From Fibrobacter intestinalis (GTDB taxonomy: Bacteria > Fibrobacterota > Fibrobacteria > Fibrobacterales > Fibrobacteraceae): a DNA stretch of 45,775 nucleotides. Where the stretch lies: positions 1 through 45,775 of the forward strand of contig NZ_FUWU01000024.1 of assembly GCF_900167415.1 (NCBI RefSeq). The letters are read 5' to 3'. Of the stretch, positions 1-45,775 are shown one piece after another; position 1 is the first letter of the stretch; the number at the start of each line of letters is the position of its first letter. Both the position numbers and the translations under genes were made by a program. The notes beneath the pieces were generated by a model that made no database searches, was not told the origin of the DNA, and was given only the letters and a program-made list of their open reading frames with translations.

Positions 1-16
1 GGGATATAGTCTTTTT

Positions 17-95
17 CACAAGCTGAACTCCCTTTTAAAGAGAAACGTTTTTTCATAAAGTGATTTTTCTCGCAGGTTGCGAGGTGTTTTGCATT
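17..95. repeat. Dispersed intergenic repeat, copy A
   Basis: This stretch aligns by eye with 43868-43945 in the same orientation: both run through CACAAG-TGAACT, a CTTTT-AAAG core, TTCATAA-GTGA and then CGC-GGT-GCGAGGTG. Identity is roughly three quarters, with no ORF of note. A shorter relative sharing GAACTTCTTTTCAAA is at about 12765-12780. It is therefore a dispersed non-coding repeat rather than unique spacer. Function is unknown. Confidence 0.5.
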
Positions 96-119
96 TTGGC
101 TAGCCGTTTCTCCTATATT

Positions 120-203
120 TCCAACTCCCCACTACCTTCTGATTACTAGTCGCTAACCATGGTTCGACAACCGGTTGCTGAGCCTGTCGAAGCACACCAA
201 CCA
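120..203. repeat. Dispersed repeat, inverted partner of 43669-43753
   Basis: The last 42 bases (162-203) are, base for base, the reverse complement of 43669-43710. The preceding part (CCAACT, CCCACTA, GATTACTAG, TCGCTAACCATGG) also matches the flank of that copy with a few differences. The core carries the words GTTCGACAACCGG and TGAGCCTGTCGAAG. A more diverged copy is at 26827-26880. No coding potential is visible, so this is a mobile or recombining intergenic repeat family. Confidence 0.7.
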
Positions 204-407
204 AGCAAATCGAGGTGGAATTTTATATATAAATCCCAAAATAATAAACAAAGACTCATTAGTCATCCACCTTTCGTAAACTTTTGTTTACGCCATGTAT
301 AAAAACACACTGCGATCCCCCCTCTACGCCTCATTAAGCACTTCAGCCCAATTTCACAGAGGCTCTCAGGAAATTCTTTTTAAATGCATCCGCATATAAT
401 TCCCCAC

Positions 408-433
408 AAAAAAGCTCCTTGAAAAAGGAGCTT
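408..433 (-). terminator. Rho-independent terminator of the PPIase gene
   Basis: A perfect 9-bp stem AAGCTCCTT/AAGGAGCTT with a 4-base loop is followed, on the minus strand, by a run of six T. It lies about 30 bases after the stop codon of the minus-strand peptidyl-prolyl isomerase gene. Confidence 0.85.
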
Positions 434-463
434 GAGAGGAGTACAAATTTTCCCGAAATTTTA

Positions 464-2419
464 TTATTCGCGGTAATAAAGATCCAGATTGTTTTCGATA
501 TTGGCCGCTTTTTCCAGATTCTGCACGTAGGTATTAAAGAGCATCGCATAGCCAAAACGCCAAGTATTCGCCAGATCTTCGGTCAACGCCGCTTTGAAAG
601 CCACTGTGTCCGGCAAAGTGCGGGAAAGAATTTTCACCATGGCCGCACCATCATTGGTGACGACAGGTTCACCCCATTCGCCCACTTTCTGTTTGGAAAG
701 CACCCGGAACAAGGTCGGGTTGGAATAGCCGATTCCCGGCACAAAGCCGTCAAAGGACGCTGTCGTTTTTTCCATCGTCACTTTTTCAATGCTGGAATCC
801 GCTTTTGCTGTTCCCGTTGCCGAATCCGTTTCCAAAGTTACCGCCTTGATTTTTTCCTTGACAGAGTTCAAGTGGCTTTTGGCGGCATCTTTCGCTTCGC
901 CCAGGGCAAGCCGATTCTTAATTTGTTCGTAATACGGAGCCACGTTGCGGGAACCGGCAGTCAAAGTTTGGAGACGAGTTGCCACCAGAGCAAACTGGCT
1001 GTTTTTCAATGCGCCGGAAACTTTTCCTTCGGCAAGATCCGGACGTTCCTTATTTACAAAGGCAAACGGGGCAAGTCCGCCGACAAAACCGATTTCCGAA
1101 ATGTTGTCACCGCGTCCAAGCCAAGCGGTTTCACGAACGGGAACCTGCCGAGCCTTGGCCGCCTCTTCAAACGAAGAATCCCGTTCTTCGACGGCACTTT
1201 TAATGGAAAGAAGAATCTGTTCCAAACTGTCGATCGTTTCCGGGGAAGCTGTCACCGAGAAGAGAATGTGGGCCGCCTTGACTTTTTCCGTACCATCCGC
1301 TTCCTTTTTCTTGCCCAGACTCTGGATGATGTGATAGCCGAACTTCGTGCGAACCGGTTCCGAAATCGCCCCGGAATCCAAAGCAAATGCGACGTCTTCA
1401 AATTCCTTGACCCAAGTGCCGCGAGCGGTGTAATCCCCGAGAAGGCCTCCGTTCGCCGCCGTTCCTATATCTTCGCTGGAAATTTTTGCCATGTCTTCAA
1501 AGCTGGTCGCCGAGCTGGAATCTTTCAACTGGTAATAAACGGTCATCGCATACTTGCGAATTTCTTCTTCGTCCTTTTCGGTCGGAGCAATCGGCAAATA
1601 GGCATAAGCCAAGCGGACCTGGTCGTTTTCCACAAAGAAGCTGTCCGAATGGGCGTTAAAGTAGGCGGAAACTTTCAAGCTGTCCACGGACGCCGGATCG
1701 ACCTTGAAATCCGCGGTGGACGCATAAGCCACTTCGAGTTCCTGCGAAGCGAGGCGATTATTCACATTCCACTGGGACTCCAAGCTCGTCGGATGGGCAT
1801 TCGCCGTCACAAAAATCTGGAGCTGGTGCAGCGGAATCGTCATCGTCGAAAGTTCCTGTTCGTAGCTCTGCATATTCAGCCACTCGTAAGCGGCCGGCGT
1901 TTCCAGCCAGGCATCATAAGCGGCCTTGTCAAAAGCCGTGTCCAAAAGGAATTGCGGCAAAGTCTGGATAAAAGCCTGAACATTCTGGGCGGCTTCCTGT
2001 TCATTTGCCGAGCCGGCTTGAATGGCATAAATCCGCTGTTGCGCTTCTTCACCAACCATACGGCGAACGGCATCCGGATTATTCCGCAGTTCATTTTTCA
2101 TTTCGACAACGGAAGCGGAAAGGGCGTTCTCGTTGAACTGCACCTTGAGGAGTTCCTGCTGAACGAAAGTCTGGAAGACGGAATTGCGAAGCTGCACGCG
2201 CTGTTCATCGCTTATATTCTGACCGCGATAATTGATTTCGGTGATGCGGTTCACCCGATTATTGAATTCCGCATAAGGAATTTCCACGCCGTCAACCCGA
2301 CCAATCGGATACTGGCGGGACAGTTCCGGAGTCCGGTCCATAGCAAGAAGACCAAGAGCAATACCTACAGCAAAAATGGCTATGACCCATTTCGCGTTTT
2401 CGTTAATCCATGTCAGCAT
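464..2419 (-). CDS. Membrane-anchored parvulin-type peptidyl-prolyl isomerase (PpiD/SurA-like)
   Basis: The 651-residue protein has a short cytoplasmic start, one N-terminal membrane segment (about residues 11-27) and a long periplasmic part, the architecture of PpiD foldases that help fold exported proteins. Residues about 30-200 resemble the SurA_N/PpiD chaperone region. A parvulin domain lies at about 267-370 (GGLLGDY, then FGYHIIQ), and a second, weaker parvulin-like stretch begins at KAAHILFSV (about 380). The start is supported by a GGAG Shine-Dalgarno in the preceding ten or so bases. The gene stands alone, divergent from nadB, and ends in a strong terminator. Family assignment is confident; the choice between PpiD and a lineage-specific SurA homologue is inference from the N-terminal anchor. 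Confidence 0.87.
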   Translation of the reverse strand: MLTWINENAKWVIAIFAVGIALGLLAMDRTPELSRQYPIGRVDGVEIPYAEFNNRVNRITEINYRGQNISDEQRVQLRNSVFQTFVQQELLKVQFNENALSASVVEMKNELRNNPDAVRRMVGEEAQQRIYAIQAGSANEQEAAQNVQAFIQTLPQFLLDTAFDKAAYDAWLETPAAYEWLNMQSYEQELSTMTIPLHQLQIFVTANAHPTSLESQWNVNNRLASQELEVAYASTADFKVDPASVDSLKVSAYFNAHSDSFFVENDQVRLAYAYLPIAPTEKDEEEIRKYAMTVYYQLKDSSSATSFEDMAKISSEDIGTAANGGLLGDYTARGTWVKEFEDVAFALDSGAISEPVRTKFGYHIIQSLGKKKEADGTEKVKAAHILFSVTASPETIDSLEQILLSIKSAVEERDSSFEEAAKARQVPVRETAWLGRGDNISEIGFVGGLAPFAFVNKERPDLAEGKVSGALKNSQFALVATRLQTLTAGSRNVAPYYEQIKNRLALGEAKDAAKSHLNSVKEKIKAVTLETDSATGTAKADSSIEKVTMEKTTASFDGFVPGIGYSNPTLFRVLSKQKVGEWGEPVVTNDGAAMVKILSRTLPDTVAFKAALTEDLANTWRFGYAMLFNTYVQNLEKAANIENNLDLYYRE

Positions 2420-2640
2420 AAAGGAAACTCCATTTCCATTTGATTTGCCGCAAATGTAGTAAATCGAAAAAGAAAAGCGAACGACTTCGCCAAGATATAT
2501 CTGTCAGATTTGCCTTTGTATTCTTTCTGAAACGCCGAGAATGCAAAAGGAAAAAACAGGAGCGTATCCGAAAATATAGCCGATTAGCACTTTTTTTGCT
2601 ATTATAGAGCCGCCTAAAAAATCTCTACCGAGAGGCTACA

Positions 2641-4230
2641 GTGTACGATATATTGATCCTCGGAGCCGGCATTTCCGGTTTAAGCGCGGCCCTTAAAGCT
2701 GCAGAACATGGCCATTCCGTTTTAATTCTGACCAAGGGACCCAAACCGGACGGTTCATCCAATTATGCCCAGGGCGGCATCTGCTCCGTGACAGCTCCAA
2801 ACGATTCTTTTAAAATACACGAAGAGGACACCTGTGAAGCGGGTGCGGGCCTTTGCAAAAAGAAAGCGGTTAAAATTCTGGTGGAAAACGGTCCCAAAAC
2901 CATCGAGCAGCTGGTCAAATGGGGAGTGCAATTCACCCCGGCAGAGCCCAACGATTCCAACATCCGCTTCGATTTGCACTTAGAGGGCGGACACAGCTGC
3001 CGCCGCATCCTGCACGCCGCCGACTTGACGGGCAAAGAAATCATGCGGGCGCTCATCGCCAAACTCCACGAATTTCCCAATATCACCTTTTTGGAAAACG
3101 CCCTTGTCGCCGATCTGGTTTTGGACAAAGAAAAGAAAAGGGTTTGCGGAGCAAAAATCATCCATCAAAAAACGGGAGAGACCGAAGCGATTTTTGCCAA
3201 GGTCACTCTGATGGCAACCGGAGGAGCGGGACGGCTTTGGCAGCACACCATCGACCCGCCTGATGCCTGCGGAGACGGCATCGCCATTGCAGCACGCGCG
3301 GGAGCCGCCATTCAAGATGTGGAATTTATGCAATTCCACCCGACTTCCCTCTATGCGCCGAGCCTCAAAAAATCCTTCCTGATTTCGGAAGCGGTCCGCG
3401 GTTTTGGCGGCATTCTAAAAAACAAGGACGGCAAAGAATTTATGGACGGCGTTCATCCGCTGCGCTCGCTCGCTCCCCGCGACATCGTCGCTCGCGCCAT
3501 CCACCGGGAAATGAACCGAACCGGCGAACCCTGCATGTTTTTGGACGTGACCGCCCACAACCCCAAAGACATCAAGACGCACTTTCCGCACATCTATGCC
3601 AAATGCCTTTCCGTGGGAATCGACATGACAAAGCAATGGATTCCCGTCGTCCCGGCGGCGCATTATATGTGTGGCGGCGTCCTCGTCGATACCTGGTCCC
3701 GAACCAAACTCGAAGGCTTCTACGCTTCGGGCGAAGTGGCGGCGACCGGCGTTCATGGGGCGAACAGGCTCGCCTCGAATTCCCTTTTGGAAAGCGTCGT
3801 CTTTGCGCTCCGGGCTGTGGAGAGCATCGAAAAATCGGGCATTCTCAAAAAATCTTTCCGAGCGCCCAAAGTCCCCTCTGAAAAAGTCCTTGTCAAAGGC
3901 GGCGACATCTGGAATAAGCGCAAACTGGAAGCCAAAAAGCTCATGTGGAAAAAATGCGGCATTGTCCGCTCCGTAGCAGAGCTTAAATCGGGGCTGGAAG
4001 AGCTGCGCAAATACAACCGCGAAGTGGAAGAAGAAATGAAAAAGGATTCGCCCAAAACCATAGCGCTCCTGGAATTTCGCAATGCGGTGGAAAGCAGCAT
4101 CCTCATCGTTAAAAGCGCACTCGCCCGCAAAGAATCTCGAGGGCTGCAATCTATTTTGGATTACCCGAAAACTTCCTCCAAAATTGTGCATCACACGACT
4201 CGGCTCAAGTACCCGCTAGAAGAAAATTAA
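2641..4230 (+). CDS. nadB: L-aspartate oxidase
   Basis: This 529-residue flavoenzyme oxidises L-aspartate to iminoaspartate, the first step of de novo NAD synthesis, in the cytoplasm. The N-terminus has the FAD-binding GAGISGLSAAL dinucleotide fold, followed by SSNYAQGGI, the HPTSLY region, SLAPRDIVARAIHREM and the C-terminal helical domain with ESRGLQSILDYP, all typical of NadB rather than of fumarate reductase or succinate dehydrogenase. The start codon is GTG, preceded by GAGAGG. Length matches the family. nadA and nadC are not next to it, so it is not in a nad operon here. The gene is followed by a terminator. Confidence 0.94.
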   Translation: MYDILILGAGISGLSAALKAAEHGHSVLILTKGPKPDGSSNYAQGGICSVTAPNDSFKIHEEDTCEAGAGLCKKKAVKILVENGPKTIEQLVKWGVQFTPAEPNDSNIRFDLHLEGGHSCRRILHAADLTGKEIMRALIAKLHEFPNITFLENALVADLVLDKEKKRVCGAKIIHQKTGETEAIFAKVTLMATGGAGRLWQHTIDPPDACGDGIAIAARAGAAIQDVEFMQFHPTSLYAPSLKKSFLISEAVRGFGGILKNKDGKEFMDGVHPLRSLAPRDIVARAIHREMNRTGEPCMFLDVTAHNPKDIKTHFPHIYAKCLSVGIDMTKQWIPVVPAAHYMCGGVLVDTWSRTKLEGFYASGEVAATGVHGANRLASNSLLESVVFALRAVESIEKSGILKKSFRAPKVPSEKVLVKGGDIWNKRKLEAKKLMWKKCGIVRSVAELKSGLEELRKYNREVEEEMKKDSPKTIALLEFRNAVESSILIVKSALARKESRGLQSILDYPKTSSKIVHHTTRLKYPLEEN

Positions 4231-4312
4231 GGGAATTATATACAATCCCCTGCTAGACATTCGCGATTCCATTTTTTTCAAAATGGAATCTTTTTTCGCG
4301 AGGGAAACTCAG
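4231..4312. repeat. Intergenic repeat that contains the nadB terminator
   Basis: The block starts GGGAATTATATA, has CGCGATTC in the middle and ends TTTTTCGCGAGGGAAACT. The same three words in the same order occur at 12708-12770. The 4231 copy differs by an extra palindromic segment that forms the terminator hairpin. A reverse-orientation relative of the first word is at about 217-238. Confidence 0.45.
4265..4296 (+). terminator. Rho-independent terminator of nadB
   Basis: An 11-bp perfect stem (GATTCCATTTT/AAAATGGAATC) with a 4-base loop is followed by six T on the plus strand, 35 bases after the nadB stop. Confidence 0.85.
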
Positions 4313-4348
4313 TTTTCAGTTCCGACTCCCAACTTTCAACAGGTCCCG

Positions 4349-5920
4349 TCAGCGATTCAGCCACGGGAAGATATTATCCCGCAATTCGATTTCGTTCAAC
4401 AAAGATTCATCTTGAAATACGCCCTGAAAAAGGGACAGCAATTTCATAAAGCCCCGCTCGTGTTCGGCAAGGCGATTTTTTGCATAGCCGCCAGCGGAAT
4501 TGTTGTGAATCATGAACGCCCAGTCCGACGCCTGGAAAAGTACAAGCTCCCTTTCCATTTGTGCCAGAATCCGTTTTTGCAACGGCGATTTCGGGTTCGT
4601 TTTCTTTGCGCTCTGAAAAAGCGAGAACATTTTGAAAAACTTGGGATAAATAAATTCCACTTGCGGATTCACCCACACCGAAGCAAATCCATTCTCTCCC
4701 CACGAAGAAAAAATCGGGTTATGCGGCACGGCATCGTCCGGATCATTTCGCATTCCATCGACCGAAGCGAGCTGTAAAATCCGAGACGAAGCTGCCCATT
4801 CAAAAACCGATTCGATAAACTGGGGACCTTCAAACCACCAGTGTCCAAAAAGTTCCGCATCGTAGGGGCAAAGGACGCAAGGCGAATGCGACGGCATCTG
4901 CGGAGCGAGTTCCGCCATCTGCGCTTCCCGATTGGCGACAAAAAGCCGAGCGTGCTCACGAGCGAGATTCATCGCCTGCCACGGGCGATACACCGACTTC
5001 TGTTCGCCTCCGGTTATCCGATAATATTTGAATCCCGTATCGATGGGCGTATCTTTTGCCATGAAATAAGCACCGAGATATTGAGAATCCAATTCCTGCG
5101 CAATATCCCTGTAAAATTCGCGATAGTCCGGGTGCCCCGGATAGCCGCGCTGGCGACTCCACACTTCCACGGAACTCGACTGTTCCCGACCCAAAGCCAA
5201 AAGCCCCGCCGGGGTCCTCACCGGGGCAAAAACGCCGAATCGGGGCGGCGGATCGGCAAGAAGAATGCCGTGGGTTTCCATAAAGAAAAATTCAAAGCCT
5301 TCTTTGGCGAGATAGCCATCCAAGCCGTCGAAATAACCGCACTCAGGCAACCAGACTCCCCGAGGGCGCCGACCAAAGGCGCGCTGGAAAGCTTCTACCG
5401 TCAATTTCAACTGCATCCGGATGCTTTCCGGTTCCGCCTGGTATGCAGGCAAAAATGGATGCGTTCCCACGCAAGTCAAAAGCGAAAGCTTCCCCCGTTT
5501 TTCCAGCCTTAAAAATTCCGCAAGAATATCCCGATGCAAACGCTCTTCCCACAATTCAGCAAGTTCCATCATGCGAGAGGCGTAAAACTGGGCGACCTGA
5601 AGTTTTTCGTAATCATCAGCAAGCCGATGGAGTTCTTTTTTCGCCAGCTCCTGCAATTTTTGCAAATGCACGGAATAGCGATTCAACAAAAGAGGATCCG
5701 AAAGCATGGCAAGGAGCGTCGGCGAAACGCTCAAATTTATCGTTCCGGGAATGCCTTTTTCCGCAAGACGAGACAACGTTTGCACCAAAGGAAGATAGGT
5801 CTCGGTCAAAGCTTCAAAAAGCCAGTTTTCTTCTAGAAAACGGTCATAACTCGGATTGCGTACAAACGGCAAGTGCGCATGCAGCAACAGGAAAAGCTTG
5901 CCATTGCAGTCGGTTATCAA
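4349..5920 (-). CDS. GH57 family 1,4-alpha-glucan branching enzyme
   Basis: This 523-residue protein belongs to glycoside hydrolase family 57 with the DUF1957 C-terminal part, the clade of GH57 branching enzymes that make alpha-1,6 branches in glycogen-type glucans. Visible marks are HAHLP near residue 14, the nucleophile region WLPECGY with Glu193, and CPYDAELFGHWW with Asp354 as likely acid/base. Both catalytic carboxylates are present and the length is typical, so it should be active. It is the last gene of a minus-strand operon, starting 12 bases after the DUF4912 gene; DUF4912 and DUF1957 genes are often neighbours in other bacteria. An alpha-amylase-type hydrolysis role cannot be excluded from sequence alone. 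Confidence 0.88.
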   Translation of the reverse strand: MITDCNGKLFLLLHAHLPFVRNPSYDRFLEENWLFEALTETYLPLVQTLSRLAEKGIPGTINLSVSPTLLAMLSDPLLLNRYSVHLQKLQELAKKELHRLADDYEKLQVAQFYASRMMELAELWEERLHRDILAEFLRLEKRGKLSLLTCVGTHPFLPAYQAEPESIRMQLKLTVEAFQRAFGRRPRGVWLPECGYFDGLDGYLAKEGFEFFFMETHGILLADPPPRFGVFAPVRTPAGLLALGREQSSSVEVWSRQRGYPGHPDYREFYRDIAQELDSQYLGAYFMAKDTPIDTGFKYYRITGGEQKSVYRPWQAMNLAREHARLFVANREAQMAELAPQMPSHSPCVLCPYDAELFGHWWFEGPQFIESVFEWAASSRILQLASVDGMRNDPDDAVPHNPIFSSWGENGFASVWVNPQVEFIYPKFFKMFSLFQSAKKTNPKSPLQKRILAQMERELVLFQASDWAFMIHNNSAGGYAKNRLAEHERGFMKLLSLFQGVFQDESLLNEIELRDNIFPWLNR

Positions 5921-5932
5921 AATCGCTCCGGC

Positions 5933-7150
5933 TTATTCGGTTCTTTTCACAACAACAGGAACAATCGTCGTCGGGAAATCGCCATCCTTGTCCGTCGCAA
6001 ACACAGGAATTATCTGCGTGGAATCCGGCAAATCCTGTTCAAAGGAGAATGTGCCGTCGGGATTCAGCGGGAACGGTTCACCGCGGACTTGCAAGTGGGC
6101 GTCCGGACGGGTTCCGCCATAAACGATCAGACGGGTTTTGACCCAAAGGAAGAAATCCTTGCCGTAATTGACGGAATCCGGAGAGGGTTGCAACTGCTGC
6201 GCCAAAGCTCCGCTCGAAAGAATGCCGCCGCTCGAAAGCGAACCCGAAAAGAACGATTCCGAAGAACTCGCCAGATGTTCCAACCAGGAAGCCACGGTCT
6301 GACTGGAGAGTCCTGAGCTGCCGAAGCCGCCGATTCCCGCACCACCAAGGGAAGCCTTGAAAAAGACGCTGTCGGAATTCTTGGCGGAATTTTTCACCGT
6401 TTCATAGCTGAAAACTTGCATGGCAGGGGCCTTAACCAAAGGTTTGAATTCTCCCTTGGGCGATTTGGTCCCCAATTCCGCGCGGAACGAAACGGATTCG
6501 CGATTCTGCACGTACCAGCTTTTGGCGTCAGACGGAACTTCGATGTCCTGAAATTTGCGATTCTTGTTTTTGCGGACAGTCAAATCCTTGGAAACATCGT
6601 AAAGGCGCAAGACCAGCGTGCCTTTGCCCTGAAGAGCTTTGTCGAGACGTTCTTTTTTCACGTCCCAAAAGGCGTGCATAAAATTGGGATCCCGCTGCAT
6701 CAAAACCAGATATTCCGGAGAGAGTTCCGTAGCGGCCTTGACAGGAATCGCTTTTTCCTCCGGCTTTTTCTTTGCCGTCGATTTTGCCACCTTTGAGGCT
6801 TCTGCCTTGACGACTTTGCTTGCAGACTTTTCGGTGGTTTCCTTTTTGGCGGCGGCTTTGGACACGGATTTTTCAACCGCTTCTATCTTGGCGGCCACTT
6901 TAGATACGGACTTTTCGACTTTTTCCGTAGCCTGGGCCACTTTAGCCGAGATCGTCTTCTTGACAGACGCCGATTTTTCTTCGGCATTCTTCACCACCGA
7001 CTTTTTCATCTTTTGGAATTTGGACGCCACATTAGCCTTGGCCTTGCGCGGAGCCGATTTGAGTTCTTCGACCTTGGATTCCACTTTCTGCGAAATCGAT
7101 TTCAGTTTTTCCACTTTGGTCTTAGCGGAAGCCTTTTTCTTTGAGTCCAT
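5933..7150 (-). CDS. DUF4912 protein with a long Lys/Ala-rich histone-H1-like N-terminus
   Basis: The 405-residue protein has two parts. Residues 1-140 are almost entirely Lys, Ala, Ser, Val and Glu, with repeated motifs such as KSVSKVAAK and EKSASKV, resembling histone H1 or a highly charged helical linker. From about residue 140 (LSPEYLVLMQRDPNFMHAFWDV) it matches the DUF4912 pattern, ending with a beta-rich segment containing GTRPDAHLQVRGEPFPLNPDGTF. There is no signal peptide. The start has GGAGAG close upstream. It sits between an outer-membrane protein gene and the GH57 branching enzyme gene with short gaps. Function is unknown; a scaffold or carbohydrate-related role is inferred only from the GH57 partner. 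Confidence 0.8.
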   Translation of the reverse strand: MDSKKKASAKTKVEKLKSISQKVESKVEELKSAPRKAKANVASKFQKMKKSVVKNAEEKSASVKKTISAKVAQATEKVEKSVSKVAAKIEAVEKSVSKAAAKKETTEKSASKVVKAEASKVAKSTAKKKPEEKAIPVKAATELSPEYLVLMQRDPNFMHAFWDVKKERLDKALQGKGTLVLRLYDVSKDLTVRKNKNRKFQDIEVPSDAKSWYVQNRESVSFRAELGTKSPKGEFKPLVKAPAMQVFSYETVKNSAKNSDSVFFKASLGGAGIGGFGSSGLSSQTVASWLEHLASSSESFFSGSLSSGGILSSGALAQQLQPSPDSVNYGKDFFLWVKTRLIVYGGTRPDAHLQVRGEPFPLNPDGTFSFEQDLPDSTQIIPVFATDKDGDFPTTIVPVVVKRTE

Positions 7151-7171
7151 ATCAACTCTCCTTTAATGCAA

Positions 7172-8419
7172 TCAATGCACCGTTTTCGGTTTATTACCCC
7201 AATTGCCTACACCGGTTAAACCGATTGCAATTCCAATGAACTTTTCGTCCCAAACCGTGTCGTCGTCCGACTGACGCAATCCTCCCTGGACAGCGATATC
7301 GATTTTTGTGCTTCGCCGACCAAGGGGGAACCCGACACCGAGCGAGCCTCCAAATTCCTTGACATCAGCAATGTAATAATTTCTAAACCATCCGCCAAAA
7401 CGAAAATCCATCCTTTGCAGATATTTCTTGAAATAATCCGAAGATCCCGAGCGTTCATAGCCCGCCCCAACCAAAAACTCCGTCTGTGTCGAAGTGGAAT
7501 CTTCCAAATTCCAGCCACCGGCGATGTTCCGAATGTCCATATCCCAACCGCGGAGCATAAAGTCCAACATAATATGGTGCCGTTTTTTGAATCGGTAAGC
7601 GATACCTGTCGCTAGCGTGGGCGGGACGTCAATATCCCGGCGAAGTTTTGTCGGCACGAGAGTGTCCACCTGACTAAACTGCAAATCGTAATCCAAAGTA
7701 TTTCTCAAGGTGTAACCCGTCGTATAGGAGAAATAGTAGGAAGCGCGATGCCCCTTGTAAAACACGGCACCCGTATAGTAAGCGGGATGGTCTTTAATTT
7801 TCCACGAACCATCCGCCGATTCCGTCAGTTCCGCATCGTTTGTCGCCCAGCTGTCTTCAGCGGGAACCTGGCTGTTGTCTGCGCCAAGAGTCAATTTACG
7901 GGAAACGGAGCCCATCACAAAATGAGCGGCAAAACCGAGGGAAATCTTCCGAAAGAACGGCATCCGAACCGCATAAGCAGGAACTATCTCGTAAATGTTG
8001 CCCTTGTATTCAATTTTGGCAAGGCTGGTGTTCTTGGGATCGTCCACCTCTTCGTCCAGATTCGACGTGTATTTTTGAGAAAGCGAAAGCGACACGGCAC
8101 CGAATTTGTGCATGGCAAACAAGAACGAGAGCGAAGGGATTTCCAGCGTAGAAGAGGCATAGGAGTTTCCGCCCCGAGACGCGACATTTTCTTCAAAAAC
8201 CATGGACGCATTGAAAGAAGTATTCTCTTCAAAAGCGATGGACGCCGGGTTCCATTCGACATAGCCGCTCAAAGCTTTTGCGCCGCCCGAATAGCCCCTG
8301 CCGAGCGTTATCGCCGAAGCGCCTTCGGTAGGTTTTCCAAGAGCTTCCAAACCCAGCATCGAAGCCGCATGCACACTCAATGCCAACAGAAAAATCCATA
8401 AAGGGATGCTGCGTTTCAT
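7172..8419 (-). CDS. PorV/PorQ-like outer-membrane beta-barrel protein
   Basis: The 415-residue product starts with a clear signal peptide (MKRSIPLWIFLLALSVHA, cleavage near residue 18-19). The mature start with GASAITLGRGYSGGAKALS and YVEWNPASIAFEENT is the pattern of the PorV/PorQ/UPF0164 group of FadL-like barrels, where a glycine-rich segment is followed by an NPA motif. The rest alternates hydrophobic and polar residues in aromatic-edged strands, as in a beta barrel. Its ATG overlaps the stop of the upstream lipoprotein gene by four bases (ATGA), so the two are probably translationally coupled. Role (transport or attachment of exported proteins) is not determined. Confidence 0.75.
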   Translation of the reverse strand: MKRSIPLWIFLLALSVHAASMLGLEALGKPTEGASAITLGRGYSGGAKALSGYVEWNPASIAFEENTSFNASMVFEENVASRGGNSYASSTLEIPSLSFLFAMHKFGAVSLSLSQKYTSNLDEEVDDPKNTSLAKIEYKGNIYEIVPAYAVRMPFFRKISLGFAAHFVMGSVSRKLTLGADNSQVPAEDSWATNDAELTESADGSWKIKDHPAYYTGAVFYKGHRASYYFSYTTGYTLRNTLDYDLQFSQVDTLVPTKLRRDIDVPPTLATGIAYRFKKRHHIMLDFMLRGWDMDIRNIAGGWNLEDSTSTQTEFLVGAGYERSGSSDYFKKYLQRMDFRFGGWFRNYYIADVKEFGGSLGVGFPLGRRSTKIDIAVQGGLRQSDDDTVWDEKFIGIAIGLTGVGNWGNKPKTVH

Positions 8420-9861
8420 TCGTCGTCCCCCCGCTTCGTCGCCAACCAGATTTTAAGGCTAGCAGGCTGCCGAATATAATCCGAAAAATCGTAACGCGAA
8501 TAGGTATAATAATCCATGAAAATGGTCACCGAATCGCCGGCATCCGTAATGTGGTCGTAATAGAGAGTGTCATAAGGTGCCAGCATGGAATATCCCAAGC
8601 GCAGAACCACTTGCATTTTCGCGCCTTTTCCCGCCCGATTGATAAACGAGCGCATTCCCTGCGTCAGCTGCAACGCCAGAGTGTCGCCGTCCATAAAGAC
8701 CAGGTTCGGATGACCTTCTTTGGCGACAAGTTTTTGGTTCAGCTTGTAAATTTCGGAAGCCTGTTTGTCCGTTCCGTTGGAATCGACAAAAGTCGCCGCG
8801 ACCACCTGAACGGGAAAGCCCAATTCCGAGCCCTCCTTCGAAGAACTGCGGGGCATTTTCAGTTGGGCAAGCACAACCGCCTGTCGCACATCGTTGCTGT
8901 CGCCTTCCGTGTAAGGGAACTCGTCGCCATAAAAATCGCTCAACGCCGAAAGAATTTTTTCACTGGGAATTTCGACCAGCAAGGATTCGAGCACGCCGCC
9001 ATGCAAGACCACGCAATCCGAGCAGGTTTCCGCCGATGAACTGGCAATCGCCGCTCGGAAAGCCCAAATGTTCTTGTATGTATCCCGAGAAATGGTGTCT
9101 CCCCCGACAACGCTAGTTTCCGAAAAAGCCTTGATACGCAAAAACGGAACGACTTCCGAACCCGGTCCAGTAAAGCGATACAGGCGTTTGTTTCCCGACA
9201 ACGAAACTTTCAACTGCAAGCGGGCCGCATCCGAAACCCGGGTCAGCGATTCATAAAATGCACTGGGCAAATCAATCCGCACCGCCGAGCTCAAAGAAGA
9301 GATCTTCAGTTCAAAGGTCGTATCGGCGGAATCCGCCCCCACAAAAGATTCCCGCAATTGGGAACGCCAAACCGAATCTTTGACTTTACCGACGCTATCC
9401 ACAAAGGACGAACCCGTTCCGGTTTCCAAAATCCAGGAAAGCTTGACTTGCACGGACTCCTTCAAAGGAAGAGAATCCTTGTAACCCGCCTGCACATAAA
9501 ATCCCGAATCCGGATAAAGCGCCAGAAACGCCGACCGAAACTCTTCGGCACTGTCCGCCCTGAAACGCGCAAAAAAACTCCGGTCGCGAAAACCAAAGTC
9601 CAAAATCCATTCGTGCTTCATCCCGTTGATTTCGCCGGCAACGCCCTGATAATAATTGATGCGAGGCGTGCTGTCGAAACCGACCGAATAGGAATCTAAA
9701 GAGATGTCGTCTATTTCAACGGTCTGCACCAGATAATTGGAAGGAAATCCCTGATCGTCAAGCCAGGCCACTAGAGAATCCCCGTCGGAATCAAAAATGC
9801 AAGACGCTAAAAGCAGCATCGGCAAGACAGCAAACAACAATAGCGATTTGAATTTCTTCAC
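8416..9861 (-). CDS. Large lipoprotein of unknown function
   Basis: The open frame extends further upstream, but a GTG at 9861 gives a proper lipoprotein signal (VKKFKSLLLFAVLPMLLLASC, lipobox ending LASC) and has GGAG six bases before it, so I take this start; the product is about 481 residues. The mature part is rich in Ser and Asp, with no motif I recognise; several stretches (for example SVVGGDTISRDTYKNIWAFRA, in part) suggest beta structure. It is the first gene of the operon that continues with the outer-membrane barrel, DUF4912 protein and GH57 enzyme. The extended N-terminus in the longer frame would cover the thrC promoter and lacks export logic. Confidence 0.7.
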   Translation of the reverse strand: MKKFKSLLLFAVLPMLLLASCIFDSDGDSLVAWLDDQGFPSNYLVQTVEIDDISLDSYSVGFDSTPRINYYQGVAGEINGMKHEWILDFGFRDRSFFARFRADSAEEFRSAFLALYPDSGFYVQAGYKDSLPLKESVQVKLSWILETGTGSSFVDSVGKVKDSVWRSQLRESFVGADSADTTFELKISSLSSAVRIDLPSAFYESLTRVSDAARLQLKVSLSGNKRLYRFTGPGSEVVPFLRIKAFSETSVVGGDTISRDTYKNIWAFRAAIASSSAETCSDCVVLHGGVLESLLVEIPSEKILSALSDFYGDEFPYTEGDSNDVRQAVVLAQLKMPRSSSKEGSELGFPVQVVAATFVDSNGTDKQASEIYKLNQKLVAKEGHPNLVFMDGDTLALQLTQGMRSFINRAGKGAKMQVVLRLGYSMLAPYDTLYYDHITDAGDSVTIFMDYYTYSRYDFSDYIRQPASLKIWLATKRGDDE

Positions 9862-9990
9862 GGAAACTCCGAAAAAAGGAAATAACAGCCCCAAATATAC
9901 AAAAAGGAAAAAAGCTCGCCATACTCTCACTCTGGAAGCATCTCCAAACCTTCCCTCTTTACCCGCATCCGCTGAATATGCAAAATCCAT

Positions 9991-10019
9991 TTGTCGCCGT
10001 TCATTTAAATAACTATACT
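9991..10019 (+). promoter_or_regulatory. Likely thrC promoter
   Basis: TTGTCG and TATACT are separated by 17 bases, a good sigma-70-type arrangement. Predicted transcription start is about 10026, giving a leader of only about 18 bases before the thrC ATG, too short for an attenuator. Confidence 0.55.
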
Positions 10020-10043
10020 TGTTCAAAAATTTTCGAGGCCACT

Positions 10044-11381
10044 ATGAAACCTTTTCACGCCTATTTTCAGAGCATCAACGAGAACGACACCTACCCGCTA
10101 GACGAAGTTATTTACCGCAGCAAGGTCGATGGGAGCCTTCTTGAAGTACATCATGACCGCGATGCACTCGCCGAACGTTCCCCGGACGAATGGAAAAAGC
10201 TCTTTGCCGAACGCCGGATGAGTTTCAAACCCGCCGACATGAGCGGCGTCTGGAGCAAACGGGAAATGGTTCTGCCCGAAATTCCCGAAGAGGACATTGT
10301 GACTCTTCGCGAAGGTTGGAGTCCTCTGTTTGACGCCCAAGCGCTCGCTAAAGAAATCGGACTCAAAAAGCTGTGGGTCAAACTCTGCGGAAATTCGCAC
10401 ACGGGCAGTTTTAAAGATCTCGGCATGACGGTTCTTGTCAGTCAGGTCAATTCGATGATCAAGCGCGGAAAACCGATTGACGCTGTCGCTTGCGCCAGCA
10501 CGGGAGACACCTCCGCCGCTCTCTCCGCCTTTACGGCAAAAGCCGGAATTCCCAGCATCGTATTCCTTCCGCGTGGCAAAACGAGCGTCGCCCAGCTGAT
10601 TCAGCCGATTTCCAACGGCAGCATCGTCTTGGCCCTCGACACCGACTTTGACGGCTGCATGAAAATCGTGCAACAGGTCACCGCCGACAACCGCATTTAT
10701 CTGGCGAACTCGATGAACAGCCTCCGCGTGGAAGGACAAAAAACGATTTCTCCCGAAATCTGCCAAGAACTCGGCTGGAAAGTCCCAGACACCGTCATCA
10801 TTCCAGGCGGCAATTTGGGCAACGTCAGCGCGCTAGCCAAAGGATTCGACGATTGCCTCGCCATGGGACTCATCGATAAAAAGCCCCGCATCGTCCTCGC
10901 CCAAGCCGAAAACGCCAACCCGTTCTTCCAAGCGTATCAGCGCGGATTCGATAAGCTCGTTCCCGTCCACGCGAAAAAGACACTCGCGAGTGCAATTCAA
11001 ATCGGCAACCCCGTCAGCTACCCGAAAGCGGAACGCGCCATCAAGAATTACAACGGCATTGTCATCGACGTTTCCGAAGACGAACTCGCGAACGCCGCAG
11101 AACGCGCCGACAAAATTGGACTTTACGCTTGCCCGCATACCGGCGTCGCCCTAGGCGCACTTCTGAAACTCCGCGCCCAAGGTGCCATCGACAAGGACGA
11201 AGAAGTCGTCGTCATCAGCACAGCGCACGGCCTCAAATTCACCGAGTTCAAAGTCGCCTACCACAAGCAGGAACTCGAAGGAATTTCGGCAAAATATGCG
11301 AACCCGATTTTCGAAGCTCCTGCGGAACTCGGTCCGGTCATGGACATTCTCCAAAAAGAAATGGCTAACCGGAGAAGATAA
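10044..11381 (+). CDS. thrC: Threonine synthase
   Basis: The enzyme converts O-phosphohomoserine to threonine using PLP. I chose the ATG at 10044 because GAGG lies just before it; upstream in-frame codons lack such a site. The 445-residue protein has the PLP-lysine motif HTGSFKDLG (Lys124), the ASTGDTSAAL phosphate/substrate loop and PGGNLGNVSAL, which binds the PLP phosphate. Residues 1-90 form the N-terminal domain that distinguishes threonine synthases from other fold-type II enzymes. The next gene starts three bases after its stop, so the two form an operon. Neighbouring homoserine-pathway genes are absent. Confidence 0.93.
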   Translation: MKPFHAYFQSINENDTYPLDEVIYRSKVDGSLLEVHHDRDALAERSPDEWKKLFAERRMSFKPADMSGVWSKREMVLPEIPEEDIVTLREGWSPLFDAQALAKEIGLKKLWVKLCGNSHTGSFKDLGMTVLVSQVNSMIKRGKPIDAVACASTGDTSAALSAFTAKAGIPSIVFLPRGKTSVAQLIQPISNGSIVLALDTDFDGCMKIVQQVTADNRIYLANSMNSLRVEGQKTISPEICQELGWKVPDTVIIPGGNLGNVSALAKGFDDCLAMGLIDKKPRIVLAQAENANPFFQAYQRGFDKLVPVHAKKTLASAIQIGNPVSYPKAERAIKNYNGIVIDVSEDELANAAERADKIGLYACPHTGVALGALLKLRAQGAIDKDEEVVVISTAHGLKFTEFKVAYHKQELEGISAKYANPIFEAPAELGPVMDILQKEMANRRR

Positions 11382-11384
11382 CCG

Positions 11385-12629
11385 ATGATTTTGAACGCCA
11401 TCTGGCTCCTGTTCTTTTTCGGAGCGTTTATCGCATGCGTTGTCCAATGGCTCGCCATGGGCAATTCGGGGATTTTCAATTCGACAATTCTCGCTGCATT
11501 TGACATGTCCAAAACGGCGTTCGAAATCGCCCTCGGGCTCACGGGCGTTCTCAGCCTGTGGCTCGGGATTTTAAAAATCGGCGAAAAGGCGGGAGCCATC
11601 CAAATCCTCGCCAAACTGGTGCAGCCTTTATTTACACGGCTCTTTCCCGAAATTCCCAAGGGACATCCCGTCTTTGGCACGATGCTCATGAACATCAGCG
11701 CCAACATGCTCGGTCTTGACAACGCGGCAACGCCCATGGGACTCAAAGCCATGAAACAGCTGCAAGAACTGAACCCGAATCCGGACAAATCGGTCGCCAG
11801 CGATTCGCAAATTCTGTTCCTCGTGCTGAATGCTAGCGGGCTAACCCTGATTCCCGTGAGCATCATGACATACCGGGCGCAGCTGGGCGCTGCCAATCCA
11901 TCCGATATTTTTCTGCCGATTCTTCTTTCTACTTTTTTCAGCACTCTCGCCGGAATCATCGCCATCAGTTTTTTCCAAAAAATCAAGATTAAAGACCCCG
12001 TAACCCTCGCTTGGATTGCCGGCCTTTCGGCACTTGTCATCGCGACTCTAGCCTACTTCAGCCGCTTAACGGCGGAAGCCCTTGGCACAACGAGTCTCTT
12101 TGTCAGCGGCATCATTCTTTTCGGCGTGATTATCATTTTTCTGGGACTGGCCATCTACAAAAAGATCCGCGCTTACGAAGCTTTTGTGGAAGGAGCCAAG
12201 GAAGGTTTTCAAACCGCTATCATGGTCATTCCCTACCTGGTGGCAATTCTCGTCGGAGTCGCCGTATTCCGGGCAAGCGGAGCCATGGATTTGCTGATGA
12301 ACGGCATCTCTCATCTTCTCGGATTTTTCGGGATCGGAAATGATGTTGTTCCCGCTTTGCCGACCGCTCTCATGAAACCCCTCAGCGGCAGCGGTTCCCG
12401 TGGCATGATGATCGATGCGATGAAAACTTTGGGGCCAGACAGCTTTGCCGGACGATTAAGCTGTATGTTCCAAGGTGCTGCCGATACGACTTTCTACATT
12501 ATCGCGGTTTATTTTGGCTCTGTCGGTGTTCGCAAAACACGTCATGCGGTCACGTGCGCTCTTATCGCAGACCTCGTTGGCATCATCGCCGCCATTTCGA
12601 TAGCCTACATATTCTTTCCGCCGACATAG
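11385..12629 (+). CDS. Fused SpmA-SpmB nucleoside-recognition (Gate) domain membrane protein
   Basis: The 414-residue polytopic membrane protein contains two Gate/nucleoside-recognition domains. The first (about residues 40-200, with LGLDNAATPMGLKAM) corresponds to SpmA and the second (about 270-405, with PTALMKPLSGSGSRGMM and GAADTTFYIIAVYFG) to SpmB. In Bacillus the two are separate spore-maturation proteins that act in spore-core dehydration; fused forms occur in many non-sporulating Gram-negatives, where the transported substrate is not established. A GGAG-like site lies in the end of thrC and the gap is three bases, so it is co-transcribed with thrC. Confidence 0.85.
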   Translation: MILNAIWLLFFFGAFIACVVQWLAMGNSGIFNSTILAAFDMSKTAFEIALGLTGVLSLWLGILKIGEKAGAIQILAKLVQPLFTRLFPEIPKGHPVFGTMLMNISANMLGLDNAATPMGLKAMKQLQELNPNPDKSVASDSQILFLVLNASGLTLIPVSIMTYRAQLGAANPSDIFLPILLSTFFSTLAGIIAISFFQKIKIKDPVTLAWIAGLSALVIATLAYFSRLTAEALGTTSLFVSGIILFGVIIIFLGLAIYKKIRAYEAFVEGAKEGFQTAIMVIPYLVAILVGVAVFRASGAMDLLMNGISHLLGFFGIGNDVVPALPTALMKPLSGSGSRGMMIDAMKTLGPDSFAGRLSCMFQGAADTTFYIIAVYFGSVGVRKTRHAVTCALIADLVGIIAAISIAYIFFPPT

Positions 12630-12707
12630 GTACTTTCAAAAATCAGCGATTAGCATTAAAGCTGTCAGCAACGTGAGAAGCCCGTTTTTAAAATTCAATG
12701 CGGAAAT

Positions 12708-12780
12708 GGGAATTATATATAATATTCCACCAAATACGCGCGATTCAAAATTTTTCGCAAGAGAGAACTTCTTTTCAAAC
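12708..12780. repeat. Intergenic repeat related to 4231-4312 and 43868-43945
   Basis: It contains the near-palindrome GGGAATTATATATAATATTC, then CGCGATTC, TTTTTCGC and GAGAACTTCTTTTCAAA. The first words match 4231-4312; the last matches 43876-43890. It has no coding potential. Confidence 0.45.
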
Positions 12781-12849
12781 GGGGCATTTTTCTCGCTGAC
12801 CGCTATGCTTCGCCAGTCTATGAGTCTTGGGAACTTGTTCCGTAAAAAG

Positions 12850-12875
12850 ATTGCCGCGCTACGCTCGCAATGACG
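12850..12875 (-). repeat. CGTCATTGCGAG-type dispersed repeat
   Basis: On the minus strand this reads CGTCATTGCGAG, then CGTAGCGCGGCAAT. The same element occurs on the plus strand at 44072-44106, 44327-44358 and 44372-44403. Very similar short repeats are known from intergenic DNA of many unrelated bacteria. Confidence 0.7.
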
Positions 12876-12940
12876 AGGTACTGGATCGGATAGCTCCGCC
12901 ATTGGGAACTTTTTTCCGTCACCCCGAACCCCAGAGGGGT

Positions 12941-13096
12941 TATACGACACTTGTCAATTTATTGACTTAGTGGAGTTATCCTCTATGTGGATATACGACA
13001 CTTGGTAACTTTGTTACCTTAGTGGAGTTATACTCTATGTGGATATACGACACTTGGTAACTTTGTTACCTTAGTGGAGTTATACTCGAAGTGTAG
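12941..13096. repeat. Three-unit tandem hairpin array
   Basis: Three direct units (12941-12991, 12992-13043, 13044-13096) of 51-52 bases start TATACGACACTT and end near TCTATGTGGA. Each holds a hairpin: an outer CACT/AGTG pair and an inner stem. In unit 1 the inner stem is GTCAAT/ATTGAC; in units 2 and 3 it is GGTAAC/GTTACC. Sequence changes in the stem are thus matched on both arms. The third unit ends differently (CGAAGTGTAG). It lies between the SpmAB gene and the 3' end of pepT. A two-unit inverted copy is at 44127-44230. Confidence 0.9.
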
Positions 13097-13171
13097 AAGC
13101 AATCCTTTTATATAAAGCCCCGCTGAAATCATCGTATTCAACACCATTCATTCCTTTCCTGCGACCTTTCT

Positions 13172-14407
13172 TCAACATTTCACAATGTTCAAAATGATTT
13201 GCACAACGGTTTCCATACCTTCCACGCTAATGTGTTCAAAGGGACCGTGAAAACCATAACCTCCCGTTCCCAAATTGGGGCAAGGAAGTCCTTGATACGA
13301 AAGAAGCGCCCCGTCCGTTCCGCCCCGAATAAGACTATCGACAGGCTCCAAACCCGCATTGCGAATCGCTCTCCGCGCCCTTTCCAAAATTTCAGGATGC
13401 TTTTCAAGCACTGGCCGCATATTGCGATAGGAATGCTTTAGCTGTATGACAACCGCAGGATTTTCCGCCGTGCCGCCGTATTTGGAATTGAAAATTTCGG
13501 CCAGTTTTTGCAAATAGCCGCAGCGAATCGCAAATTGCTTTTGATCATGATCGCGAACGATATACACCAGCTTTGCACTAGAAACATCGCCCTCCATTTG
13601 TACCAGATGATAAAAGCCTTCTCGCCCTTCCGTCATCGCAGGAGTTTCATTTTTGGGAAGTGCCATCGCAATTTCTGCAGCCATTAAAGCCGCATTTTTC
13701 ATAATTCCTTTTGCGTCCCCCGGATGTACGCTTTTGCCTTTTATTTCAAAAATCGCCGTGGCGGCGTTAAAATTTTCAGAAGCAATCTCCCTTTCATCGC
13801 CACCATCTACCGTATAAGCGAATGTCGCCGGGAACAAGTTCAAATCAAAATGCTCCGTTCCCCGCCCGATTTCTTCGTCGGGGGTAAAGCAAACCCAAAT
13901 TTCACCATGATGAATTTGTACAGAATCTTGATTTGCCCGCACCAGCATTTCCATTGCCGTAACGATTTCTGCTATACCCGCTTTATCGTCTGCGCCGAGA
14001 AGGGTCGTGCCATCCGTCGTAATCAAAGTGCGCCCTTTCCAATTTTTGAGTTCAGGAAATTCCGAAACTTTTAGAACAGCACCCGATCCTTTTAACAGTA
14101 CATCTTCCCCATCGTAATTTTCTAAAATCTGCGGCTTTGGATTTTCACCGGAAAAATCGGGAGATGTATCCATGTGGGCAATGAATCCTATCGCTGGATT
14201 CGCTTCATCACCTGGTGTCGCAGGGAGCATTCCATAAACATAACCGTTCGCATCCATTTTCACTTGTAGCAAACCGATTTGCTGCAGCTCTTGCACCAAA
14301 TAACGCCCCAAATCCAGTTGTCCAGACGAACTAGGGCAAGTTGCCGAAGCCTCATCAGAAGTCGTCGTAAAATGAATGTATTGCAAAAAACGTTCTAAAA
14401 GTGTCAT
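13172..14407 (-). CDS. pepT: Peptidase T (tripeptide aminopeptidase)
   Basis: This 411-residue M20-family zinc peptidase releases the N-terminal residue from tripeptides in the cytoplasm. Metal and catalytic motifs are visible: GFIAHMDTSPD (first His and Asp), TDGTTLLGADDKAGIAE (bridging Asp), WVCFTPDEEIGRG (Glu-Glu) and TVDGGD, with a late RGGTDGALLSYQGLPCPNLGTGG segment (shown in part by its key words) for the C-terminal His/Gly region. The ATG at 14407 is chosen over one 11 codons upstream because GAGGA lies eight bases before it and the length then matches E. coli PepT. It is the last gene of the recC-recB-recD-pepT run, 17 bases after recD. Confidence 0.92.
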   Translation of the reverse strand: MTLLERFLQYIHFTTTSDEASATCPSSSGQLDLGRYLVQELQQIGLLQVKMDANGYVYGMLPATPGDEANPAIGFIAHMDTSPDFSGENPKPQILENYDGEDVLLKGSGAVLKVSEFPELKNWKGRTLITTDGTTLLGADDKAGIAEIVTAMEMLVRANQDSVQIHHGEIWVCFTPDEEIGRGTEHFDLNLFPATFAYTVDGGDEREIASENFNAATAIFEIKGKSVHPGDAKGIMKNAALMAAEIAMALPKNETPAMTEGREGFYHLVQMEGDVSSAKLVYIVRDHDQKQFAIRCGYLQKLAEIFNSKYGGTAENPAVVIQLKHSYRNMRPVLEKHPEILERARRAIRNAGLEPVDSLIRGGTDGALLSYQGLPCPNLGTGGYGFHGPFEHISVEGMETVVQIILNIVKC

Positions 14408-14424
14408 CCGAATTTCCTCAAAAT

Positions 14425-16470
14425 TCAATTTTCTTTCCAAATGCCCGTATCCCGTTGAATCACGGTCTGCTGTGCTTCGATGAGCCGTTCTTTAGAAACG
14501 ATGACCGTCAAGCTGCCCGGATTTTTTTCGCTCATTTTTACTCGGGTGATGCCTGTGTAAAGAATTTGGCGATTCAGCAGCGGATGCCCTTTTCGCGACG
14601 GAAGAAACATCAAGATATTTCGGTAGCCAGAACCCTGGGACTTGTGAATGGTAATGGCGAACGCGGATTCTAGCGCATCGTTTGGAAACAGGGAAAGCAA
14701 GTAGCAAGAGTAGGCGGAACCGATTTTAACCATCAAATAATCCACGCCATCCCGGTCTTTCACCACTACACCCGAATCGCCGTTATACAGATTGAACATG
14801 GGCAAATTTTTAGTGAACATCAAAATTTGTCCTGCAAAAAATTGACCTTCCAAATCGGAAGACTCCGCTTTTGTTTTTTTACGCAGGCAGGAGCAAATGA
14901 TTTGATTGATATTTTCCACCCCTTGAATTCCTTGGCGTTCCGCCGAAAGAATCCGGGCGTTTTCCGCGGCGTCCCAAAGCTTTTTCCGAACTTCATTTTC
15001 CTCTTCGTCCGGATTTTCTACAGATGGATTGACTTTTTGGGCTAACTCCGGCAAGTTGCTACAGAATTTTTCCGCCCAGCTTTGAAGCCATTGAAACAGC
15101 TCTTTTTGCATTTTCTTCGTGGACTTCGCATTCTCCCCGAGGGAAGCAAATTGAAGTGCATTTTTTTCAGACCACCAATCGGCATTCCAAATTTTCACGC
15201 CACCGCATTCCTGAAGGGACGTGTTTAATTTTTCAACACCCGAATCTTGGATTCCTTTGGCAAAACGTCCCACTTTAGAATCATCCGGGAACCGATTGGA
15301 TTCCGTCAGTTCTACCACAGCATCTTTTCGGAGTCCCAGCAACTCGCCCAGAACGGCACCGGCTTCTACGGAGGGAAGCTGGTTCTTGTCGCCCAAAACG
15401 AACAAGCGAAAATCCTTTTGGGGCAAAGCTTCGAGAAATGAAGCGAAGAGGGTCACGTCAATCATGCTGGCTTCGTCAATGACAAAAATCGAATTTTCAG
15501 GAAGACGATTTTGGGCATTATAAGTAAACGCATTTTTTGCCGGAGAAAAAGAAAGCAAGCGGTGCATGGTCTGCCCGTCCACATTTTGAAATTTTTCTTC
15601 AATTTCGGGATGAGCCTCTTTTTCTGCAACTGGAATATCTTCCAGATTTTTCACTTCGCCCAAGCGGTTGGCGGCCTTGCCGCTGGGAGCCACGAAATAC
15701 AAGGACCAATTCAAGTTTTCCAGAGAATTTTTGAAAAGATTCCAAAGCAAAAATTGCACCACTGTCGTTTTTCCTGTCCCCGGGCCGCCTGTAATAATCA
15801 GGTTGTTTTTTTGTCCGCATAAAATGGCTTCGGCTTGCGCTTGCTTTAATTCAAAACCATCATGGCGAGACTCTTCGATGATATTTTTAATTTCCTCTTC
15901 GGATGGTTTGGATATTCCGTAAAATACGGAGCTTTCCTTTCCGAATACTTGGGAAATCGTCTCCTTGGCTTTCCAGAATTTATCGGTAAAAAGGAAGTTT
16001 TTTTTTGCTCCAGCGTATTTTTCAACAACTAGAGGAATTGAAGAAAAACGTTTCGCATTGAGGATGTCGTTTCCTTCCGGGTCTTGAATTGGAGTGTTCG
16101 CAAAATCCTGCAATTCAGAACAGCCTTTTTCAAAAATCCTCTGAAAATTCTCCGGCAAGGCTTCCACGCTGTCACCGGCATCCAATTCGTTTTTTTGCTG
16201 AACTTGCGCACCAGAAATTTTTTGAAGCCACTTGTCGCACAAATCCTTGGAATCCAGAGGAACGCAAACATTGCCCTCCGCCAACAAGGAAAAATAGACC
16301 AGCAACGTCTTTTGCGCATTTTCCGAAAGCGGTTTTTTGTCTTTATTTTGCAGCTCGGCAAGGGTGTTCACCAATTTCAAATGCAGCGGACGCACAAGCC
16401 CTAGATCTTTTAATTCGTTAAAAAATTTTTTCACCGATTCCGAAGGTTTCCGTTTCATTTCATCAGACAT
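14425..16470 (-). CDS. recD: Exodeoxyribonuclease V alpha subunit (RecD)
   Basis: RecD is the 5'-3' helicase of the RecBCD complex that resects double-strand breaks. The 681-residue protein has Walker A TGGPGTGKTT (about residues 227-236), Walker B FVIDEASMID, the motif LFVLGDKNQLPSVEAG and the C-terminal UvrD-like AITIHKSQGSGY. The N-terminal RecD domain is present and the length is slightly above the E. coli protein. The ATG at 16470 is chosen because GAGGAGG precedes it by eight or nine bases; it begins immediately after the recB stop codon, which implies translational coupling. Gene order recC-recB-recD differs from the E. coli layout, where ptrA lies between recC and recB. Confidence 0.92.
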   Translation of the reverse strand: MSDEMKRKPSESVKKFFNELKDLGLVRPLHLKLVNTLAELQNKDKKPLSENAQKTLLVYFSLLAEGNVCVPLDSKDLCDKWLQKISGAQVQQKNELDAGDSVEALPENFQRIFEKGCSELQDFANTPIQDPEGNDILNAKRFSSIPLVVEKYAGAKKNFLFTDKFWKAKETISQVFGKESSVFYGISKPSEEEIKNIIEESRHDGFELKQAQAEAILCGQKNNLIITGGPGTGKTTVVQFLLWNLFKNSLENLNWSLYFVAPSGKAANRLGEVKNLEDIPVAEKEAHPEIEEKFQNVDGQTMHRLLSFSPAKNAFTYNAQNRLPENSIFVIDEASMIDVTLFASFLEALPQKDFRLFVLGDKNQLPSVEAGAVLGELLGLRKDAVVELTESNRFPDDSKVGRFAKGIQDSGVEKLNTSLQECGGVKIWNADWWSEKNALQFASLGENAKSTKKMQKELFQWLQSWAEKFCSNLPELAQKVNPSVENPDEEENEVRKKLWDAAENARILSAERQGIQGVENINQIICSCLRKKTKAESSDLEGQFFAGQILMFTKNLPMFNLYNGDSGVVVKDRDGVDYLMVKIGSAYSCYLLSLFPNDALESAFAITIHKSQGSGYRNILMFLPSRKGHPLLNRQILYTGITRVKMSEKNPGSLTVIVSKERLIEAQQTVIQRDTGIWKEN

Positions 16471-16471
16471 T

Positions 16472-19400
16472 TTAATTTTCCTCCTCGCCATTTTTTGCAT
16501 TTTTCAATTTGCGATACATCAATTCTTTGACCTGTTCAAAGGCTTTTTTCAATGCGGCAAAATTTTCCCATGTTTGGGCATAAATTCCAAAGGATGTGTC
16601 CTTTTGGCATCCTCGGAAAAATACGTAATAAACACCTCCGAAGTGTCTTTCAAAAATTTCCTCTTCGCTTTCGTTATAAAAAGATTTGAGCCACTGGATG
16701 AGGCAATAGGAATATAAAACCCGCTGAACAGCATAATCGCTATCCACTTTTTCTTGAGTGCCGCTGATTTCTTCATTTCCTACGCCGTAGTTTTCCAACA
16801 CATCCGATTTCCAGTCCAGAATAGAATAATACTCGCCTCGTTTGAAAAGCAAATCCATAAATCCTTTGCAATAATTTTGCAAATTCTTTTCCAGACCGTC
16901 TGCATTCATTTGAAATTCCATTTCCGCTTTGCGATTCGTCGCTGGAATTTCCCGGAGAGAAAAGTTCTTTTCAAGATAACGATTCCCTTGAATTTCTGGT
17001 AATTGGGCATTCAGCGTATTCCATACAAAATAAGCAGACTGTTTTTCCCAATCGGCGTGTTTATGAATGGCAAAACCTTCCGATTTAAATTCTTCTTGAA
17101 TCAATTTGTTGAAGGCAGTATCGTTGGCCGCTGCTTCGGCAGATTCCAAACTTCCGATTTTTTCAAAATCCGTCAGTTCAAAAATCCGGTGCATAGCATT
17201 TCCCAACTTGGCACCTTTGGGATAATTTCTCACTCCTTTTACCGTATTTTCTTCAACTCGACGGGCGCTGGGCGGCAAGATAGGAATTGGATTCAAGTCC
17301 ACTTCGGATACTTGATTTAAAGTGCCGACACTTGTCTCGGAACCATCCGGATGGGAGTTTTTCCCATTGGAGCTGACTTCATCGCTATCATTTTTTTCAT
17401 TGTGCGAAAGAGAGGAATAGGAATGTTGATAAATGGATTTTGCCGGAAGCGCTTTGTTCAGTTTTTCAATGGGCGCAAAATCTTTCTCAGAGGATGTCTC
17501 AGTTTTTCCCTTTACAATTTCTTTTAAAATTTCAGAAGTCTTTTTTTTCAATTCTTGAAAATTTTCCAGAGTTGTAGCTTCTAAATCCTGGGAGTCCACA
17601 AATTTTTCATCGATATTCTGCAAATTATTTAAAAATTCCAGCCCTTTTCCCCATTTTTTATAATAGGGCAAAACCAAAAGCGATTCCGCTCGAGTGTAGG
17701 CCACATAAAAAAGCCTGCGCCATTCTTCCGTTTCTTCGGACTGGCGTTTCTGTTTTGCGAGAGTATCAAATCCTAAAAACTTTTTGCTTTCAGAACGATA
17801 GGAATAAGGACCTTTGGCATTATTATTTTTCCCTGTGAATCCCGCCACCGAAATCACCACAGGGAATTGCAATCCCTTGGAGGCGTGAATGGTCATCACC
17901 TGCACGGCGTCAAAATCGCTGCCTTTGGACACCAGATTGCCATCTTCATCGTCTGCATTTTCTTTGGAAAGGGATAGTCCTTCCAAGTGCTTGACAAGTT
18001 CATCCAAGCCAGAAGCATTTTTGTACAGGTAGTCAAAAATGTAAGAACCGATTTGCTGGATTTTAGCAAAAGCCTGCAACTTGGAGGATTCGCAAAGATA
18101 CTTGTCGATTTGAGTGTCTTTGTAAATCTGCTCTTGCAACTGGGCGTAGCGTCTCTTTTTTAAAAGAGCTTTCCATTTCAAAAATTTTCCTATTTCCGGA
18201 TTGTTGGGCTTGGCAAAATCCTGAGAATCCACCTCTTTAAGTTTATAACGGAAAAAATCCGTCACCAGAGCTGTTTTTAAAAGTTGCTGGTTCTTGCCCG
18301 AAAAATCCGGAGCCGCCAACGCTTTTAAAAGCGTTATCCATTCAAAAGCTTCGCGGCCTTTGAACAAATTGGAATCCTTATAACGCACAAAAGGAATGCC
18401 CGCTCGCCCCATAGCGGACTCTATCCATTCCAATTCCGTTCGTGTCCGCGCTAATACAGCGATATGGGAAAAACGGAGATTTTCATGTTTATTTTCTTCT
18501 TTATTAAAATACTGAAACGCTGTTTTAGAATCTTTCATTGCCATCAGCTGAAGGATTTTTTGAACAGCAAAGTGGGCAAAGTTTTCTTTGGTTGCGTTTG
18601 TCGCCCAGCAAATCGGTTTGTAAGCTTCTTCGTTTATTTTTGGAGGAGATACCCGTTCCGAATACTTTGATGATTTAAAATCAATGTCCGTAAAATAATT
18701 TCCCGAAAAAAGCGCATTGCAAGCTTCAACCATTTCATTTGTAGAACGGTAATTTGTCGCCAGACGATAGGGATTTTCTTGACAAATCGCATTTCGTGCA
18801 GACTTGTAAACCTCCAAATCCGCTCCCTGAAAAGAATAGATGGATTGCTTCGGGTCGCCTACAACGATGATGTAATTTTCGCTGCTATCCAGAAAAACCG
18901 TTTTGAAAATATCCCACTGATTTTGGTTTGTATCCTGAAATTCATCCACAATCGCATAGGTGTAATTCTCCCGCAATTTTTGACAAAGCGGGGTGGGCGT
19001 TTCTGTGTTTTCTGTGACCACCGCATTGCGAACTTGTTCAATCATATCGTTAAAAGATTGCTGCTTGTTTTCTAACTTTTGCCGCTGGAATTTATCATAA
19101 GCATCGCGGATGTGGGTAGCGACAAAATGGTTCATCGGATTGGATTCAAATAGGTTTTCTTTCTGTCGATGTTCATAGAAATATGCCAAAGCTTCATTTA
19201 GTTCAGGAGTATCTGTAGGAACTTTTAACTCCGTTCCAAGGCTTGTGAAATTCGATGAATTTTTCTCTTGAATTTTTTCAACAAGAGCCTTCACTTGAAT
19301 CGGTTGCGATTTTCCTTTTGCTCGATAACTTTTACCCTCATTCTTCTGAAGAATTTCCCAGTTTCTTTTCAATTCTGGATTTTTTTCAAGGCAATCATCA

Positions 19401-19960
19401 AAATTTTTCGGTGGAATTATGATTTCCATTTTCCCATCATAATTTTTAAGAGCGTTTGCCAAGGTTTCTTGAATGTTTTTTAAATTGACTTTTGCCGAAT
19501 CATCCTTTTGCAATTCCGCCAGTTCTTCCGCCCAATCATCTCGCATTAATTTGTCAATAAAAAGACTGACAGCGTCATCGCTTACCATATTCAACGCAAA
19601 GGGAACGTTGGATTCATAAGCGAAATCTCGGAGGGTCTTTTGGCAAAAGGAATGAATCGTTCCAATGGATGCCGTATCGACTTCGGAAAGTGCTTTGGCA
19701 AATTTTTCCTTTGAATTGTTATTTTGTAAGCCCTCTTGCATTTCTGCGCGGATGCGATCACGAAGTTCACCGGCGGCTTTTTCCGTATAAGTCACCAGCA
19801 GAATTTTAGAAAGAGGAACGCCAGATTCCACCAGTTTGGCGACGATCTTCCGGATGGTATATGTCTTGCCTGTGCCCGCAGATGCTTCAATGCAAAGATT
19901 TTTCTGCGGTTCAAAATTTTCTATAGCAAATAAATTTTCGTTTTTCTTTTCGTCAGTCAT
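16472..19960 (-). CDS. recB: Exodeoxyribonuclease V beta subunit (RecB)
   Basis: RecB is the 3'-5' helicase and nuclease of RecBCD. The 1162-residue protein has Walker A EASAGTGKTYT near residue 26-34, AIVDEFQDTNQNQW (motif II), VVGDPKQSIYSFQGAD (motif III), TIHASKGLQFPVV (motif V) and FYVAYTRAE (motif VI). The C-terminal nuclease domain is complete, with GNAMHRIFE, KGFMDLLF and ILDWKSD as the PD-(D/E)XK residues. So both activities should be intact. It follows recC after three bases and precedes recD with essentially no gap. Base composition is AT-richer than the nadB-thrC part of the window. Confidence 0.93.
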   Translation of the reverse strand: MTDEKKNENLFAIENFEPQKNLCIEASAGTGKTYTIRKIVAKLVESGVPLSKILLVTYTEKAAGELRDRIRAEMQEGLQNNNSKEKFAKALSEVDTASIGTIHSFCQKTLRDFAYESNVPFALNMVSDDAVSLFIDKLMRDDWAEELAELQKDDSAKVNLKNIQETLANALKNYDGKMEIIIPPKNFDDCLEKNPELKRNWEILQKNEGKSYRAKGKSQPIQVKALVEKIQEKNSSNFTSLGTELKVPTDTPELNEALAYFYEHRQKENLFESNPMNHFVATHIRDAYDKFQRQKLENKQQSFNDMIEQVRNAVVTENTETPTPLCQKLRENYTYAIVDEFQDTNQNQWDIFKTVFLDSSENYIIVVGDPKQSIYSFQGADLEVYKSARNAICQENPYRLATNYRSTNEMVEACNALFSGNYFTDIDFKSSKYSERVSPPKINEEAYKPICWATNATKENFAHFAVQKILQLMAMKDSKTAFQYFNKEENKHENLRFSHIAVLARTRTELEWIESAMGRAGIPFVRYKDSNLFKGREAFEWITLLKALAAPDFSGKNQQLLKTALVTDFFRYKLKEVDSQDFAKPNNPEIGKFLKWKALLKKRRYAQLQEQIYKDTQIDKYLCESSKLQAFAKIQQIGSYIFDYLYKNASGLDELVKHLEGLSLSKENADDEDGNLVSKGSDFDAVQVMTIHASKGLQFPVVISVAGFTGKNNNAKGPYSYRSESKKFLGFDTLAKQKRQSEETEEWRRLFYVAYTRAESLLVLPYYKKWGKGLEFLNNLQNIDEKFVDSQDLEATTLENFQELKKKTSEILKEIVKGKTETSSEKDFAPIEKLNKALPAKSIYQHSYSSLSHNEKNDSDEVSSNGKNSHPDGSETSVGTLNQVSEVDLNPIPILPPSARRVEENTVKGVRNYPKGAKLGNAMHRIFELTDFEKIGSLESAEAAANDTAFNKLIQEEFKSEGFAIHKHADWEKQSAYFVWNTLNAQLPEIQGNRYLEKNFSLREIPATNRKAEMEFQMNADGLEKNLQNYCKGFMDLLFKRGEYYSILDWKSDVLENYGVGNEEISGTQEKVDSDYAVQRVLYSYCLIQWLKSFYNESEEEIFERHFGGVYYVFFRGCQKDTSFGIYAQTWENFAALKKAFEQVKELMYRKLKNAKNGEEEN

Positions 19961-19963
19961 TGC

Positions 19964-22900
19964 TTATTTCCCTTTTTTATTTTCCGCTTTTTCAAAATCA
20001 AAATCGGGGAGAAGTTTTTTCATTTTCTCTTTTGCTTCCATCCAGACGGTGGAAAAATTGGTCCTTTCCTCTTCTGAATAAATTCCCGAATCGTAAAGGT
20101 CGAATAAATCCTTTCCGGCAAAATATTTCCATTCATCGGCATTGGATAATTCTTCTTTGAATTTCGCAATGGATTCAACGGATTTTTGACGTAAAGAAAA
20201 AGGGAAAATTCCACGATAGGATTGAACATTCATTTCGTTGTAAATGTTTTGAAGAATTTCCGTTGCCTTGGCGGAACGACTCGCTTCGTTTTCGAGAACA
20301 ATCTTTTCTTTAAATTCAATTTCATTTTTATCCTTCACAGAATAAACACGGATTTTCACCTGTTTTCCTTCCCGAACTAGAGCTAGTGCCGCTGCGTAAT
20401 TTTCCAAATAATCCTTATCTTTAAAGCTCCTGTTTTTTACGCTGATAAGCTCCACTTCATTCCCCTTGCATGCCACAATGGCTACATTTCCTACAAGGGT
20501 CCAAGGTTTCTCTTCGCCATTATTTTGTTGAAGAATATGACATTCCACTTTGCACGGCAAGAATTTCCACCCCTCATCCTGATAATCGTCTTTGATTTTA
20601 GAAGCAAATTCTTCTGCTTTTTTTTTCAATTTTTCCCAAATCAAATCGCCAAAGGGTACCGCTGGAATTTTTCCTGCAAGGATGAGTTTTTCCTTATCCA
20701 GCATTTCCTTTTCCGTCAAGGCAATTCCCAATTTCTGGGACACCAGCGCCTTTAGCCAAGAGCTGTTCTCCAAGGCGTTCAATTCAATGGGCTCCATTGG
20801 GATTTTTTCGGGATTTTCTTCTGTATTTTCCAATCCTAAAAGCTTGTTCACCTGAAATGCAAAGGGAAATTCTAAAAATTGCCGAATGGAATAAGCTGTA
20901 ACCATTTCTGGAAGGTTCTTTCTTTCCAGATGATTTTCAGAGTTTTCTTGAGAATGGATATTTTCGACTTTACTTTGCAGCCTGTTTTCCTGGTTAAATT
21001 TTTCTCGGGTCATTTTGTTGCGGTGTTCCCGGGCTGTAAACAATTCTGAACTCGGGCGTGTTTCATCAATGTCTATTTTGATCTCTGGCAGCAATTTTTC
21101 TGCTTTAGACAACTCTTCCGAAAGGTTTGGCAGTCTATTCAAAGCCTTTTGCAACGCCTCTTTCAAATCGTTCACCACCGAAGAAGGATAAAGTTCCTCG
21201 TCCTTTGGCAAATACATATTCTGGTAGCTGATGTGGAAACTCTCGCCGGTACTCATCAGCTGGCAAAGAAACGCGTAGCGATTTTTTTCAACGGGAGTAT
21301 CGTCCCCCTTCCAAGGCAAGTTCTTTCGCAAATCCAAAGAATCAAAAGATTGCGCGCCTGGAAAATCTTTTGCATTGGCTCCCATAAAAAAGAGGTGCTT
21401 TACGGGAATTGTTCGGTTCGGCGCGAATTTCATAAAGGTGACCCCGTTGATAAAGGGACTTCCGTAGCTGTATTCCGAAGACTGCGCCGCATTTTGTAAA
21501 ACCTGCGAAATCAAATTCCACGAAATACTTTCCCGATTCAACGCAAACAGATACTTCAAATCTTCAAAAGCCTTGAGAACGCTCTGTAAGACTATCGTTT
21601 CTCCGGTCAGATGCTTCGGCGGATTAGGCATTGAAAGCCAGGAATTTAAGAACTCCCGAAAAGAATGGAGAATTTCAAAATCTTCTCCTTGCAATTCCGG
21701 CATTTGAATCCAATTTTCCAAGGATTCCACCGCATCTGCAAAACGGTTGAGTGTGCCGTCATCGGCACTTTGCATATCTGCATAGGGCATATATTCGCCG
21801 ACACAGTTGTCCGTCAATCGGGAAAGCAGCAGACGTTTGACGCCATCTAGCCAATCTTCTTTTGCATTGGATTTTTCCGTATGGTCCCGATAAACGTTCA
21901 TTCCAGAAATCCATTTTTCCCAATAGGAAATCTCATTGGGGTCAATTCCTCGGGCTTCTTGCACAACGGGATTTCGCATCAGGGCGAAAAATTCTAAACG
22001 GCTAAGAGCTTTTTTCTTTTTGACGGCAAATAAGTTTGCCAGTGCGTTTCCCACAAAGGAAGTTTGCGCATCCGAATCCACAATGACAAAGGGGAGATGA
22101 ACGCCTTCTTCGCTTCCTTTTTCGCATTGATCAAAAACCTGTTGAATTGCGGAACGATAATCCGACAGCTGGGGACACACCACCAAAATGTCGCGAATGC
22201 TGGCCCCTTCAAGCAGCAACTGGCAAATTCGAGAATGAATAGCCTCCACTTCACGAATCGGGTTGGGGGCGGCGGTTAAAGTCAGCGAAGAATCGCATTT
22301 GGGTTCAAACTCTTCGGAAAATTGATTATCCCGATGGGCGACCATCCGCTGGATTTCGGAAAGCAGCGTTTTTTCTTTTCTATTCAGAGCTTCTTTTTCT
22401 TCGCCGTAAAGTTCCAAAGTTTCTTTATAAGGCGCCTGCGTTTTTACCTCTTCGCCAAAACCGCCTTGATAATCGTCTGCAAGGCACCAAAGCCCGATGT
22501 TGTCCCGACCGGCGCGCCCCCAGGCCCTCAGCAGCTCGTTTTCCGTCGTGCCCAAATTCTCCAAATCATCACTGGCGTTTCCATTGGCATTGTAAAAAGT
22601 CTTGATATCAATTTTCTTTCCCGGCAAATCCTCCCAAAATTCCATGCAAGGATTCTGGATGTAAGCAAAAACTTCATGATTTTTGGCGAAGTCCTGCAAA
22701 ACCACCCGATAAAATTGCCCCATGCCCGAAAGCCCCAAAATAAAAACGGGCTTGTCTTGGGGAAAAAGAAACTCCGTCTTGCCATTTTTTTGGCAAGCCT
22801 TATACATGAAAGGCAACGTTAAATAGGTGTTTTGGGAATCCACCTTTTTAAAAGCTTCCGTCAGCAAGGATTCCGAATTGCCGTTTTGCCTGTGAAAAAT

Positions 22901-23566
22901 TTTCGAGTAAAGTTGGCGTTCCCAACTTTCGTTTTCCATCTCCTTTTTGTTTTTATCCAAAAAGAAAGACTGCAAATTTCCTTCTTTCCAACAGTCCAAA
23001 ATACCGTTGGCACCGCTCAAAAAATTGCTGGGGCGACTGGTTTCATATTCCAAAAAAAGAGTCGCCATCTTGCTGGAAAAATCAAACAGGCGCAAATCGT
23101 CCAATTTCCATTGAATGGTGCTTTCGGATTCCGTGTGCTTAATAAATAGATATTCGGCAACTTTTTCATCCAGTTCTTCGACCACTTTCTTTTTATTTCC
23201 ATAAAATTTTTCGGCATTGCCCTGAAGATTTCCGCTGAACGCTAAATTTTGAATGTATGCCACAATCACATTGCAGAGCATATCCGCAGACAATTTTTTT
23301 CGAATCGTTGTTTCCCCGTCCGAATTTTCAATCGGCTCATCACCCCCCAGAATTTCAAACAAAAAGCGATCCAGCGACTTTCGATTCAAATTTGCCAAAA
23401 CGCCTTTCTTTTCGGTCCATTTCAAGCGGAACCATTGCTCCAGCTTATAATCCGAAAAAATCAGAACCGGCGCATCGAAGGGATTCTTCCATTTCTTGGA
23501 AATTTCGTCAATCATTTCATCGGCTATGGTATCCAAGTTAAGAGCGAATTTCAGGTGTAAAGCCAT
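19964..23566 (-). CDS. recC: Exodeoxyribonuclease V gamma subunit (RecC)
   Basis: RecC recognises Chi and holds the RecBCD complex together; it is a helicase-like fold without a working ATP site. The 1200-residue protein aligns by pattern with RecC: an N-terminal helicase-like part, PVFILGLSGMGQFY, APNPIREVEAIHSRI, the hallmark RTIPVKHLFFMGANAKDFPG region and a C-terminal inactive nuclease-like domain (GVLANLNRKSLDRFL lies near the start). No Walker A motif is present, as expected. AGGAAG precedes the ATG. It is the first gene of the recCBD-pepT operon, with a plausible promoter just upstream. Confidence 0.9.
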   Translation of the reverse strand: MALHLKFALNLDTIADEMIDEISKKWKNPFDAPVLIFSDYKLEQWFRLKWTEKKGVLANLNRKSLDRFLFEILGGDEPIENSDGETTIRKKLSADMLCNVIVAYIQNLAFSGNLQGNAEKFYGNKKKVVEELDEKVAEYLFIKHTESESTIQWKLDDLRLFDFSSKMATLFLEYETSRPSNFLSGANGILDCWKEGNLQSFFLDKNKKEMENESWERQLYSKIFHRQNGNSESLLTEAFKKVDSQNTYLTLPFMYKACQKNGKTEFLFPQDKPVFILGLSGMGQFYRVVLQDFAKNHEVFAYIQNPCMEFWEDLPGKKIDIKTFYNANGNASDDLENLGTTENELLRAWGRAGRDNIGLWCLADDYQGGFGEEVKTQAPYKETLELYGEEKEALNRKEKTLLSEIQRMVAHRDNQFSEEFEPKCDSSLTLTAAPNPIREVEAIHSRICQLLLEGASIRDILVVCPQLSDYRSAIQQVFDQCEKGSEEGVHLPFVIVDSDAQTSFVGNALANLFAVKKKKALSRLEFFALMRNPVVQEARGIDPNEISYWEKWISGMNVYRDHTEKSNAKEDWLDGVKRLLLSRLTDNCVGEYMPYADMQSADDGTLNRFADAVESLENWIQMPELQGEDFEILHSFREFLNSWLSMPNPPKHLTGETIVLQSVLKAFEDLKYLFALNRESISWNLISQVLQNAAQSSEYSYGSPFINGVTFMKFAPNRTIPVKHLFFMGANAKDFPGAQSFDSLDLRKNLPWKGDDTPVEKNRYAFLCQLMSTGESFHISYQNMYLPKDEELYPSSVVNDLKEALQKALNRLPNLSEELSKAEKLLPEIKIDIDETRPSSELFTAREHRNKMTREKFNQENRLQSKVENIHSQENSENHLERKNLPEMVTAYSIRQFLEFPFAFQVNKLLGLENTEENPEKIPMEPIELNALENSSWLKALVSQKLGIALTEKEMLDKEKLILAGKIPAVPFGDLIWEKLKKKAEEFASKIKDDYQDEGWKFLPCKVECHILQQNNGEEKPWTLVGNVAIVACKGNEVELISVKNRSFKDKDYLENYAAALALVREGKQVKIRVYSVKDKNEIEFKEKIVLENEASRSAKATEILQNIYNEMNVQSYRGIFPFSLRQKSVESIAKFKEELSNADEWKYFAGKDLFDLYDSGIYSEEERTNFSTVWMEAKEKMKKLLPDFDFEKAENKKGK

Positions 23567-23616
23567 AAACTTCCTTCGATTTTATATTCAATCCTTCATT
23601 TTTATAAAACAAAGAT

Positions 23617-23645
23617 AATCTATTTATTCTGTCACCTTTTGACAA
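23617..23645 (-). promoter_or_regulatory. Likely promoter of the recCBD-pepT operon
   Basis: On the minus strand TTGTCA and TAGATT are separated by 17 bases. The predicted start is about 40 bases before the recC ATG. Confidence 0.5.
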
Positions 23646-24170
23646 AATGCAGATTTTTTTAACCCGTGAATTCAAATCATTAATGAAACACCCTGATGGT
23701 TTGGTTTGCATCTAAAAACTTGAATCTCCAAAAGTTGCGTATGGAACAGACCAATTTCAAAGATACCCAATATCTGCGTATCTGAAGGCCGCAAGCTGTA
23801 TGACCATAGCGTATGGAGTGAAGTTGACGAGCTGCTTTGCTAGAACCTTAGCCCGAAATAGTCGTCTGGACGTTTAAAACTCCAAAGGAAGCCTGCGTCA
23901 TCTCCAGAAGTCGTTTATCAGCACGTGTGGAGAGACAAAAGATTGCCCCTTCCCGAGTGTGTTTTATGCTCCTGCGACACCTTTTAACAAGTAGAATGAT
24001 GTATATTTTGAACGACATAGGTTGCTACCGACTTGAAAAAGCCTGTAACAATCGCTTGGTTTTAGAGTTAATGCTCTTATTCTCGCGTCCTTAAAACACG
24101 ACCAAAGTTTTTGTGCAGAAGAATAGAGCTTACAACGCACACCCAGAATTGGGCGTGGGTCGTGTGCTTG
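23646..24170. other. About 525 bases without a recognisable gene
   Basis: Between the recC promoter and the 3' end of the HNH gene I see no ORF of 60 codons or more and no known RNA signature (no RNase P, tmRNA, SRP or 6S hallmark found). There are short imperfect hairpins (CCAT-AGCGT-ATGG at about 23803-23815; GCACAC with GTGTGC around CCCA/TGGG at 24137-24167) and the word GCGTATGGA occurs twice. One plus-strand frame at 23722-23877 stays open for about 50 codons but has no start and no family I recognise. It could be decayed coding DNA or a structured RNA. Confidence 0.4.
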
Positions 24171-24908
24171 TTACAAAAGACAATATTCTCGATGATATTG
24201 CAAATAAGGCAAGTGACCTTCTTCTAAATGAACGAGTCTTAAGGACGAAGTTAAATTAAAAATTCTTTTATCCTCATTTGATAAAAACTCGGAAAAAATA
24301 ATTTTTCCTGTTTTTGAAAAAGAGATGTAACCTCTATCGAATAATTTATCCATATTCGGAATCAGCAATAAACCATTATATATATCCAATCTCTGAAGAT
24401 TGTTTGCTTTTCTCCAAGGCATTATATGCGAAGCCATTAAGAGAGAGTAATTTTGACATTCTGTGACGGAACATCCTTTCCAATATTCAATGAGTTTTTG
24501 ACGAAATAAGCCTTGTCCAATTCTTGATTTTATTATAGCATCTTTTTCTGTTATATCAAGAGAACGATCATTGTTAATGTGGCTGTTTTCTGACAGAATT
24601 GAATCTTCAATTTTTTTCTTGTAATCCGAATTTATATATTCGGCGAAACGTTTTAAACCAGAAACGATATCGCTAACGCCTTTTAATGTGTTATATCGAT
24701 CCCGCTCAGAAATCGTTTGCTTTAATTCGTTTGCGATGTCCGATATTTTATCAAACGTTAGGGTCCCATCTAATTTATAAAAATGGGATATATATCGTAA
24801 TCTTGTTATATAGTCGTGGTATGTTTGCCGATTTTTGAAAAGATTGTTGTCTACCATATAGTTAAAAAAATCGGTCTGTTCGTTAATGAAATCTTTTTCA
24901 AACGACAT
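24171..24908 (-). CDS. HNH endonuclease, HNH_2 (PF13391-like) type
   Basis: The ATG at 24908 has AGGA about ten bases upstream and is preferred to the extended frame, whose first 35 codons overlap the methyltransferase remnant on the other strand. The 245-residue protein has a helical N-terminal region and, from about residue 130, the HNH_2 pattern: QGLFRQKLIEYWKGCSVTEC, then LLMASHIMPW (His), LDIYNGLLLIPNMDKLFDRG (Asn and following residues), ISFSKTGKI, and a C-terminal PYLQYHREY. Proteins with this domain are usually restriction nucleases, often beside cytosine methyltransferases. All core residues are present. It runs head-to-head into the truncated methyltransferase and is AT-rich. Confidence 0.8.
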   Translation of the reverse strand: MSFEKDFINEQTDFFNYMVDNNLFKNRQTYHDYITRLRYISHFYKLDGTLTFDKISDIANELKQTISERDRYNTLKGVSDIVSGLKRFAEYINSDYKKKIEDSILSENSHINNDRSLDITEKDAIIKSRIGQGLFRQKLIEYWKGCSVTECQNYSLLMASHIMPWRKANNLQRLDIYNGLLLIPNMDKLFDRGYISFSKTGKIIFSEFLSNEDKRIFNLTSSLRLVHLEEGHLPYLQYHREYCLL

Positions 24909-24957
24909 ACAATAAATTTCCTTTATTTGTTTTGAAATATACATTTTTTCAAATCTC

Positions 24958-25645
24958 GTTTCATTAGGCGATGCCAAGAAGATTATTGAAACCGACTTTC
25001 GCAACATCGACAAAGGGTATTGCGTTGTTGATGCCCAAGTTTTGAAGGCATGGGAATATGGCGTTCCTCAAAGTCGCGAGCGTGTTGTTTTCATTGGCAT
25101 TTCTAGAAAGTACGCTAATCCCAAAATTCTTGCCGACATAGAAAAGAATTCTGAAAAATCGCCGTATTATCCGTACCCGATAAAGACGCATGGAGAAGGT
25201 CTTCAAAAAAATAGTGACTTGCAAGCAGGCGTTTGTCCATTTAAAAGAACCTAAAGAATCCTACGACAAATCTCAGCAAATTTTTTCCAAGGCAAAATAT
25301 TATGGAAAAATGCAAGGCAGTTCTGAAGTTGATCTAGATGGCATCGGCCCTACAATTCGTAGCGAACATCATGGAAACATTGAATATCGCCGACTGAGCG
25401 TAGAACATGGTGGCAAGCATGATGAAGAACTGAAAAAAGGTTTGGCAGAACGCCGCTTAAGCGTTCGTGAGTGTGCAAGAATACAGACTTTCCCGGATGA
25501 TTATGAATTCATCTTTAATGACGGAACAAATAAAGTGAGTTCTTCAGAAGCATATAAAATTATTGGGAATGCTGTTCCTCCTCTTTTAGGATACGCCATC
25601 GGCTATCGCCTTCAATCCATTTGGAACGACTTGTTTGGAGAATAG
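24958..25645 (+). pseudogene. Truncated and frameshifted DNA cytosine-C5 methyltransferase (3' part)
   Basis: The C-terminal part of a Dcm-type methyltransferase is readable: [17 protein letters not shown] (motif VIII), a target-recognition stretch with [35 protein letters not shown] (motif IX) and [16 protein letters not shown] (motif X). Motifs I to VI, including the catalytic Pro-Cys and ENV, are absent; homology begins at about [11 protein letters not shown] and an in-frame stop lies at 24913. In addition the frame breaks at a run of seven A (25205-25211): frame 1 ends at 25254, while motifs IX-X continue in the next frame. Six A would restore the frame. The product is inactive as it stands. 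Confidence 0.88.
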
Positions 25646-25646
25646 T

Positions 25647-26738
25647 ATGTCTATTGTTGTTGGCGAAAATCTTATCTGTGATGCAGCTACACTAAACAAT
25701 TTTGACCATTTACTTTCTTGCGCCAAAGAAAAATTGCTGAAAAATTCGACCCATATAGCAAAAGGCGATTTTTGGAAGACCTTTGAAATGGAAGTTCATC
25801 GAGCTCTTGTCGCATCCAAAAATGATGTAGGATTGGCTCATTGGAAAATCGAATATATCGGTGGACATAAATTTCCTGACATTGTAGCAAGAATAAACGA
25901 GAAAGAAGCTCTCGGCATAGAAATCAAGACGATTAGTACGAGAAATAAATCCTGGAAAATAATGGGTGGAAGCATTATGGAATCGACACGAATTCCTGAT
26001 GTTAGCCGCATTCATGTATTTTGCGCAAAGCAACAACCTTTTGAAATAAAGTACCGTTCATTTGAAGAATGTGTAGAAGATGTAGCTGTCACCCATAGCC
26101 CCCGATATATGCTGGATATGAATGTTGATCACAATAATTCGTTGTTCACAAAATTGGGTAAAACGTATGACGAAATACGTCAAATGCCGAACCCGTTTGA
26201 AGCATTCAAGGACTACATGATCGCATCACGAAACCAGCGAAATAGCGACAATGAAGACACCGGCTTATGGTGGTTTAGCCCAAAGGCCGAAGAGTTTTCA
26301 AATCAGGATTTGGCAGAGGAAAAATTTGCAAGCACGTTGGTTAATATCAATGTGAAATTTTGGAAGGACCTTCCTCAAAACGAAAAAGAACAAATTAAGG
26401 TTGAAATGCTTGTAGCCTCACCTAGCATTGTTGAAGGAAAATATGAATTCGCTTGCCAATGGCTATTGCAACGAAAAGGCATTGTCTGCCCATCATTCCG
26501 AGACAACTTTTCTGCCGGCGGACAAGTCAATGTATATGGAGTCCGGGTTCCAAAGATAATCGGCAAAATTTTTGAATGGAAATTGAAAATCGCAGAAACT
26601 TTCAACGCAAAGGAATTTTCGTTAGAGTCGTTTTACTACTGGGAAGAACGGCTAAATTCGATTTCAAAATTCAGTGAAAGCGAAAAAAAGGTCCTTCAAC
26701 GAATTTTGAAGGAGATTGAGGTCAAAATCAAGAACTAG
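25647..26738 (+). CDS. PD-(D/E)XK type II restriction endonuclease-like protein
   Basis: I take the ATG at 25647, one base after the methyltransferase remnant stop, because GGAG lies six to seven bases upstream. The 363-residue product has an early catalytic core: an N-terminal Glu in FWKTFEMEVH, then GHKFPDIVARI followed by LGIEIKTIS, the order E...PD...ExK expected for a PD-(D/E)XK nuclease. The C-terminal half is of no recognised family and may read DNA. The one-base spacing and position next to a cytosine methyltransferase point to a type II restriction-modification pair. I cannot assign a specificity. The frame is intact although the adjacent methyltransferase is broken. Confidence 0.75.
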   Translation: MSIVVGENLICDAATLNNFDHLLSCAKEKLLKNSTHIAKGDFWKTFEMEVHRALVASKNDVGLAHWKIEYIGGHKFPDIVARINEKEALGIEIKTISTRNKSWKIMGGSIMESTRIPDVSRIHVFCAKQQPFEIKYRSFEECVEDVAVTHSPRYMLDMNVDHNNSLFTKLGKTYDEIRQMPNPFEAFKDYMIASRNQRNSDNEDTGLWWFSPKAEEFSNQDLAEEKFASTLVNINVKFWKDLPQNEKEQIKVEMLVASPSIVEGKYEFACQWLLQRKGIVCPSFRDNFSAGGQVNVYGVRVPKIIGKIFEWKLKIAETFNAKEFSLESFYYWEERLNSISKFSESEKKVLQRILKEIEVKIKN

Positions 26739-26826
26739 CAAGAACACCTGAGGGATGGCGAAATTAAAAAACGCAAGTTGCATTAGCAATGAAAACTCGC
26801 GCTTCTAAAAATTATTTTGGCAAAGT

Positions 26827-26880
26827 GGTTCGGCTAGTTCGACAAGCGGCTGTTGAGCCTTGGTCAGTGAGCGGTTCAAA
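26827..26880. repeat. Diverged copy of the GTTCGACAACCGG repeat
   Basis: The segment has GGTTCGGCTAGTTCGACAAG, then CGGCTGTTGAGCC and GTGAGCGGTTC, matching in order the words of 162-203 with many substitutions. It lies between the restriction gene and the terminator of the thioredoxin-domain gene. Confidence 0.5.
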
Positions 26881-26921
26881 CTAATCGGAGCGTTCACCAA
26901 TACAATTCTTATGCAATATCC

Positions 26922-26948
26922 AAAAAAAGCCTGCATTACGCAGGCTTT
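26922..26948 (-). terminator. Rho-independent terminator of the thioredoxin-domain lipoprotein gene
   Basis: A 9-bp stem AAAGCCTGC/GCAGGCTTT with a 5-base loop is followed on the minus strand by seven T, just after the stop codon of the gene at 26970-28118. Confidence 0.85.
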
Positions 26949-26969
26949 CCCTTCTTCTCTAGTAGAAAT

Positions 26970-28118
26970 TTACTTGGTCGCCAATTTCTGGAGTTCCGCC
27001 TTAATAGAATCTTTCTGCGCTTCAAAGCTCTTGAAAGTCATCAGGGAACCGTCCGCTTTGACGATATACGCCTTGGGAACATAGCCGTCGCTGTAAAGTT
27101 CGCCAAATTCACGGGACTCGTCAAAGAACACATCGAACTTGGCTTCATCCAATTTGAACTCTTCGATAAAGGCGCGAATCGAACGTTTGTTATTGCCACC
27201 GCTCGCCATCGCAATCGTTTTAATTCCCTTATCCCGATATTGGTTAGCAATTTCCTTGACTTCCGGCATCGCATGACGGCAATGCCCACAAGTCGTCGAA
27301 AAATAGAATACAAAGAGAGGGCTGCCGGAATATGCTTCCAAATTTTCCGCAGAGAGATTGATGCCCGTCGCTTTGACTTTGAAATTCATTTTGGCCTGAG
27401 TTCCGTCGGCAAGAGTGTCTCCGCGGAGAGGTGCAATCGCTTCTTGAAGTTTAGCATCCTCTTCTTTCTGTTTTTCAATCATCGCTTTGCGCTGTTCCAG
27501 AATTTTTTCCCGCAAACGCTGACTAACCGCCTGCAAAGTATCGTTCGAAAGCTGGAGCTGCTTTGTCGTGTCGCTCGCCTTGGCGCGGGAATCTTTTAAA
27601 CCCTGCTTAAACGCCGCCATATTCATTTCTACAGCAGCCTGCTGCTTGATGGAACCGAACTGGGAGCCGAACTGGACGCCGAGCAAATAAGACGCCCGAT
27701 TAGCCTGTTCCGCGGACATCGGATCGGGTTTGGCCGGAGCCTTCACGGAAACCGTCGTATCGGTGCTGTCCTTTTTGGGCAGGGGCGCATTTGCCGCCAT
27801 TATAGACTGCGCACGGGAATTCATGCCTTGCGCAATCGTCACCATGATGGAATCCGAATACTTGATTTTGAATGCGGAATCCGTCACCATCTTATAGCCT
27901 TCATCGACCGCCGAGAAAAATTCGGGTTCATCGATCGTGAACTCGAGCTGTTTCGTTTCCACCATATAAAGCTGGTTTCCAAACTGGGAGCCAAGCATAT
28001 ACGCCGTTTTCACATCATCTTGTGCATCCGGACCGATTTGAACCGAAGCCTTATCCGTTGAGTTGCAGGCCACAAAAGCCGCAACCGAAGCCATCAACGC
28101 AACCGTGCGAAATTTCAT
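26970..28118 (-). CDS. Lipoprotein with FKBP_N-like repeats and a TlpA-type thioredoxin domain
   Basis: The 382-residue protein has an N-terminal signal with Cys18 in AAFVACNS as the likely lipidated residue. Two similar segments, starting KTAYMLGSQFGNQL (about 37) and RASYLLGVQFGSQF (about 141), resemble the dimerising FKBP_N domain of FkpA/Mip isomerases, but no FKBP catalytic domain follows. After a charged helical linker (about 195-230) comes a thioredoxin-like domain with FYFSTTCGHCRHAMPE (Cys277-Cys280), of the TlpA/AhpC-TSA group, and the expected cis-Pro in GYVPKAYIV. It probably acts as a periplasmic thiol-disulfide protein. GGAGG precedes the ATG. It is divergent from proS. Confidence 0.78.
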   Translation of the reverse strand: MKFRTVALMASVAAFVACNSTDKASVQIGPDAQDDVKTAYMLGSQFGNQLYMVETKQLEFTIDEPEFFSAVDEGYKMVTDSAFKIKYSDSIMVTIAQGMNSRAQSIMAANAPLPKKDSTDTTVSVKAPAKPDPMSAEQANRASYLLGVQFGSQFGSIKQQAAVEMNMAAFKQGLKDSRAKASDTTKQLQLSNDTLQAVSQRLREKILEQRKAMIEKQKEEDAKLQEAIAPLRGDTLADGTQAKMNFKVKATGINLSAENLEAYSGSPLFVFYFSTTCGHCRHAMPEVKEIANQYRDKGIKTIAMASGGNNKRSIRAFIEEFKLDEAKFDVFFDESREFGELYSDGYVPKAYIVKADGSLMTFKSFEAQKDSIKAELQKLATK

Positions 28119-28185
28119 TTCTATGCCTCCTTGGCATGATTTAAACTGCCGTTAAAGTAGCAATTTTTCTAGCTTTAGGTGCACT

Positions 28186-29871
28186 ATGAAGCTTTCAAAG
28201 TTCTTTTACACCACCCTCCGCGAAACGCCGAGCGATGCCACGATGCCAAGCCACATCTTTTTGATGCGGGGCGGCTATATCAAGCCCCTTTCCACGGGCA
28301 TTTACAGTTACCTTCCTATGGGCTTTCGGGTTCTCAAAAAAATTGAAAACCTGATCCGCCAAGAAATGAACGCCATCGGAGGAATCGAAGTCGATTTGCC
28401 CGTCGTGCAGACGGCGGATCTCTGGAATGAATCCGGACGCTATACCGCCATCGGCGAAGAGCTGCTCCGTTTTAAAGACCGGAACGAGCACAGCATGGTA
28501 CTCGCCATGACTCACGAAGAAGCGATGACGGACCTTGTGCGCTATGTGGTTTCGAGCTACAAGCAGCTCCCCTTTATGCTCTACCAGTTCAAAACGAAAT
28601 ATCGCGACGAAGCAAGAGCCCGCGGCGGACTTATCCGCGTTCGTGAATTTCTGATGAAAGACGCTTACAGTTTCCACACGTCTCAGGAAGATTTAGACGC
28701 CCACTACGAACTGGAATACAAAGCTTATCAGAACATTTTCCGCAAAGTCGGCATTGAACCCGTTATCGTCCAATCCGACACGGGAATCATGGGCGGGAAA
28801 GTCGCTCACGAATTTATGCTCGACACGCCAAACGGCGAAGACTACCTGATTCTCTGCAAACACTGCGGATACCAGGCGAACCGTGAAATCGCCACATTTG
28901 AACGTACGCCATACCAAGGCGACGCCAACGCCGCACTCGAAAAAGTCGCGACCCCACACGCCTCCACCATCGAAGACCTGTGCCAGTTCCTGAACGTCAA
29001 ACCCGAAGCCACCGCCAAGTGCGTATTCTTCGACTTCAACGGAAAGCTCGTCACCTGCGTCGTTCCGGGAAATCTGGATGTTTCCGAAATCAAGCTGCAC
29101 AACCTGCTCAAAGCCAAGGAACTTTACCCCGCCGAAGATGCGCTCATTGAAAAATGCGGCATGGTTCCCGGATTTGCCAGTCCTATCGGCGCACACGATT
29201 CCATTGTCGTTATCGATACGGCGCTGGAAAATTCCTACGATCTGGTCGTCGGGGCCAACGAAAAAGGTTTCCACTACATTCACTGCAATCCCAAGCGGGA
29301 CATGGCGAATTATCAAATAGCGGACATCGCCGAAGCCGAAGAAGGTTGCAAATGCCCAAAGTGCGGCAAGCCGCTCTCCGAAACCCGAGGCATCGAACTC
29401 GGCAACATTTTCAAGCTCGGCACCAAATTTTCTGTTAGCATGAATGCAACTTTCTTAACTCCGGAAAGCAAAGCCGAACCGATCGTCATGGGTTGTTACG
29501 GAATCGGCGTCGGGCGTCTAATGGCGAGCGTCGTCGAAAACAGCCACGACGATTTCGGACCAATCTGGCCGAAATCCATTGCGCCTTTCCAAGTGGAAAT
29601 CGTGAACATCACCAAAGATTCCGAAGTCGCCGACAAACTGGAAAAGGAATTGGAAGATGCCGGTTTTGAAGTCCTTGTCGATGATCGGGATGAACGCGCT
29701 GGAGTCAAATTCAAGGACGCCGACTTGTGGGGAATTCCGCTCCGCATCGCCCTCGGCAAGAAGGGACTTGAAAACGGACAAGTCGAATGGAAACCGCGCG
29801 CAGAAAAAGAAATGACAATGGTCAATCTTTCGGATGTCGTTGAAAAAGTGAAAGCATTTTACAGAGAATAG
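28186..29871 (+). CDS. proS: Prolyl-tRNA synthetase (bacterial type)
   Basis: ProRS charges tRNA-Pro with proline. The 561-residue protein is the bacterial form: class II motif 1 region GIYSYLPMGFRVLKKIE, motif 2 FKTKYRDEARARGGLIRVREF (key part KYRDEARARGG), the insertion (editing) domain at about 225-385, motif 3 CYGIGVGRLMASVVE and a C-terminal anticodon-binding domain with VDDRDERAGVKFKDADL. CKHCGYQANREIA and CKCPKCGKP are cysteine pairs around the insertion, as in many bacterial ProRS. AGGT lies upstream of the ATG. Length matches the family; no oddity was seen. A terminator follows. Confidence 0.95.
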   Translation: MKLSKFFYTTLRETPSDATMPSHIFLMRGGYIKPLSTGIYSYLPMGFRVLKKIENLIRQEMNAIGGIEVDLPVVQTADLWNESGRYTAIGEELLRFKDRNEHSMVLAMTHEEAMTDLVRYVVSSYKQLPFMLYQFKTKYRDEARARGGLIRVREFLMKDAYSFHTSQEDLDAHYELEYKAYQNIFRKVGIEPVIVQSDTGIMGGKVAHEFMLDTPNGEDYLILCKHCGYQANREIATFERTPYQGDANAALEKVATPHASTIEDLCQFLNVKPEATAKCVFFDFNGKLVTCVVPGNLDVSEIKLHNLLKAKELYPAEDALIEKCGMVPGFASPIGAHDSIVVIDTALENSYDLVVGANEKGFHYIHCNPKRDMANYQIADIAEAEEGCKCPKCGKPLSETRGIELGNIFKLGTKFSVSMNATFLTPESKAEPIVMGCYGIGVGRLMASVVENSHDDFGPIWPKSIAPFQVEIVNITKDSEVADKLEKELEDAGFEVLVDDRDERAGVKFKDADLWGIPLRIALGKKGLENGQVEWKPRAEKEMTMVNLSDVVEKVKAFYRE

Positions 29872-29890
29872 TCTCTGCATTTTTTCGGAA

Positions 29891-29916
29891 AGCTCCGCTT
29901 GAGCGGGGCTTTTTTT
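29891..29916 (+). terminator. Rho-independent terminator of proS
   Basis: The stem AGCTCCGC/GCGGGGCT (one G-T pair) is followed by seven T, 20 bases after the proS stop. Confidence 0.8.
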
Positions 29917-29992
29917 GTGGAATTTTTTTCCATCTCATTTATCATTGTTTCGCTTGGCTTCATAAAAATCAAAAGGATATTTCTGCATATTT

Positions 29993-30020
29993 TTGCATCT
30001 TTCATAGAACTTTTTATTAT
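29993..30020 (+). promoter_or_regulatory. Possible promoter of the restriction-modification pair
   Basis: TTGCAT and TATTAT are separated by 16 bases in an AT-rich stretch upstream of the endonuclease gene. A second TATAAT at 30053-30058 lacks a good partner. Assignment is tentative because AT-rich DNA gives such matches by chance. Confidence 0.35.
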
Positions 30021-30049
30021 AAAATCCATGGAGACAAAAAAAACAAAAT

Positions 30050-30718
30050 ATGTATAATGCAGATATGAAGAAAGATTTGACCATAGAACGTTTACAGAAA
30101 GAGGCAAGGCATTTTTCAAAGCAGGTATCAAATCATGACGATCCGTCACTGTTCGGCGCGACAGACGGAATGGCTGTGGGAACGTACCTCGAACACCGTT
30201 TCAAGAATTTTCTTGCGCAAAACTACACGTTCGATTCCGGTAATTCTGCGAGCGGCATAGATTTTCCCGGTCTTCTGGTGGATATAAAAACAACGAGCAT
30301 CACGCAGCCGCAGTCTTCATGCCCGTTCAAATCCGCACGCCAGAAATTATTTGGCCTCGACTACGCGCTTTTGGTATTCGTTTATCAGAAAGAAGACGAC
30401 ACGCAGAACAAAACAAGCAGGCTGAATATTCTTCATACCATTTTTGTGGAAGCAGACAGAACAGCGGATTATCAGCTGACATTGAGCATTCGTCATATTC
30501 TTGAAAATAATGCAAACAAGGACGACATCGTCGCATTGTTCAGTGATAAAAATCTTCCAGTCGATGACATAACGGCGGAAAAATTAGCGGAAGAAGTTCT
30601 CGCAAATCCCCCGAAGCAAGGCTACCTGACTATATCAAACGCGCTGCAATGGCGACTTCAATACAGTCGCATCATTTCTGAAGCGGACGCAGTTCCAGGA
30701 ATACATAGGTTGGTTTAA
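30050..30718 (+). CDS. Type II restriction endonuclease-like protein
   Basis: The product is 222 residues from this ATG or 217 from the ATG at 30065 (MKKDLTIERLQKEA); neither has a well-placed Shine-Dalgarno, so the start is uncertain. The core GNSASGIDFPGLLVDIKTTS fits a PD-(D/E)XK nuclease (Asp in DFPG, then DIK), with LEHRFKNFL as the likely upstream acidic helix. The rest, including SARQKLFGLDYALLVFVYQ, is typical of small type II enzymes. The adenine methyltransferase gene begins one base after its stop, so a restriction-modification pair is the natural reading. No specificity can be read from the sequence. Confidence 0.75.
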   Translation: MYNADMKKDLTIERLQKEARHFSKQVSNHDDPSLFGATDGMAVGTYLEHRFKNFLAQNYTFDSGNSASGIDFPGLLVDIKTTSITQPQSSCPFKSARQKLFGLDYALLVFVYQKEDDTQNKTSRLNILHTIFVEADRTADYQLTLSIRHILENNANKDDIVALFSDKNLPVDDITAEKLAEEVLANPPKQGYLTISNALQWRLQYSRIISEADAVPGIHRLV

Positions 30719-30719
30719 A

Positions 30720-32201
30720 ATGGAAAAGAAGAAAGAATTCGGGGACTTCCAGACGCCCACTGTCCTTGCAAAAAAAATGGTGCAGATTCTCAAAGCAAAA
30801 AATATCTCGCCTGATGTCATCATTGAACCGACGTGCGGCAAGGGAAGCATTCTTCTTGAAGCGGATAAAATTCTTTCTCCGAAAAAATCGCTTGGCATTG
30901 AAATCCAAAAAGAATATGCGGACACACTTTCGACGATTGCCAGGAAAACAACAATGGTTCTTCATGCGGATATTTTTACCAGCAGCGAAGCGATAAAAGA
31001 ATTCATCGGCGACAAAGAAAATCTTTTGTTCATCGGAAATCCGCCGTGGGTAACCAATTCCGAATTATCGGCGCATCAATCGAACAATCTGCCGGAAAAA
31101 TCGAACTGCGACAACTTTCGCGGAATTGAAGCAATTACAGGAAAAAGCAATTTCGACATTTCGGAATATATCATCCAAAAATTAACAGACGAGTTTTCGC
31201 ACAAAAAGTCGGTCTATGCGTTTCTCTGCAAAACGAGTGTCGCCAAGAAAATCATGGCAAAAATCTGGAAGCAAAATCGTCTGTATAAAAGCGCGGAACT
31301 TTTCCCCATCGATTCAAAGAAATATTTCAACGCTGCAGTTGACGCCAGTTTTTTCATTCTCGACTTTTCAGAAAAGAATGCGGCGGCTGAAATGACAGCG
31401 TACGATTCCATTGAAAATGGAATTCCGAAATGCAAAAGCGGCTGGATTTCCGGTGTGTACTTGGAAGACGTTTCAAAGCGAGATTGTCTAGAAATATACG
31501 GAAAAAGCGCATTTGTGTGGCGCAATGGAATAAAGCACGACTGTGCGAAAGTCATGGAATTTTCTGTTGCTAACGGAAAACTTTTCAACGGCTACCACGA
31601 AAATGTGCAGATTGAAGAAGACCTTGTTTTTCCGTATCTCAAAAGTTCCGATATTGCAAACGGACAAACGACGCCGAAAAAGAAAATCCTTGTCACACAG
31701 AAGTGCATAGGTGAGCCTACTTCATTTATCGAATCAAAATACCCAGCGGTATGGAAATATCTTCTGGCTCATTCTATTGACTTTGAAAAGCGCAAAAGCG
31801 TCATCTACAAGAACAAAAGCCGCTTCGCCATTTTTTCAGTTGGAGAGTATTCTTTCAAACTGTATAAAATCGCCATTTCGGGCTTGTATAAAAATCTAAA
31901 TTTCCGGCTGATTGAGCCGCATAACGGAAAACCAATTTTGCTTGACGACACGTGCAATTTCATTTCGTTCGAAACAAAAGAGGAAGCGGAATTTATCTTA
32001 AGTTTGCTGAACAGTCCGCTTGTTGCGGAATATCTAAATGCGCGAATTTCATGGGATTCCAAACGCCCGGTAAAAACGGAAATTTTAAATTCCATCGACC
32101 TTTTTCAAGTAGCCGAAAAATTGAAGCAAGAAAAAAGATACTCTTCTTTTTTTCGGAACTTCGAACAACTGCAACTTCCTTTTACTTCAAAGTCCTCTTA
32201 A
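30720..32201 (+). CDS. N6-adenine DNA methyltransferase of a type II restriction-modification system
   Basis: The 493-residue protein has FGDFQTPTVLAKKM at the start, motif I as EPTCGKGSILLEA, an acidic motif II near SLGIEIQKEYA, and the catalytic motif IV as FIGNPPWVTNSE, an order (I before IV, target domain C-terminal) typical of gamma-class N6-adenine methyltransferases. The C-terminal half (from about 230) with LVFPYLKSSDI and FILSLLNSPLVAEYL is the target-recognition part seen in related enzymes. The gene starts one base after the endonuclease stop, without a clear Shine-Dalgarno, so coupled translation is likely. It would protect host DNA from the neighbouring nuclease. Confidence 0.85.
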   Translation: MEKKKEFGDFQTPTVLAKKMVQILKAKNISPDVIIEPTCGKGSILLEADKILSPKKSLGIEIQKEYADTLSTIARKTTMVLHADIFTSSEAIKEFIGDKENLLFIGNPPWVTNSELSAHQSNNLPEKSNCDNFRGIEAITGKSNFDISEYIIQKLTDEFSHKKSVYAFLCKTSVAKKIMAKIWKQNRLYKSAELFPIDSKKYFNAAVDASFFILDFSEKNAAAEMTAYDSIENGIPKCKSGWISGVYLEDVSKRDCLEIYGKSAFVWRNGIKHDCAKVMEFSVANGKLFNGYHENVQIEEDLVFPYLKSSDIANGQTTPKKKILVTQKCIGEPTSFIESKYPAVWKYLLAHSIDFEKRKSVIYKNKSRFAIFSVGEYSFKLYKIAISGLYKNLNFRLIEPHNGKPILLDDTCNFISFETKEEAEFILSLLNSPLVAEYLNARISWDSKRPVKTEILNSIDLFQVAEKLKQEKRYSSFFRNFEQLQLPFTSKSS

Positions 32202-32223
32202 TTTTTTACGTTGTGCGTAACAA

Positions 32224-32244
32224 GATATGCCTTCCAAGCATATC
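32224..32244. repeat. Short inverted repeat
   Basis: GATATGC and GCATATC flank a 7-base loop between the methyltransferase gene and the acetyltransferase gene. A second small hairpin, TTACG/CGTAA, is at 32206-32220. Neither has a T-run; their role is unknown. Confidence 0.4.
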
Positions 32245-32337
32245 CCCCCCATGAAAATAAAGCATTTGTTATGGGAACTTTGGGTATGTATCTTTTTATC
32301 ATTCTCCTTTTATCAACCTGTATCAAAAGGCTTTCGA

Positions 32338-32976
32338 ATGAACTTTTCAGAATTTAAAAACGCCATTAAAAAGCGGGCCTACATCGAATCCGCTTCTGAA
32401 ATGCACATCCACATGCACGAGGCGGCGGAGCGTTCAAGACGGATTACGGCTGAAATCAACGGCGGCTTCCACACGGCGGACGAGTTGCGGGAACTGTTTT
32501 TCACTCTGACCGGGCAGCCGGCGGACAAAACGTTCGCGCTGTTTCCGCCGTTCTACGCGGGCTACGGGCAGAACATCACAGTGGGCAAAAATGTCTTCAT
32601 CTATTCGGGGTGCTGTTTTCAAGACCACGGCGGAATTGAAATCGGAGACGGTTCACTCATTGGACAGCAGGTTGTCATTGCCTCATTGAACCACGACTTA
32701 ACGCCTGACAAACGTGGGAATATGATTCCTTCTCCGGTGAAAATCGGAAAGAACGTTTGGATTGGCGCGCACGCGACGATTCTTCCCGGCGTGACCGTCG
32801 GTGACAATGCAGTTGTTGCGGCGGGCGCGGTTGTGACGAAAGATGTACCCGAAAATACAGTCGTCGCCGGAGTTCCCGCAAAGGTAATCCAAAAAATTGA
32901 GGTGAAAAATGAAAAAGATCATACGGATTTATGCGCAACTAACGTTGCTCGCCAAAAAAAACGTGAAGACCGTTAG
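32338..32976 (+). CDS. Hexapeptide-repeat sugar O-acetyltransferase (maltose/galactoside acetyltransferase type)
   Basis: The ATG at 32338 begins [18 protein letters not shown]; the open frame extends 37 codons further but that part looks untranslated. The 212-residue protein has an N-terminal Mac-like helical segment, then left-handed beta-helix repeats ([67 protein letters not shown]) and the end [16 protein letters not shown]. The acetyl-CoA-dependent catalytic His is in [10 protein letters not shown]. The last 20 or so residues overlap a downstream small ORF. The substrate is not known. It opens a run with the small ORF, cyclophilin-like lipoprotein and MATE gene. Confidence 0.85.
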
Positions 32977-33061
32977 GTCTGAATCAATCCGTTTATTAAA
33001 TACATTTCAAAACAAGCTAGAAATGAAAAAAGTAAAACCCGAAATGGAATCTATCGAATAA
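32909..33061 (+). CDS. Small basic protein of about 50 residues, unknown
   Basis: This ORF overlaps the last 68 bases of the acetyltransferase gene in another frame and has its own strong GAGGTG site seven bases before ATG. The product starts [18 protein letters not shown] and ends [10 protein letters not shown]; it is rich in Lys and Arg, with no membrane segment or motif I recognise. The 23 bases around its start (32894-32916) are repeated at the start of the next gene (33060-33082). That could mean a real coupled gene or a start region copied by duplication. Confidence 0.4.
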
Positions 33062-33074
33062 ATTGAGGTGAAAA

Positions 33075-33551
33075 ATGAAAAACAAATTGAAAATCATCCT
33101 GTTTCTTGCGTCTCTGACTATCTTTAGCGTATCTGCCGGATGTGCAGAAAACTCTGGAACGAACAATCCAAACTCAACCTCGGAGGAAATCAGCGAGATG
33201 TTTGTCACCATAAACGGCAACAAACTAAAAATCACGCCTGCGCACAATTCGTCGGTGGAAGCACTCGTTGCCATTTTGAAAACGGACGACATCACCTACA
33301 CAGCGGATGATTACGGCGATTTTGAAAAAGTGGGAAATATCGGACACAGCCTGCCTCGAAATGACGAAAGCATTACAACGCAAGCGGGCGATGTCATTTT
33401 ATATCAAGGCAACAGCATTTGTCTGTATTACGGCACGAATAGTTGGAACTTTACGCGGATTGGAAAAATCGAAGGATATTCCGCCGATGAACTTTGCTCT
33501 CTTTTAGGCGCAGGCAAGGGAGAAGTGAAAGTGACGTTGAGTTTGCAGTGA
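33075..33551 (+). CDS. Cyclophilin-like domain lipoprotein
   Basis: The 158-residue protein has a signal sequence with a lipobox ending SAGC (Cys23), then a Ser/Asn-rich linker, and from about residue 43 a compact domain: FVTINGNKLKITPAHN, SSVEALVAIL, YGDFEKVGNIGHSLPRND, TQAGDVILYQGNSICLYYG, NSWNFTRIGKI and a helix YSADELCSLLG. This is the pattern of the cyclophilin-like fold family PF18050, whose members lack the usual isomerase residues and have no settled role; they are often found near flavodoxins. GAGGTG precedes the ATG. The next gene overlaps its stop by four bases. Confidence 0.8.
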   Translation: MKNKLKIILFLASLTIFSVSAGCAENSGTNNPNSTSEEISEMFVTINGNKLKITPAHNSSVEALVAILKTDDITYTADDYGDFEKVGNIGHSLPRNDESITTQAGDVILYQGNSICLYYGTNSWNFTRIGKIEGYSADELCSLLGAGKGEVKVTLSLQ

Positions 33552-34873
33552 AAAGAATAAAGTTTCATTTTTTACAAATAAAATGTTTTTCAAATCTCAA
33601 ATGCTTTGACTGGCGTTTGTTTTTATCCGTGTTTGCATTTTTGCTTGTTCCGGCGATGTATCAGACAGTAAAGACGCTGATTATTTCCGTGAACAGCAGC
33701 GCAGAAGTGTTCGATGTCATCGGGCAAATGGAATGGTTCGATTTGATTGACGAAACGCTTCGCGCGTTTTTGATTGTTCCGCTGTATGCCATTTTGAACG
33801 AAGCCTTTAAACGAAAAGATGATTTTGCGCAGATGGTTTTTAAATCGCTGCTGTTTGTCTTTGCGCTGTATGCGTTGTTTTCGATCGGCGTTTTTGTTTA
33901 CGGCGGTTCGCTTATCCGCGCAATGAATCCTGACGGAATGAATGTTGACGCGGTAAAGAATTATTTCCGCCTTGAGACGGTTGCATTCGTCGTTGGAATT
34001 GCAACGTCATTTTTTCAGGTTGTGTTTGTTGTCGTGGGAAAGGACGTGAACTTTTATTTGTTCCTTGCGGCAAAATGCGTTCTGTCTGTCATTGCGGATT
34101 TTATTCTGATTCCGCGGATGGGAATTTACGGAATTGCCGTTTCAAACATCACCGTAAACGCAGTTCTTGCGGCGGTCTGCTTTGTTCTTTTATCCCGGCA
34201 AAATTGTATAAAGCCGTCCTGGTTTCAAAAGAAGGATATTTCCGTTTTGAAAGACTGGGGCAGAATCGGAGGATTTTCGGGCGTTCAGCAGTTCATCAAC
34301 AATTTTATTTACGCCGTCATGATTTGCAAAATGGTGAATATGGTGGCGGAGCAGGGAAATTATTGGATGGCGAACAATTTTATCTGGAGCGTTCTTTTGA
34401 TTCCTGTTATGGCGCTTGCCGAAATGATTAAGCACGATTGCAAGGACGGTTATGCAAAACTCAACCAAAAAGCGTATTACGTTATTTCGCTTGCGGTGAT
34501 TGTTCTGTGCGCGGCGAGCGTTCCGCTGTGGAAGCCGTATTATTCCGTTCTTGAAAAACTGCCGGATGGACGGGCGGATGCGGTATTTTCGATTACGCTC
34601 AAACTTGCGCCGTTTTAGATTGCCTACGCGGTGTGTTCCATTATTTCAAGCATTTTCAACGGACTGGGAAAAACGCATTTCAATTTCATCACGTCGCTGA
34701 TTGTGAACTTTGTGTATTACGGAATTTTCTTTGCGCTGTATAAAGCCGGGAAAATCACGTTTACAATGGACACAATCATCATGATGTTCGGCTTTGGAAT
34801 GGTGGTGAATCTCGTTATAACGTTTATAGAAGAGAAAGTATTTTTGCGCACCAAAATCAAAACAACGGTTTAG
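33548..34873 (+). pseudogene. MATE-family efflux transporter gene interrupted by an in-frame TAG
   Basis: A GTG at 33548 overlaps the stop of the lipoprotein gene (GTGA) and starts a polytopic membrane protein with the MATE pattern, including PRMGIYGIAVSNI and repeated hydrophobic segments. At 34616-34618 a TAG stops the frame after residue 356 (LKLAPF), but the same frame then continues without a break to 34873 (IAYAVCSIISSIFNGLGKTHF, in part, then the last helices). CAG to TAG is the simplest explanation; the full length would be about 441 residues, normal for MATE. The truncated product would lack the last two or three helices. A sequencing error is possible. Confidence 0.82.
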
Positions 34874-35036
34874 AACCGAAAAAATGCGATTTTCCCCAAA
34901 AAACGATTTTCCAAAGACATATTTGAAGCTGCGTAATTCAACAAAAAGGAATATGTTTTTTCCTGTAAACACAAAAATTTTCAAATCCGCATAAACCCCT
35001 CGCATTTTTCTATCTTGCATCCAAAAGGAATCTCGT

Positions 35037-36368
35037 ATGGCAGATCTTGTCAAAGACCGCGGAATTCTAAGTCTATCCTGGCCCCTCATCATCACTTTCG
35101 GAATCGGCGTATTCCAGCCGATGATGGACAGCTGGTTCCTTTCCCGCACAAGCGAAAGCGCTGCCGCCGGAGTCGGTGCCCTGATGCCGATTCTCGGCAC
35201 GATTTTCATGGCGATTCAAGCATTTTCACAAGCCGGAGCCAGTATCGCATCGCAATTTATGGGAGCCAATGCGAACAGCCACGCCCGCACCACAATCACC
35301 ATGGTCATTCTAGGCAGCATTCTCTTGGGATTTTCCATGACGCTGCTCGTTTTGCCCTCGTCCCATTGGATTGTCGAAGCCATGGGACTCTCCGGCGACA
35401 CGGCAAAATTCGGCGTTGAATTTTTACAGGTCGTCTGCTTCGGCTTTCTTTTTCGCGCATCGCAAACTACGCTTACGGCACTCATCGCCACCCACGGGCT
35501 CACTATTTGGAATTTAATCGGCAACGCCATCACCATCGTATTCAATATCCTTTTGAACATCGTTTTTTTGGAAGGTCTTTTTGGCATTCCCCAAATGCAC
35601 GTCAAAGGCGTCGCGCTGGCCACCGCCCTCTCTTGGGCCTTTTCCAGCTTGGTTCTCTGGCTCGTTTTGCGCTACAAGATTCGCCACAAGACCAAAATGA
35701 CCGAAGTGAAAAGATCCCGCGCCATTCTCGGCGACTGGATTCGCATAGGCCTTCCCGCCGCCGCGGAACCGGTCAGTTTCCAGTTGTTCCAAGTTTTCAT
35801 TACAGCGATGACAGTCCATCTGGGAACTCTTGCGGTGACCGCCAAAGTCTTCAGCGCAAACTTCGCGATGTTCGCTATTATTCTGGGAGTCGGGCTAGGC
35901 AACGGCAACCAGATTTTAGTCGCCCATCTCGTCGGCGCACACGATTATAAAAAATCGAACCGTCGCACCTTCCAGTCCCTCTTCGCCAGCAGCTCCGCAG
36001 GATTTGTCATCGCCTTGATTGTCGCCCTTTGCGGTCCACATCTCATGCGCCTTTATACGGACAATCCCGATGTCATCGCTCTCGGCTCGGCATGCCTCTG
36101 GTGCGATGTCATTTTGCAGCCCTTTAAATCGGCCAATGTGATTTTAACCGGTTCCCTTCGCGCCGCGGGTGATTCCAAATTTCCGGCGATAGTCGGAAGC
36201 CTGATGATGTGGACTTTAGGCGCGGGCACCGCCCTTTTTCTCGCTTTTGTTTTAGACCTCGGCTTAATCGGCCTTTGGCTGGGAATGGCGAGCGACGAAT
36301 TTTACCGTTCCTGCGCAAACTTATGGCGTTGGAAAAGCGGACGCTGGAAAGCGGCAACGGTCATCTGA
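35037..36368 (+). CDS. MATE-family multidrug/antimicrobial extrusion transporter
   Basis: The 443-residue inner-membrane protein has about 12 hydrophobic segments and the MATE pattern: LSWPLIITFGIGVFQPMMDS in helix 1, GVGALMPILGTIF, QAFSQAGASIASQFMGA and, in the second half, GLPAAAEPVSFQLFQ followed by LGVGLGNGNQILVAHLVGA. Such proteins expel cationic drugs using Na+ or H+ gradients; the substrate here is not known. AAGGA precedes the ATG by seven bases. It is intact, follows the broken MATE gene but is not closely similar to it, and runs into the radical SAM gene tail to tail with a 24-base gap. Confidence 0.9.
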   Translation: MADLVKDRGILSLSWPLIITFGIGVFQPMMDSWFLSRTSESAAAGVGALMPILGTIFMAIQAFSQAGASIASQFMGANANSHARTTITMVILGSILLGFSMTLLVLPSSHWIVEAMGLSGDTAKFGVEFLQVVCFGFLFRASQTTLTALIATHGLTIWNLIGNAITIVFNILLNIVFLEGLFGIPQMHVKGVALATALSWAFSSLVLWLVLRYKIRHKTKMTEVKRSRAILGDWIRIGLPAAAEPVSFQLFQVFITAMTVHLGTLAVTAKVFSANFAMFAIILGVGLGNGNQILVAHLVGAHDYKKSNRRTFQSLFASSSAGFVIALIVALCGPHLMRLYTDNPDVIALGSACLWCDVILQPFKSANVILTGSLRAAGDSKFPAIVGSLMMWTLGAGTALFLAFVLDLGLIGLWLGMASDEFYRSCANLWRWKSGRWKAATVI

Positions 36369-36392
36369 TTTTTCTCTTTCGACAAAACAATT

Positions 36393-37289
36393 TCAGCCGA
36401 TATTTTGGGCAAGTAAAAGTCGTTCAACTTGCGACACAATCCTATTTCTGTCCCCCGTCCAATCCGGAGCGACAAGAGTCTCGTTCTGCGCCTCGCCGCT
36501 AAAGCGTTCTATCGCGACATCCTTTCCGACAATCCGAATAAAGCGCGCCACGGCTTCGCAATAAGCTTCAAACGAAAGCAGTTCAAATTCCCCGCGACGA
36601 TAGGATTCTGCCAGACGCGTGTCTCGGACAATATGAAGCGGATGAATTTTCACTGCCGAAATTTCCAAATCCCGAATCACTTCCGCCGTTTTTTCAAAGT
36701 CCTTCAAAGTTTCGCCCGGCAATCCAAGAATCACATGCGAAGTCACCCAAAGGCCTGCGGAATGCGCCCGCTTCACCGCATCTTCAAATTCCGCAACGGA
36801 GTGCCCACGGCCTATCGCCTTTAACGTTTCATCGTTCGCTGTCTGCAAACCCAATTCCAAAATGACCGGCTTTCGGGAATTTTCGTACTCCAAAAGTTCC
36901 ATCACATCAGGTGGGAGGCAATCCGGGCGCGTTCCTATCGAAACCCCGACGACCTCGTCCGAAGCAAATGCCGGTTCATAAATTTCCCGCAGACGCTCCA
37001 CAGGCGCGTAGGTATTCGTGTAAGGCTGAAAATAAGCGAGAATTCCCGCATCTTTATATTTGCGGCGAATCCGCGGCAGATATTCCGCCATCTGTTCTTG
37101 CACACTTTGTCCCGCCTTGTCCCAAACCGGGCTGAAAGATTTGTTATTGCAATAACAGCAACCGCCAAAACCTCGCGTTCCATCCAAATTCGGGCAGGAC
37201 ATTCCCCCGTTCAACGGCAACTTTCGCACGCGTTTCCAGGAAGGAAAAATTTTCGCCAAAAATTCTCGATAAGTCGTATAAGCCGGCAT
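36393..37289 (-). CDS. Radical SAM protein of the YhcC/TIGR01212 family
   Basis: The 298-residue protein has the iron-sulfur cysteines as CPNLDGTRGFGGCCYC (Cys32, Cys44, Cys47), the spacing found in the YhcC/TIGR01212 group and not the usual CX3CX2C. Further marks are YFQPYTNTYAP, GVSIGTRPDCL, LELGLQTANDETLKAIGRGH and SHVILGLPGET, which form the SAM-binding barrel, and KIHPLHIVRDT near the C-terminus. YhcC proteins have no firmly established reaction. No strong Shine-Dalgarno is seen before the ATG. The gene stands alone. Confidence 0.88.
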   Translation of the reverse strand: MPAYTTYREFLAKIFPSWKRVRKLPLNGGMSCPNLDGTRGFGGCCYCNNKSFSPVWDKAGQSVQEQMAEYLPRIRRKYKDAGILAYFQPYTNTYAPVERLREIYEPAFASDEVVGVSIGTRPDCLPPDVMELLEYENSRKPVILELGLQTANDETLKAIGRGHSVAEFEDAVKRAHSAGLWVTSHVILGLPGETLKDFEKTAEVIRDLEISAVKIHPLHIVRDTRLAESYRRGEFELLSFEAYCEAVARFIRIVGKDVAIERFSGEAQNETLVAPDWTGDRNRIVSQVERLLLAQNIG

Positions 37290-37415
37290 GGGTGCAAATT
37301 TACAAAAAGGAAGCGTTTAATTCTCTACAACGGAATTTTATCCGGCGACATTCTCATGCATCAATGAAATCCTATTTTCATTGCAGACACTTTCATTACA
37401 CAAACACATCCACCT

Positions 37416-37446
37416 AAAAGTTCCCGTCGTCCGGCGGGAACTTTTT
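37416..37446. terminator. Terminator-like hairpin, both strands
   Basis: An 11-bp stem AAAAGTTCCCG/CGGGAACTTTT surrounds an 8-base loop, with T-runs after the stem on either strand. No gene ends right next to it, so it may stop read-through or belong to an unannotated small transcript between 37290 and 37587. I see no other gene in that gap. Confidence 0.55.
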
Positions 37447-37539
37447 AAAATGGAAAAGAAATTCATTTTTCAGGCGAGTTTTCTGTCGTATATGACGAGG
37501 AGTCCTCTTTTTCTTCGCCGTTTTCCCCATACAAAATGC

Positions 37540-37565
37540 AAAAAGGCGCCCCCTTTCGGAGCGCC
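37540..37565 (-). terminator. Rho-independent terminator of the MFS gene
   Basis: On the minus strand GGCGCTCCG pairs imperfectly with GGGGGCGCC and five T follow, about 22 bases after the stop of the sugar-porter gene. Confidence 0.7.
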
Positions 37566-37587
37566 CATGAAATTCTCGCCATCCGAT

Positions 37588-38982
37588 TTACATTTCTTCC
37601 AGCTGCTTGCCCTTGGTCTCCCGAACAAATTTCACGACAAAGAAAATGCTGATCAGCGCGAACGCCGTATAAAGCAAGTAAGTCTGCCCGACGCCAATTC
37701 CCGATTTCCCAGTAAGAATCGGAAACGACCAGCTGACCAGAAAATTCGCAAACCATTGCGCAAGCCCACAGACCGAAATCGCGACCGCACGAATACGGTT
37801 GTTGAACATTTCCCCGAGCATCACCCACATGACAGGTCCCCAGGTCATCGCAAAGAATGCCACATAGAGATTCGCGGCAATCAGTGCGACCACGGCGCCT
37901 CCGCCCAAAGAGCCGTCCGCTCCCGCATTCAAGAAACACAGGGCGAGAGTACCTAACGTGAATGTCATGCCGATACTGCCTATAAGGAGCAGCGGTTTGC
38001 GCCCTATTTTATCCACCAGAAGAATGGCAAAAACGGTCATCACCATATTGATGGTGCTGTTGATGAGGCTCGAAAGAAAGGCGTCGCTTTCCCCAAATCC
38101 CACGCTCTGCCAAAGCATGGATCCGTAGTAGAAAATCACGTTGATGCCGACAAACTGCTGTAAAACGGCAATGCCCAAACCCGCCCATAAAATCGGAGCG
38201 ATACGCTTTTTCCCCGAAGGCAGCATTTCCAGCAAATCCGAAAGGCTGTGGCGTTTTTCTTCGCCAAAAGATTTTTGAATTTCGGCGACCTGTTCGTCCA
38301 ACTGATCCGCCTGAATTTTGCTAATCACACTTTTTGCTTCTTCCAGCTTACCCTGCGAAACCAGATAGCGCGGCGATTCCGGGAGTTTTAATGCGGCGAC
38401 TCCGTACATCAGCGAGGGAATGATTTCAATCCAGAACATCAATTGCCACGCTTTGATTCCTCCAAAAATGCAATTATTCGCGCTACCCGCAATCCGCAAA
38501 ATCACATAGTTTGACAGAAGCGACGTAAAAATGCCCACCACAATCGCCATCTGCTGCATGGAACCCAAACGCCCGCGCAAATGGGCCGGAGCCGTTTCCG
38601 CGATATAAATCGGAGCGATGATGCTCGCCATACCAACGCCAATGCCGCCGATGACACGCCAGACAATAAAATCCGCAACGCCAAACGGCAACCCGGAACC
38701 CACAGCACTGACCGTAAACAGTATCGCCGCCGCCAGCATGCACTTCACGCGGCCAAAAGCGTCTGCCAGTCGTCCGGCAAAATAAGCGCCGACTGCCGCC
38801 CCGATAAGCGAAAGCGCCACAGCAAGCCCCAGCTGCGAATCCGTCATGGAAAAGTGAACTTTCAAAGCCCCGTTCGCCCCGTTGATGACGGACGAATCAA
38901 AGCCAAACAAGAAACCGCCCAAAGCAGCGGCCATCGTTATTTTAATGACATGTCTAATAGATATTTGAGAGGTGGATTCCAT
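37588..38982 (-). CDS. Sugar-porter family MFS transporter
   Basis: The 464-residue inner-membrane protein has 12 predicted membrane segments and the sugar-porter marks: GFLFGFDSSVINGA in helix 1, GRLADAFGRVKC after helix 2, YIAETAPAHLRGRLGS after helix 4, LPESPRYLVSQGK in the central loop, QQFVGINVIFYYG in helix 7 (sugar-binding QQ and N), DKIGRKPLL, and a final VRETKGKQLEE. The group includes XylE and GalP, proton symporters of xylose, galactose and similar sugars; the exact sugar is not readable. GGAGG precedes the ATG. It is a single gene with its own terminator. Confidence 0.9.
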   Translation of the reverse strand: MESTSQISIRHVIKITMAAALGGFLFGFDSSVINGANGALKVHFSMTDSQLGLAVALSLIGAAVGAYFAGRLADAFGRVKCMLAAAILFTVSAVGSGLPFGVADFIVWRVIGGIGVGMASIIAPIYIAETAPAHLRGRLGSMQQMAIVVGIFTSLLSNYVILRIAGSANNCIFGGIKAWQLMFWIEIIPSLMYGVAALKLPESPRYLVSQGKLEEAKSVISKIQADQLDEQVAEIQKSFGEEKRHSLSDLLEMLPSGKKRIAPILWAGLGIAVLQQFVGINVIFYYGSMLWQSVGFGESDAFLSSLINSTINMVMTVFAILLVDKIGRKPLLLIGSIGMTFTLGTLALCFLNAGADGSLGGGAVVALIAANLYVAFFAMTWGPVMWVMLGEMFNNRIRAVAISVCGLAQWFANFLVSWSFPILTGKSGIGVGQTYLLYTAFALISIFFVVKFVRETKGKQLEEM

Positions 38983-39129
38983 AAAAAGCCTCCGTTAGAA
39001 TTTGCTGGATTTTAATATACAGAAAATTTTTCTTTCTGGAGCACAAAATATATTCCAATTTGGCAAATCACGGAAAAAGCCCAAAATTCCTCCAAAAGGA
39101 AAAAGCCTGAAATCAAAAACTTTCGGCAT

Positions 39130-39162
39130 AAAAAAACGCAGCCCGATTTTACCGAGCCGCGT
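39130..39162 (-). terminator. Rho-independent terminator of argG
   Basis: On the minus strand ACGCGGCTCG pairs with CGGGCTGCGT (two G-T pairs), followed by seven T, about 20 bases after the argG stop. Confidence 0.8.
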
Positions 39163-39182
39163 TTTTGAAACCTTAGGCGAAG

Positions 39183-40457
39183 TTATTTTTTCTTCACGTT
39201 CGTTTTGCCAAATTCCACATTCGTCTTCTTGCCGAGCAGAAGCGCGCGGGTTTTCAGCGGCAGACCGAAGCAACGGATAAATCCGGAAGCGTCTTTCTGG
39301 TCGTACATTTCCACGTTGGAGAATCCGCCGAGTTCCATGTCATAAAGGCTATACGGGCTCTTCATGCCAGCCGGGATGACGTTGCCCTTGTAAAGCTTCA
39401 AGCGGACATCGCCCGTTACCACTTTTTGCGTTTCGGTAATGAAAGCGTCCATCGCCTGACGAAGCGGGGTGAACCACTGTCCGTTGTAAACCAGATTGGC
39501 GTAAGTCATCGCCATTTTCTGCTTTTCGAACATCGTTTCCTTGTCGAGAACCAGCTGTTCCAGGCACTCGTGCGCCTTGTAAAGGAGGGTTCCACCCGGA
39601 GTTTCATAAACACCGCGGCTCTTGAGACCCACCAAGCGGTCTTCGACGATGTCGATAAGTCCGCAGGCATGCTTGCCCGCAATGGCGTTCAGCTTTTCCA
39701 GAAGCTCGACCGCTCCCATTTTTTTGCCGTCGAGAGCGACCGGCGTTCCCTTGTCAAAGGAAATCGTGACATAGCCCGGCGTATTCGGCGCTTTTTCGTA
39801 TGTGCTCGTGTGCTTGAGCATATCATACTGGTGTTCCTTGTCCGGTTCTTCCAGAATGCCGCCTTCATGGGAAAGGTGCCAAAGGTTGCCGTCTTCGGAA
39901 TAGATCTTGGTTTTGGAAATGCCGGTATGCGGAATCTTGTGCGCATCCAGATAGTCGATCATGCTTTCGCGATCGTTGAATTCCCATTTGGGATCTTTCC
40001 AGGGAGCAATCACTTCGAGGGACGGATCGAGCGCAGCATAAGTCAGTTCAAAGCGAACCTGGTCGTTTCCCTTTCCGGTAGCGCCGTGAGCGACGGCGTA
40101 AGCGCCTTCCATCTGGGCGATTTTCACCTGGTATTTCGCAATCAGCGGGCGGGCAAAAGAAGTTCCGAGAAGGTAAGTGCCTTCATACTTAGCGCCAGAG
40201 CGAACCGTCGGCCAAACATAATCTTCAAGGAATTCCTTTTTCAAGTCGAGAACGTAGCACTTGGAAGCTCCCGTCGCAAGCGCTTTCTTTTCCAGAGCCT
40301 TTTCGTTCGGAAAATCATTCTGGCCAAGATCCGCAGCGAAAGCGATCACTTCGCAATCGTAATTGTCTTTGAGCCACGGAATAATTACGGAAGTGTCCAG
40401 TCCGCCGCTATAAGCGAGGACGACCTTTTTCTTGGAATTTTTAGCAGATTTTGCCAT
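39183..40457 (-). CDS. argG: Argininosuccinate synthase
   Basis: ArgG joins citrulline and aspartate with ATP, the penultimate step of arginine synthesis. The start at 40457 (MAKSAKNSKKKVVLAYSGG) has AGGA seven bases upstream; the longer frame adds 24 unsupported residues. The 424-residue protein carries the ATP-binding AYSGGLDTSVI, the substrate loops EGTYLLGTSFARPLIA and AHGATGKGNDQVRFE, and APWKDPKWEF. It is intact and of normal length, slightly long at the Lys-rich N-terminus and C-terminus. No other arg genes are adjacent. The 123-base gap to the divergent FIST-GGDEF gene must hold both promoters and contains a run of nine T. Confidence 0.95.
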   Translation of the reverse strand: MAKSAKNSKKKVVLAYSGGLDTSVIIPWLKDNYDCEVIAFAADLGQNDFPNEKALEKKALATGASKCYVLDLKKEFLEDYVWPTVRSGAKYEGTYLLGTSFARPLIAKYQVKIAQMEGAYAVAHGATGKGNDQVRFELTYAALDPSLEVIAPWKDPKWEFNDRESMIDYLDAHKIPHTGISKTKIYSEDGNLWHLSHEGGILEEPDKEHQYDMLKHTSTYEKAPNTPGYVTISFDKGTPVALDGKKMGAVELLEKLNAIAGKHACGLIDIVEDRLVGLKSRGVYETPGGTLLYKAHECLEQLVLDKETMFEKQKMAMTYANLVYNGQWFTPLRQAMDAFITETQKVVTGDVRLKLYKGNVIPAGMKSPYSLYDMELGGFSNVEMYDQKDASGFIRCFGLPLKTRALLLGKKTNVEFGKTNVKKK

Positions 40458-40580
40458 TTTTTTGTCCTTTGAAAATTGACAATCATAATATAGAACTATT
40501 TCTTTTTTTTTGCACAAAAAACGTCCCATTTTTCATGCTTGCCCGCATTTTTCATCGAATTTGAATGTAGTTTTTTAACA

Positions 40581-42329
40581 ATGCTGCAACGTTCTTTTGA
40601 AATCACCAAACCAGCCTCTTTAAAACGGATCTTAAAATTCATCGCCGGAATGGAAGAATACAAGACAGCAAAAGACCGCCTGCTCATCGTATTCGAACCC
40701 CAATGCGAACGGGAATTTATCGAAAAGGAACTCGACGTCATCCGAAAAGAACTGCCCGAAGCAAAAATCGCCGGCATGACGACCCTTGGGCCGCTCAGCA
40801 CCGAAACAGAAGTTCCCCAAAACACGGTGATTTCGATTCTTCTATTTTCCAAATCGACGCTTGCCGTTTTCGAAGCGGACAAAAGCAAACAAGATTCGTA
40901 CAAAATCGGAGACTCCTTCCGGCAAAAGCTCCGAAAGCTCGAAGACGTCAAAGGAATCCTCTGCTTATCGAGTTGCACCCACAACTCCCCGGACAAAATC
41001 ATCGACATCGCCCAGGTCGGGAGCGAGAACATCCCTATATTCGGGGCGCAAGCCGGCTCCCGCTTCATCACTCAAGACGAATCCAAAATCTTTTCCGAAA
41101 ACGGCATTCTGGAGAACGGCATCTCTTTCGTCGCGTTCTGCGGGAAGTCCCTGGAGATCCAGACCGATTTCAATCTAGGCTGGCGTGCCCTCGGACGGGA
41201 GCACGTCATTACGGAATGCCAAAAGGGAATCGTCAGCGAAATTGACGGCAAGCCGGCTTTTGACTTGTATCAAAAATATCTACAATTCAAACCCGACGCG
41301 GACTTTTCCAAGCAGGCCATCGCTTTTCCAATTCTGGTTCCCAGCGGCTCGACTTCCATCGCCAAAGTGCCTTTGCGCCTCACCGACGACGGCAATCTGT
41401 GCTTTCCGACGGATTTTCAAAACGGCACCAAGATCTATCTCGCCTATTCCAAGCCCGAATACCTGCTTTCCGAAACTCTCGTGGCGGCGAACAATATGCT
41501 GCGTTTTCACCCCGAAGCGACCGTCCTTTTCCCCTGTATCAACCGGCGCGTCTTTTTGGGCAACGAAAGGGCGGAGAAGGAATTCGAGTTTTACCGGCAT
41601 TCGGTTTCGGAACTCTGCTGGGGCTACGGCTTCGGGGAAATTCTACAGACCAACGAAGGCGGTGGCGTTTTGAATTCCTCGCTGGTCGCCGTCGGTTTTC
41701 GAGAAAGCGCGAAGTCAAAAAAACGCTTTGTTCCCATCGACGATGAAAGCATTCGCCATGCGCAGAACAATCTTTCCCTTGCCGACAGGCTGGTTTCCTT
41801 TTTGGAAGCGACTTCCGACGAACTTCGGCACACCATCAACCAGCTTGCCAACTTGGCGGAACACGACCAGCTGACGGGCCTTTTCAATCGGCACAAGCTC
41901 GACAAAATTCTTCTATACGAATTGGGCAAACGCCGTCGGGAAGACGAACTTTCCATTTTGATGTACGACATCGATTTCTTTAAAAACGTCAACGACTCTT
42001 ACGGGCATAGCGAAGGCGACCGCGTTTTGGTAAAGCTTTCCAATTTGGTTGCCGAATCCATTCGCGCCTGCGACGTTCTAGGGCGATGGGGCGGCGAAGA
42101 ATTTGTGTGCGTTTTGACAAATACTCCGCTGAACGGGGCGAAAATTTTGGCCGAACGCATCCGGGAAAAAGTGGAAAGCACCGATTTTTCGCCAGTTCCC
42201 AAAGTCACCATCAGCCTGGGCATTACCGCAGCCCGCATCAACGAAACGCCAGAAAGCCTCTTTATCCGTTTGGACAAAGCGCTTTACGACGCCAAAAAAT
42301 CCGGACGCAACCGCACTTGCATTCGCTAA
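40581..42329 (+). CDS. FIST-domain diguanylate cyclase
   Basis: The ATG at 40581 gives a 582-residue protein; no clear Shine-Dalgarno is seen, so the exact start is less sure. Residues about 30-240 match the FIST N domain and about 250-400 the FIST C domain (GGGVLNSSLVAVGF at its end), a sensor unit thought to bind small ligands such as amino acids. A helical linker follows and then a GGDEF domain with the active-site GGEEF (504-508), DIDFFKNVNDSYGHSEGD and an inhibitory-site RACD (495-498) five residues before it. It should make cyclic di-GMP and be product-inhibited. It has no membrane segment. The MCE gene follows after 16 bases. Confidence 0.88.
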   Translation: MLQRSFEITKPASLKRILKFIAGMEEYKTAKDRLLIVFEPQCEREFIEKELDVIRKELPEAKIAGMTTLGPLSTETEVPQNTVISILLFSKSTLAVFEADKSKQDSYKIGDSFRQKLRKLEDVKGILCLSSCTHNSPDKIIDIAQVGSENIPIFGAQAGSRFITQDESKIFSENGILENGISFVAFCGKSLEIQTDFNLGWRALGREHVITECQKGIVSEIDGKPAFDLYQKYLQFKPDADFSKQAIAFPILVPSGSTSIAKVPLRLTDDGNLCFPTDFQNGTKIYLAYSKPEYLLSETLVAANNMLRFHPEATVLFPCINRRVFLGNERAEKEFEFYRHSVSELCWGYGFGEILQTNEGGGVLNSSLVAVGFRESAKSKKRFVPIDDESIRHAQNNLSLADRLVSFLEATSDELRHTINQLANLAEHDQLTGLFNRHKLDKILLYELGKRRREDELSILMYDIDFFKNVNDSYGHSEGDRVLVKLSNLVAESIRACDVLGRWGGEEFVCVLTNTPLNGAKILAERIREKVESTDFSPVPKVTISLGITAARINETPESLFIRLDKALYDAKKSGRNRTCIR

Positions 42330-42345
42330 TGTTCCCTAACCGCCT

Positions 42346-43341
42346 ATGAAAATTTCGGACAAAGCCATCGGCTATATTTCTTTCGTCGCCATCGTTCTGA
42401 TTATCGTCGGCGTTTCTTTGGGAATGTGGAACGCCCACAAAGGAAGCTCCACCACAGCCATCATCGACTTTGACGAACTGGGCGCGCTTTCTCCAGAAGA
42501 CCCGATGACGGAGAATGGCTACGAAATCGGAAAAGTCGCTTCGGTGGAATGGCTCGGAGACCGTTCCCGAGTCACCGTGATTTTCGACAATCCTATCACC
42601 CTTCGGGAAGGCTCCTATTTTCGGAACGCTTCTTTCGCGTTAATGGGAGGACGCCGCATTGAATTGGTCAGGACTCACGAAGGGGAAATCTTGCCGCCCG
42701 ACCACGTTTTTCGCGGGGAATTTGTCCCCGGAATCACCGAATCGCTGCAGTTTATTTCTGTCATCCACGAACAGGCAAAAGTTTCCCGGGATGCCATTCT
42801 AGCCATTCTCGAAGGCTCCGAATCCGACCCGGGCGTCGTTCAAAAATACAACGAAACCATGCAAAATGTGGAAAATCTATTGAATCAATTCGACAAGACC
42901 GCCTCCACCGCCGGATTCAAAATTCAAGAAATTCTCGCACAAGCGGAAGCCGCCGCCCAAACCCTTGACCAAACGGCGAACACCGCCGATTCCAGCATCG
43001 GGCAAGCCACTGTTCTGGCGAAAAACGCCATTTCTTCTACTCAAAAGGCCTTTGTAAAACTTTCTACAGAATTGGAAAAAATCGAAGCCATTACACGGGC
43101 AGCGCAAGAGAATCCCACCCTGCAAAATCTGCTGGAAACCCAAGAAACCGTCCAAAGCGTGAACGCCCTCCACCAAAAGCTGAACGAATTTATTCAATCC
43201 ATCAATACCAAAGGGATTGCCCTTTATGACTCCAGCGGCAACAAAGTCAAGCTTATCCGCTGGAAAAACATCAACCTTATCGGCAAAACCGCTCGCCAAA
43301 AAGCCAAAGAAAGACAAAAAAAATCGCCAAATACCCCTTGA
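42346..43341 (+). CDS. MCE/MlaD-domain lipid-transport protein
   Basis: The 331-residue protein has one N-terminal membrane anchor (about residues 9-28), then an MCE domain (about 40-125; GYEIGKVASVEWLGDRSRVTV and the LREGSYFRNASFALMGGRRIEL region), and a long helical C-terminal part (about 135-290) rich in Gln, Ala, Glu and Thr, expected as a coiled coil. MlaD-type proteins shuttle phospholipids between inner and outer membrane with an MlaE permease and MlaF ATPase, neither of which is adjacent, so this is an orphan copy. It is likely in one transcript with the FIST-GGDEF gene. The tRNA-Asn promoter overlaps its stop codon. Confidence 0.85.
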   Translation: MKISDKAIGYISFVAIVLIIVGVSLGMWNAHKGSSTTAIIDFDELGALSPEDPMTENGYEIGKVASVEWLGDRSRVTVIFDNPITLREGSYFRNASFALMGGRRIELVRTHEGEILPPDHVFRGEFVPGITESLQFISVIHEQAKVSRDAILAILEGSESDPGVVQKYNETMQNVENLLNQFDKTASTAGFKIQEILAQAEAAAQTLDQTANTADSSIGQATVLAKNAISSTQKAFVKLSTELEKIEAITRAAQENPTLQNLLETQETVQSVNALHQKLNEFIQSINTKGIALYDSSGNKVKLIRWKNINLIGKTARQKAKERQKKSPNTP

Positions 43342-43366
43342 CAAGTTTTTTTTGCATTTATATATT
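43338..43366 (+). promoter_or_regulatory. Promoter of tRNA-Asn
   Basis: A perfect TTGACA is followed after exactly 17 bases by TATATT, with predicted start about 43373. The -35 box contains the stop codon of the upstream MCE gene. Confidence 0.85.
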
Positions 43367-43380
43367 TGCTGCACACCAAT

Positions 43381-43453
43381 TGCTTCATAGCTCAGTTGGT
43401 AGAGCCCCTGACTGTTAATCAGGTTGTCACTGGTTCGAGTCCAGTTGAAGCAG
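43381..43453 (+). tRNA. tRNA-Asn (anticodon GUU)
   Basis: A 73-base cloverleaf: acceptor TGCTTCA/TGAAGCA with discriminator G, D arm AGCTCAGTTGGTAGAGC, anticodon stem CCTGA/TCAGG with loop CTGTTAA (GTT at 43414-43416), and T arm CTGGTTCGAGTCCAG. The 3' CCA is not encoded. It is preceded by a strong promoter and followed by a terminator, so it is a single-gene unit. No truncated second copy was found in the window. Confidence 0.97.
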
Positions 43454-43456
43454 CTA

Positions 43457-43490
43457 GAAAGACTTCGAGAAATCGGAGTCTTTCTTGTTT
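43457..43490 (+). terminator. Terminator of tRNA-Asn
   Basis: A 12-bp stem (GAAAGACTTCGA/TCGGAGTCTTTC, one G-T pair) with a GAAA loop is followed by a T-rich tail just after the tRNA. Confidence 0.8.
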
Positions 43491-43566
43491 TATGGAGGGA
43501 AAATACACCGGTTGAATGCGCTTGGAGTGTACGATCACAAGATTAGGGATTAGCGATTAGCGGCGA

Positions 43567-43753
43567 GTGCCCTTCGGCAGGCTCAGGGACCGCTGCTTGG
43601 TGCACCTCGGTAAGCTCGGTAACCGCTGGTTGGTGAGCCTGCCGAACCAGTCGAACTAGTCGAACCACGGTTGGTGTGCTTCGACAGGCTCAGCAACCGG
43701 TTGTCGAACCATAACTAGCGATGAGTGATTAGTGGGCAGAGGGAAGTTGGAAG
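43567..43753. repeat. Clustered dispersed repeats with inverted match to 120-203
   Basis: Several related modules follow each other: CTTCGGCAGGCTCAGGGACC, CCTCGGTAAGCTCGGTAACC, GAGCCTGCCGAACCAGTCGA (inverted) and CTTCGACAGGCTCAGCAACC. The segment 43669-43710 is an exact reverse complement of 162-203 and the similarity runs on to about 43753. No coding potential is visible. Together with the following blocks it fills the roughly 970 bases between tRNA-Asn and the recombinase gene. Confidence 0.7.
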
Positions 43754-43867
43754 AATCGGTTTCTTGCCGCTTTGCGGTCTTCTCGTCGTGACGAAGGCAG
43801 GTCATTTATTTTAGCGGGAATTTCTTTTTATAAAGGGGGAACTCTTTTTCAGACGGAGGATTTTCTT

Positions 43868-43945
43868 TCACAAGGTGAACTTCTTTTCAAAGTGGAATGA
43901 CTCTTCATAAGGTGAATTTTCCCGCGGGTCGCGAGGTGCTCGCCT
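43868..43945. repeat. Dispersed intergenic repeat, copy B of 17-95
   Basis: Matches 17-95 in the same orientation by CACAAG-TGAACT, CTTTT-AAAG, TTCATAA-GTGA and GCGAGGTG. The word GAACTTCTTTTCAAA is also at 12765-12780. No gene is seen here. Confidence 0.5.
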
Positions 43946-44071
43946 ACCCATGAGCCTTGGAAGCTTCGCTTCCTTTAGGCGAATTGTCCCTTGCAGGGAT
44001 ACTTCAACTACGGAATCGGAGATTCCTAGTTTCAGGGATGCAAAGCCGTGGGAATCCACACCAGCGGCACG

Positions 44072-44106
44072 TCATTGCGAGCCGCGATAGCGACGTGGCA
44101 ATCCTA
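44072..44106 (+). repeat. CGTCATTGCGAG-type dispersed repeat
   Basis: It reads CGTCATTGCGAGCCGCG, then ATAGCGACGTGGCAATCC. It lies just before the inverted hairpin array, and the other end of that array is bounded by GCAATGACG (44248-44256), the reverse complement of the start of this repeat. Confidence 0.75.
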
Positions 44107-44126
44107 TCTGCGGAAAAAGGATTGCT

Positions 44127-44230
44127 TCTACACTTCGAGTATAACTCCACTAAGGTAACAAAGTTACCAAGTGTCGTATATCCACATAGAGGATAACTCC
44201 ACTAAGTCAATAAATTGACAAGTGTCGTAT
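44127..44230. repeat. Two-unit inverted copy of the hairpin array
   Basis: Read on the minus strand, this is the array of 12941-13096 with one unit fewer: one unit with stem GTCAAT/ATTGAC and one with stem GGTAAC/GTTACC, ending CGAAGTGTAG and AAGCAATCC exactly like the first copy. The outer CACT/AGTG pairs are kept. The copies are thus the same element with variable unit number. Confidence 0.9.
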
Positions 44231-44326
44231 AACCCCTGCGGAGTTCGCAATGACGGTCGCTTTCAAATGTGACTGATTTTCTCCTTGGCGAGCGCACAAT
44301 GACGGAGCAACCCGAACCAGCATTCC

Positions 44327-44403
44327 GTCATTGCGAGCCGCGTAGCGACGTGGCAATCCAAGCCAGCGGCACGTCATTGCGAGCCGCGTAGCGGCGTGGC
44401 AAT
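44327..44403 (+). repeat. Two tandem CGTCATTGCGAG-type repeats
   Basis: Two copies, 44327-44358 and 44372-44403, each start CGTCATTGCGAGCCGCGTAG and end GTGGCAATC, with a 13-base spacer (AAGCCAGCGGCA and neighbours). The spacer word CAGCGGCA also precedes the copy at 44072. They end 60 bases before the recombinase gene. Confidence 0.8.
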
Positions 44404-44463
44404 CTGTTTCTTTTTCGAGAATTTTTTGCAAACTTTGCACCGTAATGTAATAAAGGAGATTCC

Positions 44464-45543
44464 ATGCAGTTCAAGGAAGCGGCGGAAAGGTGGTTTGAAA
44501 AGAAGGCGGTGCTTTGGAGCGAGAGTTCCCGGGCGAAATACGCGAATATTTTGCAAAAGCATCTGTTGCCGTATTTTGGCGAAGTGGAGCTGGTCGGTTT
44601 TGATTCGGCTCTCGTACGAAATTTTGCGGAAAGCGCACTCGGAGAGCTTGCGGATTCCACGCGGCGTTTCGTGCTGGCGACCTTGCAGCAGATTTTGAAA
44701 TCGGCGCTTTCGCCGGAGGATTTTGGCGCGCTGGATTTTCCCCATGCTGGGACGCCTCGAAAGGGGGAAGCGGTTCCCCTCTCGCCTGAGGAAATTGCCG
44801 CGCTGATTCGTGCGCTGGAAAAGAACGAAAATCCAAAACTGGAGAACTCAGCCCGGAGCCTTTTGCTGATCGCTTTCACCGGGATGCGCCTGGGCGAAGC
44901 CTGCGCATTGAAATTTTCGGACTTTGACTTTGTGCGGAACACCATCAAAATTCACGGGACGCTGGAACGGCTACCGAATGAAAAGGGCGAAACGGCAAAT
45001 GACGCGGACACAAAAGGCGCAGACGAAAATCTCGCCGCCGAAACGGAAATCGCCAAGTTCCCGAAAACCATCCGCAAACTCTGCCCGCCGAAAAGCGAAA
45101 GCGGCCATCGGGAAATCCCCATCCCGGAAAATCTGCTCCAATGGCTGAAAAAGACGGCGAGGGAAAATCCGCCGGACAGTTTTTTGGTGAAGCACGACCA
45201 GCGGACTTTGCAGAACCATTTCAAGAAGTTTTTGAAGGCGGCGGGAATTGAAGTGGATGCCCACATCCACACCCTGCGGCACAGCTTCGCTACCCATGCG
45301 CTGACTTCTAACAAGGACCTGAAAACGCTCTCGGTGCTTCTCGGTCACGCCAGCACCCATACGACTCTTGACCTTTACGTGCACCCGACATTTGAGAGCA
45401 AGCGGCGCGTGCAGGAAGCGTTCTGGGAGTTCGTGAAGAACCCGAAGTGGGCGCAAGATCCTGCTCCGCAAAGAAATAGTGATTATTGGAACGAAAATTT
45501 TGGAAAATCGGGAGGTTCCGGGCGCAAGCCGGCCCAACGGTGA
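44464..45543 (+). CDS. Tyrosine recombinase/integrase (XerC/XerD-like)
   Basis: The 359-residue protein has an N-terminal SAM-like core-binding domain (residues 1-90) and a C-terminal catalytic domain with all expected residues: Arg142 in FTGMRLGEA, Lys210 in the beta hairpin PPKSESGHREIPI, His269 and Arg272 in HTLRHSFATH, His295 in LLGHAS and Tyr305 in TTLDLYVHP. It is longer than XerC or XerD (about 300) because of an insertion at about 168-205 (Asn, Asp, Lys, Glu-rich) and a C-terminal tail, so a lineage-specific integrase or a third Xer-like protein is more likely than the dif recombinase. AGGAG precedes the ATG by five bases. Repeats and a tRNA lie upstream. Confidence 0.85.
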   Translation: MQFKEAAERWFEKKAVLWSESSRAKYANILQKHLLPYFGEVELVGFDSALVRNFAESALGELADSTRRFVLATLQQILKSALSPEDFGALDFPHAGTPRKGEAVPLSPEEIAALIRALEKNENPKLENSARSLLLIAFTGMRLGEACALKFSDFDFVRNTIKIHGTLERLPNEKGETANDADTKGADENLAAETEIAKFPKTIRKLCPPKSESGHREIPIPENLLQWLKKTARENPPDSFLVKHDQRTLQNHFKKFLKAAGIEVDAHIHTLRHSFATHALTSNKDLKTLSVLLGHASTHTTLDLYVHPTFESKRRVQEAFWEFVKNPKWAQDPAPQRNSDYWNENFGKSGGSGRKPAQR

Positions 45544-45775
45544 ATTTCGCAGAAGTGCGCTTCTGCGAAAGTTTCCGCCAACGATAAGCAAAATATAACT
45601 CGGATTTGTAAAGATTGCAATACAAAAGACGTGAAAATCTTTGCAGAACCGGCCCGGATTTGACTGAAATCAACTCTGGGCGTAGGAATCCTAACCCCGG
45701 CAAGCGGATTTCCCTGCCAGGACATGTTCCAACCTGTCCCCTTTTTTGCTCGGCGGCGGCTCCGAGTCGGGAAAA
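45544..45775. other. Intergenic DNA to the window end
   Basis: I see no supported gene in these 232 bases. There is a short palindrome TAGGAATCCTA at about 45684-45694 and a T-run at 45740-45746. A minus-strand frame through here has no start signal or recognisable family. Confidence 0.4.

Follow-up and report, generated by a model that had tools for sequence, protein, structure and literature searches.

The window, the whole 45,775-nucleotide stretch of Fibrobacter intestinalis DNA analysed here, carries at 12941-13096 an array of three hairpin units of 51-52 bp. Such an array had been claimed in a preliminary description, and it was confirmed by folding and by Tandem Repeats Finder, which reported a period of 52 over 12941-13087 (2.8 copies, 92% matches). 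The array lies between two converging genes, as had also been stated, in a gap of 542 bp. Each unit consists of a hairpin, H1 (about 25-26 nt), followed six bases on by a 13-nt hairpin, H2. H1 has an outer stem, CACT/AGTG, which an internal loop (one T facing TT) separates from an inner stem capped by 2-3 nt. On the plus strand, H1 of unit 1 (CACT-T-GTCAAT-TT-ATTGAC-TT-AGTG, 12947-12973) scored 40.7 bits with model R2 (E 1.7e-9), and its H2 (TCCT-CTATG-TGGA, 12979-12991) has the spacing and size found in other subfamilies. H1 of unit 2 (CACT-T-GGTAAC-TTT-GTTACC-TT-AGTG, 12998-13025) and that of unit 3 (13050-13077) are identical and scored 41.8 bits each. The H2 of unit 2 (TACTCTATGTGGA, 13031-13043) is weak, being recognized by position only, and its stem is partly mismatched; the H2 of unit 3 (TACT-CGAAG-TGTA, 13083-13095), read from the sequence, differs from unit 1 by a paired change (TCC/GGA to TAC/GTA). 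Folded as DNA, the three single units were more stable than dinucleotide shuffles (z -2.96, -4.54 and -3.46), and the entire stretch folded as RNA also exceeded its shuffles (z -3.26).

The matched difference between the inner stems, GTCAAT/ATTGAC in unit 1 and GGTAAC/GTTACC in units 2 and 3, was likewise found as described. Units 2 and 3 arose by simple duplication of 52 bp, as shown by two-unit copies elsewhere in the genome, and the pair of units 1 and 2 recurs through the genome, copied as a block. The stem contrast inside the window is therefore one independent event rather than several, and the real evidence for covariation lies in the other subfamilies and in other genera.

The element is wider than its units. 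A composite repeat, a palindrome of the CGTC type reading CGTCACCCCGA-ACCCC-AGA-GGGG ... GAAGCAATCC, extends over 12917-13105 (plus strand) and encloses the three units together with a small hairpin to their left, H0 (CCCC-AGA-GGGG, 12929-12939). The borders of the composite are the same in about 25 copies of the same genome. Among copies, H0 keeps its stem and varies in its loop, and its position is that of H0 in the Fibrobacter subfamily. The left arm of the window copy is a CACCCC variant that does not pair with GCAAT, and the second, inverted CGTC arm that is usual elsewhere is missing. The remaining two of the five units implied by the preliminary description (44148-44224) belong to a second composite copy on the minus strand (44131-44255), recovered by search and model matches, whose H1 hairpins lie at 44147-44174 and 44199-44225. 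In total, the covariance model detected five good H1 hairpins in the window and a sixth, more distant one of another subfamily (43953-43981, plus strand; 25.8 bits with R2, E 4.2e-5), which has an outer stem GCCT ... AGGC and is followed by the H2 TCCC-TTGCA-GGGA.

Several further repeats adjoin these elements. Positions 12827-12841 hold a broken GTCT-subfamily H1 (GTCTTGGGAACTTGTTCC, then GTAAAAAG; 11.1 bits with R2), and a second dispersed repeat (12705-12845), parts of which match more than 20 places in the same genome at 73-91% identity, borders the array on its left. A cluster of more CGTC repeats, CGTCATTGCGAGCCGCG...GTGGCAATCC, occupies 44071-44405 beside the second composite and downstream of a tRNA gene (43381-43453). 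On the minus strand, 12636-12950 contains a 104-aa ORF, most likely spurious, which encodes the REP-type peptide PRHCERSAAIF.

When the window stretch was used as a query, about 29 matches were obtained in its own genome, for which the counts given here refer to 444 kb of sequence plus searches. The number of units, which the preliminary description proposed to compare between strains, varied from one to three among these copies; slippage or unequal exchange may account for such changes. Most copies are set within CGTC-tagged REP palindromes. A full copy reads CGTCATTGCGA (or CGTCACCCCGA)-ACCCCnnnGGGGTTATACGA-units-TCGAAGTGTAGAAGCAATCC, and in most cases an inverted arm that ends in CTCGCAATGACG comes next; full copies are thus dimers of CGTC-tagged REPs with hairpins in one arm. 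The opposite arm often holds a second subfamily, GTCT-T-GGGAAC-TT-GTTCCC-TT-AGAC, with 53 matches. A structural descriptor that required only outer pairs ending CT/AG, bulges of T and TT and pairing of the inner stem gave 34 strong matches in the 444 kb. A Markov control produced no match of this strength, and nine altered descriptors yielded 0-6. These matches include versions with the outer stems GTCT, GCCT and ATACT. H2 covaries as well, as seen in the forms TCCC-TTCCA-GGGA and TCTC-TTCCA-GAGA of other subfamilies.

A covariance search of Fibrobacterota, suggested in the preliminary description, was carried out on 168 genomes with a model built from 22 hand-chosen H1 sequences. H1 was detected in 92 of them, 91 belonging to the window's own family, Fibrobacteraceae, and one (G095) lying outside it. 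The stems showed paired substitutions across these genomes, so the units are neither confined to the window nor altered on one side only. Matches within the family span six of eleven genera; the model found no H1 in any of the 15 genomes of genus g6. The genome outside the family has the same layout, TACT-T-AGAAAT-TC-ATTTCT-T-AGTA followed by the H2 TACCCTTCAGGGTA. Genera g5 and g8 each possess a sequence of their own (GACT-T-AGCACT-TTT-AGTGCT-TT-AGTC and TTGCACT-T-GGCGA-TTT-TCGCC-TT-AGTGCAA, respectively), and outside a CTT/TTAG core the subfamilies are wholly unlike each other. Loci in two genomes of genus g5 (G009 and G023, L283-L311) are long mosaics in which CTT/TTAG hairpins of many kinds stand in a row with small hairpins resembling H2. 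At two seemingly corresponding sites (L195 and L229), whose right flanks are 79% identical, the stems of H0 and H1 and the loops of H2 differ and all stems are paired, reflecting either replacement in place or two insertions. No match to the element was obtained in viral contigs or in phage and plasmid collections, and the curated covariance models of Rfam gave nothing relevant at gathering or relaxed thresholds.

In a test unbiased towards any fold, public genomes were scanned with fixed flanks and a free core (GGACAGCACTT-N11-20-AGTGCGCATGG), which yielded at least 120 stretches. All of the matches listed came from Fibrobacter or Fibrobacterales, bar one Treponema bin (Treponema sp. RUI346, L157), a short contig that is probably misbinned. 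The 121 copies among the matches listed comprised 37 core types, 35 of which form at least 5 bp; shuffled cores formed 1.2 bp on average and 5 at most. At 698 pair positions in these copies, 693 pairs were Watson-Crick, 2 were G-T and 3 were A-C. In an alignment of 39 distinct H1 model matches from several genera, which was fitted to the structure, 93.8% of cells pair and 115 cells are changed on both sides. Its covariation score was reached by none of 500 shuffles, and displacing the partner column by 1-3 positions reduced pairing to 28-61%. Figures from an alignment of hand-picked good hairpins are illustrative, the free-core test, the 698-pair count and the 39-sequence alignment being fairer; a further H1 alignment mixes two stem registers and understates pairing. 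The internal loop is constant, T standing opposite T or TT (rarely AT, CT or GT) between a C-T and an A-G pair. Paired changes in several subfamilies and genera thus support the original claim that the fold, not the primary sequence, is conserved.

The same cores do not drift in place. At 11 pairs of orthologous sites, 171 core positions showed 0 differences, whereas 12.8 would be expected if they changed as fast as the flanks (Poisson p 2.8e-6, an optimistic value because the fixed outer flanks select intact copies). Such unchanged cores may mean that gene conversion is at work or that the element serves its host, and that it is not maintained by mobility alone.

Insertion is documented in wzt. 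A 54-nt module containing H1 is present in this gene in two genera (G001 and G016), and exactly 54 nt are missing from the homologues in G005, G004 and the window's own genome, which therefore represent clean empty sites. Many genomes carry the stretch found in G001 as a dispersed repeat. No clear target-site duplication was seen at this site, the only one examined to the base. The comparison with REP- and MITE-like repeats made in the preliminary description hence stands for its REP part, through the CGTC tag and the dispersed palindromes, while for the MITE part there is the wzt insertion with no clear duplication. A translational bypass element was considered for the 54-nt insertion and dropped, since the reading frame stays open through copies that lie in genes and bypass is unneeded.

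Among the 121 copies, 39 lie in ORFs, some of these being spurious antisense frames, 28 in codirectional, 24 in converging and 13 in diverging gaps, and 17 at contig ends. In a Pfam scan, nine of ten ORFs with copies matched a domain. The domain match spans the insertion in RsmB, in the UPF0020 methyltransferase domain of an RlmL-like protein, in the ABC domain of Wzt and in the DEAD domain of a helicase. In-frame copies were found in genes for RsmB, GT4, RlmL-like, TilS, BtuF-like, Wzt, RluD-like and DEAH-helicase proteins. The TilS copies occupy two sites in two orientations in different species. Several in-frame palindromic insertions make one TilS gene (L203, 2372-4012) considerably longer than is typical, and a second species carries one elsewhere in the gene (L228). 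Copies would appear to be tolerated between converging genes and, if in frame, inside genes. By local GC skew, a weak preference for one replication strand was noted (67 to 38, p 0.006, in counts that include orthologues).

The position between converging genes raises the question whether H1 and H2 act as RNA, as a terminator, a 3' structure stabilizing mRNA or an RNA that binds a protein, under selection for the benefit of the host. Converging gaps are indeed enriched, accounting for 24 of 65 intergenic copies compared with 60 of 284 gaps (p 0.01). The gap between the two genes, 542 bp in the window, shrinks to only about 80-95 bp between the matched ends in four relatives, and at least three of the four gaps hold an ordinary hairpin terminator (by reading of the sequence, one being confirmed by a scan). 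The repeats, together with others, were therefore acquired in this lineage; at this site they have replaced the ancestral terminator, which is lost. The constraint on cores at orthologous sites also favors a role for the host. However, an intrinsic terminator is a GC-rich hairpin directly before a T-run, and this is not what was found: no T-run follows H1, and the sole terminator-like match left in the gap (12854-12870) lies outside the units. Moreover, at least 12 copies reside inside conserved coding genes, in either orientation, and the strand of the element is not clearly tied to that of the gene (40 against 27, p 0.14). G-U pairs are not favored over A-C pairs, whichever strand is read, a pattern more in keeping with DNA than with RNA. 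We therefore consider a selected RNA role unlikely. Since H1 lacks a T-run, the only terminator-like match is outside the units and many ORF copies occur in both orientations, the suggestion that the array ends transcription or protects mRNA is unsupported as a general role; local effects on transcription would be secondary, and termination incidental at most.

Paired changes could also arise from mutation alone, if template switching during replication copied one arm onto the other without selection on the fold. Template switching is known to generate multi-base compensatory changes and to keep stems perfect (PMC8794818), and half-changed pairs are almost absent in H1. Yet the process should erase the T/T(T) mismatch, which all subfamilies keep between two perfect stems, so that correction by template switching would not suffice by itself to keep it. 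Arm correction should also let the core drift, whereas cores at orthologous sites are unchanged. As the full explanation we regard it as rather improbable, although such correction probably helps to keep the stems perfect.

Among known systems, the closest are the CGTC-tagged REP repeats described by Di Nocera 2013, who listed five phyla and did not mention Fibrobacter (PMC3733652). The repeats studied here share with them the CGTC/GTC end, a stem starting with AT, inverted dimers, intergenic and intragenic copies and the lack of a dedicated transposase. The tag (CGTC, or TGTC/CCTC), the AT-starting stem and the tail CC(A) were all found, with CGTCATTGCGA ... GCAATCC and GTCATCCCCGC ... GGATCT surrounding the modules. 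In contrast to the described loops of 4-5 nt, the loop or a stem arm here carries 50-160 nt of hairpin modules, and an H1 module with a constant internal loop is not described in that paper. By tag, stem, dimers and lack of a transposase the host repeats belong with the CGTC REPs, and they lack the short loop. Rickettsia palindromic elements, compared by description, are also palindromic and inserted in frame in unrelated conserved genes (PMC10969869), and RPE-4 and RPE-6 are themselves CGTC repeats. However, they come from another phylum, and the elements here have a 54-nt core of two hairpins with freely exchanged stems and use several reading frames instead of one conserved peptide. Integron attC sites resemble the element in having a variable terminal stem, constant flanks and a folded single strand; unlike these, the sequences read have no GTTRRRY/RYYYAAC boxes, and the element is dispersed singly or in short arrays without cassettes. 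In the openly accessible literature that was searched, we found no description of the H1 module or of such repeats in Fibrobacter.

An ordinary REP mobilized by a RAYT, as in a REPtron, would share the imperfect hairpin, the high copy number and the dimers and mosaics known from BIMEs, and the stem irregularity is reminiscent of that serving recognition by TnpA-REP in E. coli. Y1_Tnp genes are present in the window's own genome. None of these is flanked by the repeat, however; the GTAG tag at the stem base is absent in all subfamilies read, and the stem is far more variable than in GTAG REPs. Y1_Tnp was not detected in genomes with 10-32 H1 copies (for example G006, G012, G016, G035, G041, G047 and G048), and IS110 is absent from nearly all H1-rich genomes. 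Both were therefore rejected as movers: the enzyme would be neither a Y1 transposase nor an IS110 recombinase, and we judge a RAYT system very improbable. Near the 121 copies among the matches listed, no gene recurred, bar one common lipoprotein family and syntenic orthologues.

We propose, with a probability of about 0.6, that the array belongs to a non-autonomous, dispersed palindromic element of the REP class in Fibrobacteraceae, recognized as a DNA hairpin through its internal loop. Within its H1 core, the stems may take any sequence as long as they pair, but the T opposite T or TT is constant; H2 follows, and the whole is usually housed in a CGTC-type REP. The structure, its covariation, the dispersal, the insertion with empty sites and the constraint on the core are supported directly by the data above. 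A trans-acting protein would read H1 as folded single-stranded DNA via the internal loop and then disperse the element. Protein binding seems the likeliest reason for the constant loop, by analogy with the E. coli REP, where TnpA-REP activity depends on the bulge and is lost once the stem is made regular (PMC8266576). More tentatively, H1 may be a mobile hairpin module specific to the family, whose mover reads only the fold and the internal loop and whose entry into REP palindromes and coding genes needs neither a Y1 nor an IS110 transposase.

The literature leaves open by what means CGTC-type palindromes spread in the absence of a transposase (PMC3733652). The present family provides a clean test case: many variants share one fold and a constant loop, the empty sites in wzt are exact, and H1-rich genomes are devoid of the usual enzymes. 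It also lends itself to telling selection on a DNA fold apart from template-switch correction, and adds an example, from outside Rickettsia, of palindromes inserted in frame in conserved genes.
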